IMG/VR virus record: IMGVR_UViG_3300029319_000012
Coordinates: 42,406 to 106,405 of that record
Length of the DNA: 64,000 nt
Reading direction: 5' to 3' (one strand)
Origin: a virus
Shown here one piece after another: positions 1 to 64,000 of the stretch. The notes under the pieces were generated by a model. The model was not told where the DNA came from and searched no databases. It worked only from the letters and a program-made list of their open reading frames with translations. The position numbers and the translations under genes were made by a program. Position 1 is the first letter of the stretch, and each line of letters begins with the position of its first letter.

Positions 1-489
1 GTTATTCATTTACGTGCAGGGGACAGGCTTTTTTATAAGAATGAGTTCGATACAAAGCCAACTGCTGAGCATTTTAAAAATGCAATAAAAAACTTTAATT
101 TTGATGGTTTACATATTGTCTCTGATATGCCAAAATGGGAGCATATAAATACTAAAGATTTAAACCATATGAGTTTTCATTATAATGTACCAAAAAAACA
201 AAGAGTAGAAGCACAAAAATCTGTTGACTACTTTAATTCTCTTGTTGATTGCTTTTCAAAATATAATCCTGTTTTTAAAAAGAGAAGCGTGGCTGATGAT
301 TTTCAGTTTATTAGGGGCTTTAAAAATATTTTATTTCAACACGGCACCATGAGCTGGTGGGCTGCTGCTTTAAGTGAAGCCGAAAGAGTGGGTGTTTACG
401 GTCCCTGGCGTCCATGGAAAGGCGCCTCAAACAAAAATTTAAGCAATGTGCCAATTGATAGTTGGTTTAAGTGGGGTGAGGATGTCTGA
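1..489 (+). CDS. glycosyltransferase, C-terminal part (GT11/O-fucosyltransferase-like)
   Basis: The reading frame is open from base 1, so the gene begins upstream of the window; the first internal Met codon is at 127. The visible 162 residues carry an HLRAGDR segment near residue 4 and, near residue 115, a GTMSWWAA segment. In alpha-1,2-fucosyltransferase-like (GT11) and related families, an HxRxGD-type segment and a later SxxSWW-type segment both bind the nucleotide-sugar donor. The product probably transfers a sugar to a glycan in the cytoplasm. It overlaps the next gene, a sugar-nucleotide epimerase, by 8 bases, which supports a shared carbohydrate role. The family assignment rests on two motifs and could be another GT-B fold glycosyltransferase. 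Confidence 0.6.
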   Translation, partial: VIHLRAGDRLFYKNEFDTKPTAEHFKNAIKNFNFDGLHIVSDMPKWEHINTKDLNHMSFHYNVPKKQRVEAQKSVDYFNSLVDCFSKYNPVFKKRSVADDFQFIRGFKNILFQHGTMSWWAAALSEAERVGVYGPWRPWKGASNKNLSNVPIDSWFKWGEDV

Positions 490-1360
490 TAAAAAAAGAT
501 GCTTGGTGACAGGACACAAAGGATACATTGGTTCTAAGCTATACAACAAGCTACAAAACATGGGTCATGAGGTTTTAGGGATTGATTTAGTTGATGGCGA
601 TGATCTATGCATGCTTAATTCTAACGATCATGCAAAGTATTTTAATTTTCAACCAGAGTATATATTTCATTTAGCATGCTGGCCACGTGTTGGATTCAGT
701 ATTGAAAACCCTGTAGCAACTATGAAAAATAATGTAATGGCTGGAACAGTCTTATTAGATTATGCAAAAAAAGTGGGCGCCAAAAGAGTTATTTACTCTA
801 GTTCTTCATCGATTCTTGGCAACGGTCAAGGACCTGAAAGTCCATATGCGCTACAAAAAATGGTTACAGAGGTTGAGTGCAAGTTATACGCTTCCCTTTA
901 TGATATTGACACAGTTTCTTTGCGTTATTTTAACGTTTACTCAGAAGATCAACAAGCAGATGGTCCATATGCAACAGCCATATGCAATTGGATGAAGTAT
1001 ATTAAAGAAGATAAAACACCATTTATTACAGGTGATGGAGAGCAGCGACGAGACATGTTGCATGTTGACGATGCTATCTCTGCCAATATATTTGCCATGG
1101 AAAGAGGTGAAAACTTTAATGGCGGCGTATATGATGTTGGTACCGGAAACAACATATCGCTAAACGAAGTAAAGCATATTGTAAATGGCTTCTTCCCTGA
1201 TGTATCTTTTGAATACCGTGACGATAGACCAAATGAAGTTAGAGAAACAAAAGCTTTAATTTATCCATTAAAACAATTAGGTTGGCAAACCAATATTACA
1301 ATTGAATCAGGAATATCTAGTTGTTTTGAAAATCTAAAACAGGAGTTAGAAAATGTATAA
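482..1360 (+). CDS. NAD-dependent nucleotide-sugar epimerase/dehydratase (extended SDR)
   Basis: The 292-residue product has the hallmarks of extended short-chain dehydrogenases acting on nucleotide sugars. These are an N-terminal Rossmann nucleotide-binding loop (GHKGYIG, residues 11-17), a serine-rich strand (about 105-110) and the catalytic YxxxK (YALQK, residues 122-126). UDP-glucose 4-epimerase and related enzymes are the usual members. The ATG at 482 is chosen because a purine-rich GGGGTGAGG lies just upstream and the Rossmann loop then starts at residue 11; an in-frame start at 446 would add 12 residues inside the preceding gene. Its position directly after a glycosyltransferase suggests the two make or modify one glycan. 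The substrate cannot be told. Confidence 0.85.
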   Translation: MSDKKRCLVTGHKGYIGSKLYNKLQNMGHEVLGIDLVDGDDLCMLNSNDHAKYFNFQPEYIFHLACWPRVGFSIENPVATMKNNVMAGTVLLDYAKKVGAKRVIYSSSSSILGNGQGPESPYALQKMVTEVECKLYASLYDIDTVSLRYFNVYSEDQQADGPYATAICNWMKYIKEDKTPFITGDGEQRRDMLHVDDAISANIFAMERGENFNGGVYDVGTGNNISLNEVKHIVNGFFPDVSFEYRDDRPNEVRETKALIYPLKQLGWQTNITIESGISSCFENLKQELENV

Positions 1361-1529
1361 ACTATCAGACGAAGCGCTCGGAGCTGTTATGCTCGCGCTA
1401 CAAAATTCATTAATGCATCAAACGGATATTGTCCCAGTTTTAAAGAACTTTGATTTTAAGCCCGATGACAAAAGCGAGCTTTATGTGATGAATCCGCCTA
1501 TTCTTAAAATGGATCATCCAGAAGAATGA
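1353..1529 (+). CDS. small conserved-type phage protein, 58 aa
   Basis: A 58-residue frame starts at ATG 1353, overlapping the last codons of the epimerase gene (stop at 1360). It ends with a TGA at 1527-1529 that overlaps the start of the zinc-ribbon gene in an ATGA junction. The upstream sequence contains AGGAG (about 1341-1345), at good distance for ribosome binding. The product is acidic and largely soluble, with a hydrophobic helix-like N-terminal half (LGAVMLALQNSL) and a short C-terminal segment rich in Pro, Asp and Glu. The tight coupling on both sides supports a real gene. I recognise the style of a small protein shared by marine T4-like phages but know no function. Confidence 0.7.
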   Translation: MYKLSDEALGAVMLALQNSLMHQTDIVPVLKNFDFKPDDKSELYVMNPPILKMDHPEE

Positions 1530-1792
1530 TGCCAAAATACATCTATAAGTGTAAAAATTGCGATAGTCTTTTAACTTTTTATCATTCTGTATCTGAAAAC
1601 AGATCAGACTGCACAGAGTGTGGAACAAAAGATATTTTAGTTAAAACACCGCCAAATTTTATGCTGTATAAAGATGTTGATCAAAATAAGAAAGTCGGAG
1701 ATGAAGTTAAAAAATCAATTGAGGACTTTAGATCCGATCTTGAAGATGAGAAGCAGAGGTTAAGAGAGAGTGTTTGGCAACCAGATGATTAA
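1526..1792 (+). CDS. FmdB-like zinc-ribbon protein
   Basis: The 88-residue product starts with a compact zinc ribbon. Cys9 and Cys12 (CKNC), then Cys29 and Cys32 (CTEC), are arranged as in the FmdB/CxxC_CXXC_SSSS putative regulatory family, where the ribbon is N-terminal and begins with MPxYxYxC. The rest is charged and probably helical. Two ATG codons lie in tandem at 1526 and 1529; the family pattern (MPKY) suggests the second may be the true start. The gene overlaps both neighbours. FmdB-like proteins are often called regulators on weak grounds, so a nucleic-acid or metal-binding role is an inference. Confidence 0.75.
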   Translation: MMPKYIYKCKNCDSLLTFYHSVSENRSDCTECGTKDILVKTPPNFMLYKDVDQNKKVGDEVKKSIEDFRSDLEDEKQRLRESVWQPDD

Positions 1793-2177
1793 ATATGGAT
1801 TAGCGGCATCTGTCATTATCAATGCTGTTTTTTTAATGTATGTGCTTGGTGTAGTTTATTTTTTGCTATACGTGAGTGCTTTAATTAATATTTTATTAAT
1901 TGTTTACTGTGTAACTCTTTTAAGAAAAGAAAATAGACTCAGGGATGATGTCATGTCAATTTTTAAGTCTATAGAGGAATTTTCAGATCATTTAGATAAT
2001 TTATATTCTCTAGAGACTTTTTATGGGGATGAAACCATTCAAGGCTTAATCGACCACTCTAGAGGTGTCATTAATGATATTGTCAATATGCAAGAAAAAT
2101 ATTATGATGACGTAGAAGTTGAGGAAATTAAGTATGACGAAGCCCAAGAGGACGCGCCGGAAAAGGACAACGAATAG
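1785..2177 (+). CDS. small membrane protein of unknown function
   Basis: The product has two closely spaced hydrophobic segments in the first 45 residues (LAASVIINAVFLMYVLGVVY, then a run ending LLIVYCVTLL), followed by a charged, helical, soluble tail ending in an acidic stretch. This predicts a hairpin in the inner membrane with a cytoplasmic tail of about 80 residues. I place the start at ATG 1785, which overlaps the zinc-ribbon stop codon; a GTG at 1770 is also in frame. The 3' end overlaps the gp55 gene by 44 bases. No known family is recognised. Confidence 0.65.
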   Translation: MIKYGLAASVIINAVFLMYVLGVVYFLLYVSALINILLIVYCVTLLRKENRLRDDVMSIFKSIEEFSDHLDNLYSLETFYGDETIQGLIDHSRGVINDIVNMQEKYYDDVEVEEIKYDEAQEDAPEKDNE

Positions 2178-2835
2178 GTACTTTACCAAAGTACATGAAG
2201 ACGCAATAATTAAATATGCTTTAACAGACTCTAGAGCTGTTAGATCTGATTTATATATTGAGTTTATCGAGCCAGCTTTTCACGAGATGGTAGAAAAGAT
2301 TGTTTTTACATATAAGTTTAATAATCTACCAAACATTGATTATTTAAAAGATGATTGTAAAATATGGCTAATGACAATCCTTGATAAGTATGATCCTAAC
2401 AGAAAGTCAAAAGCGTTCTCTTATTTTAGTGTTATTACAAAAAATTGGTTTATTCATAAAGTAAAGCAAAACTCTAAAAAACTTAAAAGAGATCTTAAGT
2501 ATGAAGATCTAACTAAAGAAACAGAGATTAAAGAGTTAATTGTAGAAAATACTTATGAATCTGACAGAGAAGAAAGAGAATTTTGGATGCATCTTTTTCA
2601 AGAGATGGAAAGTTGGGAAAAGCTTAAGCTTAAAGATAATGAGAAAAAAGTACTTGATGCCATAAAAATTCTATTTGACAGCATTGAACAAATTGAGATT
2701 TTTAACAAAAAAGCTATTTACCTATACATGAGAGAAATCACAGGGTTGAATACAAAACAGATTGTCAATAACCTGAATAGAATCAGAAAAAGGTATAGGA
2801 GCTTTGTTGTCGAATGGCAAAAGGGAAACATATAG
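2134..2835 (+). CDS. 55: late-transcription sigma factor gp55
   Basis: The 233-residue product resembles T4 gp55, the small sigma-like factor that binds host core RNA polymerase and recognises the late promoter -10 element. Seen in the sequence are a basic N-terminus, a helical central region containing the sigma-region-2-like run KYDPNRKSKAFSYFS (about residues 90-104), and a C-terminal helix-turn-helix-like part (REITGLNTKQIVNNLNRIRKRY). Start ATG 2134 is preferred over the TTG at 2119 because GAGG lies nine bases upstream. In T4, late transcription also needs gp33 and the sliding clamp gp45; neither is in this window. The gene sits beside the tail genes it would control. Confidence 0.85.
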   Translation: MTKPKRTRRKRTTNRYFTKVHEDAIIKYALTDSRAVRSDLYIEFIEPAFHEMVEKIVFTYKFNNLPNIDYLKDDCKIWLMTILDKYDPNRKSKAFSYFSVITKNWFIHKVKQNSKKLKRDLKYEDLTKETEIKELIVENTYESDREEREFWMHLFQEMESWEKLKLKDNEKKVLDAIKILFDSIEQIEIFNKKAIYLYMREITGLNTKQIVNNLNRIRKRYRSFVVEWQKGNI

Positions 2836-3110
2836 ATTCTGACGAATATATCAATGAAGCGATTGATAACGTTAGGAAAGACCGCGCTATGGCTTCGACT
2901 TTGCTTATAGAGGTCATGAAGCTTCTTAAGTCAGATGAAAACAAGCATCAATACTCTGGTCCTGTTGCAGCAAAATATTTAGAAACACTGCAGCGCTCAA
3001 ATGAGCAGCTTGTTAAGCTAGCTTCATTAATGTCAAAAAAAGAAGCAGCAGTGGCAGACATGTCTTCTATTGATAAATCTGACATATATGATATGATCAA
3101 AGAGGATTAG
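2814..3110 (+). CDS. small helical phage protein, unknown function
   Basis: A 98-residue, mostly helical and charged protein whose start overlaps the end of gene 55 by 22 bases, with AGGAG about 11 bases upstream. Its middle (GPVAAKYLETLQRSNEQLVKLA) is amphipathic and could form a coiled coil. There is no membrane segment or cysteine. Position between gp55 and the tail-hub genes does not settle a role; a small structural or chaperone protein is possible. I do not recognise a family with a known function. Confidence 0.7.
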   Translation: MAKGKHIDSDEYINEAIDNVRKDRAMASTLLIEVMKLLKSDENKHQYSGPVAAKYLETLQRSNEQLVKLASLMSKKEAAVADMSSIDKSDIYDMIKED

Positions 3111-3112
3111 AT

Positions 3113-6100
3113 GTGTCAAGAACAGTAGAAAATTGGGATTTTGCCAGGGTTCATGATTTTGGAATGATCAATAAGATCAATTCATCTATTCTAAGGTCCA
3201 GATACAACCCAAGAAACGGCGGCTTTGAAGAAGTTAAAAAGCTAATCAGCAGGCAATATGAATTTAATATTTTGCCTGAGCACCATGGTCCACATTTAGC
3301 AGTTGTCCTTAAAGTGTTAAATGATGGCGCAGACGGCATTTATGCTAGAACAAAAAGCTATAGAAGTTTTTTAAGCGATGATTCGCCCGGCGGGGCAGGT
3401 ACAAATCCAAATTTAGTCTTCAGTGAATTAAATCGATCTTTAGGACCAGACGGCGCAAAGCGCAATTTAACTCGTGTTATAGCAAAAGTGCCTGATTATG
3501 ATATCGACTTGCCATGGCCAGAAACAGCCTTTGATCGCAGAGCCTTAAATCTTCATGGTGAATATTGGGCACAATCAACAGACAAACAGTTTAGTAATCT
3601 AAAAGCCGGTCAAGTAATATTAGTTGTTTTTAATAACACGACAATTCGCTCCGCTGCAGCCGATGGAGAATATTCTGGTTTGATTGTTGGCGTCCCCACT
3701 GCCAGGTTTATGAATAGTCTTGCTTTTGCTTCAAACAATGCGGTCTCTTCATTTGAGCCTGTAAACTGCCCTAGCCCACGGCTTTTAATTGGACCAACTG
3801 GAAAAAAAGTTGTTGTTGAAACAAAATCTGATATGCCTACTAGGTTTTTACAAAATATTAAAAGTAAAATAAAAACAGGTATTTATGGAGATGGCACGAT
3901 ACAAACAAAAACACATTTTTCTAATTGCTTAAGTGCCTTTACAATTTCTCACAAAAACAAAATTAACAGCCCAGCCCCTGGTCCATCAAGTGCTTTTATA
4001 TGGGTTGGGCACCTTAGATCAAATGGACCATTGGATTTGCTTGACAGGGCAATGTCTAAGGGCAGAGAAACAATTATATACGCACCAAGGCACTTTGATA
4101 TTAATGCACCATTTGAGATAAAATATTATCTTCATGATTTTGCTGGTTTTGGTCGAGCATGGATTGAGGGTCCAGATACAGCGATTGATAAAGCTGCCAA
4201 GGCAGACCCTGAGCTTGGCGGTCCTAACGATTTTGTAACAAAAATCGCCCCTGCTATTAATGACATGATTAAAGATAAAAGAAACTTTATTTTAGTCATA
4301 CCAGAACTTATGCATTCTATGGGCTTTGGAACGGGCAATACAGAAACTGGCAGGGTCAGCGCCCTAGCAAACGGTGAACTATTTTCTGATGGCAATCATC
4401 CTTTTAAGCCAGAGTTTATTCCTCAAGAACGCTTGAGGTCAACTCCTCTAATGACGGATCCACAAATGCGGGCTGCAGTGTTTGGGTACTTAAACACAAT
4501 GTCTGCAAAAGTTGGTGAAAAGCTGTCAACAATAACCCTGCTAACAGGACGATCAGTTTCCTCTTTTACAGCTGGCTATACATCTGGAGATTTTCAAAAT
4601 TTTCATTCAGATGTTTTAGAAATATTGGAGCAATATTTAGGGGTAGATTATTCTTTATTAGATTACACACACCTAATCGGAGATAATGCCGGCGCACTTA
4701 CAATAGCCTCAATGGGTTCAACAATAGCTGCCAGCGAAAGCCACAATGCAGGACAAGATTCTTTCAACAGCATGATTGCAGCTGCTAAAGTTAGGAGGAT
4801 TGATTTTATTGACAGAGGCAGTGCCAATCAGACACTTGGCTTGTTTGAAAAAGCACCACCAGTCCAGTTTTATGAAGATTTTTTAAGCAATCTTAGCACG
4901 CCCTTGGAATTTAATTATGTTACTTTTCACAAAGGCGGCTCTTCTGTTGGTGCTTCTAGAACATTTTTCGATTTGTTGCCACCAGAAATTCACGTTAATG
5001 AGTTTTCAACGAATTACACTGCTGGCGTCGATGGCTTTGCTTTTTCTTTGAATAATGGTCCTGGAACTATTAATTTATTATTGCATAAGCCATCCAGCGG
5101 CGCCTCCACAGATGCAGCTACAGGGCTGTGCTTTTCCTATAAAAGTGATAATGACCAGGCGCCAGTTCGTCCAGCTGGTTCTTACACTTATCAACAGCCC
5201 TCAACCACACCAAATCATGCTGGCGCTCTGCAGAGATCATCAGGAAACCGCGAGGTTGCAGAAAGATTAGAAAAAATTACCAATCGAAACGTTATTTTAT
5301 CTTATTTTGAAACAGCGCTGCAGAGAATATCAACTAACGGATTAGCTGCTTTTTGCAACGATGACGAAAGTGTCCCACAAAATCAGTTAGTATATCAAAA
5401 ATATTGCGAAAATGGTATAGTAAATACACAGCAGGGTGGCATTTTTGCGATAGATCATTCATCTTGGATTGAAAATCGGTTTGGTCAATTAAAAGACAAT
5501 TATTTTCTTATTCCATTTTATACACAACTGAGTCAAATAAACTCTGAGGACGATTTCAAAGCACAAATAGAAGAATATAAAGCTGCTCTAGAAGAAGCTA
5601 AAAAAGAAATAAAAGAGTCGCCTGAAATTAACACATCAGTTGTTCCTGCGTTGGCATCGCTTAACGGAGCTACTATAAAAAAACGTTATGATTTATTAAA
5701 AACTTTTAATAAGGATTATTGGACTTCAGGCGGCGCGTATCAGTTTATGCTGGGGGTTGATAGTTTTAACAGTGCAGACGAAGCAACATCGTTATTGGAT
5801 CCAGCCGGCGGTTTTATTGGCGAAGTTTTATACGCTAATGCAAAAGCAGAAGCTTATGAAGAGATGGTTAAAGCTTTGGAGTCAAAAAAAGAAGATTTTG
5901 CAGAGCGCAATAAAGACCAAAGAGTTGCAACCAGTTTTGATTGTAAGCCAAATTCGAAAAGAATCAGCGAGCTGGGCGTTCGTCGACAAGGAAACGAAGG
6001 AAAAGTTGGAGACTCAGTTGATGTAGGCTGTTCTGGTCTTACCGTTCAAACTATTCGCGGAGCTTTTAGAAATACTAGAGATATTGTTTCATTTCTGCCT

Positions 6101-7216
6101 TATACTCCATCCTCTAGCGATTTTGAACCATTTGAAAAAATATCTAACGTAAGAGTTTCAAAAAACAATACTGGCATAAAAGAGAAAATTTCACAAAAAT
6201 ATTCTGAGTTTGGCAAAACTGCAGAGGCTGCAGATTTTAAAGGAATAGAAACAATTGTTAGAGTTAAAGATAACGCACAAGGAAGAATAGGAGCTGGATC
6301 TAAACGAAGTGTAAAAGTGTTTGGCTGCATAGCAAGATTAATTTCTGAATCTTGGGCAGAGGCTACTAGGCGATCTGGCTACTTGCCGTTCAGAGCTGTT
6401 AATGGGCTGGTGGGCGATCTTGGCGTTGAAGGAATAACTGCGTATTCAAGGGGCGTTTCCCCTTTTGCTTACGGGCTAGCTATAACAATTGATCCTTTTT
6501 TATGCCTTAGCGTGTCACCTGAAAATATGACTAATTCAATATGGACTGGTGCTTGGACTCCAAGCTTAACAAGCACAAAGGTGGTGGTTGAGCAGTTAAT
6601 GGAGTACGGTGTTTTTAAAACAGCTTCTGTTGATAATTTTAGAAAACTAGCTTTCACAAATGTTGCATCAAGGCAACTACGAGATGTTGGGGCACTCAAT
6701 CAAGCTTTTGTTGAAGGTGCCTATAACGTAGATATTGATGATATTAACAAATTGATGCAGCTAGCAAATGATAATAGTATTGGCGCTTATGGCAAGATAT
6801 CAAGAGATGCCGCAGGCTCATCAATTTGTCCTGTGATGGCAAATCCAACCAAGTGGATGGTTGAGTTTTGTGAAAGAAGTGGGATGAGATGGTACAATTC
6901 TTTCTTTTTAAAGAAAAGATGGAATCAAGGATCAAAAAAATGGATTGATATTCAAGCTGGGACGGCAAATGATTTTACCAGCAGAGAAAAAAACTTTTTA
7001 AGTAGAGTGTATGATATTCCAAATATCGTTGAAAGAGTTAGAGCTGTATCTGTTGATTTTAGAAAACCATATCATAGAATAGATAAGCATGCTCAATTCA
7101 TGTTTACGGATTTAAGAACACCATATATTCCATTTTCAGAAATTGTGCAAGCTAAGAATGCGGTTGATGCTATGGCACGTGCCTTCGCTGCACGAGATCG
7201 CGCGTTAGCAGATTGA
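3113..7216 (+). CDS. large virion protein, OB-fold plus peptidase-like domain; probable tail hub component
   Basis: This 1367-residue protein starts at GTG 3113 (AGAGG eight bases upstream); the ATG at 3111 is out of frame and stops at once. Residues about 120-200 read like the OB-fold domain of T4 gp5-type hub proteins (VIAKVPDYDIDLPWP, then GQVILVVFNN). A middle alpha/beta region (about 300-560) is unassigned, and a helical segment lies near 815-850. Residues about 1069-1130 resemble a zinc D,D-peptidase of family M15: an arrangement like SxHxxGxAxD is visible as SPFAYGLAITID, but with Phe in place of the zinc-binding His. It may be a degenerate muralytic domain. The next gene encodes a spike-like protein, which fits a hub role. 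Domain calls are by eye. Confidence 0.5.
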   Translation: MSRTVENWDFARVHDFGMINKINSSILRSRYNPRNGGFEEVKKLISRQYEFNILPEHHGPHLAVVLKVLNDGADGIYARTKSYRSFLSDDSPGGAGTNPNLVFSELNRSLGPDGAKRNLTRVIAKVPDYDIDLPWPETAFDRRALNLHGEYWAQSTDKQFSNLKAGQVILVVFNNTTIRSAAADGEYSGLIVGVPTARFMNSLAFASNNAVSSFEPVNCPSPRLLIGPTGKKVVVETKSDMPTRFLQNIKSKIKTGIYGDGTIQTKTHFSNCLSAFTISHKNKINSPAPGPSSAFIWVGHLRSNGPLDLLDRAMSKGRETIIYAPRHFDINAPFEIKYYLHDFAGFGRAWIEGPDTAIDKAAKADPELGGPNDFVTKIAPAINDMIKDKRNFILVIPELMHSMGFGTGNTETGRVSALANGELFSDGNHPFKPEFIPQERLRSTPLMTDPQMRAAVFGYLNTMSAKVGEKLSTITLLTGRSVSSFTAGYTSGDFQNFHSDVLEILEQYLGVDYSLLDYTHLIGDNAGALTIASMGSTIAASESHNAGQDSFNSMIAAAKVRRIDFIDRGSANQTLGLFEKAPPVQFYEDFLSNLSTPLEFNYVTFHKGGSSVGASRTFFDLLPPEIHVNEFSTNYTAGVDGFAFSLNNGPGTINLLLHKPSSGASTDAATGLCFSYKSDNDQAPVRPAGSYTYQQPSTTPNHAGALQRSSGNREVAERLEKITNRNVILSYFETALQRISTNGLAAFCNDDESVPQNQLVYQKYCENGIVNTQQGGIFAIDHSSWIENRFGQLKDNYFLIPFYTQLSQINSEDDFKAQIEEYKAALEEAKKEIKESPEINTSVVPALASLNGATIKKRYDLLKTFNKDYWTSGGAYQFMLGVDSFNSADEATSLLDPAGGFIGEVLYANAKAEAYEEMVKALESKKEDFAERNKDQRVATSFDCKPNSKRISELGVRRQGNEGKVGDSVDVGCSGLTVQTIRGAFRNTRDIVSFLPYTPSSSDFEPFEKISNVRVSKNNTGIKEKISQKYSEFGKTAEAADFKGIETIVRVKDNAQGRIGAGSKRSVKVFGCIARLISESWAEATRRSGYLPFRAVNGLVGDLGVEGITAYSRGVSPFAYGLAITIDPFLCLSVSPENMTNSIWTGAWTPSLTSTKVVVEQLMEYGVFKTASVDNFRKLAFTNVASRQLRDVGALNQAFVEGAYNVDIDDINKLMQLANDNSIGAYGKISRDAAGSSICPVMANPTKWMVEFCERSGMRWYNSFFLKKRWNQGSKKWIDIQAGTANDFTSREKNFLSRVYDIPNIVERVRAVSVDFRKPYHRIDKHAQFMFTDLRTPYIPFSEIVQAKNAVDAMARAFAARDRALAD

Positions 7217-7220
7217 TCAT

Positions 7221-7249
7221 TTTACAATAATTTTTTCATAGGATATAAT
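7221..7249 (+). promoter_or_regulatory. sigma-70-like promoter before the spike gene
   Basis: The 40-base gap holds TTTACA (7221-7226), a 17-base spacer and a perfect TATAAT (7244-7249). The match to the host housekeeping consensus is 11 of 12. Transcription would be expected to start about seven bases after the -10 box, at or next to the ATG at 7257, so a transcript from here would have almost no leader. The only Shine-Dalgarno-like AGGA (7240-7243) overlaps the -10 box. AT-rich DNA gives chance matches, so the site is a candidate only. Confidence 0.45.
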
Positions 7250-7256
7250 AAACAGC

Positions 7257-8615
7257 ATGCCCTCTAACATATCAATAACACAGGCGCAAAAGTCATCAGC
7301 TGATGGTCCAGTTTCTGTAACAAGAGTTTCAGTGACAGACGCTAGCGGACAACCAACTGCAGCTTTGACTACAACTTCAAAACAAAAAGCAGACAAGTTT
7401 GTTAATGAACAGCTTGATAAACATCCAGATGCTACAATAAACAATACACCCGCTGATGAATATAAACAAGAATCTGAGGCAAATCAAAATTTACCACAGA
7501 TATCACCCCCGCCTGCACCAGCACCAGCTCCTGAGCAAGGTCTAGGCGAAGAGAGCATATATGATGAAGCGCAAGGATCGTTCCCCGGTCCCCGTGGCGA
7601 AGAAACTACAAGACCGCCTGCGCTCACAAAACAAACAAGATTTACTGCTGGTGTGCATCCAGACAGACTTCAAAGCTATGACAGATTAACTGAGGCAGAA
7701 AAAGTTAAGTTTGGGGTAAATGGTGCATGCGGAAATATAAAAATGCAACCAAAATGCCATAGACCAAAAGCATTTAATGAAGAGGTCTTTAGAAACCCTG
7801 ATGGGAATGCGTTTATTGTTCTTGGAAGCGACCGCCCCGGTCGAAAACACACAGGCTATGGAGGCGCCGCTCATACTCAAACAGATGCAATTGATATATG
7901 TGTTGGCTTAGGAGGACCTAATCCGTATGAATACAGAAAGGCATATAATTCTGAAACGCGCAAAATGGAATATAAACTAAAAGAAACAAACCCTAATTTT
8001 TTTGAGGATGCTGCAAGAATTTATTTAAGCCAAAAAACTGATGTTGACAGAAACTTTGGTCTAAGACAATTTAAAGGAAAATCAAACGATTATGATGCAC
8101 CAGCCGGCGCAACTGGCGCTAAGTCTGCTATCGGAGTAAAAGCAGATCATATTAGAGTTATTGGGCGTGAGACAATTGATATTGTAACAGGCACCGACAG
8201 TAAAAATTCTGCAGGTGGTGATATAAATGGTGAAAAAACTGGCATCAATATTGTTGCCAATAATCAATATGATACCTTGCAACCAATGGTGCTAGGAACA
8301 AATGCAACATTGGCTTTTGACAGTCTGGCAGATAAAGTTGCAGAGCTAGCTACAATTGTTGAGGCATTTACAGAGTATCAGCTAGAGTACAATAATGTAA
8401 TTGCTACACACGACCATATCTCGCCTTTTTTTGGAATTCCAACAACCCAATCTAAACAATTGTTACAGTCAATATTTAGCACAACTTTTAAATTTTTTAA
8501 CAATACTAAAATGAGCATAATCAAGCATTTAACAAATTTATCTGGGTTTAAATCAAAATATTTGCGAGACAGTGGTAAATACTTTATACAAAGCGATAAT
8601 AATAAAACAAATTAA
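7257..8615 (+). CDS. baseplate central spike protein (gp5-type beta-helix, no lysozyme domain)
   Basis: The 452-residue product has a low-complexity N-terminal part with a proline/alanine linker (about residues 83-95). A conserved-looking middle follows (NAFIVLGSDRPGRKHTGYGG near 190, then DIDICVG-like strands). Next comes a repetitive beta segment (GVKADHIRVIGRETIDIVTG, then GINIVANNQ), typical of the intertwined beta-helix of phage and type VI spikes. The end carries an ATHDHISPFFG motif, as commonly follows such spikes. No lysozyme-type catalytic domain is visible, unlike T4 gp5. The preceding 1367-residue gene could supply the enzyme and OB-fold parts. Start ATG 7257 has no well-placed Shine-Dalgarno. 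Confidence 0.65.
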   Translation: MPSNISITQAQKSSADGPVSVTRVSVTDASGQPTAALTTTSKQKADKFVNEQLDKHPDATINNTPADEYKQESEANQNLPQISPPPAPAPAPEQGLGEESIYDEAQGSFPGPRGEETTRPPALTKQTRFTAGVHPDRLQSYDRLTEAEKVKFGVNGACGNIKMQPKCHRPKAFNEEVFRNPDGNAFIVLGSDRPGRKHTGYGGAAHTQTDAIDICVGLGGPNPYEYRKAYNSETRKMEYKLKETNPNFFEDAARIYLSQKTDVDRNFGLRQFKGKSNDYDAPAGATGAKSAIGVKADHIRVIGRETIDIVTGTDSKNSAGGDINGEKTGINIVANNQYDTLQPMVLGTNATLAFDSLADKVAELATIVEAFTEYQLEYNNVIATHDHISPFFGIPTTQSKQLLQSIFSTTFKFFNNTKMSIIKHLTNLSGFKSKYLRDSGKYFIQSDNNKTN

Positions 8616-8627
8616 TCAGGAACATTC

Positions 8628-11600
8628 ATGCCAACACCAACAATAGATGAAGCTATAGTGGGATTTGCTAACGTTGTAGCATCTATCTCAGAACTGCTAG
8701 ACACTCCTGGGCAGGGGAATCAAGTGCTGTGGGGCATACCGATCGGAACAGCACAAGATCTAGATTGGGACGACTCTCTACCCTTTCCAATGACAATTAA
8801 TCAGCCTGAAGTTTCTTTTATGGGCTTCGATGATCTAGATGAACAAGAGCAAGAGTTTGCTAGCACTCAGGCGCTAAAAGAGGAGTTTATTCTTATATTT
8901 AAGGCGATTCGCGCAACCGCAGCTCTGATTATACAAGACGATAAAGCAATAACATTGCCTGCTCCTGCGCTAGAGGCACTAGGCATTACCCCTCTGCCAA
9001 AAAACATAAGCTCTTTTCAACAAAATATTATACCAAAAGTAAAAACATTTGTTGAAGATCTAAAAATAATGCAAGAAAATTATTATTTTTCTGCCAACCA
9101 AGACGAGCTGAATGAAGCCTTTACCCCCGCTCCTGGAGTTGAAATATTTAGTCAGATTTCATCTATTTTAGACCCTGACGGTGCTATTCTTGAGTTTCTA
9201 GGTCTTTTCGGTACAACTGTCAGCCTTTTGCCTGATGTAAGATCAATATCTACTACATCATCTCCTGCAAACTCAGTTTTTCTAACTGATTCTGAGCTTG
9301 AACGCTCACTAGGTTTTTTTGGTAACGCGCCTGATTACTATATTGGATTTTTATTATCACCAAAAAGATCTGGTATATTTGATGATCCAAATAATCCAGA
9401 CAAAAAATTTGTACGAAATAATGGCTATATACCAGCTAGGCGCTCGCCTTTTGCAGAGACTGGTTTTCGTGAAGAGCATGGCTGGGATAAGCCGGTTACA
9501 CAGCACTATGATGATATCAACGGTCTTGTAGACATAGTTGGAGGAACTTTTGATTCGAATGGTATTGAAATACCATTGGGTACAGCTGTATACGTAACTG
9601 AAATTGTTGAAGGTGCTGAAGGCTTGTGGGTTGGTTTTGTTCCATTCCCAAATGCTCAATTTACAGAGCAACAAATTAAAAATCTAACGTTAGATTACAA
9701 GTATATCCTGTACACAAGACCAGAGTTTATCAGAAAATCTGAAAACAGCGCTAATTTAAGTCCTGAGCCGTTACTAAAATATAATCCATCTTCAACAATA
9801 TCAAATTCACAATTAGAAGCAGCTTACGATCAGGTAGGGTCTGGTGTTGTTAAGACTTTGCATACTGCTAATAAATTAGCAAACGAGCAGTCAAAAGAAT
9901 TTTTTGATCCTCAAGGTCAATCTTTTAGCTGGACATCTCTAAAGAAGATGGATTTTTTCTTGCAATATGTTGATTTTGGCTTTTACAATGAAAAAGAATA
10001 TAGAGAAATCATTGCACCGCAAGGTCCTGATGGTTCTGGTCCGAGGGGTCCTCTGCTTCGCCCTGATATTCTAGAATCTAATACCAGATATAAGTTTTCA
10101 TCAGGATATTATTATTTTATTGTTGGCGATGGATCAACACCTCAGTTAGTTGCAACATCATCTGACGCAAATCCAACAAGCTATACAGCAGATGGAGTGC
10201 CAGTTGGTCTTTCGGATGATGAAGCCGAAGCAATAAGGGCAGGGAACTTAGGTGTTGTCAGCGAACAAACAAGAAATGCAGCGTTTAATGATTTATTGCG
10301 CGCCCTTGGAAAAGATACCACGCCATCAGCTCTTTTAAATTCTATAAAAAATAAATATTTTGCTGAGATTTCAAGTGCTGTTAATCCATCATCAATTAGT
10401 GACAGCAATCAAAGGGTGTTGTATGCTGTACCAGCATCGTACATTGAGCCTTTACCGGATTCAAAAGCAGCATATGATGAAGATTTCCTACCAGGCTCTC
10501 AGTTTTTAGGTGGAAAAAATTATATAGCAAACATAAAACTACAAGACTTTATTGTAGAGAATGAATCTGGAACATCAGCAGAAGGTGCGTCTGAGCAGAC
10601 TGAGCATGTAAAAAGTATTGTGGCAAAATTAGAAGAATTTTCTAAGCAAGTACAGATATTTGAAGATAACGGTGGAACTGTTTTAAATCCAAAAAGCTTG
10701 CCATTTGACATGCAAACTCAAATTGATGCGTTTAAAAAATTACCAACTATCCTTAGGGCGTTTCTACAAAGACAAGCAGCGCCCTATTCTGATAGCAGCG
10801 ATTTGCTTGATTCTCTTATTGCAGAGTCTATAACAGATCCTGAATCTAATCACAGGCTAGAAATTGGCTTAAAAGATAATGGAAAGCTTGGAGAAGATGT
10901 GAGGCTGACAATATCTTATGTTCTTTTTATACCTGACCCAGAATCTCAATCAACACTACGCTCAGCAATCACAGCTAGATCATCTTTTATTGACATATTT
11001 GATGCTGAAACTAATGCCCCAACTGGTATTGGCTTTATATTAAGAAGGGGGCTAGACTTTCTTAGAAACGAAATTGCAGGGCTCGATGTTTCAACAGGAT
11101 TAGTTGCAGACGCATCAACTGGTCAAGCGATAGACGAATTATCGACTCTTAATGATCAATCGTCTGTGATGGGAACAAGATCTTTATTTTATTTAATGCA
11201 TGCTGATTACATAAAAGATTTTTCTAGAAATGATGCTAGCGATGATCCTGTAAACAAGGCTAATAAATGGGTTTACGACTTGCAAGAAATTACAGTGCCA
11301 CCTTTATTAATATGGTACAGCAAAAAAGCAAGTGCTGCTAATGAAAAGCCAGATTGCTCTGAATTATATGAAAAGCTTCAAAGGCTTGGACCAAACCCAA
11401 CAGAAGAAGAGCTTCTTATTCAAGAGACCTACTATCGCGATTGTTTAGACTATCATTATGATAAATTTAAAAAACCAACTCCAGCAACTGGCTTAAGAAC
11501 TTCAAGGGTAAGCCTAGAGTCAGCGATGGATAAGATGTCAAATTCAAAAACAGGCGGCATGTCTAAAGAGGGCATGATTGTTTATCGAGCATTTTTAAAC

Positions 11601-14600
11601 CACCTAGACCCCCAAGGCATTATGAGTTTGATGATGGCATGTTTTCAGCATAAACTTGGCTTGCCACTAACCGCAGAAGCTATATGTGAATATGCTATTA
11701 CAAAATTAGTTGAAGCTGACTTCCTTGGTTTTAGTAAAGCTGTTAACGATTTTAGTCCAGTACTAGCTGCAGCTCTAGGGTTGACACCGACTTTTGTTGA
11801 TCCAGCAAAAAGAAAAGAACTTGAAGATAAGATTGATAAGAATTTATCAACAATCGCAGAAAATTTTGATGATGCCATGACTGCCGATGGCAAGCAGCCT
11901 CCTGATGAGCAAGCCTCAACTCGTGTTGGACCACTTGGACCAGTTGTTGATGATAGCTTTGCTGGCACAGAAGTAGCTACCGCGCTAGCTATTTTGTACG
12001 CACAAACAGAAGTACAGGAATCAATATTAGGCAATGATCCAAATGTAGCGGGAATTACCGAAGCCATTGAAGCTCTACGTAGGGCTGAATTAAAAGAATA
12101 TAGAATTGATTTAGTACCAGCGTTTAGAGCTAATCAAGACGCTCAAGCCGAGCTTGAAGCATATGAGCGAGTTCAAATCGAGCGAGAGAGAAAAAAATTA
12201 TTAGACTCTGGCTATAGCTCAAGACAAACTGATTCTATTTTAATTCTAAATGGTTTGCTGCGACCATCACCAACACAGATCGATGGTTTTTTAACCGGAC
12301 CAAACAATGTTTTTGATTCTGGTACTCGCGCTACAGACTTTTTAAATAAAACAGTTAGACCAGGCAGGATAGATGGTAGTCTTTCAACCGGTGCACCAGG
12401 TCTACAATCTGCTGCACAAGGTCTTCAAGAGGCGAAAGCATGGGTTAGCTGGGCAAAAAGGATTGTTGATCTAGGTGCAATTTGCGAAGCAGTTGTTGGA
12501 CCACTACTTAAATTGCCTGGAAATCTTCTTAAAGGCGACGGCGAAGGGTTCTTTGACGACTATGCTCGTCGACTCCAGAAATATTTTGATTTTCCTAAGC
12601 CAAAATTTAATTTACCGGACAACTTGCCAGTTGATAATCGAGTTGGAGACTATAATAAAAAGCTTCTAGAGGCGTTTTTGGGTATGATTGGCATGATGCT
12701 TGGACAAGTTGCCAACGCACTTTTAAGAGATCTGCTAGAGCGATGCTTTGAAGAAGAGGATCCTCAGTCTGCTGGTAGCCCTGTTGATAGCACGCCAGCA
12801 TTAGATATCCCAAGCTTGCAAAATAGAATCGCTCCGTTAATTCCAAATGCGCCAAGGGCAGATATTTTAGCTTGGCTGACTGCCTTGTTAGACCGATTAA
12901 ACAAAGCACAACTTTGTTCTTTATTGCGAAGAGAAGCTTCAACCCGTCTTTTAAATTTCTGTGTTGATTACACTAGAACAAGTCATCCGCTAGTCTATCA
13001 GTCAGGTATTGACTCAAGTGAGCAAATAAAGAATATATTTGCAATCCTTGGTGAGGAAGTTGGGCTAGATATCTGCAATACAATAGAAGCCGTCGAGGCT
13101 GTCTTAACAGAAGATGCTTGTGGAAAAGTAGAATACAATACTGATGACAGAATTAATTCGCTCATGGAAGCTGGATTAACACAAAAAGAAGCACAGCTTC
13201 AAACATTCAGAGAGCTGCAAGCGTTCAAGGATAAGATCTTCGACTTAGGAGAATTTTTATTCCCCAATAACAATCCATTAGAAAACAAGCTGCCTGATAT
13301 TTGTGGACCAAATGGGTTCTTTGTTTTGCCACCAGCCATCAAGACATCAATGAAAAAGATAACTGATAACATGCTGGCTCAAGTTAAAGGCGCGCTTATA
13401 TCTGATATGGCTGATCTAAAGTTTTTAACGCTTCCACCAAAAGCCATAACAGCAGCCAACAATCCAGATCAACTATTGGGATCTTTTGCAGATTTTACTA
13501 AAAATGCAAGAGATCCTTATAAGAAACTACTTTTTGCTTATGTCGGTCCTGGCAGAGTACAGTCAGTGGACGGAGATAATTTTAATATTGATTATGGAGG
13601 CATGCCAAATTATCAGCTTTGCTATAATGAGTCAGTCCATTACAATATGATTCATGTACCAAAGAGTCAAAGTGAAGTTGTTGATCAAATAATAAGTGAT
13701 CGTGTTGATAAATTTATTGCCGATCAAAAACAAAAAGCTCTCAACAATTTATATACTTCTCTAAATACCTATGAATCCGTTACTCTAGAAGCATTCGAGG
13801 CGCTTGTTGCAACTGGCGATGGTGATCTAGACGAAGGACTTAAATTTATTGTTGATCAAGCATTTGAATATTTTCTTGGCAACTCACATATTTCACTTCA
13901 AATTGGTGATGATGGAAAATACCACCCACACGACACCACAGCCGAAAACCTTCAAGGCAGTCTTGAGGACGCTATAAGACAAAGAATTCAAGGCACTGTG
14001 GGACCTGAAGGCTCAGCTTTATACGAGCAGACCGTGCATAAGCAAGGCGATGGAGATCAATCTAATATTTATGTTGGTGGAGATTTATCACATGAAATAT
14101 ATTATGGTGGTATGAATAACACCTCTCCACCATCGTTAATAAAAAATTTAAAGTTTACCGATGAGTTTACAATACTTGGAATGCCATTCATGATACAAGG
14201 TTCGGATAAATACCCAGATAATACAATTTTAATTGGAAAAGGTGATGCTGGTGAAGACGGTAAGAGTTTCCAGACTGATTACGGCGGCGGCGGTGCGAAT
14301 CGAGATTTAAGTGTTTATACAACCGGATCTTTTCAGACATTTGAATCAGACGTTGATTTGGAGCCTTTGCCAGAAGGAAGTGGGGTGGGAAGTTATGCTC
14401 AAGAGGTAAGAAGATTAATTCAGGAAAGAAGTAGCGCTTTATCCACTGGAAATAGCCTTTTAAGGGTTACATACGATAGCCCTGCAGCAGAACTTTTGAG
14501 CGCTCCAGGCTTTGTTCCGATAAATATTTCAACCCTCCTGCGCGAGTTTCCTCAAGATTTTATTTATGCTAAATCGTCTGGTCCACTCCTCGCTGAAAAT

Positions 14601-17600
14601 TTTGAGGACTACTCAGAAGAGCATGCATCGTTTGTTGCAAAGTTTCCTGCTGTTTTTACAAATTTATCTAATGCTTTGCAAGAGTATATGGAAAAAAATG
14701 ACCTTTTAAGTGTAAAGACAAAGGACTTAGCAGAGGGAACGTCACAAAACGGCGCGGAAGTAGTAGGTGCTCTCGGTTCGCCCGTGCAGATGACAGGGGA
14801 AGGTGAGGTAGTAGAACTCGGCGACGGGGAAACAACGATACTTTATGGACCTGCACCAAATGATTTTACTGGATTTAACTCCAGCATAATTGATGGAATA
14901 TCAGACCATATCAAAAGTCAATTTGCTAAAGATTTAAAGCCCATGGGTTTGGAAAACTTTATTTATTCTCATGAAATGCTAGTACATGGTCAAAAGTCAA
15001 AATATAGACCAGCCGCAGTGCTTGAAGATACTCTAGAGAGAGGTCCTGGCACTTCCTGGGGATTGAAAGCAACACCAGCTGTAAATCATGCAAAAACTGA
15101 AAAAGATGACCTTAGAGCAATATTTTCTAATTTTGGCTCAAGTCTTTCAAGGACTTATTTTTCTTTAGATACAAAATTAAAAGATATTTCACCCAATAGA
15201 AATCATTGGTATGGCATGCTCATGGCTTTTACTGGTGTTCAGCTCGATGGCGCTATTGACAATCTTAATAAATACAATATGGATAGCCACCCTGGCAGCT
15301 ACGAGGATGAAGGCGATACAGATAGATACTTTGAAGAATTAAAGATGTTTAGAGCTAGCCCAGGATTAAGATTTATAACTGAACACATAGCTTATGTAAA
15401 TGATAAAGATCACAATATTATTGATGCATTTATGGAGTTTACTTTAGGTGAAGCTTCAGGCATCACTGAAGAAAGAGTGTCTGCCATTTATCCTAATTTA
15501 AAAGGCATTGTTGGCAATATAAAAGGCGTTATGCTAACAAAAATGAGATTTTTCTGCGACACAGTTACCTATGAGGGTCACGATAGAAGATTTTTACATG
15601 ATGCAGGCGCAGCTGTTGGTCAGATGGACTCAATCCCAAGAGAGCCAAAGCCAAAAGATGATTCTGAATCATACGATGGAAACAAGCTTTATCCATCAAT
15701 AATGCCCTTGGCGATTCTTTATGAAGAGGTGTTTAGAGACCCAACTAACGCATGGAATCAAGATGCAGATACTTTATTAAACCTGTACTCTATGGACACG
15801 GAGCCTGTTAGCGAAGAATTAAAAGAGGCTTTAGAAAATTACAGTCCAAGTGGCTTCCCTCCATACTTTGGCTTTAAAGAGAATGGTATGGAAGATTATA
15901 TTTTGGGCAGGGCTGATAATGACTTCGCGCTGGCTTTAGAATCTTATCATTCATTTAACCCTAATACAATAAAATTAGATCTTCCAGTTAGAAATATTTC
16001 AGTGTTAAGTGTTGATGCAGGTGAAACAACAAAAAGAATCACAGATTTGTTTTCAGATTTAGGTTCAGGAATTGATGCAGCTAATGATGATCCAGAGTTA
16101 AAAGCAGAACTTTCTACGGTTAGTGAGCAACTAGGCTTGCTTTCAGTCAATAGTTCAATGATATATCAAAATTTTGATTCTGATGTATCATTAAGCACTT
16201 TATATCCTGATTATAAAGATGCATATTTCTTTGGTAAGGGCAAATTTGTTGAGTCAGATTTTGATAGCTTCTATTATGCCGTCGCTGAGCCCAGCAACAG
16301 CGATTCTGCACTTGTTAGAAAATTAAATAATGCTAAATATAATTTTAATATCTATAGATCTCAAGGGCTCGACATGGGTCAGAATGTTAGCAACTTATTG
16401 ACTAATATTTACACAATTGATCCGCCACTCAATCCGCCATACGAAAATTTTCTACCTAAAAAAGAGATTGTTGACACATATATTGAAACGATATATCCAT
16501 CCGAGCTTAATTATACTAATCAAATTACTCACGGGGCAGATAAGATCGTGATCGCAACAACTCCTGATAATCAAACGGCGGGCTTTTCAACTGTGCCAGA
16601 TTTGCTTCCAAATATGACTGGCAAACTCCCTCCTGAAGACCCAATTACAAGACTATTTCATCATGATAAAAACACAAGAGCAAAAATATTTGGTCGCTTG
16701 ATTACAAAAAAACTTGAAAAAGCATTTTTAGATAATGGAGGAACAGTAAATCAAGATGCCTTAGCTTATATCGAACACAACCTTTCTTCATACGGATATT
16801 CTGCAATGAAGATGGCTTATTCAAATCAAGCTTTTGCAAAGTTAAAATCCTCTAGGCTCAATACTAGAAAAATGTTGCGCAAGATTTGGGATAAAATTTT
16901 ACAGCTGCCAGAAAATAGCTCTGCAAGTCAAGAATGTAAAGATCTTTTTGATCGAATCAATCTTTCAACAACAAAAGATTTAATTAAGACAAATACAGAC
17001 TTTTTCAATGTTTCAAAGGTCAAAAATTTAATACTAGATTCGTTTGAAAAGGCAGCATGTCGCGATGTATTTAATCCTGAAACACCAAGAGACAGCGCAG
17101 CTCGCAATGCACTTCTTGAGGGATCGATTATTGTTTTAATAAAAGTTTACTGTCTAGAGATGTGTCTAGCAAGTGTTTTTGCTTGGGACAGTTTTAATCT
17201 GCGAGACGTATTTTCCAGTAAATTAATGACCAGAGTAATAGTGCAAAATATTAAAGAAGGCATTGTAACAAGCCCAAGAGCCATATCGTTTGACGATATT
17301 GCAAACGTGGCTAGCCAATATCTAATAAAAAAGATACCTAAGTATGATCAATACTACGCTGGTATAATACCTCAAAGCCCTTTTGAGAAAATGGTTGAAA
17401 TGGAGGCTAATGACTTAGCTGGTACAATCCAGAACATGTTGCCCAATAGCAATCCCCTTACAACAGATCTAACGATTGATTTAGTTAAAAATTCTGATCC
17501 CGATTTTGCTGTGTCGTTTGATACAAAGTTTCCAAGTTTTGTGGAGAACGAAGGGCAGTTTTTATATGCCCTAAGTAAACTTCTTAGTGAGACCGAGCCG

Positions 17601-20084
17601 GTTGATTATGTTGTTGGGGCAAGGATAACAAACAACCCATATACAATAAACATTGGACGCAATATTAAATCAGCCACGGTTAGTAATATGGCGTATATTA
17701 CTGATAATATTAATCAGTTTTTTGATAAGCATATAAATGATTCATATAACGATAAGGCAGATTTTTTTGGAAGCAGTCTTCCAAAAACAACACCAAGCCA
17801 GCGCGATTACTTTTATTCATTACCTGTAAAAACTATATATAATAATAATCCTGGAGATTTAAGTTTTGGCGGCATAGAGCGTTTTGTTTCGAATAGTACA
17901 GAAGTGCAGCAATACAAGAATTCTGTTAATAACATTTTCGCTTTTGATGATACCGCACCAAGCCCACTACCTCCACCGCCTTCAGGGGGAACAAATGCAG
18001 CTCCTGGCGCGATTACTAGAACGCGAGAAAGACTATCTTCTATTTTTCAAGGGGCTAGCCCTTGGAGCAAGGAAAATATTCACGAATTTTTAGTTCCAAA
18101 CGAAATCAATTCAAAATTAGGTAATTTTATTTTCCAACCGTTTGTTAAGATTGTAGAGCAAGATAATATTAACAAATTTTCTGTTGTTGAGTATCTAGAT
18201 CCAGTAACAAAAGTGCCTTGTGACTCTCCAGGTATTTTAAATATCATTCCTGGAGCACAAATATTGCCTATTCTAGAAGATTATCGATCTGGAAATAATC
18301 AATACAATTGTCATCTCTATGGCTATGTTCCCTTGAATGTCTGGACAGATTTTTATCAAAATGTATTTTTAACACAAATTGAAGAGGAGCCCTCTGGTAG
18401 ATTAAAAAAATTATTTGCTAGATATGGACTTGAGCCATTCTTTAAAAGTATAGAGATCGGCATTCGAATGACTTATATAGCTTCGCACCCAATTGAATTT
18501 AAGTTTTCAGGATTTAATTACGCAGATTTTGTAAATGAAAATATATCACCCTCAGCGCTAGAAAAAACAAAAAGCATTATATCTACTAGAGCAACAAGAG
18601 TTTATGGTCAGCCAACCACTGGGATTGGCGTGGATGAAAATGGCGCAGTCACTACACTTGTTAACGAAATGCATGTCCCTATCGTTGAAGTGTCAAGAGA
18701 ATTAAAGTTCTCTAAAAGAGGCTTTATTGTTGAGGGTAACCTAGAGAGCCAACCTTATTCAAAGCTAGGAAGTTATTTATTGCTTGATGCATCCACTGTT
18801 AGCACAATTAATGAGTTTATTATGGATATGAGCACAGTCGATTCAACTAATGAGCAATTTAATATGATTGATATTCTTTCAGATGTGGAAGATGTACAAG
18901 CTATTGCCGGTCTTGTTAAAAGCTTTGGTAATAATTTTTCACAACTATTCTATAAAGATTTAGCACAAGAATTGATAGATAACTTAAAAGCAACAGCAGA
19001 GTTTAAACTAATATTTGATCATTTATTGCCGATAAAAGATTATTCAGCGCTCGCTTTCTTGTATGGGGGAGATAGCCTTAGTCCGCTGATTAAAGAATCA
19101 TCAATCATACTTGAACAGACAAAAAATACTCTTAACAATATTGTTGATTCATTATTTAATGACGATCAATTTGATTTAAATCCTGATATTTTAACTGCTA
19201 GATTAGAAGACACCTTAAAAGCTGACCAGACTGATACCAGGGGTAAAGGTACTGATTTAGAAAAAGAAATAGCGAAAATAATATTAAGAACGCCACTTTT
19301 AGTTCTTAAAGGCTTTGTCGAGGTAACAGATCCCGCTATCATATTAGCTAAATTAATTATTGACATTGCTAATAGTGTTCAGCAAGCAGCAATCGCAGCT
19401 GCAGAAGCTGCTTTGAATGCTGCAAAACAAGCAGCACGTGGAGCCTTAAGGGAATCAGAGAATGCCAAGTCGCAAACAGAAATTCAAGTTCGCGTCGCTG
19501 CATCACTAGCACAATCAACTTATGACTCAGGAATAAAAGACTCTCTAGAGTCGCTTGGTCATGCAGACGCTGTTACTTTTGATGTTAGCGCTGATGCTAT
19601 CAGCGATTGGCAAGACACAGTGAAAGTAAATGATAGTCAAAAAGCAGAAATAAAAGCAAAGGCAGAGGAAGATCCTGAAACTTATGAGGCTATTTTAGCT
19701 TTCATTGAAACGGTTGAATCTCTAGAGGAGCTAATAGAAGTTTTTGTAGAGTTAGAAGAAACTGTAGAAACTTTAAAAGAAAAAGTTGCACAAATTCAAA
19801 ATGAAATAGATACAAAATTAGCTGAAGCAAAGAAGATCCTAAAAGATATTTTTGCTTCTCCATTCCTGCTTCCAGGGCTATGGGCAGCAATGGTGCCAAC
19901 CATGGTGCCTCTTGGAGGTGGTTTAATTCCACCGCCACCTGGCTTGTTTGTACCAACGCCACCGAGTACCATCCCTGGTATGATTTATTTAGCAATACTA
20001 TTTATAGATGGAGTAGAGCAAGCTATACATAATTCTACGCAAAACACCAACAACGAAGATAATAATTGCAGTGATGAACTGTAG
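8628..20084 (+). CDS. giant virion protein, 3818 aa, probable tail or baseplate component
   Basis: This single uninterrupted frame of 3818 residues occupies about 18 percent of the window and is unlike any family I can name. AGGA stands eight bases before ATG 8628. Most of it is mixed alpha/beta rather than the long continuous coiled coil of a tape measure. A proline-rich linker (PLPPPPSGG) is near residue 3110. An alanine-rich helix is near 3585-3610 and an acidic coiled coil at 3695-3745. The last 75 residues contain a Pro/Gly/hydrophobic segment (about 3744-3795) ending in a membrane-like run. Location between spike and gp25 argues for a tail hub, tail-tip or wedge-associated role. Multiple fused structural domains are likely. 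Confidence 0.6.
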   Translation: MPTPTIDEAIVGFANVVASISELLDTPGQGNQVLWGIPIGTAQDLDWDDSLPFPMTINQPEVSFMGFDDLDEQEQEFASTQALKEEFILIFKAIRATAALIIQDDKAITLPAPALEALGITPLPKNISSFQQNIIPKVKTFVEDLKIMQENYYFSANQDELNEAFTPAPGVEIFSQISSILDPDGAILEFLGLFGTTVSLLPDVRSISTTSSPANSVFLTDSELERSLGFFGNAPDYYIGFLLSPKRSGIFDDPNNPDKKFVRNNGYIPARRSPFAETGFREEHGWDKPVTQHYDDINGLVDIVGGTFDSNGIEIPLGTAVYVTEIVEGAEGLWVGFVPFPNAQFTEQQIKNLTLDYKYILYTRPEFIRKSENSANLSPEPLLKYNPSSTISNSQLEAAYDQVGSGVVKTLHTANKLANEQSKEFFDPQGQSFSWTSLKKMDFFLQYVDFGFYNEKEYREIIAPQGPDGSGPRGPLLRPDILESNTRYKFSSGYYYFIVGDGSTPQLVATSSDANPTSYTADGVPVGLSDDEAEAIRAGNLGVVSEQTRNAAFNDLLRALGKDTTPSALLNSIKNKYFAEISSAVNPSSISDSNQRVLYAVPASYIEPLPDSKAAYDEDFLPGSQFLGGKNYIANIKLQDFIVENESGTSAEGASEQTEHVKSIVAKLEEFSKQVQIFEDNGGTVLNPKSLPFDMQTQIDAFKKLPTILRAFLQRQAAPYSDSSDLLDSLIAESITDPESNHRLEIGLKDNGKLGEDVRLTISYVLFIPDPESQSTLRSAITARSSFIDIFDAETNAPTGIGFILRRGLDFLRNEIAGLDVSTGLVADASTGQAIDELSTLNDQSSVMGTRSLFYLMHADYIKDFSRNDASDDPVNKANKWVYDLQEITVPPLLIWYSKKASAANEKPDCSELYEKLQRLGPNPTEEELLIQETYYRDCLDYHYDKFKKPTPATGLRTSRVSLESAMDKMSNSKTGGMSKEGMIVYRAFLNHLDPQGIMSLMMACFQHKLGLPLTAEAICEYAITKLVEADFLGFSKAVNDFSPVLAAALGLTPTFVDPAKRKELEDKIDKNLSTIAENFDDAMTADGKQPPDEQASTRVGPLGPVVDDSFAGTEVATALAILYAQTEVQESILGNDPNVAGITEAIEALRRAELKEYRIDLVPAFRANQDAQAELEAYERVQIERERKKLLDSGYSSRQTDSILILNGLLRPSPTQIDGFLTGPNNVFDSGTRATDFLNKTVRPGRIDGSLSTGAPGLQSAAQGLQEAKAWVSWAKRIVDLGAICEAVVGPLLKLPGNLLKGDGEGFFDDYARRLQKYFDFPKPKFNLPDNLPVDNRVGDYNKKLLEAFLGMIGMMLGQVANALLRDLLERCFEEEDPQSAGSPVDSTPALDIPSLQNRIAPLIPNAPRADILAWLTALLDRLNKAQLCSLLRREASTRLLNFCVDYTRTSHPLVYQSGIDSSEQIKNIFAILGEEVGLDICNTIEAVEAVLTEDACGKVEYNTDDRINSLMEAGLTQKEAQLQTFRELQAFKDKIFDLGEFLFPNNNPLENKLPDICGPNGFFVLPPAIKTSMKKITDNMLAQVKGALISDMADLKFLTLPPKAITAANNPDQLLGSFADFTKNARDPYKKLLFAYVGPGRVQSVDGDNFNIDYGGMPNYQLCYNESVHYNMIHVPKSQSEVVDQIISDRVDKFIADQKQKALNNLYTSLNTYESVTLEAFEALVATGDGDLDEGLKFIVDQAFEYFLGNSHISLQIGDDGKYHPHDTTAENLQGSLEDAIRQRIQGTVGPEGSALYEQTVHKQGDGDQSNIYVGGDLSHEIYYGGMNNTSPPSLIKNLKFTDEFTILGMPFMIQGSDKYPDNTILIGKGDAGEDGKSFQTDYGGGGANRDLSVYTTGSFQTFESDVDLEPLPEGSGVGSYAQEVRRLIQERSSALSTGNSLLRVTYDSPAAELLSAPGFVPINISTLLREFPQDFIYAKSSGPLLAENFEDYSEEHASFVAKFPAVFTNLSNALQEYMEKNDLLSVKTKDLAEGTSQNGAEVVGALGSPVQMTGEGEVVELGDGETTILYGPAPNDFTGFNSSIIDGISDHIKSQFAKDLKPMGLENFIYSHEMLVHGQKSKYRPAAVLEDTLERGPGTSWGLKATPAVNHAKTEKDDLRAIFSNFGSSLSRTYFSLDTKLKDISPNRNHWYGMLMAFTGVQLDGAIDNLNKYNMDSHPGSYEDEGDTDRYFEELKMFRASPGLRFITEHIAYVNDKDHNIIDAFMEFTLGEASGITEERVSAIYPNLKGIVGNIKGVMLTKMRFFCDTVTYEGHDRRFLHDAGAAVGQMDSIPREPKPKDDSESYDGNKLYPSIMPLAILYEEVFRDPTNAWNQDADTLLNLYSMDTEPVSEELKEALENYSPSGFPPYFGFKENGMEDYILGRADNDFALALESYHSFNPNTIKLDLPVRNISVLSVDAGETTKRITDLFSDLGSGIDAANDDPELKAELSTVSEQLGLLSVNSSMIYQNFDSDVSLSTLYPDYKDAYFFGKGKFVESDFDSFYYAVAEPSNSDSALVRKLNNAKYNFNIYRSQGLDMGQNVSNLLTNIYTIDPPLNPPYENFLPKKEIVDTYIETIYPSELNYTNQITHGADKIVIATTPDNQTAGFSTVPDLLPNMTGKLPPEDPITRLFHHDKNTRAKIFGRLITKKLEKAFLDNGGTVNQDALAYIEHNLSSYGYSAMKMAYSNQAFAKLKSSRLNTRKMLRKIWDKILQLPENSSASQECKDLFDRINLSTTKDLIKTNTDFFNVSKVKNLILDSFEKAACRDVFNPETPRDSAARNALLEGSIIVLIKVYCLEMCLASVFAWDSFNLRDVFSSKLMTRVIVQNIKEGIVTSPRAISFDDIANVASQYLIKKIPKYDQYYAGIIPQSPFEKMVEMEANDLAGTIQNMLPNSNPLTTDLTIDLVKNSDPDFAVSFDTKFPSFVENEGQFLYALSKLLSETEPVDYVVGARITNNPYTINIGRNIKSATVSNMAYITDNINQFFDKHINDSYNDKADFFGSSLPKTTPSQRDYFYSLPVKTIYNNNPGDLSFGGIERFVSNSTEVQQYKNSVNNIFAFDDTAPSPLPPPPSGGTNAAPGAITRTRERLSSIFQGASPWSKENIHEFLVPNEINSKLGNFIFQPFVKIVEQDNINKFSVVEYLDPVTKVPCDSPGILNIIPGAQILPILEDYRSGNNQYNCHLYGYVPLNVWTDFYQNVFLTQIEEEPSGRLKKLFARYGLEPFFKSIEIGIRMTYIASHPIEFKFSGFNYADFVNENISPSALEKTKSIISTRATRVYGQPTTGIGVDENGAVTTLVNEMHVPIVEVSRELKFSKRGFIVEGNLESQPYSKLGSYLLLDASTVSTINEFIMDMSTVDSTNEQFNMIDILSDVEDVQAIAGLVKSFGNNFSQLFYKDLAQELIDNLKATAEFKLIFDHLLPIKDYSALAFLYGGDSLSPLIKESSIILEQTKNTLNNIVDSLFNDDQFDLNPDILTARLEDTLKADQTDTRGKGTDLEKEIAKIILRTPLLVLKGFVEVTDPAIILAKLIIDIANSVQQAAIAAAEAALNAAKQAARGALRESENAKSQTEIQVRVAASLAQSTYDSGIKDSLESLGHADAVTFDVSADAISDWQDTVKVNDSQKAEIKAKAEEDPETYEAILAFIETVESLEELIEVFVELEETVETLKEKVAQIQNEIDTKLAEAKKILKDIFASPFLLPGLWAAMVPTMVPLGGGLIPPPPGLFVPTPPSTIPGMIYLAILFIDGVEQAIHNSTQNTNNEDNNCSDEL

Positions 20085-20096
20085 AGGTTTAAGCAA

Positions 20097-20498
20097 ATGT
20101 CTGGAATAGGTCCAAAGTTACCATTATCACGAGATGTAGAAGAAGGTTTTTATGTTTCTAATAAAACGTATGCTGAGCAAATAAAGCAAAATTTCAAAAA
20201 CTTACTTTTAACATCACCTGGCGAACGAGCCATGAATCCTGATTTTGGAGTTGGTCTAAGGGATGTGTTGTTTGAGCCAAGACCGGTTGCAATTAACAAG
20301 ATTAAGCAAAGAGTTAATCAGCAAACGAAAAAGTACTTGCCATTCCTTGTGATAGAAGAATTAAACTTTGACCAAGGCGGCGATGACCAGTTTCATGTTG
20401 ACTCAAACATACTTTCTATTGAAATACGTTTTTCTGTACCAAGTTTAAATTTAAATTCTTCAATAATTTTAAATTCTGAGGATAATTATAGCACATGA
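20097..20498 (+). CDS. 25: baseplate wedge subunit gp25
   Basis: The 133-residue product matches the gp25/GPW family of small baseplate wedge proteins found in all contractile tails. Visible signatures include an N-terminal acidic and aromatic segment, NFKNLLLTSPGER near residues 31-43, and NPDFG-GL-DVLFEP at 46-61. Those positions correspond to the conserved L-T-PGER and N-PDFG core. gp25 helps nucleate sheath assembly on the baseplate with gp6 and gp53. AGAGG lies 10 bases before the start, and the stop overlaps the gp6 start as ATGA, so the two are translationally coupled. Confidence 0.93.
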   Translation: MSGIGPKLPLSRDVEEGFYVSNKTYAEQIKQNFKNLLLTSPGERAMNPDFGVGLRDVLFEPRPVAINKIKQRVNQQTKKYLPFLVIEELNFDQGGDDQFHVDSNILSIEIRFSVPSLNLNSSIILNSEDNYST

Positions 20499-22288
20499 AA
20501 GATGAAACTAAAAAACTAATAAGATATACCAATAGAGACTTTAACTCTATTAAGCGTGGCTTGGTCGATTATGCTAAAAGATACTATCCAGATGTGTATA
20601 AAGACTTTTCTGAAGCATCATTCGGCTCGTTAATGCTCGATACTGTTTCTTATATTGGCGATGTTTTGTCTTTTTATCTAGATTATCAAGCAAATGAGTC
20701 GTTCCTTGATACAGCTATTGAGTACAACAATGTGTTAAGATTAGCAGAGCAAGTAGGCTACAAAGAGCATCTAAGCTCAAACTCTTTTGGTGTGCTAACA
20801 ATGTATGTTATATGCCCAGTTGATGTAGACGGTTCTGGTCCAGATTTAGATTACTTGCCAGTTTTGAACAAAGGATCAAAATTTTCAACTACAGCTGGTC
20901 AGATATTTACGTTGGTTGATGATGTTAACTTTGCTGATCCAAACAACGAGGCTGTTGTTGCAACACAAGACAACGACGGCGCACAGACTGCGTTTGCTAT
21001 TAAGGCATATGGAAATGTTATTTCTGGCGAGCTTACAGAGACAACCGTGAACGTTGGAGCATTTAAAAGATTTTTGAACATCCCAATCACTGAGCCAAAT
21101 ATAACAGAAGTTGTTTCAGTTGTTGATTCAGAGGGTCATGAGTATTTTGAGGTTGACTATCTTTCGCAAGACGTTGTTTATAGGTCTGTTGTTAATAAAG
21201 ACCCTGATACACGAGAAACAACACCAAACATCATAATAACAACATCGGTACCGAGGCGATATACTGTAAGTAAAAAGTTTGGTCAAGTCTCATTAAAGTT
21301 TGGCTATGGTTCTGAGGATACGTTAAAAGCAGATGCAGTGACTCACCCTGCAAATGTTGTTTTAAAGCGCCATGGCAGAGATTATGATTCAGATCTTTCA
21401 TTTGATCCAGCTAAGCTTATCCAGACTGATAAGTTTGGTATTTCGCCAGCCAACACAACAATGACAATTGTCTATAGGACCAATACTTCTGACAACAATA
21501 ATGTTGCTAGTAGGGCTCTAAATACTGTTACTCTTCCTTTAATGACTTTTGGAGCAAATGCAACAGATGCGTCAAAAAGAAGTCTTGTTTCAAACAGCCT
21601 AGAAATTCTTAACGATCTTCCAATTACTGGCGATATTTCTACACCTACTTTATCTGAATTAAAACAGCGAGCAACTGATGTGTTTGCATCACAAAATAGA
21701 GCTGTTACTGCAGAAGATTACGAAGCTGTGATTTACAGGATGCCATCAAAGTTTGGAAAGATTAAAAGAGCAAGAATTTTGAGAGATCAAGATTCTTTTA
21801 AAAGAAATCTAAATTTATATTTACTGACAGAAAATGCTGATGGACACCTCGCTTTTCTCAACGGGATATTAAAAAATAACGTTAAGACATGGATCAATAG
21901 TTATAAAATGGTCAATGATACAATTGATATTTTAGATCCTAAAATTGTAAATATCGGTATTAGATTTACTGCAATTGTTAATTATGATCAAGACAAATTT
22001 GAAGCTCTCAACTCTGCAATATCAACAATATCAAATATGTTTACAGAGAAACTAGATATTGGTCAGCCAATTTATATAACTAATATTTATAATCATCTCA
22101 ATAACTTAGAAGAAATTGTGGATGTTAGTAGTGTAGAGATCTTCTTAAATAGCGGCGGCTTGTATTCAGATCAAGAGGTTGACTTAAAACACATGACCTC
22201 AGCTGACGGTAGGATTTTATATGCTCCACCAGATACGGTGTATGAGTTAAGATTCCCTAACACTGATATTAAAGGAACAATTAAGTAA
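20495..22288 (+). CDS. 6: baseplate wedge subunit gp6 (baseplate J-like)
   Basis: At 597 residues this is close to T4 gp6 (660), the main wedge protein whose dimers form the iris-like ring around the baseplate hub. The N-terminus (YTNRDFNSIKRGLVDYAK, then FGSLMLDTVSYIGDVLSFYLDYQANESFLDTA in two blocks) is the canonical start of gp6-type wedge proteins. The central QRATDVFASQNRAVTAEDYE-like segment (residues 389-410) is the conserved J-family core. It directly follows gp25 (ATGA overlap) and is followed by the next structural gene through TAATG, matching the usual 25-6 order in marine T4-like phages. Confidence 0.93.
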   Translation: MKDETKKLIRYTNRDFNSIKRGLVDYAKRYYPDVYKDFSEASFGSLMLDTVSYIGDVLSFYLDYQANESFLDTAIEYNNVLRLAEQVGYKEHLSSNSFGVLTMYVICPVDVDGSGPDLDYLPVLNKGSKFSTTAGQIFTLVDDVNFADPNNEAVVATQDNDGAQTAFAIKAYGNVISGELTETTVNVGAFKRFLNIPITEPNITEVVSVVDSEGHEYFEVDYLSQDVVYRSVVNKDPDTRETTPNIIITTSVPRRYTVSKKFGQVSLKFGYGSEDTLKADAVTHPANVVLKRHGRDYDSDLSFDPAKLIQTDKFGISPANTTMTIVYRTNTSDNNNVASRALNTVTLPLMTFGANATDASKRSLVSNSLEILNDLPITGDISTPTLSELKQRATDVFASQNRAVTAEDYEAVIYRMPSKFGKIKRARILRDQDSFKRNLNLYLLTENADGHLAFLNGILKNNVKTWINSYKMVNDTIDILDPKIVNIGIRFTAIVNYDQDKFEALNSAISTISNMFTEKLDIGQPIYITNIYNHLNNLEEIVDVSSVEIFLNSGGLYSDQEVDLKHMTSADGRILYAPPDTVYELRFPNTDIKGTIK

Positions 22289-23793
22289 TGGCTATAAAAA
22301 GATATACAGCAAACGCAGACAATACAATAACAAATGCCTTTGCCGCAGACTTAGTTACTAGAGGTACTGGCTCCAACATGGGTGCTGCTGATATACTAGA
22401 GGTTTTTTCTCTATATGGTCAAGGTAATTCAACCACATCAGCTGAATTGTCTCGTGCACTTGTACAATTTCCTGTTAGTCAAATTAGAAATGACAGGGTA
22501 AATGGTAATATTCCAGTTAGCGGCAGCGTTAGTTTTTATTTAAGAATGTTTAACGCTAAGCACTCTGAGCAGCTGCCACGAAATTTTACTTTAAATGTTT
22601 TAGCTGTTTCTCAGTCCTGGCAAGAGGGTACAGGATTAGACATGGAAGGTTACAAAGATATTACAAAAGATACGATCGATGGCTCGAACTGGAGTAATAG
22701 ACAAAAAGGTGTAGCTTGGGAAAAGATAGGCGGTTCTTATCATTCGTCATCATATGTTTCTGGCTCAACGATGCCTAATTACACTGCTACTTTTTCAAAC
22801 GGAACAGAAGACATTGATTTAGACGTTACTGAAGCGGTTGAAGAGTGGATAAGTGAAAACCAAGAGAATTACGGGTTTGGTGTTTTTCTTCCAACTGCTT
22901 CAGAGGCTTATAACTCTAATTCTTCTGGTGTTGATACCAGTATTCTCATTCACAATACTGCTGGCGCTCAAGCCAGTTTTTATACAAAAAGATTTTTCTC
23001 AAGATCGAGCGAGTTCTTTTTTAAAAAGCCATATATTGAAGCACGATGGGATTCAAGGGTAGAGGACGATAGAGGTAATTTTTATGCTAGCTCCTCTATG
23101 GTGCCTGGATCAGACAACGTTAATAATGTTTATTTATACAATTTTGTGCGCGGCTCGCTAAAAGATATCCCGCACACAGAGACTATTACCGTAAAACTAT
23201 TTGCTTCAACAAATGGCACTCCATCCGGCAACAGCTTAACTTCAGCTACGGCAACTAAAATTAGCACTGGAGTATACAAGGCTCAGTTAACCATTGATAC
23301 AGCGGAAACAGCGCTTCATGATGTCTGGTCTGGCTCTGTTGGGGGTCCGTATAAGACTGGATCAATATCTGTAAAAAGTCACGCGACAGACAATTTATTG
23401 TATAACAATACAAGTCAGTATGTAAGTAAAATTACTAACTTGAAACCCGTCTATGTTAACGAAGAGACAGCTAGACTTAGAGTTTTCACTAGAAGAAGAA
23501 ATACGAGTCCAACAATTTACACTGTAGCTACATCAAATGTGCAGGGTGAAATTATTCAGAGCGCCTCGTATGAAATCGTGCGAATGGTTGATAATGCAAC
23601 TGTGATACAAAATTCAACAGGTAGCAGCAACTATCAGACGTTTATGTCCTATGATACATCTGGCAGTTATTTTGACTTGGATATGGGCATGCTAGAGCCA
23701 GGCTACATGTACGGTATTAAACTATCTTTCTTTACGCTAAATGGCTGGAGAGAGCAAGAACAAGTATTTAAATTTAGAGTAGAAAATAATTAG
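22288..23793 (+). CDS. virion structural protein, DNRLRE-like domain
   Basis: The 501-residue protein begins with a beta-rich region containing RALVQFPVS, GSVSFYLRMFNAKH and LAVSQSWQEGTGLDMEGY. This looks like the DNRLRE-type carbohydrate-binding or cell-surface beta-sandwich seen in secreted and phage structural proteins, where a W-EGtG motif is typical. The C-terminal half is also beta-rich with many Ser/Thr/Asn residues. Start overlaps the gp6 stop (TAATG) with AAAGGA upstream. Placement right after gp6 suggests a wedge-peripheral protein. No T4 counterpart is evident by sequence. Confidence 0.6.
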   Translation: MAIKRYTANADNTITNAFAADLVTRGTGSNMGAADILEVFSLYGQGNSTTSAELSRALVQFPVSQIRNDRVNGNIPVSGSVSFYLRMFNAKHSEQLPRNFTLNVLAVSQSWQEGTGLDMEGYKDITKDTIDGSNWSNRQKGVAWEKIGGSYHSSSYVSGSTMPNYTATFSNGTEDIDLDVTEAVEEWISENQENYGFGVFLPTASEAYNSNSSGVDTSILIHNTAGAQASFYTKRFFSRSSEFFFKKPYIEARWDSRVEDDRGNFYASSSMVPGSDNVNNVYLYNFVRGSLKDIPHTETITVKLFASTNGTPSGNSLTSATATKISTGVYKAQLTIDTAETALHDVWSGSVGGPYKTGSISVKSHATDNLLYNNTSQYVSKITNLKPVYVNEETARLRVFTRRRNTSPTIYTVATSNVQGEIIQSASYEIVRMVDNATVIQNSTGSSNYQTFMSYDTSGSYFDLDMGMLEPGYMYGIKLSFFTLNGWREQEQVFKFRVENN

Positions 23794-23811
23794 TATAAAG
23801 TTGGTTAACAC

Positions 23812-26800
23812 ATGAGCATTAAAGACCTATTTGATAAAGGCAAGACATTTAAGATCTTAAGAGATAAGAGTCAGCAGGATCTGCTGGAAGATCTTGAGTC
23901 GCCCAGGTTTATTGATGCATATAACGACAAGCAGCAAAGATTTATCCCTGATACTGACTTTACATCTGCTTCTAACTTTGCACGATTTGGTCTTGCAGAA
24001 GAGTATTACAGAGAAGCGATAGAGAGAATATATACAACTTACCCTTATGATGGGTCTCTAGCAGAAAGAACAGAGTGGGAAAATCAAAGTGGCTATTTAG
24101 ATCTTTTTATATTTGAGAATGAATATCCAAGAACTAATGGTTTTGTTAATATTAATCCAACAACCAGCTCTTATACTGGCGCTGGCACTAATAACGTACA
24201 TAATAGTACCGCGCCAGAATGGATCTACGTTAAAGGTGGTCCTCATGCAGATCCAAATTCAGATTTTAAAAGCGATTTTTCTGCTGGTCCTGATGGTGTT
24301 GGCGTTTCGAAAGCAAATATTTATCATACAGGCAGCAGAAGAACAAATAACTTAGAGTTAGACTTTACAAAAGGTGTAACAACAGAATTTTGGATGAAAA
24401 AAGACGGTTTTCATGCCTCCACCGCAGCGGTAGAAGTTATTTTTAGTAATCAAGTCATTAACAGTCATTTGAATACGTCTTACTATTCAGTGCAAGTTAA
24501 AAACGATGCGCAGACTAAAATTAACTTGGCGGCAGTTTCTGGTACAAAAGGAAGCTCTACAACTGCACTTTTTACGTTAGACTCTGGCTTGACAACCATA
24601 GCAGATGGTAATTGGCACCATTATGCAGTAACGGCTAAAACAAAAAATTCTCAAACTGAAGCTAACCTATATGTTGACGGTGTGCACACAGATAGACAAG
24701 TTGACAGTGATGCTCTTGGTGCTGTTACCGGCACCATGGTTGCAGGCATTGCTGCTTTGCCAGCTGCCATTGATTCAAATTATGGTGCAGGATGGGGTAA
24801 TATAATTTCTGCTTCCTTTGATGAGTTTAGATATTGGAAAGTTGAAAGAAACGCTCAGGAGATTGGTAGGAACTGGAGAACGCAAGTTAACGGCGGTACT
24901 AACACAGACAATTCCAAGTACGATGATCGCTTAAATACTGTTGATCTAGGTGTCTATTTCAAATTTAATGAAGGCATCGTTGGCAATTCAACAACAGACT
25001 CTACTGTTCTAGATTATTCCGGTCGCATATCTAATGGTTCGTTTAATAATTATAGCACATCGCACTCCAGAGAGACAGGCTCAGCGATAGTTTTGTCCGG
25101 CTTAGAAGCTACTGAGTTTAGAGATCCAATAATTTATTCAAGCCATCCTGATGTAGCTAGCCTGCTAGCATCTAAAGTAGCTTCTGGTTCTCTTCACGAC
25201 ACACAAAACTTTAACTCGATGTACAAATCTTTACCGGGTTGGATATTAGAGGAAGACGAAAAATCTTCTTTGCAGTTAAAAAATCTAACACAAATATTGT
25301 CTAGCTATTTTGATGATTTGTATTTGCAAATTGAAAAGCTACCAACACTCAAAGATATTAATTATCCTTACGACAATAGTTATGAAAAGCCACTGCCATT
25401 TGCACAAAGACTCTTATCAAGTCGTGGATTTGAAATGCCAGAGCTTTTTGCTGATGCATCTGCTTTGGCAAAATATCTTGAAAGAGATGAGAAAAAACTT
25501 TTTGAGAAAAAATTATATGAAGTAAAAAATATAATTTATCAAAACATTTATAACAACTTAATACACCTACAGAAAACTAAAGGCACGTTTAAGTCGCTGA
25601 GAAACTTTTTAAGATGTTTTGGCGTTGATGAAGACTTAATTAAGATTAATTTATACGCTAAAGACGATGTATATGAATTAAAAGAAAACACATCTAATAT
25701 ATCTATTAAGAAAAAGTATGCTGATTTTGATGATAGTGAAACCAGATTAGCGGCACAGAACAACACAACAAATTCGTATACAGCAACTGTGTATCAATAC
25801 TATGATCCTGATGATAGCGAGTCAATATCATACATACCAGCGCTCGGCGCGCCAGGCAATCAAAACGCTAGAATCAGTGGCTCATTTACTTTAGAAGCCG
25901 AAGTTATATTTCCAAAATTATCAACTAGAGAGACTGCAGCCAATCAAGAAATTTCTTTATTTGGCTTGCACAATGTTATTGCTAGCAATACCGACCTAGC
26001 TTTTATATCAGCTTCATCAGGCGATAATGCTAGTTTTAATATTGTTGCGACAAAGCAATCAAATAATGCTAGTGATGTAAAGTTTTCTATTAAAGGTTAC
26101 GATTCTTTTTTAACAGATCTAGAAACAGATAGTGCATATGTTAATGTTTATGACAATGAAAAATGGAATTTTGCTTTCCGACTTAGACCAACAAAATACC
26201 CAGTAAAGCCACACGTAAGCGGCTATTATGAACCAGCTGCCTCAGCGTATACTTACGAACTTTACGGCGTTAACTATCTTGCTGGAGTGCAAAAAAATGA
26301 ATTTACAATAAATGGAACTATGAGTGCTGCTGATGCCTTAAAGTTCTTTATAAGACCAAAACGAGTTTTTGTTGGTGCGAATAGAGTTGACTTTGAAGAT
26401 GCGCTCATTAGGCAGTCAGATGTCAAAGTTTCTTCTGTTAGATATTGGTTTGATTATATACCCAACGAGACCATCAAAGCTCACGCCAAAGACGCATCAA
26501 ATTTCGGCACAACAAATCCTTTTGAAGGCGCAACATCCTTGGTGACTGGAAGCATCTTTCAGCCCCAAACAGAGACGCTTGGCTTCCATTGGACATATGA
26601 AAACGTCACAGGCTCTAATGCTAGCGGACAGTTTTTAGTTAAAGATATATCATCTGGCTCTGCCGAAGTTAGAGCTAAAAGAGCTTATGGAACATTAAGC
26701 GCATTTACTGGCTATAAATACACTGGCAGGGGCTCTCACTTTGTTTCTGATGTAGGCTATCGTAACCAAGCAGTTGATGTAGAGTTTATTCCATCTGCAA

Positions 26801-28932
26801 AGCAAAAGCTACCTGAAGTCGTTAATAGCGATGACATGATTAAGATTTTAAACAAACAAGACGATGTAGTTTTTACAAGAGAAACAACTTATGTCCAGCA
26901 TATTATATCAATTGAAAAAAGCATGTATCAGGTTATTTCTGATGAAATGATTCGCCGCTTTGCAACGATTGTTGACTTTAACAACTTGATTGGCGAGCCA
27001 GTTAATCGCTATAGACCAAATTACAAAAGACTAGAAAAGCTTCGAGATTTATTTTTTGAAGACATCGAGAACGACCCAGATCTAGAAAAGTTTTTAGAAT
27101 ATTATAAATGGATAGATGATGCAGTTACTGTGATGATAGCAAAGCTTCTGCCGGCTTCATCAAATGTTCCAGACATGCTTAGAAACATGGTTGAGAGCCA
27201 TGTGCTTGAGCGCAGCAAATATCACTTTAAGTTTCCGACTTTAGAAGAAAAAACTATTGAGCCAATGAGTTCTTTGAAGAATCATTTAACTAATCCATCT
27301 TCAAAGTTAACGTCATACTCTAAAGACACCTTATCTAACAGAAATAACTTGTCTGACGCAGCTTTGATAATAAGTAAGATTGGTTATGATGGTGCTCGTC
27401 CTCACCCTCCAGAGTCTCCAATTCCTCAAAATAAAGGAGCAAATTGGTGGAAGTATAAAGCCGAGAGAAGCTTGGCGGATATAACATCAGGCGATGCTGA
27501 TGTTGACAATAATAGAGAAACTATCAGACAAAGAATAAGCAGGGTTGTATCTGGCTCAACAGCCACGTTAACACAGAAAGACGGCACCAGGTACGCCGCC
27601 TCTACACAGTACAACGATGCTTCGACACCATTTTTAAACTACAGTGCGCAAAAAACAAACACACTAAAAGGTGGCTCGAATCCCGTTGAGAAAAATAAAT
27701 ATGATTATTATAAAGGTGTTATACGATGGAACGACAGCAATAGAGGCATTGATTTAGATTTTTCCAGTCAGAAGACATTTGTTGATTTTAATTTTGCTGC
27801 TATTCCAGACCAACTGGAAGAGAAGAAAGTATTTTTAAATACTGAAGTCCGAACTTCTTTAATTACTCCTTTTGCTCTCCACTCTTCATCTGTTAACACT
27901 GGCTACCAAGGTTCATTCTCCAGTCACATTGGAGTTGATTTTACTGCTTTACATGAAGATAAGTATGGAAATGAATCTGAAAGACCAATGCAGGGTCCAT
28001 TTACAGAGCTGCATGTTGGCGGTGCACAACATCGCCATATAAAATTAAATCAAGGATCAGATAGCAGCACTAGCAGAGCTGAGGGGTGGTTCTTAAAAAG
28101 AGAGACAAATACTTCTTACAAGCTCATCCATCCCGCTGCTAGCGATACATCACTTCCATATGCAACAATGACCAGGGATCAGCTTGCTAAGCGACCGGTT
28201 AATATTAGAAACATTCATATGACTGGAAATACTCCAACAATTGCAGGAAATTTTCTTAATAGATATGAGTATGTTAGTACGGTAAGTCCTGAGGCTAACG
28301 ATCCATTTTTTGTTAAAAATGTAGATAGTTTAAACTCACATGTGCCAGAAATGTATAAGAGCATAATGTACGAAGATTTAATAGGCACACAGCCTGGGTT
28401 TAACAGAGCAACATACGGCTACAGGCAGTTTAGATTGTTAGATCGATCCTATATAGCTGGGACAACCAAAAATAAAACAAGAATTAGATCTAAATTTAGT
28501 TCGCCAGGAGATATAGAAACAACCTCTAGAGGGTTCTTAGATCCAGCACACGAAACGTTTGCTGTTGGCAGCACAGTTAATTTTAGAAATTCATCAGCTA
28601 GAACAATCTTTAACACGCAGATGCAGGCTCACCAAGGTCAGTTTGGCGTAAGCACGCATGGAGCTGGCTCTACATCGGCGCGTGTCTTTGGGTTGTCAAT
28701 GCGCGAGAAGCTTGGCAGTGTTAATAAAATTAATTATATTGTTGGCGTCGACGGCGCAGCAAAACACAAAATTCATAGAAACAACATTGAGAGATTAGAG
28801 CTATCCGGCTCTGCTTCTGATATAAGCTCTATGGCTGCAGTCACTGCATCATCTTTTGACAATGCTTTTGTATCTCATATGATTCCTAGAACAGATAATC
28901 AAACAAGATGGATAACAGCATCATTAATTTAA
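23812..28932 (+). CDS. large baseplate-type protein with LamG-like domain and tail-protein-I-like segment
   Basis: The 1706-residue product contains, at about residues 180-350, a concanavalin-like LamG domain: a TEFWMKKDG strand, DGNWHHYAVT, a LYVDGV strand and SFDEFRYWKVERNAQEI. LamG folds usually bind glycans or proteins. A helical region at about 490-620 reads KKLYEVKNIIYQNIYNNL...HLQKTKGTFKSLRNFL, which recalls the KGT motif of P2 gpI-type tail proteins and of wedge gp7-like proteins. The remaining sequence is beta-rich with further lectin-like stretches (about 690-850). It is the likely functional equivalent of gp7 or a neighbour, linking the wedge to outer parts; that equivalence is inferred from position only. 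Confidence 0.55.
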   Translation: MSIKDLFDKGKTFKILRDKSQQDLLEDLESPRFIDAYNDKQQRFIPDTDFTSASNFARFGLAEEYYREAIERIYTTYPYDGSLAERTEWENQSGYLDLFIFENEYPRTNGFVNINPTTSSYTGAGTNNVHNSTAPEWIYVKGGPHADPNSDFKSDFSAGPDGVGVSKANIYHTGSRRTNNLELDFTKGVTTEFWMKKDGFHASTAAVEVIFSNQVINSHLNTSYYSVQVKNDAQTKINLAAVSGTKGSSTTALFTLDSGLTTIADGNWHHYAVTAKTKNSQTEANLYVDGVHTDRQVDSDALGAVTGTMVAGIAALPAAIDSNYGAGWGNIISASFDEFRYWKVERNAQEIGRNWRTQVNGGTNTDNSKYDDRLNTVDLGVYFKFNEGIVGNSTTDSTVLDYSGRISNGSFNNYSTSHSRETGSAIVLSGLEATEFRDPIIYSSHPDVASLLASKVASGSLHDTQNFNSMYKSLPGWILEEDEKSSLQLKNLTQILSSYFDDLYLQIEKLPTLKDINYPYDNSYEKPLPFAQRLLSSRGFEMPELFADASALAKYLERDEKKLFEKKLYEVKNIIYQNIYNNLIHLQKTKGTFKSLRNFLRCFGVDEDLIKINLYAKDDVYELKENTSNISIKKKYADFDDSETRLAAQNNTTNSYTATVYQYYDPDDSESISYIPALGAPGNQNARISGSFTLEAEVIFPKLSTRETAANQEISLFGLHNVIASNTDLAFISASSGDNASFNIVATKQSNNASDVKFSIKGYDSFLTDLETDSAYVNVYDNEKWNFAFRLRPTKYPVKPHVSGYYEPAASAYTYELYGVNYLAGVQKNEFTINGTMSAADALKFFIRPKRVFVGANRVDFEDALIRQSDVKVSSVRYWFDYIPNETIKAHAKDASNFGTTNPFEGATSLVTGSIFQPQTETLGFHWTYENVTGSNASGQFLVKDISSGSAEVRAKRAYGTLSAFTGYKYTGRGSHFVSDVGYRNQAVDVEFIPSAKQKLPEVVNSDDMIKILNKQDDVVFTRETTYVQHIISIEKSMYQVISDEMIRRFATIVDFNNLIGEPVNRYRPNYKRLEKLRDLFFEDIENDPDLEKFLEYYKWIDDAVTVMIAKLLPASSNVPDMLRNMVESHVLERSKYHFKFPTLEEKTIEPMSSLKNHLTNPSSKLTSYSKDTLSNRNNLSDAALIISKIGYDGARPHPPESPIPQNKGANWWKYKAERSLADITSGDADVDNNRETIRQRISRVVSGSTATLTQKDGTRYAASTQYNDASTPFLNYSAQKTNTLKGGSNPVEKNKYDYYKGVIRWNDSNRGIDLDFSSQKTFVDFNFAAIPDQLEEKKVFLNTEVRTSLITPFALHSSSVNTGYQGSFSSHIGVDFTALHEDKYGNESERPMQGPFTELHVGGAQHRHIKLNQGSDSSTSRAEGWFLKRETNTSYKLIHPAASDTSLPYATMTRDQLAKRPVNIRNIHMTGNTPTIAGNFLNRYEYVSTVSPEANDPFFVKNVDSLNSHVPEMYKSIMYEDLIGTQPGFNRATYGYRQFRLLDRSYIAGTTKNKTRIRSKFSSPGDIETTSRGFLDPAHETFAVGSTVNFRNSSARTIFNTQMQAHQGQFGVSTHGAGSTSARVFGLSMREKLGSVNKINYIVGVDGAAKHKIHRNNIERLELSGSASDISSMAAVTASSFDNAFVSHMIPRTDNQTRWITASLI

Positions 28933-28940
28933 TATATAAT
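28912..28940 (+). promoter_or_regulatory. sigma-70-like promoter before the 1785-aa structural gene
   Basis: ATAACA (28912-28917), 17 bases, then a perfect TATAAT (28935-28940) at the 3' end of the previous gene and in the 37-base gap. The -35 element matches the consensus at 4 of 6. Expected transcript start is near 28947, leaving a normal leader of about 23 bases with GAGG before ATG 28970. The surrounding DNA is very AT-rich, so a chance match is possible. Confidence 0.35.
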
Positions 28941-28969
28941 CTAATTATATGAGTAGGTTGAGGTAAGAA

Positions 28970-31900
28970 ATGGCTATAAGTGGATCTTTAAATTTTATAA
29001 CTTCAAGTAAATTTGCCATAATATCTGACGGAGGTTCGCCAACATTTGGTGATGATGAGTCGGCAGAAAATGGCTTGGATGGAGTTTTATATAATTTTGA
29101 CTTTGTTGGCTTAAATGTTGGTATTAATGAGCCTATCAGTTCCTCTGCAAATACTTTAGGGTACCCTGCTGACGTTGATGTCGCGGAGTATATTAACAAT
29201 AAAAAGCCTGGAGGCACATATTTAGTTGAAGAGTTAACTAGCGATCATCGTGCCAAAGTTTTAAATCCGCTTTTGCACCACCGTAATGGACCTTATCAGC
29301 ATCCATCCTGGAAGCAAATAAGAGGCGGGAATCACCCAATTGCGCGCCTTCACAGATCACAAAACACAATGTCAATTGATTTTAGCCAGCCAAGAAAGAA
29401 GGTTGTTAGTTATGATTTTGATGAAAACTATCCACAGCCACCTGAGGCTCTTAACCACGTATTGATTGTTAGTAGATCTAATGGTAAAACACATCCTAGT
29501 TTAAGACACTTTTATGAACCAGCGGTTATTTCACACCACAAGCCCATGAGTTATCGCATCGGCGCTGTGACTTTTAGACAGCCCGTACACAATGAAATAA
29601 GTTATTTTTCTAATCAGATTCTAAACGAAAAGCTTGATGTGTCAGACGGAGATATTAATACAACTTCGTCTTATAAAGATAAAGAAATTTATTATAGAAC
29701 ACTTCATATTGCTAAAGCAATTGGCGCAACTAACTTTTTATACTCTCAAACAATCTTTCCAAGAGGAATCAATACTTATAGAAAATTTAAGCTATTGAAG
29801 CCAAACTATGAAGAGGTCGCAGGCACCGGACCAAATGGATATGACCGTGCGCTTAATAGAAGCTTTTGGTCTGATACAGCAGACGGAAGACTTCGAACTG
29901 CTTTTCAGGCTTTAAACTCTCAAGAAACAAGGCAGGATAATACAATTAGTAATTTGTATTCTGCAATTAATTTTAGTGATGGCTATGGCGCTTCACCTCA
30001 AGCCAGCAGAACTGGCTCAGGAGATCCTGCTAGTGGTTTTGATTTTGGTGTTGAGTTTGTACCATATCACTATACTTTAAATGTTGCAGTTAGCGGAAAC
30101 TCTTCGACTGATCGTCCAAACAACCACAAGATTGCTTTTACACATAATGGAATTGTTGCTAATCAAATTAATACAATGTCGGGTACTTTAAATGAATTTG
30201 GCGAGCCAGCTGATGGTCGTGCACCTTTTGCGATTTTGGATGCTTACCAGCCTTATCCAATATCTCTTTTAAGTAAATGGCCATTAGAGGTTCGTGCAGA
30301 CATATATGATAAGCCTCATTATCTCACATCAACTTTTGGTGGAAACGGGCTGATGATTGGTTTGACGCCTAATTCTCTTTCAGCTAGTTTAGCAGGTTTA
30401 GGTAGCTCAAGCTACGCTGCAAGAATTACTGCTACTTTTGGTATGGTCACTAGATCTGCCGGAGAGTTAGTTTATAGCACAAAGCCTACTATTTTCTTTA
30501 GACAGGTACCTGGAACGACAATTGATTTTTCTGATAAAACTAATCGATTTTTTGCGGCTGGTGGAGTTGGAGATTCATATAAGAATCCCACTAATTCTCT
30601 TGATGCTACTTACGCTCATCCTTATCCTTTTGGAACCTATGGCGGCTTTAAGACAAATACAAAGATATTGGGATATTCACACGCCACAGCATCATTGCAA
30701 TACCATAGGCATGTTTATCCTTATAACACGCCTTTTTGGTCGACTCATAAAATTATTGGTAGAAATCCAATGTATAATTCGTATGAGGCTTTTATTGGCT
30801 CTGAATTAGACACAGTTTTTAAAGAATATTCAATATTGCCAGAATTTAGATTTGGAGACCATCTTGAGTATTATGACAAATTAATTCAAGAATATGAAAA
30901 GTTTCCAGGACCAGTTTTTGAAGCTATTAAACATGAGGTGCAAGATGATAAGCTTAAGCTGGCAAGAGCTGCAAAAGCAGATCTATTTGGCTTGTTTAGC
31001 CAGAAAGAGATTTTTAAGTATCACAAATTAAACTTCTTGAAACTTGATGGTGCAGACCATACTGCCAGCTCGGACTTACAATCGCTAAAAGACTTAGATC
31101 CAAGCACAGTAAACTATGAATATGATGAGCTGGTTGGTGCTGTTGCCGAGCCAACATTAGATCCCTCTGTACCATCAGCTTTATCCAACGTTCAAGCTTA
31201 TAAACGATCACAAGAGGCAGTTAATTTTTATTCAAAATATTCACACACAGATAGATTAATTAATTTTTCAAACTTAATGGCTCAAAATAAAAGTCTATTT
31301 ACAAACGATGATACAACAATACCATCAAAAATCACGTTTAAATGTAAAGCCGTTAAAAAACTTTTGCCTTATGATGGGTTTTATCCTGTTACAAGAACAG
31401 TACAGATAGGTAATTATCTTAAGCAAGCTTTTGGTTCTGATGCTATTCTGTCTTCTCAGCAAGTTTCAGCCTCTGGAAAAACTAGTATTCTAACAACTGA
31501 TGAGAAACTACAAGGGCTACTGGAACACCTGATGGCTCCTGGTGTATTTTATAATTCAATTAAATCTGGAATTGCAGTTGATTATCCAGTTATTCAAACA
31601 GATCTTAATAGGAATAGAGCCAATACTGGCCGCGGCGGCGAAGGACTTATCAACACCAATGTTTTTCATTATATCCCAACAGATACCGTTGATGATCCAA
31701 ATGTTTTAATACAACTTGTGGGTTCAAATTCGCTAACTAGTTCATACGGATATGGAGGATTTCAATCTGTTGGTGCTGCACCGGTTTTACCAGCAATATT
31801 AAAAAAGAATGCGTTCAGCGCTGGTCTGCAGTCAAGTAACCCCACCGACCGGGATTTTAATATTGGTAATTTTTCATCTAGATTGCCTTTTGAGTATCTT

Positions 31901-34327
31901 CGCAGCGTTTCATCCATTAAAGAGTTTTTTAAAAAAGGAGATGGAGAGTTTGCTAAAATAACTCACATGTTTGAAGATTATATTGATTTAGTACGAAACG
32001 ATGAGACTCAAGGCACATCGCCGAACATGTTTTCTTCTTCAGCTCGTGGTCAGGGATGGAATTTTTTCATTGAAAACCCAACTTCACCAAAAGCACAGAA
32101 TTTTGGTCAAGTTGCATATGAAAATTCTGTACAGAATTATCTAGCCGAATCAATGCATTTCTTCTTGGATGACATTCAGCCAAATGTTAAAATGCCAATA
32201 TTGTTTTCTAATTTAATGGAAGATGATATTAACTTAGATATTGATAAGCGTTATCATGCCGGAATTACTTTGCAAATGGGCAAAGACCAGGTAATGTGTG
32301 AAGGTCCTAGAAATGCCGGCATGCATATCTCTTCATCTCAAGAGTTTGGCGAACGTGATTCAACTTTAAATTATAGAATTACTGAACAGTCTGATCCATA
32401 TTATATTAGTCGACAGCCATCTTTGCGCGGCTACTTGTACGGTGGTCCTTGTGAGATCGTTGATGCTGGTGCAAGCTTTGTAACTGCTGTTTCATCTTCT
32501 GGTAAAGTTGCTAGCAGGTTCAGCTTAGTTAAAACTGACCCTGAAGGCTACTATGCATACAACCTGCAAGATCCTGCGTATCAAGCATTTACACCGCCGT
32601 ATTTTTATGGCAAGAGTAGTTTAATATTTAATTTTGAACCTGAATCTAGTGTTACAGACTTATCTTCAATTTTTGCTTCTTGCCAAAGCACTTCAGGTTC
32701 TATTTTTGAAGAGCTGTATGATTTAGAAAACGGACTGGCTAAATCAGTGCCGACAACTAGCTCATTATCTAAAAAATCTGCAAATAGGATGAAGATTGAT
32801 GCTAGTGTTGATATTTTTAACCCGCTGGTGCAATTCACAAACTTAACAAGCGGGCAAAAGCAAAAAGTTTGGTATATTACACCAAAATGGATTTGCCCTG
32901 TGCTTGATTTTTCGTCTTCATTTGCAGCAGTTGAAGAAGTTAAGTATACAAACAATCCAACTTTAGTTTCAAAAGAAAAAGTACGTAAGTTTAAGCTTGT
33001 AGAGAACATTTATCATGACGATACCACCGGAAAGTCAATGTGGGGTGGCTATGGAACTGATCCTTATGACTTTGCAGCAATGGATGAGATTTATGCTAGA
33101 GAGGGTAAAACTGCCACTGAATTTGAAAAAGGCATATACTTGTCTGTTGATGAAACTTTACAACAACAAAAAAATACCGTTTCTCTTGATGTTGATTTAA
33201 GATCTGATTTATCAACAGCAAGGTCTTCTTTTATGGATAGACAACAATCTGCAACCGATTTTACAACTGGCTCGATGCTGTCAGATTTAAGCATATTTGA
33301 TACTCAAAGAGTGCCGATTGGAAAAATGGCTCAAAGTAAAGAAATACATGAAGCTATAGCTATTATTCCTTACTTTGAAAGACCGCTGAGTTTTGGTCTT
33401 TCAGCAAAAGCATCACAAACAAAACTGCCAGAATTGGGCGGCGAGATTTATGAAACTAGAGAGATAATCCCTGGCAAGCACTTCTTGCCTATTAACAAAG
33501 GAGTATTTGAAAATATTCTAAGTGTTATGTTGACACATATTTTATATGATCCAGGTGATCCAAAGTATGGACAATTTTTTGGCTCTACATTAACTGATTA
33601 CACTGATGCAAAGGCAACTGATTGCGGCAGAATGATATCCGCTCTGCTTGGAGATCCAATTAGAAACAGCAAACCCGCATACCAATTGCCTCCAGAATTT
33701 GATTTTATAAATAATGCTGCAGTTGATCCCTTTCAGATTATGATCATGCCATTCTCTCACAAGCTTTCAAAGCAAGATTTAGTTAATATATATCAAGGCA
33801 TTATGCCTGATATATCCATACGTTTGCAAAAAGTTATTGAAGAAGTGAGCGTTCGACCTACAGCTGGCATGGGCAATCCAAATTTATACCCCCCTGTTGA
33901 TTTAGGTCCTGGACTACAAAACGTTAGCCTTGCTTCGTTTGGATTAGCTAACTTCTTGTCGCCAGCGGCTTTAAATGCCAGCAAGGGTCCTTTTGGTCAG
34001 CTTGTTGCTGATTCAAAAAAAATTATGGAGCTGCCGAATTGGACGTCAAAAGATTTTTACAAAAACTTAAAATTTATGACATTTAAAATAAAACAAAAAT
34101 CTATAAAAAATTATGATAGATACAAAAATAGACAAGTATCTTTAGGATTGCAAGCTAAGTTTTTAGATTCCAATATTAATTCTTTTGAGCTAGACATGTC
34201 TTCAGATCACAAAAAATATTTATATCAAATATTTAGAGATGAGGTGTACGGAACAAATTGGCCATATGATAATTTTTCATTAATTGAAGCGATTAAAATG
34301 GATATAGAAATTGGAGTTGATAAGTAG
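28970..34327 (+). CDS. large virion structural protein, 1785 aa
   Basis: Start ATG 28970 is preceded by GAGG. The 1785-residue product is rich in Tyr, Asn, Ser and His, mixed alpha/beta, with no signal peptide or membrane segment. An early block HHRNGPYQHPSWKQIRGG (about residues 105-122) is distinctive and of a kind I associate with very large structural proteins of marine phages. Its last 80 residues are basic and helical. It lies between the LamG protein and a smaller protein whose GTG start overlaps its stop (TAGTG). A wedge-periphery or tail-fibre network role is inferred from neighbours only. Confidence 0.55.
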   Translation: MAISGSLNFITSSKFAIISDGGSPTFGDDESAENGLDGVLYNFDFVGLNVGINEPISSSANTLGYPADVDVAEYINNKKPGGTYLVEELTSDHRAKVLNPLLHHRNGPYQHPSWKQIRGGNHPIARLHRSQNTMSIDFSQPRKKVVSYDFDENYPQPPEALNHVLIVSRSNGKTHPSLRHFYEPAVISHHKPMSYRIGAVTFRQPVHNEISYFSNQILNEKLDVSDGDINTTSSYKDKEIYYRTLHIAKAIGATNFLYSQTIFPRGINTYRKFKLLKPNYEEVAGTGPNGYDRALNRSFWSDTADGRLRTAFQALNSQETRQDNTISNLYSAINFSDGYGASPQASRTGSGDPASGFDFGVEFVPYHYTLNVAVSGNSSTDRPNNHKIAFTHNGIVANQINTMSGTLNEFGEPADGRAPFAILDAYQPYPISLLSKWPLEVRADIYDKPHYLTSTFGGNGLMIGLTPNSLSASLAGLGSSSYAARITATFGMVTRSAGELVYSTKPTIFFRQVPGTTIDFSDKTNRFFAAGGVGDSYKNPTNSLDATYAHPYPFGTYGGFKTNTKILGYSHATASLQYHRHVYPYNTPFWSTHKIIGRNPMYNSYEAFIGSELDTVFKEYSILPEFRFGDHLEYYDKLIQEYEKFPGPVFEAIKHEVQDDKLKLARAAKADLFGLFSQKEIFKYHKLNFLKLDGADHTASSDLQSLKDLDPSTVNYEYDELVGAVAEPTLDPSVPSALSNVQAYKRSQEAVNFYSKYSHTDRLINFSNLMAQNKSLFTNDDTTIPSKITFKCKAVKKLLPYDGFYPVTRTVQIGNYLKQAFGSDAILSSQQVSASGKTSILTTDEKLQGLLEHLMAPGVFYNSIKSGIAVDYPVIQTDLNRNRANTGRGGEGLINTNVFHYIPTDTVDDPNVLIQLVGSNSLTSSYGYGGFQSVGAAPVLPAILKKNAFSAGLQSSNPTDRDFNIGNFSSRLPFEYLRSVSSIKEFFKKGDGEFAKITHMFEDYIDLVRNDETQGTSPNMFSSSARGQGWNFFIENPTSPKAQNFGQVAYENSVQNYLAESMHFFLDDIQPNVKMPILFSNLMEDDINLDIDKRYHAGITLQMGKDQVMCEGPRNAGMHISSSQEFGERDSTLNYRITEQSDPYYISRQPSLRGYLYGGPCEIVDAGASFVTAVSSSGKVASRFSLVKTDPEGYYAYNLQDPAYQAFTPPYFYGKSSLIFNFEPESSVTDLSSIFASCQSTSGSIFEELYDLENGLAKSVPTTSSLSKKSANRMKIDASVDIFNPLVQFTNLTSGQKQKVWYITPKWICPVLDFSSSFAAVEEVKYTNNPTLVSKEKVRKFKLVENIYHDDTTGKSMWGGYGTDPYDFAAMDEIYAREGKTATEFEKGIYLSVDETLQQQKNTVSLDVDLRSDLSTARSSFMDRQQSATDFTTGSMLSDLSIFDTQRVPIGKMAQSKEIHEAIAIIPYFERPLSFGLSAKASQTKLPELGGEIYETREIIPGKHFLPINKGVFENILSVMLTHILYDPGDPKYGQFFGSTLTDYTDAKATDCGRMISALLGDPIRNSKPAYQLPPEFDFINNAAVDPFQIMIMPFSHKLSKQDLVNIYQGIMPDISIRLQKVIEEVSVRPTAGMGNPNLYPPVDLGPGLQNVSLASFGLANFLSPAALNASKGPFGQLVADSKKIMELPNWTSKDFYKNLKFMTFKIKQKSIKNYDRYKNRQVSLGLQAKFLDSNINSFELDMSSDHKKYLYQIFRDEVYGTNWPYDNFSLIEAIKMDIEIGVDK

Positions 34328-35337
34328 TGGAGTTTTTTAATAAAAAGCAAGACGTAATAGAGCTAAAGCTAACTCAGTTTGGTCGGCATCTTTTGAGTGC
34401 CGGTCGGCTTAAGCCAACCTACTATGCTTTTTTTGATGATAATGTGATATATGATTTAAACAAAACAGATGCAAATGTCACTATAAGCGAGCAGCAAAAC
34501 ACTGCGCAAGAGCGCATAAAGGAAACACAACTAGTAAAATCTCAAGTAAGCTTCTCGTCGCTGCAAAAAGAATATGATGATGCTGGTGATCACTACTCAA
34601 GTGTAGAAAATGCTTATGATAATTTTCAAAAAAGTGCAGAGAAGAATTATTTGTTGCCGCGCCCGATTGGAACTAGCAAGATGAATTCTAACTTTTCACC
34701 AGCTTGGAATGTAAATTTTTTAAAAGGATTTATTTCCAGCTCGGCTCCTTCTTTGGTATTATCAAGTTCTCATGGTGGAAAAAATGAGCTGAATATCCCT
34801 CAATTGTTTTCTCATATGCAAGTTGACGTATTTTCTAATGATGCAGATTCTGCTAATGGCAGCTTGCCATCTGATGAGCAGTTGGAAGTTGTTTTTGATT
34901 TAGAAAATTCTGAAGAAATTGTTGATTCAGATAATTTGTTTTTTCTTTTAAAAATTGAAGAGCAAAATAGTGAGTTTCAAAAAAAGAATTTTGATATAGA
35001 AATGTTTGAAGTCGAAGAAGAATATACAAACGATGGCATTAAGTTGAATGAAACAATTAGACCGCTTGTTTTTGCGCCTACTACTATTGACAATCTACAA
35101 GCGTTAGAGGCAAAAAACATTTTAGCAGATGAGAATTATGCTGATTATTATTTTGACTTGCTCGTCGATGATGAAATTGATGATGCTGTAATATGTCAGT
35201 ATGATCCAATTCGTCAAAAAATGGGTGTGTTTGCTGATGAAAGAGCAAAGACATGTGAAGAGGTTGAAAAAGAAGAGTCAGAGAGAGTATTCGACATTTA
35301 TGATGACGAATCAGACTTCCCAGGGGAAATTTGCTAA
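34327..35337 (+). CDS. virion protein with LTxxGR N-terminal module, acidic C-terminus
   Basis: The 336-residue product starts at GTG 34327, overlapping the previous stop. Residues 11-37 contain LTQFGRHLLSAG and YYAFFDDNVIYD. The same pattern (LTxxGRxxLAxG, then FAxxDDxIxY) is seen at the N-terminus of the 365-residue protein at 42853, so the two share a module. The middle is helical with a charged coiled coil (about 60-105), and the C-terminal third is strongly acidic (ending DIYDDESDFPGE). The module is familiar from structural proteins of large marine phages, without an assigned function. Confidence 0.6.
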   Translation: MEFFNKKQDVIELKLTQFGRHLLSAGRLKPTYYAFFDDNVIYDLNKTDANVTISEQQNTAQERIKETQLVKSQVSFSSLQKEYDDAGDHYSSVENAYDNFQKSAEKNYLLPRPIGTSKMNSNFSPAWNVNFLKGFISSSAPSLVLSSSHGGKNELNIPQLFSHMQVDVFSNDADSANGSLPSDEQLEVVFDLENSEEIVDSDNLFFLLKIEEQNSEFQKKNFDIEMFEVEEEYTNDGIKLNETIRPLVFAPTTIDNLQALEAKNILADENYADYYFDLLVDDEIDDAVICQYDPIRQKMGVFADERAKTCEEVEKEESERVFDIYDDESDFPGEIC

Positions 35338-38300
35338 TGGCTTACGATGTAAATGAAGGCACAAATTTCTTACCTCACGTATATTGTGAAAAAGTTATTT
35401 TAGAGACCGGTCGCCAAAAGGTTGAAAAAGCCGGCGACGAGGCAATAAAGAAAGAGAACCAGTCGATTGATACAACTTCTTCCAATGATAATATAACTGT
35501 CACTTTAAAGCTACAGCTTTTAGCTAATGTTAGCACGATAAATAATTGGCTATCAACAGATGCTAGCGCTTTTTTAAAGGATGTTAATTTGTTCGATGGA
35601 CTGTTTGTTCAGGTTGTTCCTGTTTTTGGCTCACAAATAAGGTCGCTTAAAGCAAGCTACTTACCTGCTAATCTTGGTGACAAAGAACCAACAAATATAT
35701 ACGTTGCAGGTCGGCAGTTAAATAATGAGGATTGGCTGCCATATGGTGCAGTCGGCGATTCAAAAGCATCTGCTGGAAATTGGTCAAACATAGTATTAAG
35801 CACGTTAGCAGTTGAGGGTAAAATTCCCACACCAATTAAAGTTTCAACGGCTACCATTTTTGGAGAAGGGCAAGCAGCTAGCTTAAACGACGCTTTGTTG
35901 CAAGGCAAGATAAGAGAAAAAAATATTGATGGTCAAGTTTATTATATTATACCAATGACGTATAGTTTTGTCTTTTCCTCTCAAGTAAAAAATCTTGGAT
36001 TTATGTTTTACTCTTTAATTCATACTCCTTATATTGTTGATAAATTCTCAACAGCCGGCGGTTCTCTTAGTGGTAACGCAGCTGGTGTTCGCTTCGGGTC
36101 TATCAATGCCGAAATTGTCCTTGAAAATGGCGTAGCTCCTGAAACCAGGGAAGCGTTTACAACGCCCACTGGGAAATATTGGGAGGGCTCTGTTCACCAT
36201 CATGCGACAGGTATTAATCCAGATCAAAATAACTATCAAGGTGACGGTAGTTTTGGACCTAATAAAGGCTGGATGGCAGGTCAAAGGCACATACCAGGCG
36301 CACAGCAGCCTAAATTACAACTCAATCAAGTTGCAAACTACAAGATTGACGATTTTAGAACAGGAAAAGGTCCTAAGATTATTGACAATGTTTTAGGAAT
36401 TCTTCCTGTTACAGAAAATTCATCTACGTTAGCAATCAAAAGAATAGATAGCCTAATAGGCGACTTTCAAAAAGAAACAAAGAAAGACCTTGAAAGAAAA
36501 AATGATGATGAATATTCAAAACTATATTTATCCAGAGACGCATCGGGCGCAGCCAGAGGCTTGTTTTTTATAAATATTTATAATTTTTTACGAAACAACT
36601 CAGAGCTGTTCAGTTCTCTGCAGGGACCACAAGGCATGATGACTTCAAGTCTAAATGAAATAATTGAAAATTGTAAAATTTTAGAATTAAAAGTATACAG
36701 AGATAGAGTTGAAGAAAAAAGTATATCTGGTAGAAAACAAAAAATATTTAAAAATGATACTTTCTATGAGCAGTCATCGTCATTAATTGGTGTCTTGTCT
36801 GACATTGAGACTTTTGGAGACCCAACTCAAACAAAACAATTGCATGAAATGTCTTTATCAAATGTTTTCGATGGTCATAGATATTTTGTCTTTGAGGACA
36901 AAGGCACAATTGGATTGACCGCTGGAGCCTATCAGTATAGAATCGAAATTAAGTTTAAAAACGGCACATATGAATTTATGAACACATATATTCAACGTTT
37001 AGAACTAATCCGCTCTAAATTACAGCAGTACTATCAACTTTCTCTAAGTGGAATACCTATTGATCAAGACAATAAAGTATTTAGAAATTCAATTATTTCG
37101 AATACGTATAAAGGACAAAGGTTTAAGCAGTATTTCGACGATCAATATGGCACGTTTGTGCCAGAATTTGCCGATACAATACTTGAAGAAGAATTTTCTG
37201 AAAGTAAGTTTCGCTTGGCAGGTGATAGTTTTTATATCTTCGACTCTGCTATTTTTGAACTTTCAAAAACAGGACAATTTTTTGATTTTATTAAGGACTA
37301 TAACGATATTGGAAATGTATTACTGTCTATGGTTAGTCCAATTTATGGCTCGCCACAAGGTATTAGCCATGTGATAAAAATTTATGATGCCCTAATAGGC
37401 AGACTGGAAGCTGTAACACGTATTAAAAAATATAAAAATGGCGGTTCTGATTTAACTTCAAAAACAAACACAGTTACGAACTACCAGGGCGGCTCTAGCT
37501 CTCCTATTTTTAATATAATCGATGATAGCCATGAGTTCGATGATCCATCCTCGCTTTACAAAGTTACACAAAATAACGAAGTTTTCGTTGATTATTTAGA
37601 AGTTCATCGTAGCCGCTTGCAAACAATAATTCAAGGCTTAAGGTCGGTTACTCCTGAATATTTTAAACAAAGGTGCCAGCTTGATGCGGCAAAGTTTTCT
37701 ACTTTTGCTAATAATTCGGAAGGATTTACTAATGTTGATATTGCTCGCTTGGTGCCCGATCAAGCTTTTTATTCTAACGCTGACAACTTCAAATTGGCTG
37801 TTAAGAATAATTTTGCTGGACCTACAATAAAAACGGTATCTGTCTCAAAAGATACGTTAGATAAAACAGCTTATAGCTTTTTATCGCCATCTATTGTTTT
37901 TTATAGAAATAGATCAAATAATAAATTAATGTTTTTTGATTCGTTCAGGTTAAACGCTAACGAGAAATTAAATACATTAGGCGGTAACTTGCTAGGTGCT
38001 AGTTTGCAAGGCGCAGATTATGATTTTTTGCTTTCTCATCTTGTTAACTTTTCATTAGAAAACAAAGAAAACAACGCAACACCCACAGATACGAACTTTC
38101 ATCCTTTTAGTGAATCTTTAGGCTCAATGTCCGCTTTGCTTGGAAAGTTAAATATTACAGCACATTCTGTATCAAATTTTAATGATTTTTATGACAAGGA
38201 GCCAGGTGCTGTCAATGGGGCTCTAGATGGAGTTTTAAACAGCTTTAAAGACATTTTTCCTTTAAAAGTACAAGATCATTCAGATGGACCGCTCAATATA

Positions 38301-39125
38301 GATTCGCTTAAGTTAAAATTGTCAGAATTTCTAACAAGAACAAACATACAGGGCATTAATCTTCCTGCGGCGAATGTGCTAGGTGGTATTAGTAATTACT
38401 ATACACAAAAATTACAAATACCCAACAACTTTAAACTTTATGATTATTACACTAACAGAAAAGCTTATGGCGTTCCAACAGATGATTTAAATCCAGTTTT
38501 TAGAAAAGCTTTTGAGGCAACAAAGCAAAATAATTCTATGTTATTTTTTAATTTTAACATGACTGCAAGAGTCGAAGTTTTTATACCAAATACTGCACTA
38601 AGTGCTAAAGATGATGAGGGCATGTGGCGCTTGCTAACTGAGGCAGATTTAAATTTAAATGACAGTAAAAAACTTTTTTGCAGGCTTAAATATTTTAATG
38701 AGTCTTTGCTTGGAAATATTGAAATACCAACATTAAATAAGCATTTTTTAATATACAACGGTGCGAATCAAAGTGTTCCAGCAGTAACAAACAAGATAGC
38801 TGCTAGTTCTGTGCCATCTTCAATAAAAAAAGCAGCTGCTGGCTTCTTGAGACAAAAAAATATAAAGGAACTGGGCACAAGAGTCGCTGAAGCTCCAGCT
38901 AATCCTGTGCGCACGCCATCTCGCACACCAAGACCTCTTGATCGCGCTCGCGGCAGCGTAACGCCAGCTAGATCACCACGGCGCGCCCCACAGACAGCAA
39001 CCGGTCGTGCAGCCACTCCACCTCCAAGTCGTTCCACTCCTGCACGATCTACACCATCGACAGCACCTCGTAGCACTACGCCAAGAACAGGCGGCACAGG
39101 TGGCGGTGGAGGAGGAGGATACTAA
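35337..39125 (+). CDS. large virion structural protein with basic Arg/Pro/Ser/Thr and Gly-rich tail
   Basis: The 1262-residue product starts at ATG 35337 in a TAATG overlap (a TTG six bases earlier is also in frame; AGGGGA lies at a suitable distance). Residues about 1-1180 are mixed alpha/beta without recognised domains. From about residue 1181 the protein changes into a low-complexity tail rich in Pro, Arg, Ser, Thr and Ala, with repeats such as TPSRTPRP and RSTPARSTPST, ending in a run of Gly and a Tyr. The DNA of the tail is visibly GC-richer than the rest. Such a basic tail could bind DNA, membranes or partner proteins. Its role in the virion is inferred from location. Confidence 0.55.
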   Translation: MAYDVNEGTNFLPHVYCEKVILETGRQKVEKAGDEAIKKENQSIDTTSSNDNITVTLKLQLLANVSTINNWLSTDASAFLKDVNLFDGLFVQVVPVFGSQIRSLKASYLPANLGDKEPTNIYVAGRQLNNEDWLPYGAVGDSKASAGNWSNIVLSTLAVEGKIPTPIKVSTATIFGEGQAASLNDALLQGKIREKNIDGQVYYIIPMTYSFVFSSQVKNLGFMFYSLIHTPYIVDKFSTAGGSLSGNAAGVRFGSINAEIVLENGVAPETREAFTTPTGKYWEGSVHHHATGINPDQNNYQGDGSFGPNKGWMAGQRHIPGAQQPKLQLNQVANYKIDDFRTGKGPKIIDNVLGILPVTENSSTLAIKRIDSLIGDFQKETKKDLERKNDDEYSKLYLSRDASGAARGLFFINIYNFLRNNSELFSSLQGPQGMMTSSLNEIIENCKILELKVYRDRVEEKSISGRKQKIFKNDTFYEQSSSLIGVLSDIETFGDPTQTKQLHEMSLSNVFDGHRYFVFEDKGTIGLTAGAYQYRIEIKFKNGTYEFMNTYIQRLELIRSKLQQYYQLSLSGIPIDQDNKVFRNSIISNTYKGQRFKQYFDDQYGTFVPEFADTILEEEFSESKFRLAGDSFYIFDSAIFELSKTGQFFDFIKDYNDIGNVLLSMVSPIYGSPQGISHVIKIYDALIGRLEAVTRIKKYKNGGSDLTSKTNTVTNYQGGSSSPIFNIIDDSHEFDDPSSLYKVTQNNEVFVDYLEVHRSRLQTIIQGLRSVTPEYFKQRCQLDAAKFSTFANNSEGFTNVDIARLVPDQAFYSNADNFKLAVKNNFAGPTIKTVSVSKDTLDKTAYSFLSPSIVFYRNRSNNKLMFFDSFRLNANEKLNTLGGNLLGASLQGADYDFLLSHLVNFSLENKENNATPTDTNFHPFSESLGSMSALLGKLNITAHSVSNFNDFYDKEPGAVNGALDGVLNSFKDIFPLKVQDHSDGPLNIDSLKLKLSEFLTRTNIQGINLPAANVLGGISNYYTQKLQIPNNFKLYDYYTNRKAYGVPTDDLNPVFRKAFEATKQNNSMLFFNFNMTARVEVFIPNTALSAKDDEGMWRLLTEADLNLNDSKKLFCRLKYFNESLLGNIEIPTLNKHFLIYNGANQSVPAVTNKIAASSVPSSIKKAAAGFLRQKNIKELGTRVAEAPANPVRTPSRTPRPLDRARGSVTPARSPRRAPQTATGRAATPPPSRSTPARSTPSTAPRSTTPRTGGTGGGGGGGY

Positions 39126-42100
39126 TGTTTCATAATAGTTCTGGTGATAAATTTTCAAATAAGCCAACATCCGAAAAAATTGAAGCCGCATTTGGCGATC
39201 CTGTCGATCAGGATGAGTCAGGCGAAGATTCTGAGTTCAGCTCTGACCCGTTTGGCACTGGCAATGCAGCTGCGACAGAAGAGGGAGGCACAACCAACAA
39301 TCAGCAAATTTATAGTAATCAAGCTCCAGATGAAGAAGTAAAAAGTGCGCTAGACTTAATTGGTAGTAAGGAGTATTTTGATTCACTTCAAGATGGTGCT
39401 GGCACCAGCGCTGGTGTAAGAAATCAAGAGTTGGCTCCAGGGCTTTCTGGGCAAGAGGTTGAAAAAACAAGCTGGGCTAAGACTGCTATGGAGAAAAATG
39501 AGGATCTTTTTGTAGATCCAAAAACAGATGGTAGATATCTAAGTGATTTTCTAGCCGAGCTAGTTAAAAGAAAAAAACATGAATTTGCAGATAACTCTTT
39601 GATTAAACAACCGACTGTTGGCAAGACAAAGACAATTGTAGATAACAATTCATACGCTTTGGTGCCTAGGGATCCGTCGGACTTTAGAAAGTACGATCCA
39701 AATCTCAAGAAGTCTGTGCAGGGCAATGTTTCATTGTCTGCTTTTGCTGGGAAAGATTTATTGCGAATTGCTCTTGGTAGAAACTGGGATTTTTCATTTT
39801 TAAGTGCAGGTCACAGCGAGCAAGTTTTTGGTATGAATTGGCGTCCACCAAGCTTGTTTCAGGATGAACAAGTAGACCTTGAAAGCTGTGGACCTCCTAA
39901 AATGGTAAACATCGAAGGTGCTCTGCAAGATGATTTGGGCTCGTTAGCAACAGAGGAAAAAATAGTTGTTAGTTGCGATATGCCACCGAAAGGAAACGCA
40001 TTTGGCGGCTTGGCTGATGCAGAAGCTAAGTGGGTTAGATTCACTAAGTTTGGTGTTACCAATGATTTAGCATCATGCCCGCCAATAATTAACAGCACAC
40101 AAGTTTTTTATGATCATTACCACGAGGGTCAAAATCCTTTTAATCCTGAAGAACAACAAACAAAAGTCGTGCCAGCTAACGCTCAAGTTTATAATCATAC
40201 AAATTATTACAATGAAAGAATTGATAGTTCAGAATATGAATCGATATTATCTTCAAGAACTCAATTGCATAATTGTCTACCAAGCATTTACGGACTAGCA
40301 AGTTTTGTTACGAGGCTTGGTACCAATCCTGCATCAATTTTAACCTATCAACAATCAATAGAAAAGTTTTTAAGCTTTTATTATGTTCAGACACAATCAT
40401 ATTTACAAAGTGCTTTAAATGCATTAGGACCAACTAAACAAAGTCAAACAGCTTTTGATACAAATATTATTTATAAAAGACCTTTCGAAGTGCTGTTTAG
40501 TTTATATGGCTCAATGGGCACCCAGCAATATGATCCCCTACAAACTTCTGTTTTAAACTTAGGATATGATAATCCTTTAGCTGTTACAACAAATATTGTT
40601 CAGAGAATTATTGATTCAAAACGCAAGTCCGCAACTTCATACTATGGAGACGTTGACAGCTTTTTTGAAACATATTTCAATGAGTACGCTTACAGAATAA
40701 CACAAGACTCACAGCTAAATCAGCCTTTTGGTGACAATACTAAAATGGCGTTGTTAGAAAAATCTTTTACAAATATTATTTTTGATCCTGGCGTTGAGAC
40801 AAAGCTTGATTTTTTGATTGATTTATATAAAGATCGATTTCCTTTTTACACTGAAATAAGCTTTACAACAGCAAATTTTTCAGATTTAGGTCAAAAAATA
40901 CATGATTTAAATTTAAATAATTTATTCATATACCACCTAGCAGAATCAAATTCCCAATTTAGGGTTAATAGATTCAGAGAAAACACAACGCTTCTTGGGT
41001 TGCTGGATGTGCTATTTCCTCCAGTATATGTACCCCCAGCAAATATTGAAGCTATGACATCAGCGCTGTTGCCTGAATCTGATGAGCCTGAAACTTCCTC
41101 TATTTTTGCTGGATTACTTGCTGAAACAGTTGAGGATACAGAGGCGTCTGTAGAAAACCAAGTTGACACTGGTGTTGATATACCTGCTGAATCAACTTTG
41201 TATGATAAATCTTCTATCGCACCTTTTGTCGATTATAATTATGAAGCGCTTGTATCCATCAACAACGATGGAACAACAACCACAGAGACAACTCAAGTGC
41301 CTGTAGAAAATGAAAAGAGAATAACTGATATTTTTGAAATGCTTAACAACTATGTTGAGTCAGGTATTGAAAATTATTTTGTAGATTTTGATAGTGACAC
41401 ATTTGACATAAGAAATTTTGTCTCTCATATGCGTGCATCTTTTGACACGCCGGCACAAAAACAGGGAGAGTTTGGAGAGAATTTAAATGATTTTCTAGCC
41501 AAGACTGCAGGTGTAATACTTAGAAATGAACTCTTCTCAATATATCAAACAAATAAAAGATCTTGGCTTGACATTATGGAAGGCAAGCCAGCTTATACGG
41601 AAAATTTATTTTATAGAATTGAAAAGTCGTTAGTTACTGAAGCTAGCGATCGTCAAGTTATACAGAATATTTTTATTCCAAATCGTAATAAAACTCCCGA
41701 CGCGATTATCAAATTTGTCGATACGCAGGTTAAGTATCATACAGATATGAAATATAAGTATAGAGTTTTTGTTCATCGTGCTGTATTTGGCGCTAAATAT
41801 TATTATAGGTGGTTTACTGGCTCTGACGAAGGCGAGGCGTTTTTATCAAATCAAGGACCATATCCAAGAGTTGGTGCAGCAACCACCACTGATGAGCAGC
41901 TTGAGCAACTACAAGAAGACGGTACCAGGTTAGCAGGATTAAACTTTTACAACCCTACAACGCCCGATGGTACAAGCGCTGCTGATATGCCGGGTGAAGA
42001 AGATGGCATGCTAGACGCATCAAAGTTTAATCACTACGAGCAATTTTCTGCAGTATTCAAAGCAATTGTTGAGCCTTCAGTTAAAATTGTTGATGATCTT

Positions 42101-42802
42101 TTATTTGAAACACCAGAAATATTAATTATGGATAAGCCACCAGTGCCTCCTTTTGTTGACTTGGTGCCATACCGCGCTGTTAATAATAGAATCAAAATTT
42201 TGTTTGATGGGCTTGTTGATCGATTTAGGGCTGAGCCAATAGTCTTGTTGGAGTCTGATGAGGAGCAATTTGCTAATGCAGCGAAAAGCCAATTTGCTTA
42301 CGATGGCAAAATTGAGTTTGGCTCAGATGACCCTATATCTACATTCCAAATATTTAGGACAGAAAAACATCCTGAGGTTTATGCTGATTTTGAATTTTAC
42401 CAAGCTGTCAATGCTAAAGTGTTTGAAGAAACAATCCAGCCTAATAAAAAATATTTTTATATTTTCAGAGCAGTTGATCCGCACGGTCATGTATCGAACC
42501 CAACTGCAATTTATGAGGTTGAACTAATTGATGAAGCAGGTGCAGTTAAGCCAAAGATAAGAACTGTAGACTTTAAAAAGCCAGACTTAACAGATGATGT
42601 AAAAGATGTTAAAAAATACATAATGATAAGACCATCATTAAAACAATTATATAATTCACAAAACCCAGAAGTGGATAGCATCTTTTCATCTGGTCTTAAC
42701 AAAAAGAGAAAAAAATATAAGCTACGATTAACATCTAAAATGACTGGTAAGAAAATAGATGTTAATTTATCATTTGAGAAGAAAATTAAAAATGGTGCCT
42801 AA
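39125..42802 (+). CDS. large virion structural protein with C-terminal fibronectin-III-like domain
   Basis: The 1225-residue product starts in a TAATG overlap. The first 120 residues are acidic and low-complexity. The middle is mixed alpha/beta with an acidic Glu/Thr-rich linker near 640-700. At about residues 1068-1132 a strand pattern ISTFQIFRTEKHP, then NKKYFYIFRAVDPHGHVSNP, matches the late strands of a fibronectin type III fold (Y-F-RAVD-G-SNP). The C-terminal 60 residues are strongly basic (KKRKKYKLRLTSKMTGKK). FN3-like domains in phages are common on baseplate and fibre proteins and help surface attachment. The family of the rest is unknown. Confidence 0.55.
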   Translation: MFHNSSGDKFSNKPTSEKIEAAFGDPVDQDESGEDSEFSSDPFGTGNAAATEEGGTTNNQQIYSNQAPDEEVKSALDLIGSKEYFDSLQDGAGTSAGVRNQELAPGLSGQEVEKTSWAKTAMEKNEDLFVDPKTDGRYLSDFLAELVKRKKHEFADNSLIKQPTVGKTKTIVDNNSYALVPRDPSDFRKYDPNLKKSVQGNVSLSAFAGKDLLRIALGRNWDFSFLSAGHSEQVFGMNWRPPSLFQDEQVDLESCGPPKMVNIEGALQDDLGSLATEEKIVVSCDMPPKGNAFGGLADAEAKWVRFTKFGVTNDLASCPPIINSTQVFYDHYHEGQNPFNPEEQQTKVVPANAQVYNHTNYYNERIDSSEYESILSSRTQLHNCLPSIYGLASFVTRLGTNPASILTYQQSIEKFLSFYYVQTQSYLQSALNALGPTKQSQTAFDTNIIYKRPFEVLFSLYGSMGTQQYDPLQTSVLNLGYDNPLAVTTNIVQRIIDSKRKSATSYYGDVDSFFETYFNEYAYRITQDSQLNQPFGDNTKMALLEKSFTNIIFDPGVETKLDFLIDLYKDRFPFYTEISFTTANFSDLGQKIHDLNLNNLFIYHLAESNSQFRVNRFRENTTLLGLLDVLFPPVYVPPANIEAMTSALLPESDEPETSSIFAGLLAETVEDTEASVENQVDTGVDIPAESTLYDKSSIAPFVDYNYEALVSINNDGTTTTETTQVPVENEKRITDIFEMLNNYVESGIENYFVDFDSDTFDIRNFVSHMRASFDTPAQKQGEFGENLNDFLAKTAGVILRNELFSIYQTNKRSWLDIMEGKPAYTENLFYRIEKSLVTEASDRQVIQNIFIPNRNKTPDAIIKFVDTQVKYHTDMKYKYRVFVHRAVFGAKYYYRWFTGSDEGEAFLSNQGPYPRVGAATTTDEQLEQLQEDGTRLAGLNFYNPTTPDGTSAADMPGEEDGMLDASKFNHYEQFSAVFKAIVEPSVKIVDDLLFETPEILIMDKPPVPPFVDLVPYRAVNNRIKILFDGLVDRFRAEPIVLLESDEEQFANAAKSQFAYDGKIEFGSDDPISTFQIFRTEKHPEVYADFEFYQAVNAKVFEETIQPNKKYFYIFRAVDPHGHVSNPTAIYEVELIDEAGAVKPKIRTVDFKKPDLTDDVKDVKKYIMIRPSLKQLYNSQNPEVDSIFSSGLNKKRKKYKLRLTSKMTGKKIDVNLSFEKKIKNGA

Positions 42803-42810
42803 CATTAACA

Positions 42811-42837
42811 TTATTAAAAATATCAACTATTTAATAA
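42811..42837 (+). promoter_or_regulatory. AT-rich imperfect hairpin with ACTATTTAATAA element upstream of the 365-aa gene
   Basis: In the 50-base gap, TTATTAAAAATA (42811-42822), loop TCAAC and TATTTAATAA (42828-42837) form an imperfect stem with two bulged bases. The right arm contains the ACTAYTTAWTA-type element also seen before other genes. A good AGGAG (42841-42845) follows, seven bases before ATG 42853. It may be a promoter, an mRNA-stability hairpin or chance in AT-rich DNA. Confidence 0.3.
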
Positions 42838-42852
42838 GAAAGGAGTACATGC

Positions 42853-43950
42853 ATGGCTTTCTTAGATAACTCTGGCGACATTATTTTGGACGCCGTTCTA
42901 ACAGACACTGGAAGACTTAGATTAGCTCAAGGCGATGGAAGTTTTAAAATCGCAAAATTCGCATTAGGTGACGATGAGATTAATTATGGTCTATATGATA
43001 AGAATCACCCTAGTGGTTCTGCTTACTATGATCTGCAAATTTTGCAGACGCCCTCTCTTGAGGCGTTTACAAACAATACGTCAAACCTAAAGACAAAGCT
43101 TTTAACAATTAGCAGAACAAATATTTTGTTTATGCCTGTATTAAAGCTAAATCGCAATAATACCGGCGTAGCTACCAACCAGCCTGCATCTTCAAAAATG
43201 TATGGCAGGCAAGGTGCTGCTAGTGGAACAGATACATCTGATACAAGATTTTATGTTGCAGTTGATGAAGATACATATAGAGTCCTGTCGACAGCCAGAA
43301 CTGGTGGCGCTGTAGGCGCTGGCACTGCAGTGCCGACTTTTACTGGCGTTATCAAGGGCTATGGCACTGGTGTTGAGAATGTATCTCAAGATTTTATTCG
43401 CATTGACCAGGGCTTAGATACAAATGAACTAGCACCAGAGCTTGGACTAGATGCTGATTTAATTGAGAGTTCATTTTTAGTAGAGTTAGATTACCGACTC
43501 GGAAGAGTTAAGCCGCTAAATGTTAATGCACCAGCAGCAGTTAACTTTATTGATGATGACAATATTGCTTCTTATTACCTGAGCAACAATAGCTATGTTA
43601 ATAGAGCTGACATTATCACTCCTGCTGTCGCAAATGTTAACGGCGATTACTCCTCGACCACATTAGCTGCCAATAATAATCCGCAGGTTTTTGACGGTCC
43701 AAGAGGAACTTCCTTAGCTCTTAGAATACATGCATCTCAGGAGTTAAATTCCTCAACCTACTTATTTACACAATTAGGATTTCAAGAAGCAGCGTCTTCA
43801 AACGCTAGGCTTGGTCTTGGTGCTTCATCAGCAGACGGGCTTCTTGCAGGTAAAACTGCTTACTTTATTGATTCAACAGTTAGAATCGTAGGCGCTAACA
43901 CGGGATTCAGAATTGATATTCCAATCAGATATGTGAAGATTGACGACTAA
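42853..43950 (+). CDS. virion structural protein with LTxxGR module
   Basis: The 365-residue product begins with LDAVLTDTGRLRLAQG and FALGDDEINYGLYD, the same N-terminal module as in the 336-residue protein encoded at 34327. The rest is beta-rich with small residues and few charges, as in fibre or decoration proteins. ATG 42853 has AGGAG seven bases upstream; an ATG at 42849 is out of frame and stops after six codons. The next gene follows after 11 bases. It probably belongs to the outer tail or fibre set; no specific T4 homologue is recognised. Confidence 0.6.
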   Translation: MAFLDNSGDIILDAVLTDTGRLRLAQGDGSFKIAKFALGDDEINYGLYDKNHPSGSAYYDLQILQTPSLEAFTNNTSNLKTKLLTISRTNILFMPVLKLNRNNTGVATNQPASSKMYGRQGAASGTDTSDTRFYVAVDEDTYRVLSTARTGGAVGAGTAVPTFTGVIKGYGTGVENVSQDFIRIDQGLDTNELAPELGLDADLIESSFLVELDYRLGRVKPLNVNAPAAVNFIDDDNIASYYLSNNSYVNRADIITPAVANVNGDYSSTTLAANNNPQVFDGPRGTSLALRIHASQELNSSTYLFTQLGFQEAASSNARLGLGASSADGLLAGKTAYFIDSTVRIVGANTGFRIDIPIRYVKIDD

Positions 43951-43961
43951 AGGTAAAAATT

Positions 43962-45095
43962 ATGGCTAGCACTTTTAAAAGATTATTAAACGATGACGTT
44001 GTAAACTCAAGAACGCTTCTTCACGAGGCTATTCCAATCACAGGTACAATTGTTTCTGGTGCCTACTTAGAAAATAATTTGCAGTCAAATGTTAAAACAT
44101 TTTCACATGGCATGTTTCAATCTGTTTATGACTATCCATTCTTAAGCTCATCTGCAAATCATATTTTCGATGTTACCTTTGGTCTTAGTTCGGATGCTAG
44201 CTCATCTGCAAATACACAAAACCAGAAAAAACTAAACGTATACAATCAAATGGCACAAGTTCTTATGGGCTACGATGTGAGCGGTAATATTAGAAAATTT
44301 GATGCCGATGGAACGCTAGATGATTCTGCAGGGCAGATGAATCAGTGCTTTTTTATCAATTTTTCTCGCTTGTTGGTCAAAGATGAAATTAAAAAGAACT
44401 CACTAAGACTTAAGCTTTTTACTTCTGGCGCTCTCGGCTTGCCAGGCGCAGCGGGAGTTGCAGATGGCAGAACAACACTAAAGACAATTGGAGATTATAT
44501 CTCTGAAAACGAATATAGAACTAGCCCTGCTGGTGATTATGGTCTTTTGTTTACAGCTTCTGCAACAACTGGAGAAGAATACGCATCTGTTGGTTTGGTA
44601 TTCTATCAAGCTGGCATTGTTGTGTTGACTAGTTCAATTTTTATTGGTGAGTTTGGAACACCAACGACAAGCACCTTTGGTGGCGCGACCGCATTTAATC
44701 CAGCTACTTTTAGAGTAGACTCTAGAGCAGGCGGCACAAACGATGGACCAACTGGGTCTTTTAGAGCCGGTCGAGACTTAACAATTGAGCAGCTCGGCGA
44801 TGGCTTACGGTATGCTATCAATGACATTGATATCAACAATACAATTGAGCTAAATTCAACAATTTATTTCTGTCGTGCACACCACAATGAATTTAATTAC
44901 AGCTCTAATCCAACTTATGTAAGTGGAAGCAAACTAGTTGTTAAAAACAACGTTAATGATCTACCTGTTAGTTACATTACCACTATCGGACTATACTCGG
45001 CAGATAACGAAATGTTAGCAGCTGCAAAGCTCTCCGAGCCAATTCGAAAAGATCCGAATACAGAGTTAACATTAAGAGTTAGGCTTGATTACTAG
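43962..45095 (+). CDS. virion structural protein, paralogue of the following gene
   Basis: The 377-residue product is related to the 401-residue product of the next gene. Both end in a pattern of N-x-T-x-V-S/T-G-S, then YITTIGLY/YITKVGIY, followed by a conserved A-x-L-x-x-P-(I/V)-(R/K)-K and a C-terminal LRLDY/LKLDI. Both also share the mid-protein LRLK(L/Y) and GLVFYQAGIVVLT / GVVLYNEGFMFLT strands. The beta-rich composition and small residues suit an outer tail or fibre subunit. AAAGG precedes ATG 43962. The duplicates probably arose by tandem copying and diverged. Confidence 0.6.
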   Translation: MASTFKRLLNDDVVNSRTLLHEAIPITGTIVSGAYLENNLQSNVKTFSHGMFQSVYDYPFLSSSANHIFDVTFGLSSDASSSANTQNQKKLNVYNQMAQVLMGYDVSGNIRKFDADGTLDDSAGQMNQCFFINFSRLLVKDEIKKNSLRLKLFTSGALGLPGAAGVADGRTTLKTIGDYISENEYRTSPAGDYGLLFTASATTGEEYASVGLVFYQAGIVVLTSSIFIGEFGTPTTSTFGGATAFNPATFRVDSRAGGTNDGPTGSFRAGRDLTIEQLGDGLRYAINDIDINNTIELNSTIYFCRAHHNEFNYSSNPTYVSGSKLVVKNNVNDLPVSYITTIGLYSADNEMLAAAKLSEPIRKDPNTELTLRVRLDY

Positions 45096-45106
45096 GAGGT
45101 CAGCTA

Positions 45107-46312
45107 ATGCCCTCACATGAATCGACTTACGGTAGCTTTTTTAAGTTTAATAAAGATGATTTCTTTATTAACAGAGTTAAAACCTATCCTAAGAGTGAAT
45201 TTTTTGTCTACACTGGATCAGTTTATTATAACAATCAAGATCAAGCCGGCGACGAATATACTGACATTAGCCATGGCAATATTAGTCTTTATGAACTGAA
45301 TGTTGGAAGAGATGGCACTGATCTTATTCATCAATTTTTTGAAAAGAAAGGGTCTTTTACAGCCTTTAAAACTGTCTCTACAGCAGATTTTACGCATAAC
45401 TATAAGAATATTGACGGCGACTTAAGGGTTCTTGGTGAGGCTTACCCTCTTCAAGCAGGAATAACTTCAATGCAATATCCTGCCGGCGCCACTTTAAAAA
45501 ATAATCTTGGAGGGTTGCAAAGATTAAGGGCGCTAAAAAACACTTTTAATTTTTACACTCCGTTTAGCCCACATTACAATTACAGCTATGCAGATAGAAG
45601 TGTGACTGCCTCTTTTGAGGAAACTCAATTGAGCATGATTCAAGTGCCATCTATATTTTATGGCTCATCAATAAAAAAAGGATCAATTAGATTAAAGTAT
45701 TATATTACGGGCACTCTTATTGCAGAGGCTGCAGATATAAATAAAAATGGCGAACTAATACAAACAACTGGAGCGCATGGACTTAACCACACTGTTGGGG
45801 TTGTATTATACAATGAGGGCTTCATGTTCCTTACTGGTGCTACCTCCATTGAGACACATAATTCTGCCAAAGATACCTATTCAACATCCTCTGGAATATC
45901 AGCAGTTTCGCCAGCTTGGATTCATTTTGGCATTACAGGATCACACACTAAATCACCAAAGTCATCTTACAATATTGAGTTTGAGGGTGTTAATTATGTT
46001 GAGACCCTTACAATGCTAGCACATGCTGATAAAACTAAATTAAATTTTTCTAATAATCCAACTTTTATAACTGGAAGCGTAACAGGCTCTGTGTCGTCAA
46101 AGAGCTATTATGAGCATGGCTCGGCAGGTATCGCTAACATTGTTTCAAGCAGCTATAAAAACTATTCTGCTAGCTTTGAGCCCATTACATATATAACAAA
46201 AGTTGGTATTTATGACGACAATAAAAACTTAATAGCAGTTGCCTCACTTGCAAATCCTGTTAAAAAGACTCAAAGCTCAAACTATACATTTAAACTAAAA
46301 CTGGACATTTGA
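45107..46312 (+). CDS. virion structural protein, paralogue of the preceding gene
   Basis: The 401-residue product shares its C-terminal half with the preceding 377-residue protein (strands GVVLYNEGFMFLT, NPTFITGS, YITKVGIYDD and the end FKLKLDI). The N-terminal part has its own sequence, including SFFKFNKDDFFINRVKTYP. A strong GGAGG lies before ATG 45107. It is the last gene of the long structural block; the next gene is a replication protein. An outer baseplate or fibre-associated role is inferred from the block it belongs to. Confidence 0.6.
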   Translation: MPSHESTYGSFFKFNKDDFFINRVKTYPKSEFFVYTGSVYYNNQDQAGDEYTDISHGNISLYELNVGRDGTDLIHQFFEKKGSFTAFKTVSTADFTHNYKNIDGDLRVLGEAYPLQAGITSMQYPAGATLKNNLGGLQRLRALKNTFNFYTPFSPHYNYSYADRSVTASFEETQLSMIQVPSIFYGSSIKKGSIRLKYYITGTLIAEAADINKNGELIQTTGAHGLNHTVGVVLYNEGFMFLTGATSIETHNSAKDTYSTSSGISAVSPAWIHFGITGSHTKSPKSSYNIEFEGVNYVETLTMLAHADKTKLNFSNNPTFITGSVTGSVSSKSYYEHGSAGIANIVSSSYKNYSASFEPITYITKVGIYDDNKNLIAVASLANPVKKTQSSNYTFKLKLDI

Positions 46313-46318
46313 TATAAT
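46290..46318 (+). promoter_or_regulatory. sigma-70-like promoter before the RuvC-like gene
   Basis: TTAAAC (46290-46295), 17 bases and a perfect TATAAT (46313-46318) mark the junction between structural and replication genes. The -35 match is weak (3 of 6). Predicted transcription start falls at about 46325, the ATG itself, so a transcript would be leaderless; there is no Shine-Dalgarno upstream of that ATG. A switch of gene class here makes a promoter plausible. Confidence 0.4.
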
Positions 46319-46324
46319 ATATTA

Positions 46325-46858
46325 ATGATTTTAGGTTTGGATATAAGCACCAGTATCACGGGTGCAACAATTATGAGTAACAATGGAGATATTCTTTTTT
46401 GCGAAGCGTGGGATATGCGGAACAAAAGATACTTTCCATCTTTTTTTGATAAAGCTAAATTTATTAAATCTAAAATTTGCGAACTAAAAAATAAGTTTCA
46501 AATTAAAGAGATTTATATTGAACAATCCTTGCAGAGCTTTCGCAGTGGTTTTTCTTCAGCTAAGACATTATCAACGCTATCTCGTTTTAATGGTATTGTT
46601 TCGTGGCTATGCTATGAGTTGTTTAATCTTGAACCTCAGTATATCGCGGCAACATCAGCTAGAAAAAAATGTGGGATTACAATACCAAAAGGATCCAAGG
46701 CAAAACAAGTTGTTATGCAATATGTGATTGACAATGTGCCAGATGTTTCTATAACTTACACTAAGAACGACAATCCAAAGCCTCACTGTTATGATATGGC
46801 AGATAGCTGGGTGATTGCAAAAGCTGGATTAGTAGATTGGCAGAGCAGAAAAAGCTAG
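46325..46858 (+). CDS. RuvC-like Holliday junction resolvase
   Basis: The 177-residue product has the RNase-H-like fold of RuvC resolvases: a first strand ILGLDIS (catalytic Asp6), a central IYIEQS strand (Glu near 66) and a late YDMADSWVIA helix (Asp near 157 and 160). These are the acidic residues of the two-metal active site. Such enzymes cut branched DNA formed during replication and recombination so it can be packaged; T4 itself uses the unrelated gp49 for this. The 22-base overlap with the primase gene and nearby SbcCD-like gene place it in a replication/recombination unit. The ATG has no Shine-Dalgarno but a -10-like TATAAT just upstream. Confidence 0.8.
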   Translation: MILGLDISTSITGATIMSNNGDILFCEAWDMRNKRYFPSFFDKAKFIKSKICELKNKFQIKEIYIEQSLQSFRSGFSSAKTLSTLSRFNGIVSWLCYELFNLEPQYIAATSARKKCGITIPKGSKAKQVVMQYVIDNVPDVSITYTKNDNPKPHCYDMADSWVIAKAGLVDWQSRKS

Positions 46859-47775
46859 ATATATTAAAAAACATTCTTGGACGGTATCAGTATGAAAGCA
46901 AAGAGCAGCTTCTTTTTTCATGCCCTAAGTGCGAGCACCACAAGAAGAAGCTTTCTATAAATGTTGCAAGAAATGTCTTTAAATGTTGGGTATGCGGCTG
47001 GTCAGGTAGAGATCTTTACAGAATAGTAAAATCTTTTGGTTCTTTCACAGAAAAACAAACATGGCGCGCCCTAACACAAAAAGTAGAAATTAGTAATTTT
47101 TATGATGTCTTGTTTGGTGAAAAACAAGAATATAAAGAAACTTTGGAGCTGCCTGTTGGTTTTGTATCATTGGTAAACAAGAATCTGCCACCAACTGCAG
47201 CTTATCCTTTAAATTATCTTGAGAGCAGAGGCATCAATAAATTTGATATTGTAAAATGGAAGATAGGATACTGCACAAAAGGTCCCTTCGAAGGTAGGAT
47301 CATTATACCATCTTTTGATTTATGTGGCGATTTAAATTACTTTATTGCACGTGCATATGACGGTCATTGGAAAAGATATAAAAACCCAACTGTTTCAAAG
47401 AATATTATTTTTAATGAGCTTTATTTAGATTTTTTTGAAGAAGTTACCTTGGTCGAAGGTGTGTTTGATGCAATCAAAGCTGGAGAAAACTCAATACCTT
47501 TGCTGGGCTCTACTTTAAATGAGAGTTCAAAATTGTTTCGTAAGATTGTGGAGAATGATTCAACGGTCTATCTGGCTTTAGATTCAGATGCAGATAGAAA
47601 GACAAATGATATAATCGATTCTCTGTTAAGACATGACATTGAAGTTTATAAAATTAATATTGGTGATTTTTCTGATGTTGGTGAGATGAGCCATGAGCAA
47701 TTTAAATATTACAAATCATTAGCCGAGCCAATTAATTCAGAACAACATTTTTATAATAAAATTGTCAACCTGTAA
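46837..47775 (+). CDS. DNA primase (zinc ribbon plus TOPRIM)
   Basis: The 312-residue product has an N-terminal zinc ribbon with Cys29/Cys32 (CPKC) and Cys50/Cys53 (CWVC), as in DnaG/gp4-type primases, to read template DNA. A TOPRIM core follows: LVEGVFDAI near residue 205 (catalytic Glu) and LALDSDADRK near 247-256 (the DxD metal motif). It would make RNA primers for lagging-strand synthesis. The start is a TTG at 46837; no ATG lies between it and the zinc ribbon, and the gene overlaps the RuvC-like gene by 22 bases. No helicase domain is fused, in contrast to T7 gp4. Confidence 0.8.
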   Translation: MAEQKKLDILKNILGRYQYESKEQLLFSCPKCEHHKKKLSINVARNVFKCWVCGWSGRDLYRIVKSFGSFTEKQTWRALTQKVEISNFYDVLFGEKQEYKETLELPVGFVSLVNKNLPPTAAYPLNYLESRGINKFDIVKWKIGYCTKGPFEGRIIIPSFDLCGDLNYFIARAYDGHWKRYKNPTVSKNIIFNELYLDFFEEVTLVEGVFDAIKAGENSIPLLGSTLNESSKLFRKIVENDSTVYLALDSDADRKTNDIIDSLLRHDIEVYKINIGDFSDVGEMSHEQFKYYKSLAEPINSEQHFYNKIVNL

Positions 47776-47789
47776 AAGGTTGCTATATT
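47762..47789 (+). promoter_or_regulatory. candidate sigma-70 promoter overlapping a hairpin
   Basis: TTGTCA (47762-47767), 16 bases and TATATT (47784-47789) give a good host-type promoter (10 of 12). The spacer holds a perfect hairpin: CAACCT (47766-47771), loop GTAAA, AGGTTG (47777-47782), whose loop carries most of the primase stop codon. There is no T-run typical of a strong terminator after it (only CTATATTTT). Either element, or both, may act before the SbcCD-like gene, whose AGGAG is at 47796-47800. Confidence 0.35.
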
Positions 47790-47804
47790 TTACACAGGAG
47801 TGCT

Positions 47805-50800
47805 ATGAAGTTTGCACATATAGCGGATACTCATATTCGCAATTTAAAGTTTCACAAGGAATATAGAGAGGTTTTTGCACAGCTTTATAAAAAGCTGCAA
47901 AAGCTTAAGCCAGATTACATTATACATTGTGGGGATATCGCACATACAAAAACTCAGATTAGTCCAGAGTTTGTTGAGATGTGCTCTGACTTTCTCAAAA
48001 ATTTAGCAGATATCGCACCCACTTATGTTATTCTGGGTAATCATGACGGCAATTTAAAAAATTCTAGTCGTCAAGACGCATTAACACCTATCGTTAATGC
48101 GTTAGAGCATGATTCATTATATTTACTTAAGGATTCAGGAGAGGTAATACTAAATGACCAATTTGCAATCAACGTTCTTTCAGTTTTTGACAGAGACAAT
48201 TGGCAGGACCCCACCGACAATAACCGAGTTAACATTGGTTTGTACCACGGTTCTATTAGTGGTATAAAAACTGATACTGGCTGGGTAATGGAGCACGGCG
48301 AAAATGATATCAGCATTTTTAATAATTTTGACTACGGCTTTCTTGGTGATATCCACAAGACAAACCAAAGTTTAAATGAAAGTGGCACAATAAGATACTG
48401 TGGTTCCACAGTTCAACAGAATCATGGTGAAAGCAATGATAAGGGTTTTCTTGTTTGGGATATTCAAGACAAAGACAACTATACTTGCGAGCATCATATT
48501 TTATTAAATCCTAAGCCTTTTATAAGTTTAGGTTTGACGCCCAAGGGTAGGTTGCCTCAGAAGCCTGAAGTACAAAAAGGTGCAAGATTAAGGCTAATTT
48601 CTGAGAATAATTTACCTTTAGATGCCATTCGTCGAGCAGTCGATGCAGCCAAAGTGCGCTTTAAGCCAGAGTCAGTGACCTACCTTAATAGAAATGCAGG
48701 TAATCATGGCAGTGTCGACAGTTTAGCTAATAAACTTTTTAAAGAAAATCTTCGTGATATTGCTGTGCAGGAAGAGTTGATCAAAGAATACTTGTCTGAC
48801 TATCAGCCTGATGACGATACGTTAGCTTCTATCTTCGAAATGAATAAGAAGTATAATATGATTGTCGAGAAAGAAGAAGAAACTAAGCGCAATGTTAATT
48901 GGCAGCTAAAATCTTTAGAGTGGGATAATCTTTTTAATTACGGTGAAGGCAACAAAGTTCAATTTTCATCACTTGATGGTATTGTTGGTATTCTTGGTAA
49001 GAACTTCTCTGGCAAGTCAAGCGTGATTGATAGCTTACTATACACCTTGTATAACACTACGTCAAAGAAAAATAGAAAAAACTATAATATCATTAACCAG
49101 AACGAAGAAAACGCTCGTGGCAAAGTTCAGATTGATATTGGCACAAAGACATACACAATTGAAAGAAAAAGTACAAAATATGTTAAGCGTCTCAAGGGCA
49201 AAGAAACCAATGAGGCTAAGACAGACGTAGAGTTTACTGTTTTTGACAACGCAACGGAAGTTGAGACTAGTTTAAATGGAATCACAAGACTAGAGACTGA
49301 CAAAAACATTCGCAAGGTGTTTGGCACACTAGATGACTTTCTTACAACGTCTATGGCTAGCCAGCTGGAGTCTTTATCGTTTATCAATGAGGGTTCTGTA
49401 AAAAGAAAAGAGACATTGGCAAAGTTCCTGGACCTTGAGTTTTTCGAGCAGAAGTTCAAACTAGCAAAAGAAGAGTCATCAGATCTCAAAGGCGCTATCA
49501 AAAAAATGCAAGATCGTGACTTTGATGCAGATATTAAAGAATCTGACACTGAGCTAGCTAGAGTTCAAACTGAGTTAATGAACAAGCAAAGACTGGAACA
49601 AGAAAAGCTAGAGCACATATCTGATCTTAAGTCTAATCTAGCAAACACACAAAAGCAAATTGACTCTGTACCGGAAGAAGTTGTTGATATCAAAAAGGTA
49701 TTAAAGAATTTAAAGAAAATAGAAAAGCAAGCCGCTGTTTTAAAAACTAATTTAGATAAGAAGCAGGAGGAGTTCGCGCATGATAACAAATTTTTACAAA
49801 AAATTGAAACATTCCTCGGGAGTTTTGATATTGAAAATGTTAATAGTGAAAAACAAACTGCAGCAAGATATCGAGAAGAGCTGCGAGAAATGGAACGAGA
49901 TTTTGAGCAATACGAAAAAAGAAGAGTAGTAATTGATGACAAGATAAGTTTTATGAAAGCTGCTCCATGTTCTTTAGCTTTGCAAGATAAATGTCAGTTT
50001 ATATCAGATGTCAGAAGGGCTGCTGATGATCTGAATAGGGTAAAGATTGGAATGAATCAGTTAACCTTAGTCAAGAACAAAAAACAACAGCAGCTAGACA
50101 ACATTAATGAAGTAAAGCTTGATGAGTATTCAAAAAAGTATACACAATTAATGGAGAAAAGAATTAGCGTGAAAGATGCTGTTTCAAAGCTTGAAGTTGA
50201 CATTGAAAAAGATAAGCTACAAGTTTTGAAAGCTCAAGGCATTCTTAAGGATCTTAAAGCAAAAGAGGCATTATACGAACAACATCGTGATGCTATTGAA
50301 AATGTTGAAGGTCTTGTTTTAGAAAAAGACAGATTATTGAAAAAAATTGATGTCGCCACAACAGACATGTCAGCCTTCAGAGGACAAATTGCGAAGCTGC
50401 ATCAGTCTGTTGGTCGAGAAGAAGAGCGAAACCAGCAGATTAAAAACCAAAAGCAAGATTTTGAAGATATGCAAAAAGAATTTACTGCTGCACATCTTTT
50501 TATGACTTGCATGCACGCCAATGGCATTTCATATGATATTATTAAAAAGCGCTTGCCTATTATTAATGATGAGATTGCAAAAACATTAAGCAACATTGTC
50601 GACTTCGAAGTTAACTTTGAAAACGATGATAAGAAACTAGACATTGCGATTAAACATCCAGCATATGATGCAAGACCCATTGAGATGGGCTCTGGTGCAG
50701 AGAAAACAATTGCAGCTATGGCTATTCGTTTAGCTCTTTTAAACGTTTCCACACTTCCAAAAGGTGATGTATTTATTCTTGATGAGCCAGGCACTGCCCT

Positions 50801-50960
50801 TGATGCAGATAATATGGAAGGCTTTATTAGAATTCTTGATATGATCAAGACACAATTTAAAACTGTCCTTCTTATATCGCACTTAGACTCATTAAAAGAT
50901 ATTGTCGATTCTCAAATTATGATTGAGAAACTAGAAGGTAAAGCATATGTCAATGAATAG
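47805..50960 (+). CDS. fused SbcD-SbcC recombination nuclease (gp47-gp46 fusion)
   Basis: One 1051-residue frame joins two T4 proteins that are normally separate. Residues 1 to about 330 are an Mre11/SbcD phosphoesterase (gp47): ADTH (Asp8, His10), CGDIAH (Asp44), GNHD (78-81), LYHGS, GDIHK and CGST follow in order. From about residue 365 comes a Rad50/SbcC ATPase (gp46): Walker A GKNFSGKSS near 397-405, long coiled coils, signature GSGAEK near 962, Walker B VFILDEPGTALD near 988, and a LISHLD H-loop. The enzyme would resect DNA ends for recombination-dependent replication. The usual CxxC zinc hook is absent; Cys722 and Cys730 stand at the coiled-coil middle. AGGAG precedes the start. No frame break is seen between the halves. 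Confidence 0.9.
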   Translation: MKFAHIADTHIRNLKFHKEYREVFAQLYKKLQKLKPDYIIHCGDIAHTKTQISPEFVEMCSDFLKNLADIAPTYVILGNHDGNLKNSSRQDALTPIVNALEHDSLYLLKDSGEVILNDQFAINVLSVFDRDNWQDPTDNNRVNIGLYHGSISGIKTDTGWVMEHGENDISIFNNFDYGFLGDIHKTNQSLNESGTIRYCGSTVQQNHGESNDKGFLVWDIQDKDNYTCEHHILLNPKPFISLGLTPKGRLPQKPEVQKGARLRLISENNLPLDAIRRAVDAAKVRFKPESVTYLNRNAGNHGSVDSLANKLFKENLRDIAVQEELIKEYLSDYQPDDDTLASIFEMNKKYNMIVEKEEETKRNVNWQLKSLEWDNLFNYGEGNKVQFSSLDGIVGILGKNFSGKSSVIDSLLYTLYNTTSKKNRKNYNIINQNEENARGKVQIDIGTKTYTIERKSTKYVKRLKGKETNEAKTDVEFTVFDNATEVETSLNGITRLETDKNIRKVFGTLDDFLTTSMASQLESLSFINEGSVKRKETLAKFLDLEFFEQKFKLAKEESSDLKGAIKKMQDRDFDADIKESDTELARVQTELMNKQRLEQEKLEHISDLKSNLANTQKQIDSVPEEVVDIKKVLKNLKKIEKQAAVLKTNLDKKQEEFAHDNKFLQKIETFLGSFDIENVNSEKQTAARYREELREMERDFEQYEKRRVVIDDKISFMKAAPCSLALQDKCQFISDVRRAADDLNRVKIGMNQLTLVKNKKQQQLDNINEVKLDEYSKKYTQLMEKRISVKDAVSKLEVDIEKDKLQVLKAQGILKDLKAKEALYEQHRDAIENVEGLVLEKDRLLKKIDVATTDMSAFRGQIAKLHQSVGREEERNQQIKNQKQDFEDMQKEFTAAHLFMTCMHANGISYDIIKKRLPIINDEIAKTLSNIVDFEVNFENDDKKLDIAIKHPAYDARPIEMGSGAEKTIAAMAIRLALLNVSTLPKGDVFILDEPGTALDADNMEGFIRILDMIKTQFKTVLLISHLDSLKDIVDSQIMIEKLEGKAYVNE

Positions 50961-50972
50961 ACTATTTATAAC

Positions 50973-51524
50973 GTGCAGAAACTATTTGAAAATTGGCGAC
51001 AGTATCTACAGGAAAGTAAAGGCAGCAAATATAAAGAATTGCTAAGCGCCATTCTCAAAGGAGACCAGGCTTTAAGAAAAGAATTTGCATTGTTAATAAA
51101 AAAAGAAGGCGGCTGGTCAAGAGAATTGGCAAATAGATTTGCAGAAAAGCACGGCAATCCAAAAGACGATATATTTGGTGACAAAACAAGACATAAAAAA
51201 ATACTGCCAGTTTTACCTAAATTAGATTATCAAAACTTTGACGATGAAGATTGGAGCAATCTTGATCCTTTTATAATACATTTAAGAGATAGAAAATATT
51301 TACCTGTTCGTAAAAAAGTATTATTAGCCATGGTTAAATATAAAAGATACTGGCGAGATTTAACAACTGATATGGCAAGAGAACTTGATATGCTTCCAGA
51401 GCTTGAAAATACTCAATTATCATATCCAACAGATACTCAAGATAATGGAAAAGTTGACAAGCTTTTAAAAAGCAAAGGTATGGGTTGGGAGCAATTAAAA
51501 AATCAAGTTTTACAAACTAAATAA
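50973..51524 (+). CDS. unknown protein with KLFENWR N-terminal peptide (first of two)
   Basis: The 183-residue, charged, helical product starts at GTG 50973 with MQKLFENWRQYLQE, nearly identical to the N-terminus encoded by the next gene (MKKLFENWRKYVNE). The body of the two proteins is otherwise unrelated. There is no Shine-Dalgarno before the GTG; ACTATTTATAAC stands directly upstream instead. It follows the SbcCD fusion by 12 bases. A shared N-terminal peptide on unrelated bodies suggests a sorting or processing signal, such as the capsid-targeting peptides of T4 internal proteins; that is inference. No family is recognised. Confidence 0.6.
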   Translation: MQKLFENWRQYLQESKGSKYKELLSAILKGDQALRKEFALLIKKEGGWSRELANRFAEKHGNPKDDIFGDKTRHKKILPVLPKLDYQNFDDEDWSNLDPFIIHLRDRKYLPVRKKVLLAMVKYKRYWRDLTTDMARELDMLPELENTQLSYPTDTQDNGKVDKLLKSKGMGWEQLKNQVLQTK

Positions 51525-51535
51525 CTACTTATTAT

Positions 51536-52093
51536 ATGAAAAAACTATTTGAAAACTGGCGAAAGTATGTAAACGAACAATCTTCTGTTGTCCCAGGCAC
51601 TGGACCTGAGGGCACTAGTGGAATTGAGCAAGCAACTCAAAGTTTGATTCGAAAAAAAATACTAGAGCCAAAGCCTAAGTCAGCCGGGTCTAAACAGGCA
51701 GCTGCAAATGTTGAATTTGATCCTGAGTCTTTAGAAGTTGCAACCGACGATTTTGATGATGAGGATGCAGCTGCCGAAGATACGCCTAGCGCCGAGCCTG
51801 AAGCAGCTGCAGGAGGGAGAGAGGCAAGAGAGTTTGTAGTCTTTTCCATAGATACCGATCACCAAGACGAAATAGTGGATGATTCTTATAAAGATATAAT
51901 GGCATCGAGAGATCCCGAAGAAATAAGACTGGCAGCACAATTTGCTCGTATGGGTGAAAAAGCGGCAAAGGACATACTCAAAAAGCAGTATCGTGAATAT
52001 ATGCAAGCAGTTGCCAGCGGTCAGGTACCACTCACCCCTGATGAAATAAGATCCCTGACAAAAGGGACCATGATCGCATCTGAGCCAAATTAG
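51536..52093 (+). CDS. unknown acidic protein with KLFENWR N-terminal peptide (second of two)
   Basis: The 185-residue product has MKKLFENWRKYVNEQ at the N-terminus, then a disordered-looking region rich in Ala, Glu, Pro and Asp (about residues 60-95), and a helical C-terminal half. The N-terminal DNA and protein match that of the preceding gene, but the rest does not. The ATG is directly preceded by AACTACTTATTAT with no Shine-Dalgarno. An internal head protein or scaffold-like protein is one possibility. No known family is recognised. Confidence 0.6.
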   Translation: MKKLFENWRKYVNEQSSVVPGTGPEGTSGIEQATQSLIRKKILEPKPKSAGSKQAAANVEFDPESLEVATDDFDDEDAAAEDTPSAEPEAAAGGREAREFVVFSIDTDHQDEIVDDSYKDIMASRDPEEIRLAAQFARMGEKAAKDILKKQYREYMQAVASGQVPLTPDEIRSLTKGTMIASEPN

Positions 52094-52131
52094 AAATAAT
52101 AAACTACTTACTGTACTAGGAGGTCCATATC

Positions 52132-52326
52132 ATGGCACAGATGAGAGCATGGCTTGACAAACACGTTGAGCGTTTTATTTCAAGAAAGTTTTTGGCGTGG
52201 GGTACGGCTACATACCTTGTCTATATGAACGCCCTTACGAGCGAAGATTGGGTTGCAGTCACGCTTGCTTATATCGGATCACAAGCACTTGTTGATCTTG
52301 CCACGCAATGGAAACATGGAAGATGA
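52132..52326 (+). CDS. small membrane protein, holin-like candidate
   Basis: The 64-residue product has a basic/amphipathic N-terminus (about 1-20) and two moderately hydrophobic stretches (FLAWGTATYLVYMNAL, then WVAVTLAYIGSQALVDLA) separated by a short acidic turn. This hairpin topology and small size resemble class II holins, which form membrane holes at lysis, but many small phage membrane proteins look alike. A strong AGGAGG lies eight bases before ATG 52132. Its stop overlaps the start of a tiny cysteine-rich gene (ATGA). It begins a run of small genes with possible lysis functions. Confidence 0.6.
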   Translation: MAQMRAWLDKHVERFISRKFLAWGTATYLVYMNALTSEDWVAVTLAYIGSQALVDLATQWKHGR

Positions 52327-52439
52327 AAAATATATTACAAAAAATCTTAAACTTATTTAAAAAGGCTTGCTGCTGTGTAGAGCAGCGCTGCAAAAGCTGT
52401 TGCGCTTGCTGTAAGTGCGTTAGTTGCGAGGGATGTTAA
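52323..52439 (+). CDS. tiny cysteine-rich peptide, 38 aa
   Basis: A frame of 38 codons begins at ATG 52323 in an ATGA overlap with the preceding gene and ends in TAA 52437-52439, whose last base starts the next ATG (TAATG). The product has an amphipathic basic N-terminus (MKNILQKILNLFKK) and then 11 cysteines in the last 23 residues, in groups (CCC, CC, CC and singles) separated by Ala, Ser, Lys and Glu. Coupling to both neighbours argues for translation. The composition recalls metallothionein-like or redox peptides; a membrane-bound metal-binding peptide is possible. No homologue is known to me. Confidence 0.55.
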   Translation: MKNILQKILNLFKKACCCVEQRCKSCCACCKCVSCEGC

Positions 52440-52756
52440 TGAAAATCACAAAACAACGATTAAGGCAGTTAATCAAAGAAGAGCTGGGAAATATTGACAA
52501 AGACGGCGATGCGGATGATGCAGCTGAGTTGCGTGATGAAGGTCAGGAAGTAGAAGAGCTTGTAGGTGATTTAGATTTTTATCATTCTGAGGTGTCTAAA
52601 GATAATAAAGGATTTTTTGCATCTCTAGTTGATATGACAGGCAATTTCTTAGATCGTCGCAAGGATGAGCTAGCTGATGAGTTAAAGCAAGCTTGTATTA
52701 GAGTCTTGCTAGATGCAAAATCAAATGCCTATAAATCAAATTTTCCGTCAAGGTAG
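52439..52756 (+). CDS. unknown small acidic protein with MKITKxRLRxxIKEEL N-terminus
   Basis: The 105-residue product starts at ATG 52439 in a TAATG overlap (in-frame codons upstream belong to the preceding tiny gene). It opens with a short basic helix, MKITKQRLRQLIKEEL, followed by a strongly acidic Asp/Glu-rich stretch (about residues 19-45) and a helical C-terminal half. This kind of N-terminal helix recurs on otherwise unrelated small proteins in marine phages as I remember them. A head-targeting or scaffold-associated role is a guess. It may share translation with the cysteine-rich peptide. Confidence 0.6.
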   Translation: MKITKQRLRQLIKEELGNIDKDGDADDAAELRDEGQEVEELVGDLDFYHSEVSKDNKGFFASLVDMTGNFLDRRKDELADELKQACIRVLLDAKSNAYKSNFPSR

Positions 52757-52767
52757 GAGTGCATAAT

Positions 52768-53163
52768 ATGCTTACTGTTGTTTTTTGGAAAAAACTTTGG
52801 TCTTGGATTAAACACTATTGGTATTTTCCTATTATAATAGGATTAATAATCTTTGCATATATCTCTGGATCATCTGCAAAAGAGAAACTTTTTAAAGTTC
52901 TAACAGATCAAAAAGAAAATCACAAAAAAGAAATTGAATTAATTAACAATACAAATGTTGAAAAAGAAGAAATTAAAAAAGAAATTATTGAAAAACATAA
53001 AGAAGAAATTGAACGTATTGAACAAGAGCACGGCGTTCAAATTCAAGACCTAGAAGAGGAAAAGCAAGAAGAGCTGCTGTCTACTATTGAAGAAAAGAAA
53101 GATAAGCCAGATGATTTAGCAAAAGATATTGCTGCTCTCCTCGGTGCAAAACACATAGAATAG
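52768..53163 (+). CDS. membrane-anchored coiled-coil protein (spanin-like candidate)
   Basis: Start ATG 52768 follows AGGAG by eight bases; a GTG at 52759 in the same frame lies inside the ribosome site and is less likely. The 131-residue product has one N-terminal membrane segment (about residues 14-33, YFPIIIGLIIFAYISG) and a long charged coiled coil rich in Lys and Glu (about 40-115). Such a type II anchor plus periplasmic coiled coil resembles an inner-membrane spanin (Rz), but phage structural and chaperone proteins may look similar. It lies just before a signal-peptide protein that could be its partner. Confidence 0.55.
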   Translation: MLTVVFWKKLWSWIKHYWYFPIIIGLIIFAYISGSSAKEKLFKVLTDQKENHKKEIELINNTNVEKEEIKKEIIEKHKEEIERIEQEHGVQIQDLEEEKQEELLSTIEEKKDKPDDLAKDIAALLGAKHIE

Positions 53164-53173
53164 AAGGTGTAAA

Positions 53174-53632
53174 ATGTTTAAGAAAATTATCGCTGTCATT
53201 GTGTGCGCAATGATGATTATAATTCCAACTAGCGTGTCAGCACAGGAATTGCAAGGTAAAGTTATGTCCCTGGAGTATGATGAAAAAGCTCCCTATGCAG
53301 GCATTCTGCTTGACCCTATCGCAGCATCTAAGATGATTGTTGATAGAAAATACATTTCAAAAGAGATTGAGTTGGAGCTAAGAAAAGAATTTCAAAAAGA
53401 TTTGTCTGATAGAACATTATCACTTAATTTAGTTGAAGCAGAACTACAAAGTCTTCGCGACTTGCATACTAAAACAATTGAGTTGAAGGACAATCAGATT
53501 GATCAGTTGCAAATGGCTCTAAAAGATGAAGTGTCTGATGACCATACGGAGTGGTGGGCACTTGGTGGCGTATTGATTGGCATAGCTCTTTCTGTTGCCG
53601 TGTTTTATGCGAGTGTTGAAGTTGCCAAATGA
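53174..53632 (+). CDS. exported protein with C-terminal membrane anchor (u-spanin-like topology)
   Basis: The 152-residue product has a classical signal peptide (basic MFKK, hydrophobic core to about residue 20, then SVSA before QE) and a C-terminal hydrophobic segment (about residues 127-148, WALGGVLIGIALSVAVFYAS). Between them is a helical, charged region. Export with a C-terminal inner-membrane anchor is the layout of unimolecular spanins, but those carry a lipobox, which is not clear here (Cys11 lies in the hydrophobic core and is not preceded by Gly/Ala/Ser). AGAAGG precedes the start. The next gene overlaps its stop (ATGA). Confidence 0.55.
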   Translation: MFKKIIAVIVCAMMIIIPTSVSAQELQGKVMSLEYDEKAPYAGILLDPIAASKMIVDRKYISKEIELELRKEFQKDLSDRTLSLNLVEAELQSLRDLHTKTIELKDNQIDQLQMALKDEVSDDHTEWWALGGVLIGIALSVAVFYASVEVAK

Positions 53633-54021
53633 AAAAAGATTTAAACTATATCGCAAAACTAGAGAAGGCGATTAAAAAAAAGTATGGCGACGAGGCGATT
53701 GAAAACCCAGCAAAACATTGGGATGAGCAAAAAGAAAAAGAATACCTCCTGCAGTTAAAAGATTTTGTTGAAAAGCAACGTAAAAAAGAAGCAGATGTAG
53801 AGCCTGAAAATGTTAATGGTGTTTTAATTACACGAAAACTACTTAATAGAGACAATAAAATAAATTGCCCAGTTTGTTCTAGTATGATTAGAACAGTCAA
53901 CGACGACATCTATATGTTAAAGTATGATTGCTGTGAAAAATGTTTTTTTCAGCACGTTGATGGTCGCGAAGACCGCTGGCTAAAAGGATGGAGACCAGAA
54001 AATGTCAGAAGCAGCACTTGA
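53629..54021 (+). CDS. unknown protein with C-terminal zinc ribbon
   Basis: The 130-residue product has a charged helical N-terminal half and a four-cysteine zinc site in the second half: Cys80 and Cys83 (CPVC), then Cys101/Cys102 and Cys105 (CCEKC). It starts in an ATGA overlap with the exported protein and overlaps the next gene by 20 bases. Its location before the terminase genes suggests a DNA- or protein-binding role in packaging or late functions, but nothing more can be said. Family unknown. Confidence 0.65.
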   Translation: MKKDLNYIAKLEKAIKKKYGDEAIENPAKHWDEQKEKEYLLQLKDFVEKQRKKEADVEPENVNGVLITRKLLNRDNKINCPVCSSMIRTVNDDIYMLKYDCCEKCFFQHVDGREDRWLKGWRPENVRSST

Positions 54022-54529
54022 AATTGTAAAAGGAATATCCAGAGCAGCCGGCGATGCTTATGATGGCGCAATGGACGAAAACAATGAGCCAATCAAATTT
54101 GGCTTAAAGAGAGAGGAAGGAAATCCGCTTCTTGACCGTAGAACAATGGATGGATTTGGCTGTAAAGTAAGCGGCACTAAGCTAATATTGAGCTATCATT
54201 CTGAGATCCAACTTAAAGAAGTCTATGGTGGCGATTTTGAAGGCGAAATTGAGCAAAGATTAGCTGATATTGTTAGCGGTTTAAAGAAAAGATATAAGAC
54301 ACACACCGGCAAAAACCTTGGTCTTAAAGCTTTAGGCGAAGTTGATGCTCGTGTTGAAAAAATCAGTAATGTTCGTGTGCAGGTCACCGCGCAGAAAATG
54401 TATGAAATTGCTGGCATGGACGGTGTTGAGGTAGTTTTGGATGAATCAAAGCCAGAAGAAAGATTCAAAGAATTTCTATCTCAAAACTCTGACAAGCGCC
54501 CGCCTAATGACTCGCGCAAAGCAGAGTAA
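54002..54529 (+). CDS. unknown protein upstream of terminase large subunit
   Basis: The 175-residue product sits where the small terminase subunit (gp16) is often found, and its stop overlaps the gp17 start (TAATG). The sequence is mixed alpha/beta with a segment KLILSYHSEIQLKEVYGGDFE (in two blocks, residues 60-82) and a strand/helix region with NVRVQVTAQKMYEIAG (about 124-140). It lacks the long central coiled coil and N-terminal helix-turn-helix that I would expect in gp16. I therefore leave the function open. A packaging accessory role is the best guess from position. Confidence 0.55.
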   Translation: MSEAALEIVKGISRAAGDAYDGAMDENNEPIKFGLKREEGNPLLDRRTMDGFGCKVSGTKLILSYHSEIQLKEVYGGDFEGEIEQRLADIVSGLKKRYKTHTGKNLGLKALGEVDARVEKISNVRVQVTAQKMYEIAGMDGVEVVLDESKPEERFKEFLSQNSDKRPPNDSRKAE

Positions 54530-56115
54530 TGTCTTTTAAATTATCGCGAGATGAAATCTTAAAAGAAATTGTTAAGTCTGGCAAGGATCCAGTTTATTTT
54601 ATTAACAATTATGCTAAGATCTCCCACCCAATGCGAGGTCTTATTCCTTTTAATACTTATGATTTCCAAACTGACTTGTTGAAAGATTTCAATGATTATC
54701 GTTTCAATGTCATTCTTAAAGCCCGCCAGCTGGGTATTTCAACAATTACAGCTGCATATGTCGCATGGATGATGATGTTTCATCGCGACAAGAATGTTTT
54801 GGTTATAGCGACAAAGTTTAGCACTGCTGCAAATCTTGTTAAGAAAGTTAAGTCAATACATAGAAACTTGCCAAAATGGATGAAATTAGCGGACATATCT
54901 ATCGATAATAGAACTTCTTTTGAGTTGACTAATGGCTCGCAGATTAAGGCTAGTTCGACATCTGGCGACGCCGGTCGTTCTGAAGCGCTATCTCTCTTGG
55001 TTATTGACGAGGCTGCACACGTTGAAGGTCTGGATGAACTATGGACTGGCTTGTACCCTACACTGTCTACTGGTGGTCGCTGTATTGCTCTCTCAACTCC
55101 TAACGGCGTTGGCAATTGGTTTCATCAAACTTGCATTGACGCAGAGATAGAAAAAAACGATTTTCATTTAGTTACTTTGCCATGGCAAGTACATCCTGAC
55201 AGAGATCAAGAATGGTTTGACAAAGAAACAAAAAATATGTCACGCCGTCAAATTGCTCAGGAGCTAGAATGCAACTTCAATATGTCTGGCGAGACTGTTT
55301 TTCACCCAGAGGATATGGAGCTAATTTCACAAGGTGTTGAAGATCCGAAGTATAAAACTGGCTTTGACAGAAACTTGTGGATTTGGGAAGAGTATAAACC
55401 AGAAAATAATTACATGCTTTCGGGCGATGTCGCTCGGGGCGACGGCGCTGACTATTCAACGTTTCATATCTTTAAATTAGAAACAAATGAGTTGGTTGCA
55501 GAGTACAGAGGCAAGCCAACACCTGATATCTTTGCTGATATGCTGATGGGCGTTGGAAAAGAATATGGTAGTTGTATGATGGTTGTTGAAAACAATTCAG
55601 TTGGATGGACAGTCCTTAACAAGTTGCAAGAGCTAGGCTACCCCAATATATATTATTCTAAGAAATCAACACATGAATATGTTGATCCATTAATGGCGGA
55701 AAGCTCAAATTCAGTCGTGCCTGGATTTACAACTTCTCAAAAAACAAGACCTTTGGTTGTAGCCAAATTAGAAGAGTTTGTTAGAAATAAACTAATTAAC
55801 ATTAGGTCGAAGAGATTATACAATGAGATGAAGACGTTTGTGTGGCAGAATGGCAAGCCACAAGCAATGAAAAAACACAATGATGATTTAATTATGGCGT
55901 GTGCAATAGGCTGCTGGGTTCGTGACACTGCTTTTGCGGTGAACCAAAGAGATGTTGAGTACCAAAAAGCATTTTTATCATCAATAACCACTTCAAATAG
56001 AAAACTAAACACAACAATTCCTGGAATGATTGCTTACGATAAGCTAAAAACAGAGAAAAAATTAGAAAATGCATCAAAAATGTACACTGATCATTTGTGG
56101 CTGCTAAAGGGGTAA
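54529..56115 (+). CDS. 17: terminase large subunit gp17
   Basis: The 528-residue product is the DNA-packaging motor and nuclease. The ATPase half has an adenine-binding Q-motif-like start (NTYDFQTDLL), Walker A ARQLGIST (residues 65-72) and Walker B LLVIDEAAHV (about 154-163) with the catalytic Glu. The nuclease half has SGDVARGDGADYSTF (about 298-312, first metal Asp), VVENNSVG (about 351-358) and HNDDLIMA (about 449-456) as the RNase-H-like acidic sites. It is somewhat shorter than T4 gp17 (610). It docks on the portal, encoded next, to pump DNA into the prohead. No intron or frame break is seen. Confidence 0.95.
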   Translation: MSFKLSRDEILKEIVKSGKDPVYFINNYAKISHPMRGLIPFNTYDFQTDLLKDFNDYRFNVILKARQLGISTITAAYVAWMMMFHRDKNVLVIATKFSTAANLVKKVKSIHRNLPKWMKLADISIDNRTSFELTNGSQIKASSTSGDAGRSEALSLLVIDEAAHVEGLDELWTGLYPTLSTGGRCIALSTPNGVGNWFHQTCIDAEIEKNDFHLVTLPWQVHPDRDQEWFDKETKNMSRRQIAQELECNFNMSGETVFHPEDMELISQGVEDPKYKTGFDRNLWIWEEYKPENNYMLSGDVARGDGADYSTFHIFKLETNELVAEYRGKPTPDIFADMLMGVGKEYGSCMMVVENNSVGWTVLNKLQELGYPNIYYSKKSTHEYVDPLMAESSNSVVPGFTTSQKTRPLVVAKLEEFVRNKLINIRSKRLYNEMKTFVWQNGKPQAMKKHNDDLIMACAIGCWVRDTAFAVNQRDVEYQKAFLSSITTSNRKLNTTIPGMIAYDKLKTEKKLENASKMYTDHLWLLKG

Positions 56116-56118
56116 AAA

Positions 56119-58113
56119 ATGGCATCAAAGATTAACAAAAAAGGGTCAAGAAACCCAACAAATCCTTTATTTCAGCAGCTGACCAAGCTTTTGTCTGGTC
56201 CATTGGTTAACTATCGCAGGCAGGACACTAGAAAACTTAAAAGAAGGCAGCTAGATAAGTACAAAACTCGCTTTCGATCAGCCAGCGGCAAAGAATTTAA
56301 GCTTTCTTCCTACGATGATATCTATGGTTCCTTGCAAGCTGATTTTTATGCTAGCCAAAATAGAATTGATAGGTATGTTGACTTTGATCAAATGGAGTAT
56401 ACACCAGAAATTGCATCTGCAATGGATATTTACGCAGATGAAATGACAACCAGCTCTGTCTATAGACCGATTCTTAATATTATTTGTAGCAATCAAGAAA
56501 TTAAAGCAGTTCTTGAGACCTTGTTCTATAATGTTTTAAATGTAGAGTTCAATTTATATGGTTGGTCAAGGTCCATGTGTAAATATGGTGATTATTTTTT
56601 ATATTTGGATATCGAAGAGGACCAAGGAATAAAAAATGTTATTGGCTTGCCTGTTAACGAAGTCGAGCGCCTTGAGGGTGAAGATAAAAATAACCCAAAT
56701 TATGTTCAGTATCAATGGAATACAGCCGGCTTGACATTGGAAAATTGGCAAATGGGTCATTTTCGTATTTTAGGAAATGATAAGTTCGCTCCGTATGGCA
56801 CGTCTATATTGGAGCCGGCAAGAAGAATTTGGAGACAGTTAACTCTTATTGAAGATGCGGTAATGGCTTATAGAGTTGTCCGATCTCCTGACAGAAGAGT
56901 TTTTTATATTGATGTTGGTAACATTCCGCCTGAAGATGTTGAGCAGTACATGCAGCGCGTTATGACACAAATGAAGCGCAATCAGATTGTCGATGTTAAC
57001 TCAGGTCGTGTTGATTTAAGATACAACCCTCTAAGTGTTGAAGAGGATTACTATATTCCTGTGAGAGGACAAGCCTCAAATACAAGAATAGAAAGTCTAG
57101 GTGGAGGAAAATACACTGGGGATATTGAAGATTTAAAATATTTAAGAGATAAGTTGTTCAGTGCGTTAAAAATACCAATGTCTTATTTATCTAGAGGTGA
57201 TGGGCAGGCAGAAGACAAGTCTACCTTGGCACAGAAAGATATTCGCTTTGCAAGAACAATTCAAAGGCTTCAGCGTTCTGTCGTATCGGAGCTAGAAAAA
57301 ATTGCTATTGTTCATTTGTTTACAATGGGCTATCGCGGCAATGATCTATTATCTTTTAAACTAAACTTAAACAATCCGTCAAAACTTGCAGAGCTTCAAG
57401 AGCTAGAGCATTGGAAAGCTCGCTTTGATGCTGCAGGAAATGCTTCAGAGGGCTACTTTAGTCGACGCTGGATTGCAAAAAATATTCTTAATGTTCAAGA
57501 GGAAGAGTTTGAAAGAATGCAGAATGAGATGTTCTATGATAGAAAACATGATTTTGCGTTAGAGCAAGTTGGTGAAGCCATGGCTGCAGCTGCAGGCGGC
57601 GGTGGAGGAGCTGCTCTTCCAGGTCTTGAGGGTGAAGCAGGAGCAGCACCTGATGCTGGTGATATAGACTTGCCTGAACCGGAAGCAACTCCAGAGCCGG
57701 AAGCACCAGCAGACACAGGTCCACTTTTGGCGACACCAGGAGCCGAGCCAGCCGCAGAGCCTAGTCCTGCAGCCCCTGGAAAAAGAGACGACGAAGTAAA
57801 AGATAAATTTGGTCGTACCGTGCGTGTCACAAAAGGTGCAAAGGGTAAAAAGTATCGCCCTGTTGTGGGCGAAGATGGCAGGTCGGGACCAGGCGCTAGA
57901 ATTAAATCTAGGCGCGGTTCTTACGCAGGAGGACCTAAGTCATCTTTCCCAGGCTCAAGCGAGATAAAGAGCATAGCAAAGATGACTAGGCTTTCAGAAA
58001 ATGTTAATGCTAATTATAATGAGCAAGAACAAAGTATATTTAACGACAATAGTCATGTAAAGAAGCTTATTGAGTCTTTAGAGAGGTCCACGGATGAAGC
58101 ACAGTCACAATAA
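56119..58113 (+). CDS. 20: portal vertex protein gp20
   Basis: The 664-residue product is the head portal, forming the dodecameric ring for DNA entry and head-tail joining. Recognisable parts are MEYTPEIASAMDIYADE (about residues 92-108), the stem/wing block YGTSILEPARRIWRQLTLIEDAVMAYR in two runs (about 231-260), RSPDRRVFYIDVGN, and MKRNQIVDVNSG. These are shared by T4-type portals. The C-terminal 180 residues differ from T4: an Ala/Gly/Pro/Glu-rich disordered segment (about 490-560) and a basic stretch precede the end. It normally follows gp19, but here comes directly after gp17. Confidence 0.95.
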   Translation: MASKINKKGSRNPTNPLFQQLTKLLSGPLVNYRRQDTRKLKRRQLDKYKTRFRSASGKEFKLSSYDDIYGSLQADFYASQNRIDRYVDFDQMEYTPEIASAMDIYADEMTTSSVYRPILNIICSNQEIKAVLETLFYNVLNVEFNLYGWSRSMCKYGDYFLYLDIEEDQGIKNVIGLPVNEVERLEGEDKNNPNYVQYQWNTAGLTLENWQMGHFRILGNDKFAPYGTSILEPARRIWRQLTLIEDAVMAYRVVRSPDRRVFYIDVGNIPPEDVEQYMQRVMTQMKRNQIVDVNSGRVDLRYNPLSVEEDYYIPVRGQASNTRIESLGGGKYTGDIEDLKYLRDKLFSALKIPMSYLSRGDGQAEDKSTLAQKDIRFARTIQRLQRSVVSELEKIAIVHLFTMGYRGNDLLSFKLNLNNPSKLAELQELEHWKARFDAAGNASEGYFSRRWIAKNILNVQEEEFERMQNEMFYDRKHDFALEQVGEAMAAAAGGGGGAALPGLEGEAGAAPDAGDIDLPEPEATPEPEAPADTGPLLATPGAEPAAEPSPAAPGKRDDEVKDKFGRTVRVTKGAKGKKYRPVVGEDGRSGPGARIKSRRGSYAGGPKSSFPGSSEIKSIAKMTRLSENVNANYNEQEQSIFNDNSHVKKLIESLERSTDEAQSQ

Positions 58114-58903
58114 AAAAAGAAACACAGCATTTATATTTGAAGCATTGATAAAAGAGCTGGCTAAGGCTTCAATGGATAAAGACGCAGACAGAAAAAACAA
58201 ATGCTTGTCGATCATAAAAGAATTTTTTAAAAAAGGCTCGGTGCTTAAAAAAGATTTAGAGATATATGATTCACTTTCGCAAGTCGATGATTTAGACCAA
58301 GTAACAATTGAGAAGATAGTACAAGAATCAAAAGTTCAATTTAAAAGACTCAATAGAGAAAAAGTGTTTAACCAGCAAAGTCGTCTAATAAACATTATTA
58401 ACAAAGTTTTAGGTGAATCTGTGTGGGACAATTTTACTGTTAAATATAAAAAACTAGCAACAATTAATCAGGTGCTAGAACAGCAAAAAAACCCTAAATC
58501 ACAAGTGTTGGTCGAAAGCAAGTTGGTTAGCATGCTTTGCGCCACAGAAACTAAGACTCCCTTTCCTAATGTTAACAACCTCGCAGTGAAGACATTTATT
58601 GAAAAGTTCAATGAGCAGTATTCTGAAAACTTATCTGAGTCACAAAAGTCATTTTTGTCAAAGTATATTCAGACTAATGGCGAAGATAGCGTAGATTTTA
58701 AAGTTTACGTTTACCAAGAGATTGATAAAATTAAATCTTTCCTAAATGAAAATATACAAAATTATGATGGGGCTTTAGCTGAAAATGTAAAAAAAGTAGT
58801 AGACAAAGTATCTAAGTTTAATACTAAGAAGTTTGATGATGAGTTTGTTTTTGATGTTTTAAGAATACAAACTTTAGTGGAGAAATTAGAGCACAATGGC
58901 TAA
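58094..58903 (+). CDS. unknown protein between portal and prohead protease
   Basis: The 269-residue, helical, lysine-rich product overlaps the end of the portal gene by 20 bases and the next gene by 8. GAGAGG lies before ATG 58094. It opens with a basic MKHSHNKKR segment, then a long series of amphipathic helices. Its position between gp20 and gp21 corresponds to where T4 has small prohead core genes (gp67, gp68), so a prohead core or packaging helper role is possible but not shown. I do not recognise a family with a known function. Confidence 0.6.
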   Translation: MKHSHNKKRNTAFIFEALIKELAKASMDKDADRKNKCLSIIKEFFKKGSVLKKDLEIYDSLSQVDDLDQVTIEKIVQESKVQFKRLNREKVFNQQSRLINIINKVLGESVWDNFTVKYKKLATINQVLEQQKNPKSQVLVESKLVSMLCATETKTPFPNVNNLAVKTFIEKFNEQYSENLSESQKSFLSKYIQTNGEDSVDFKVYVYQEIDKIKSFLNENIQNYDGALAENVKKVVDKVSKFNTKKFDDEFVFDVLRIQTLVEKLEHNG

Positions 58904-59423
58904 AGTAAAAATTAAAATAATTGCTGATGAAAAGCAAATACAAAAAATATTCCTTAAAGCAAAAAAGACTTTAGACGATAATATTATTATATATGATCAT
59001 CCTGAGGTAGAGATTCTCGTTATGCCCACTACTAATAAAATAGTTGCAATGCCTAAAGAGCAACTAGACGATGAAATTTATGACACACAAATGAGAATGT
59101 TTAAATTTCTAGCTTCTAAAGGTGTTGTTAACCATGACTCAATTCAAGCAGGTAACATATTCATGTCTATGGAAGGCACAATACCAGCCATGAAAGATGG
59201 AGATGCCCTTCAGCATGTTTTGCTAGTGCTTTCTAAGTTTATCGAAGGAGATTTACCATTCTACAAAGACTTAGAAAACTTTGAGAAAGAAACAGAACAA
59301 GCTTTGCTTGATCCAGAGCCTGATGAATATTCAGATTTTGATCCAGATCGACATGCCGAGAAGAAAGGCAGCTTAAGACCGCAATATCAGCAGTATGGTG
59401 TTGGTGCATTTTATAGAATATAG
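58896..59423 (+). CDS. unknown protein in the head gene cluster
   Basis: The 175-residue product starts in an 8-base overlap with the preceding gene. It begins with a short beta-strand-like KVKIKIIADEK and has a helical middle (QMRMFKFLASKGVV) and an acidic, then basic, C-terminus (EPDEYSDFDPDRHAEKKG). No membrane segments or cysteine motifs are visible. Head-cluster location suggests a role in prohead assembly or DNA packaging. The family is unknown to me. Confidence 0.6.
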   Translation: MAKVKIKIIADEKQIQKIFLKAKKTLDDNIIIYDHPEVEILVMPTTNKIVAMPKEQLDDEIYDTQMRMFKFLASKGVVNHDSIQAGNIFMSMEGTIPAMKDGDALQHVLLVLSKFIEGDLPFYKDLENFEKETEQALLDPEPDEYSDFDPDRHAEKKGSLRPQYQQYGVGAFYRI

Positions 59424-59430
59424 GTGATTT

Positions 59431-59754
59431 ATGGATTTAATTTATTTTATTCTGTGTTCATACGGAATGACTTTTATTTTGGTATACGGCTCTATCTTTA
59501 ATGCAATTAGACCAACCAGCGGTAAGTTAGGGGAATTATTTCATTGCCCACTTTGCACTGGCTTTTGGGTTGGCGTGTTTTTGTGGAGTATCAATTGCCT
59601 AACAGAACTATTTACTTATGATTACAATTTGATAAATGGTTTACTTTTGGGTAGTTTATCAGCCGGCACAAGTTATTTCTTGAGCATGTTGTTAGACGAT
59701 TTTGGCTTAAAATTTAGAAATACACAAGGGGGTGATGAAAATGAGACGGCGTAA
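59431..59754 (+). CDS. DUF1360-like membrane protein
   Basis: The 107-residue product has about three hydrophobic segments (near residues 3-24, 43-56 and 70-92). Between the first two is the motif FHCPLCTGFWVG (residues 37-48), typical of the DUF1360 family of small membrane proteins found in phages and bacteria. The two cysteines (39 and 42) may bind a metal or form a disulfide. Its biochemical role is unknown. It sits in the head cluster just before a terminator, so it ends one transcription unit. Confidence 0.75.
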   Translation: MDLIYFILCSYGMTFILVYGSIFNAIRPTSGKLGELFHCPLCTGFWVGVFLWSINCLTELFTYDYNLINGLLLGSLSAGTSYFLSMLLDDFGLKFRNTQGGDENETA

Positions 59755-59806
59755 TTGTCCAGAAGTTCGACGTTGCTGCAATGGTAGCGAAACCATGCGG
59801 GGGTGA
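59741..59806 (+). CDS. possible 21-aa basic leader peptide
   Basis: An ATG at 59741 follows AAGGGGGTGAT (59726-59736), close to an ideal Shine-Dalgarno, and opens 21 codons to a TGA at 59804. The product is short and basic with three cysteines (MRRRNC, then RRCC). The frame lies partly within the 3' end of the DUF1360 gene, and its own end runs into the terminator hairpin. It may be a real micro-peptide or a leader that affects termination. Support is the ribosome site alone. Confidence 0.3.
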   Translation: MRRRNCPEVRRCCNGSETMRG

Positions 59807-59817
59807 GCCCCGCTTTT
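59781..59817 (+). terminator. two tandem hairpins, the second a rho-independent terminator
   Basis: In the gap before gp21, ATGGT (59781-59785), loop AGCGAA, ACCAT (59792-59796) forms a first stem. Directly next to it GCGGGG (59797-59802), loop GTGAG, CCCCGC (59808-59813) forms a GC-rich six-pair stem followed by TTTT (59814-59817). The second is a typical intrinsic terminator in otherwise AT-rich DNA, and separates the gp17-gp20-DUF1360 run from the gp21 capsid run. It may also act as a partial terminator or RNA processing site. Confidence 0.7.
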
Positions 59818-59838
59818 ACATAAGGAAAAACGATATTA

Positions 59839-60459
59839 ATGTCGAAAGAATTACTTCAAGAATATTTTGAACTGTGCCCTGAAGGTCGCTGCCCTGTACA
59901 TGCGCTAAATGAATCAGAAAAGAAAAGCGTCATGGAAGGAGCGGTCTATCTTGTTGGTATATGCCAAAAAGCTGGTACAAAAAATGGTAATGGTAGAGTG
60001 TATAGAAAAGAGACACTGCAGCGCGAAGTTGAAAGATATCAAAACGCAGTTCGCGAACGTCGTTCTTTAGGCGAGCTTGATCATCCAGATGACTCTGTAA
60101 TTAATTTAAAGAATGCCTCCCACCTTGTAACAAAAATGTGGTGGCAAGGCGATAATGTCATGGGTAAAATTGAGGTGCTAGATACACCATCTGGTAAGAT
60201 TTTAAAAGAGCTGGTAAAGTCTGGAGTGAAATTAGGAATTTCTTCTAGAGGATTAGGCTCTGTTTCTAAAAAAGGTGACAAGCTAATGGTTGAGGATGAT
60301 TTTCAATTAATTTGCTTTGATATGGTTTCGGAGCCATCAACGCCAGGTGCCTACATGAATAAAGATTCTAATGTTGATGCATCAATAAATGTCTACTTAA
60401 AAGAAGAGAAAGAAAATAATAATTTAGACAACCTATTTAAATCGATTTTAAAGGATTAA
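59839..60459 (+). CDS. 21: prohead core protease gp21
   Basis: The 206-residue product is the prohead protease of T4-type phages, which cleaves the scaffold, the major capsid protein and internal proteins during head maturation. The catalytic serine protease signatures are visible: GELDHP (His82, about 78-83) and GISSRGLGS (about 133-141, nucleophile Ser). VYLVGICQKAG and NGNGRVY near residues 38-56 are also typical. Its length matches T4 gp21 (212). It follows the terminator, with AAGGA upstream of the ATG at 59839. Cleavage sites in substrates cannot be judged from this sequence alone. Confidence 0.93.
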   Translation: MSKELLQEYFELCPEGRCPVHALNESEKKSVMEGAVYLVGICQKAGTKNGNGRVYRKETLQREVERYQNAVRERRSLGELDHPDDSVINLKNASHLVTKMWWQGDNVMGKIEVLDTPSGKILKELVKSGVKLGISSRGLGSVSKKGDKLMVEDDFQLICFDMVSEPSTPGAYMNKDSNVDASINVYLKEEKENNNLDNLFKSILKD

Positions 60460-60460
60460 A

Positions 60461-60850
60461 ATGAAAACTGCAGAATTTAAAAAAATAATCAAGCCCCTTA
60501 TTAAGCAGACGGTAAAAGAAGTATTGCTTGAAGAGGGTGTTCTTTCTGGAATTGTTTCAGAGGTAGCAAAAGGCTTATCAAACCAAAGATTGTTTACTGA
60601 GGGCATTACCGTTGAAGCTAAGCAAGAAGATTTACAAGCAAAAGCTGAAAAAATGGAACAAGAAAGACAAGAAAAAATAAAACGTCTTAATGAATCGGCA
60701 AAAACTTCTGGTGCTTTTAAAAACACAAGACCAATACCTGATTCTGGAGGGCATGGACCTTTATCAGGAGTTAGCTCTGGAGATAAGGGCGTTGACATCA
60801 CTGCTATTCAGCAAATAGCTAATGGCAAGTGGAAGGCTTTAATGGGTTAG
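60461..60850 (+). CDS. small head-cluster protein with basic N-terminal helix, possible prohead core protein
   Basis: The 129-residue product follows gp21 by one base after AAGGA. It starts with a basic amphipathic helix (MKTAEFKKIIKPLIKQTVK, then EVLLEEG) and a GVLSGIVSEVAKGL segment. A charged coiled coil lies at about 65-85, and the C-terminal third is Gly/Ser/Pro-rich. Placement between the protease and capsid genes suggests a prohead core or internal head protein, comparable in position to T4 gp67/gp68. The N-terminal helix is similar in type to the one encoded at 52439. Function is inferred. Confidence 0.55.
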   Translation: MKTAEFKKIIKPLIKQTVKEVLLEEGVLSGIVSEVAKGLSNQRLFTEGITVEAKQEDLQAKAEKMEQERQEKIKRLNESAKTSGAFKNTRPIPDSGGHGPLSGVSSGDKGVDITAIQQIANGKWKALMG

Positions 60851-60853
60851 AAA

Positions 60854-61087
60854 ATGTCTGAAAAAGTAGTAAATGTGAAAGTTACAGCAAAACAATGCGG
60901 GTATGATATTACAAAGATGATTCGCAGATTTACAAAAAAAGTTAAAAAACAAAGAGTAATTCAAGAGGTGCTCGACCGCAGGTTTTTTGAAAAACCCTCT
61001 AAAAAAAGAAGACTTGCAAGACTTAAAAAGAAAAGAAACGCTCAAAAAGCAGAGCGAGAAAGAAATAAAAAACTAGATATAAAGTAG
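60854..61087 (+). CDS. rpsU: ribosomal protein bS21 homologue
   Basis: The 77-residue, very basic product aligns along its length with bacterial small-subunit protein bS21. A short N-terminal strand (VVNVKV) is followed by a helix with MIRRFTKKVKK (residues 22-32; E. coli has ALRRFKRSCEK), VIQEVLDRRFFEKPSKKRR (35-53; E. coli AEVRRREFYEKPTTERK) and a Lys/Arg-rich tail. bS21 binds near the 3' end of 16S rRNA and helps recognise the Shine-Dalgarno. Copies in marine phages are known from published surveys. It lies among capsid genes, so its expression is expected to be late. A role in biasing host translation is inference. Confidence 0.88.
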   Translation: MSEKVVNVKVTAKQCGYDITKMIRRFTKKVKKQRVIQEVLDRRFFEKPSKKRRLARLKKKRNAQKAERERNKKLDIK

Positions 61088-61097
61088 GAGAATTAAA

Positions 61098-61607
61098 ATG
61101 GCACTAGACCCAATAACAGGACAACCAATTTATGGTGGCTCACCCGGCGTGGGCTTAAGAAACGTAGGCTCATATCAGGTCTCTGGCGCACCTTTTGTAA
61201 CGCAATCTTTAAGTCTAGATTCGGCCAAGATGCACATGGTTGAATTTCCTAACGTGACAAAGCGCGTTGTTGTAACAAACTTAGGCACCGTTGCAAATAA
61301 ATTTATTCTTGTTATGTTCAATAGCGGCTCGACAACAACTGAGATTACTTTTCCAGGATCGTCAGGCGCGCAGGACTTCGCTACAACTGCAGATGTTTAT
61401 GCTAACTTTCATTATGTTCCTGTCGCAGCAGGAGCAAATTTTGATATTAACGCCAAGGTTAAAAGAATTTATGTGGCTAATTTAACAGAAGAAACACGCT
61501 GGGGTGGATCAGCCACTAATGGTTTAGGCTACATGGTTACTGCTGAGTTAACAAATGTTCCGACTGCTAGGATGTATGAGCTTACCGGCTCTGGCATCAC
61601 AGAGTAA
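61098..61607 (+). CDS. capsid-adjacent structural protein, possible head decoration protein
   Basis: The 169-residue product begins MALDPITGQPIYGGSPG and is beta-rich with many Ser, Thr, Gly and Asn residues (VVVTNLGTVANKFILVMF, then NSGSTTTEITFPG). There are no cysteines, membrane segments or coiled coils. AGGAG precedes ATG 61098. A beta-sandwich surface protein placed just upstream of the scaffold and major capsid genes is a natural decoration-protein candidate. It is also possible that it is a small tail or neck subunit. Family not recognised with confidence. Confidence 0.6.
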   Translation: MALDPITGQPIYGGSPGVGLRNVGSYQVSGAPFVTQSLSLDSAKMHMVEFPNVTKRVVVTNLGTVANKFILVMFNSGSTTTEITFPGSSGAQDFATTADVYANFHYVPVAAGANFDINAKVKRIYVANLTEETRWGGSATNGLGYMVTAELTNVPTARMYELTGSGITE

Positions 61608-61708
61608 TCTAACAATTAGTTAGCTAGAGTTAGAACAGCTTAAAAATATTCTTTTAAATCTGGAGGGCACTATTTATTATTGACAAATTGTCTTCTAGGA
61701 GCTTAAGC
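61608..61708 (+). promoter_or_regulatory. intergenic region with candidate late promoter element before gp22
   Basis: This 101-base gap is the longest in the window. It holds two competing weak stems, TCTAAC (61608-61613) with GTTAGA (61629-61634), and CTAAC (61609-61613) with GTTAG (61619-61623), and no clear T-run. It also holds the element CACTATTTATTATTG (61668-61682), about 28 bases before gp22. That is related to elements upstream of four other genes and is a candidate late promoter. No T4-type TATAAATA is present. The AGGAG for gp22 lies at 61697-61701. Confidence 0.35.
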
Positions 61709-62851
61709 ATGTCTGAAATGTTAGAACAAGCGATTATTGATGCAACTGCTTTAAAGCAAGCTGCAGTTAAAAACGCAGAAACTTTAGTATTAGAAAAATA
61801 TTCAAATGAGATTGAAAGTGCGGTGCAAGCACTTTTAGAGCAAGATGCCCCTGAGGCAGATTTGCCAGACATGCTCGGTACACCTGACGCCCCTGAAGCT
61901 GATTTGGGCGGATCAGATCCTACTGCTGGTCAAGCTCAGCTTTCTGTTAGTGACGATATACCAATGGCGTCGACAGATGATTCTGATGCAACAATTGAAA
62001 TTGCTTTAGATCAGCTAATGGAAGAGCTAGATTTAGCTGCAGAGGACTTAGACATGGATCTTACAGAAGAAGACTTGGATCCTCTAGAGGAGCTTGAGCT
62101 GGCTGAGATAGAGCTTGAAGAGGAAGAGGCTAAGCCAGAGGAGCCGGTTGAAGATGATGCTGCAGCAGCTATTGAAAAAGCCAATCAGACATCTGATGAG
62201 AGTTTTATTGCGCGCATGACACAAGCCATGGCTGAAGCACGCCAAGAAACTGTTGCCGAGCAATTGACTGTTGATATCAAGCCAATGAAGAGAGGCTGGG
62301 CAGGCATTTCTGAAGGCGAGCTAGAAATCGCCGAAGAAGAGCTTCTTGCAATGGAGCAAGACTCCAAAGTTAGAGAAGAGCGCGCAGCAATCAGAAAAGC
62401 TGTTAAAGCTTTAGAGGGAGTGAATGAATCACTCGTCGAAAAAAACAATACATTAAAAGAAAGCTTATCTAACAAAGATGGCAAAATAAAACAATTACAA
62501 AAAATCGCTAGTTTAATGAAAGAGGAATTGGAAAATCTTTCCCTAACAAACACCAAGCTAGTGTTACAAAATAAGGCACTTACAAGCGACTCGTTAAATG
62601 GGCGGCAAAAGCAAAAGCTTGCCGAAGCTATCTCAAGTGCCGAGACAGTTGAAGAGGCTAAAGTTATTTACGAAACCCTTCAAAGCACAGTGGGCAGCAC
62701 CTCAAGCAAAAAGCAGCCAGAGTCACTAGGCGAAGCAGTTCAAAAAACCTCTTCTATAATATTGTCGAATAGGAACCAAGGTTCTGAAAGACAAAAAGCT
62801 AATCCAACGCTCGATCGTTGGAAATTCCTTGCTGGAATACAAAAAGACTAA
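61709..62851 (+). CDS. 22: prohead core scaffold protein gp22
   Basis: The 380-residue product is strongly acidic and helical with long coiled coils (DLDPLEELELAEIELEEEE near residue 130; KALEGVNESLVEKNNTLKES near 233), as in gp22, the major scaffold on which the prohead shell forms. The closing block DRWKFLAGIQKD is typical of this family. It lies just before gp23, as in T4. ATG 61709 follows AGGAG by seven bases; an in-frame TTG at 61688 overlaps the promoter-like element and is unlikely. The protein is normally cleaved by gp21 to small peptides that leave the head. Confidence 0.88.
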   Translation: MSEMLEQAIIDATALKQAAVKNAETLVLEKYSNEIESAVQALLEQDAPEADLPDMLGTPDAPEADLGGSDPTAGQAQLSVSDDIPMASTDDSDATIEIALDQLMEELDLAAEDLDMDLTEEDLDPLEELELAEIELEEEEAKPEEPVEDDAAAAIEKANQTSDESFIARMTQAMAEARQETVAEQLTVDIKPMKRGWAGISEGELEIAEEELLAMEQDSKVREERAAIRKAVKALEGVNESLVEKNNTLKESLSNKDGKIKQLQKIASLMKEELENLSLTNTKLVLQNKALTSDSLNGRQKQKLAEAISSAETVEEAKVIYETLQSTVGSTSSKKQPESLGEAVQKTSSIILSNRNQGSERQKANPTLDRWKFLAGIQKD

Positions 62852-62875
62852 ATTTAAATTATAGGAGATAAAAAA

Positions 62876-64000
62876 ATGTCTGTATTACAAAAGCTTACTG
62901 AAGGTATCGTCGAAAGATCCCTCCAGAGAGAAGGTGCTGCACTTTTAGATAAGTGGGAAGCAACCGGACTTCTTGAGGGCCTGGGTGACGATAACAACAA
63001 AGCGGGCATGGCCCGTCTTTTAGAGAACCAAGCAGCCCAGCTTCTTAAAGAGGCTTCATCCATGGCTCAAGGTGATGTCGAAGGCTTCGCAAGCGTTGCT
63101 TTCCCAATTGTCCGTCGTGTTTTCGGTGGACTTCTTGCTAACGATTTAGTTAGCGTCCAACCAATGAGCCTCCCATCGGGACTCATTTTCTTTATGGACT
63201 TCACTTACAGTGATCAAACAAGAGCACGCCTGGGCCTAGACCAGGGCGAGTCTGTTTACGGTGGTGGCGTGGTTGCCAGCCAGCTCACAGGTGGTGTTTC
63301 TGACATTACTGAAGAGGGTGGCGGTTTCTACAACCTCGCAAACGCTTACTCTTCGCCTACCGGTTCTGCGGGTGCAGCTAATGACACTGGCTTAGGCATG
63401 CGTGTTGTTCACCTCACCGCAGGTGGCAAGCTTGTTTCGGCTCTTACTGATGCTGAGAAGAAGCTTGTTAAGTACGATCCTGACCTTCTTGCTAACACTA
63501 CACACAAGGTTCAGGTTATTGACTGCGATTTTAGTGATCTTAGTAATCTTAACCTTGACATGGTTCAAGCCATTGAGCTTCAAACATCTTCAGACATCAT
63601 TCAAGGTTTTGATGATGATGATGGTGGCGTCGAGGGTCTCGGTGCTTCCACAATTACACATGTGCGTCGCTTGACACAGTTAATTGAGACAACTCCTGGA
63701 AGTGGTGTTAGGGATCTTCTTCGTATTGTCCTCGTTGATAGCACTGGTGCTGATACAATCGACTTCGCCGGTCAAGCGTTTGTGCCTCAAACTGACGGTG
63801 TAAACACAGACCAGCTCGGTGTTGCTTCTTACCCAATTGCTGACTCTTTCACACATGTTGAGCTTGGTAATGTCCGTGGTTCTAACTTCCCTCTAGAAGG
63901 TTCACCAGACACCAAGGCTGGAACTTCAGGTCTTAACATCGACATCCCTGAGATCGATCTCAAGGTGGATTCAATTCCTGTCACTGCGATGACCAGAAAG
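62876..64000 (+). CDS. 23: major capsid protein gp23, N-terminal part (cut by window end)
   Basis: From ATG 62876 (AGGAG upstream) the frame is open to the last base, giving 375 residues. The N-terminal region KWEATGLLEGL (residues 23-33) and RLLENQAAQLLKEA (about 43-56) match the cleaved pro-segment of T4 gp23. The core follows with SVAFPIVRRVFGGLLANDLVSVQPMS in two blocks (about 72-97), GLIFFMDFTY, and near the end DIPEID...VTAMTRK, as in the HK97-fold capsid proteins of T4-like phages. Codon choice here is clearly richer in C-ending codons than in neighbouring genes, as in highly expressed genes. The gp21 cleavage site likely lies near residue 60, by analogy. Confidence 0.95.
   Translation, partial: MSVLQKLTEGIVERSLQREGAALLDKWEATGLLEGLGDDNNKAGMARLLENQAAQLLKEASSMAQGDVEGFASVAFPIVRRVFGGLLANDLVSVQPMSLPSGLIFFMDFTYSDQTRARLGLDQGESVYGGGVVASQLTGGVSDITEEGGGFYNLANAYSSPTGSAGAANDTGLGMRVVHLTAGGKLVSALTDAEKKLVKYDPDLLANTTHKVQVIDCDFSDLSNLNLDMVQAIELQTSSDIIQGFDDDDGGVEGLGASTITHVRRLTQLIETTPGSGVRDLLRIVLVDSTGADTIDFAGQAFVPQTDGVNTDQLGVASYPIADSFTHVELGNVRGSNFPLEGSPDTKAGTSGLNIDIPEIDLKVDSIPVTAMTRK

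What the first reader, a model, noticed from the sequence alone, without database searches (positions are those of the whole stretch)
52323..52439. Translationally coupled 38-residue cysteine-rich peptide
Eleven cysteines in the last 23 residues follow an amphipathic basic start. The gene is joined to both neighbours by ATGA and TAATG overlaps, which argues against chance. It could be a metal-binding or redox peptide, perhaps attached to the membrane through its first helix, and could act at lysis or during takeover.
Basis: partly seen in the sequence, partly recalled or inferred. Interest (0 to 1): 0.7.

Follow-up and report, generated by a model that had tools for sequence, protein, structure and literature searches.

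The report
Cysteine-packed microprotein family of marine phages
A 38-residue peptide gene with eleven cysteines in a marine T4-like phage is real and belongs to a previously undescribed family, found in dozens of related uncultured viruses, that looks built to hold metal ions and usually sits directly in front of genes whose proteins appear tagged for packing into the virus head.

Summary
In detail: 52323-52439 encodes MKNILQKILNLFKKACCCVEQRCKSCCACCKCVSCEGC, joined to its neighbours by ATGA and TAATG. It is a real gene. About 40 relatives occur in IMG/VR contigs, with consensus MKxxLHKLxNLFNxxHCCCCCGCCxCxxCxGxC (subtype 2). A rarer subtype 1 holds the window protein and three others. Cysteines stay fixed while TGT/TGC codons drift. 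The N-terminal helix, which was not part of the search pattern, is nearly invariant with mostly silent change. An invariant His16 of subtype 2 is Cys16 in subtype 1, an exchange typical of metal ligands. Six contigs carry an AT-hook-like tail (RRRGRPRKKK). No Pfam, PHROGs, NCBIfam or PDB family matches. It occurs in 10 of 27 large related contigs not chosen for it.

The gene moves between genome sites (before terminase, inside the head operon, after primase, beside tmRNA), so a lysis role is not supported. Twenty-one of 33 downstream neighbours carry an N-terminal tag resembling the T4 capsid-targeting sequence (local background 21%), and 27 of 33 are tightly coupled. Best reading: a soft-metal-binding accessory microprotein, made together with putative capsid-packaged proteins. 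Metal binding and packaging are inferred, not shown.

The parts
52323..52439 (+). Cys-rich 38-aa microprotein gene (called C38 here), subtype 1
   Evidence: Translation; one copy only in the 106-kb record; homologues L083, L082, L282, L357 and about 40 more
52323..52364 (+). Residues 1-14, predicted amphipathic basic helix MKNILQKILNLFKK
   Evidence: AlphaFold2 helix 2-14 but low confidence, mean pLDDT 55; hydrophobic moment 0.69, net charge +4; hydrophobic positions 5, 8, 11, 12 conserved in the family
52368..52436 (+). Residues 16-38, Cys cluster CCCVEQRCKSCCACCKCVSCEGC, proposed metal-thiolate site
   Evidence: All 11 Cys kept in L083 with silent codon changes; Cys16 aligns without gap to the invariant His16 of subtype 2
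52132..52326 (+). Upstream 64-aa protein with two hydrophobic segments (holin-like by appearance only), overlaps C38 by ATGA
   Evidence: no family match
52439..52756 (+). Downstream 105-aa protein with N-terminal type-A tag MKITKQRLRQLIKEE, overlaps the C38 stop (TAATG)
   Evidence: tagged genes follow C38 in 21 of 33 loci
50973..51524 (+). Neighbouring 183-aa protein with type-B tag MQKLFENWRQYLQE, T4 capsid-targeting-like
   Evidence: inference
51536..52093 (+). Neighbouring 185-aa protein with type-B tag MKKLFENWRKYVNE
   Evidence: inference
52768..53163 (+). N-terminal TM plus coiled-coil protein (weak Rz-spanin-like match), directly downstream of C38 in L082 and L083
   Evidence: phrog_6197 E=0.0066
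59839..60459 (+). T4 gp21-type head maturation protease, the enzyme that would process the tags
   Evidence: phrog_207 E=4.8e-59

Best explanation
C38 is a translated, phage-specific microprotein. A short amphipathic N-terminal helix docks it to a partner, and its dense Cys cluster (Cys/His in most relatives) folds around a few soft metal ions, Zn(II) or Cu(I), in a metallothionein-like thiolate cluster. It is an accessory gene that moves between sites in marine T4-like phages and is usually made in tandem with a protein bearing a capsid-targeting-like N-terminal tag. The likely role is to buffer, capture or deliver metal (or thiols) during infection or inside the head, rather than to act at lysis. 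Shown: the frame, its conservation, purifying selection, the family, its contexts and its coupling. Inferred: metal binding (from Cys density, invariant spacing and the His16/Cys16 exchange), docking by the helix, and the link to head or early-takeover proteins.
For: Cys positions are invariant while codons drift. The N-terminus outside the search pattern is nearly invariant, with an excess of silent change. Position 16 is His in all 33 subtype-2 sequences analysed and Cys in subtype 1. The family is viral: of 18 exact pattern hits in 85,000 prokaryote genomes only one, L337, encodes it, and that contig is probably phage. It is found in 10 of 27 large related contigs not chosen for it. Downstream genes are CTS-like tagged in 21 of 33 loci against 21% background, binomial 2e-7, with independence of loci assumed. 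The downstream start is within -4 to +1 nt in 27 of 33, against about 26% background. Six contigs carry an AT-hook-like tail RRRGRPRKKK.
Against: No metallothionein or zinc-finger profile matches and no solved structure. Five consecutive Cys is unusual for known metallothioneins. AlphaFold2 gives no fold for the Cys part. No metal, mass-spectrometry or ribosome-profiling data are available. The motif conservation in subtype 2 is partly ascertained by the search pattern; relatives found without it vary in the tail.
Confidence: 0.55

Rival explanations
1. Virion peptide: the N-terminal helix is an uncleaved capsid-targeting signal that puts C38 into the prohead core, so that the Cys cluster, with an AT hook in some relatives, is packed with DNA and injected.
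For: C38 places hydrophobics at 8, 11 and 12, the same register as the type-A (L8, I11, I12, E14) and type-B (W8, Y11, V12, E14) tags of its neighbours. T4 CTS function depends on residues 4 and 7 for targeting and 8 and 10 for processing, and Asp at position 10 blocks processing but not targeting (PMC9026906). In L323 and L298 C38 lies directly after the head protease gene, and in L283 and L297 after another head-operon gene. A gp21-type protease is present.
Against: C38 lacks the Glu needed for cleavage. Its helix conserves His6, Asn10 and Asn13, which the tags do not. Many copies lie outside head genes. A shared amphipathic register is weak evidence.
Confidence: 0.2
2. Leader peptide or attenuator: the run of Cys codons senses cysteine (or Cys-tRNA) and sets expression of the coupled downstream gene, as in mycobacterial polycysteine sORFs.
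For: Run of Cys codons; downstream start within 1 nt of the stop (or overlapping it) in 27 of 33. Precedent: Canestrari et al. 2020, described in PMC9094748.
Against: The amino-acid sequence outside the Cys run is strongly conserved with silent codon drift. There is no excess RNA structure across the junction, mean z 0.08 over 35 loci. In L290, L295, L311 and L354 no protein gene follows (tmRNA in L295 and L311 by ARAGORN, by sequence in the other two). Downstream genes are unrelated to sulfur metabolism. Some members carry an AT-hook-like tail.
Confidence: 0.1
3. Membrane-bound redox or lysis peptide.
For: Amphipathic basic helix; beside a two-TM gene and a TM/coiled-coil gene with a weak Rz-spanin match.
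Against: The holin-like neighbour directly precedes C38 only in the window and L320; conserved polar residues in the helix; no lipobox or signal peptide visible.
Confidence: 0.1
4. DNA- or nucleoid-binding regulator: a Cys/His zinc module with or without an AT hook that binds host or phage DNA.
For: AT-hook-like RRRGRPRKKK tails in L291, L293, L307, L309, L317 and L313; weak Pfam AT_hook match in L309, E=0.18.
Against: Most members, including the window's, lack the tail, and the Pfam score is below the cut-off.
Confidence: 0.15

Closest known systems
Metallothioneins (for example mammalian MT alpha domain, bacterial SmtA)
   Same: Very short, about 30% Cys, CC-x-CC and CxxC spacings, no large hydrophobic core; 10-12 Cys would suit 3-4 Zn (general knowledge).
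   Different: No profile match; a distinct amphipathic helix; five consecutive Cys in most members; a conserved aromatic (Phe12); phage-encoded.
Mycobacterial polycysteine regulatory short ORFs (Canestrari et al. 2020; see PMC9094748)
   Same: Small ORF with a Cys-codon run, coupled to a downstream gene.
   Different: Here the whole peptide is conserved, most copies have a Shine-Dalgarno, downstream genes vary or are absent, and no RNA structure signal is found.
T4 internal-head-protein capsid-targeting sequence (IPIII; PMC9026906)
   Same: N-terminal amphipathic 10-14 residues with similar hydrophobic spacing; next to tagged genes and, in some phages, in the head operon.
   Different: No LxE-type cleavage site; followed by a Cys cluster instead of a basic protein.
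AT-hook proteins
   Same: R-G-R-P core with basic flanks at the C-terminus of some relatives.
   Different: Absent from most members and from the window; below the Pfam cut-off.

Membership tests
Metallothionein | Match to a Pfam or NCBIfam metallothionein profile | tested here: not met
   No hits for the window protein and two relatives at E<=1, five relatives at E<=10, 35 members in NCBIfam
Metallothionein | Short chain with about 25-35% Cys in CC/CxC/CxxC arrangements | tested here: met
   11 of 38 residues are Cys; relatives have 10-12
Metallothionein | Binds several d10 metal ions in thiolate clusters | not testable with these tools
   Needs native MS; the Cys/His exchange at position 16 is indirect support
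Cysteine-responsive leader sORF | Translationally coupled to a downstream gene in all members | tested here: not met
   27 of 33 coupled, but L290, L295, L311 and L354 have no protein gene directly after
Cysteine-responsive leader sORF | Only the Cys run is constrained, not the rest of the peptide | tested here: not met
   N-terminal helix conserved with 48% silent differences against 19% neutral
Cysteine-responsive leader sORF | RNA structure at the junction | tested here: not met
   Mean folding z 0.08 in 35 loci
T4-type capsid-targeting sequence | Hydrophobic-xx-hydrophobic-hydrophobic core at the N-terminus | tested here: met
   L or I at 8, L11, F12 in the window and family, same register as neighbour tags; also expected of other amphipathic helices
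T4-type capsid-targeting sequence | Prohead-protease site [L/I]-x-E after the core | tested here: not met
   Position 14 is K in the window and mostly S/N/D in relatives, not E
T4-type capsid-targeting sequence | Presence of the protein in mature heads | not testable with these tools
   Needs virion proteomics
Rz/holin lysis cassette | Constant association with holin, endolysin or spanin genes | tested here: not met
   The gene occurs beside primase, site-2-protease-like, head-protease and tmRNA genes in other phages
AT-hook protein | RGRP core with Pfam AT_hook score above cut-off | tested here: not met
   Only tailed relatives have the core; L309 scores 12.2 bits against 17.4

The most novel reading that the evidence does not exclude
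A phage-only class of metal-thiolate microprotein that is packaged into or delivered with the virion through an uncleaved capsid-targeting helix, so that each particle carries or strips soft metal ions at infection.
Probability: 0.12. Interest if true: 0.9.

Novelty: new variant of a known kind. Interest (0 to 1): 0.6.

Why it matters
It is a clearly selected gene family, present in about a third of the large related marine phage contigs tested, that none of the profile, structure or literature searches here found described. Its pattern is simple enough to test with a synthetic peptide. If it binds metal, it would show that T4-like marine phages carry their own metallothionein-like peptide, bearing on open questions of metal economy and host takeover in the sea. 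The tagged neighbours also give a route to predict head-packaged proteins in these phages.

Tried and rejected
Degenerate cysteine patterns worked, although most hits of the loose pattern are antisense or low-complexity frames and were discarded by eye. Genome-collection hits other than L337 are such frames. A lipoprotein signal was considered and rejected: there is no hydrophobic core before KKAC. Palmitoylated cysteine-string analogy rejected: it needs eukaryotic enzymes. The RNA hairpin attenuator was tested and not supported. AlphaFold2 was uninformative beyond the helix, so no fold search was run. The nearest cultured phages by terminase (Flavobacterium phage immuto, Microcystis phage Mel-JY01) have no copy. 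Literature searches for phage metallothioneins and for the motif itself found nothing relevant.

Full report
Observation. The frame at 52323-52439 is exactly as described: 38 residues, 11 Cys in the last 23, ATGA overlap with the 64-aa gene before it and TAATG with the gene after it. The window is part of a 106-kb IMG/VR record that holds one copy. No other stop-free stretch of the window has more than 7 Cys in 23 residues.

Is it a gene? Yes. Relatives of the neighbouring 64-aa gene brought in two phages with the same peptide: L083 (MKSLLQKFLNLFKRACCCIEECCKACCACCKCVSCGGC) and L082 (MKSLLHKLANLFNSKHCCCCCGCCVCANCSGTC). Between the window and L083 dN is 0.14 with dS saturated; all 11 Cys are kept while six of their codons change silently between TGT and TGC. 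Degenerate cysteine patterns then found about 40 relatives, and a profile search of whole contigs found more that do not fit the pattern. The N-terminal part, not used in the patterns, is nearly invariant (H6, L8, N10, L11, F12, N13, H16) with a clear excess of silent codon changes. Most copies have their own Shine-Dalgarno (33 of 42). One contig has a decayed tandem copy beside an intact one (L361).

Two subtypes. Subtype 2, the majority, reads MKxxLHKLxNLFNxxHCCCCCGCCxCxxCxGxC; subtype 1 (window, L083, L282, L357) reads MKxLLxKxxNLFKKACCCxExxCKxCCACCxCxSC. Counted from the start Met without gaps, His16 of subtype 2 is Cys16 in subtype 1, the exchange expected of a metal ligand. Some relatives end in RRRGRPRKKK, an AT-hook-like tail; the Pfam AT_hook score is below cut-off.

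Distribution. Of 27 large related contigs chosen by neighbour genes and not for this peptide, 10 carry it; contigs are often incomplete, so this is a lower bound. The two nearest cultured phages by terminase lack it. Among 85,000 prokaryote species genomes only one contig, in a Halobacteriovorax MAG, encodes it, probably a phage contig. No Pfam, PHROGs, NCBIfam or PDB relative was found, and no paper contains the motif.

Context. The gene sits in different places: before the terminase module (window, L082, L083), between a holin-like gene and a tagged gene (L320), inside the head operon (after the head-protease gene in L323 and L298, after another head-operon gene in L283 and L297), after primase (for example L202, L181, L309), after a site-2-protease-like gene (L245, L319, L299), beside tmRNA (L295, L311). 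Hence it is an accessory gene that moves, and a lysis function is not indicated. What is constant is the gene behind it: in 21 of 33 loci its product begins with one of two tags, type A (MKITKxxLxxIIKEE) or type B (MKxLLxxWRKYLxE), against 21% of all genes in these loci. In 27 of 33 the next start lies within -4 to +1 nt of the stop, against about 26% for other pairs. Further copies found later (L355, L356, L357, L359) are also followed by a tagged gene. These statistics treat loci as independent, which overstates significance for related phages.

The tags. Both share hydrophobic-xx-hydrophobic-hydrophobic-x-Glu, with L/I/V three residues before the junction in type B. This is the logic of the T4 capsid-targeting sequence, where residues 4 and 7 target and 8 and 10 govern cleavage (PMC9026906). 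A gp21-type protease is encoded at 59839-60459. That the tagged proteins are packaged in the head is inference. C38 has the same hydrophobic register but no Glu; in T4 Asp at that place still allows targeting without cleavage. So packaging of C38 is possible but weakly supported.

Mechanism. The best-supported reading is a soft-metal-binding microprotein: helix for docking, Cys(/His) cluster for Zn or Cu(I). A Cys-codon leader peptide was tested as rival: tight coupling fits, but the conserved peptide sequence, absent RNA structure, variable or absent downstream protein genes and AT-hook-like tails argue against it. AlphaFold2 predicts only helix 2-14 with low confidence, as expected for a peptide that would fold around metal.

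Verdict. Real, conserved and undescribed in the sources searched; function inferred. Interest 0.6.

Noticed in passing
window 50973-51524, 51536-52093, 52439-52756; many related loci: Two recurring N-terminal tags, MKITKxxLxxIIKEE and MKxLLxxWRKYLxE, head otherwise unrelated proteins (about 21% of genes near C38). They resemble T4 capsid-targeting sequences and may mark head-packaged proteins.
   Followed up: partly
L249:10272-10313, L266:1642-1683, L270:5859-5900: A different 13-residue peptide, MC[KST]CCKCC[NS]C[NT]CC (8 Cys), recurs before a Shine-Dalgarno and next gene in other phage contigs; possibly a second Cys-rich microprotein family.
   Followed up: partly
L295:242-593, L311:302-611: Phage-encoded tmRNA (tags ANDNVANYALAA and ANDNVAFDYALAA) directly downstream of the Cys-rich gene; the same tmRNA-like start follows it in L290 and L354.
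   Followed up: partly
L245, L288, L318, L319, L299 (gene upstream of C38): A phage gene that looks like an RseP/site-2 protease (HELGH motif, MLTFLGIIVLVIFVHELGHYVAARAVG) precedes C38.
   Followed up: no
L313, gene 12 nt downstream of C38: Protein starting MENIVGLGTAGCNIAEKF looks FtsZ/tubulin-like at its N-terminus.
   Followed up: no
window 60854-61087: Ribosomal protein S21 homologue in the head operon (phrog_21469), also annotated in Microcystis phage Mel-JY01 at the same relative place.
   Followed up: partly
window 52768-53163 and 53174-53632: A pair of conserved proteins: N-terminal TM plus coiled coil (weak Rz-spanin match), and signal peptide with C-terminal TM. Present in most of the relatives read before the terminase; candidate envelope or lysis pair.
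   Followed up: no
L361: A truncated second copy (MKKILNKKHCCCCCGCCKWPIP...) lies just upstream of an intact one, suggesting duplication and decay.
   Followed up: partly
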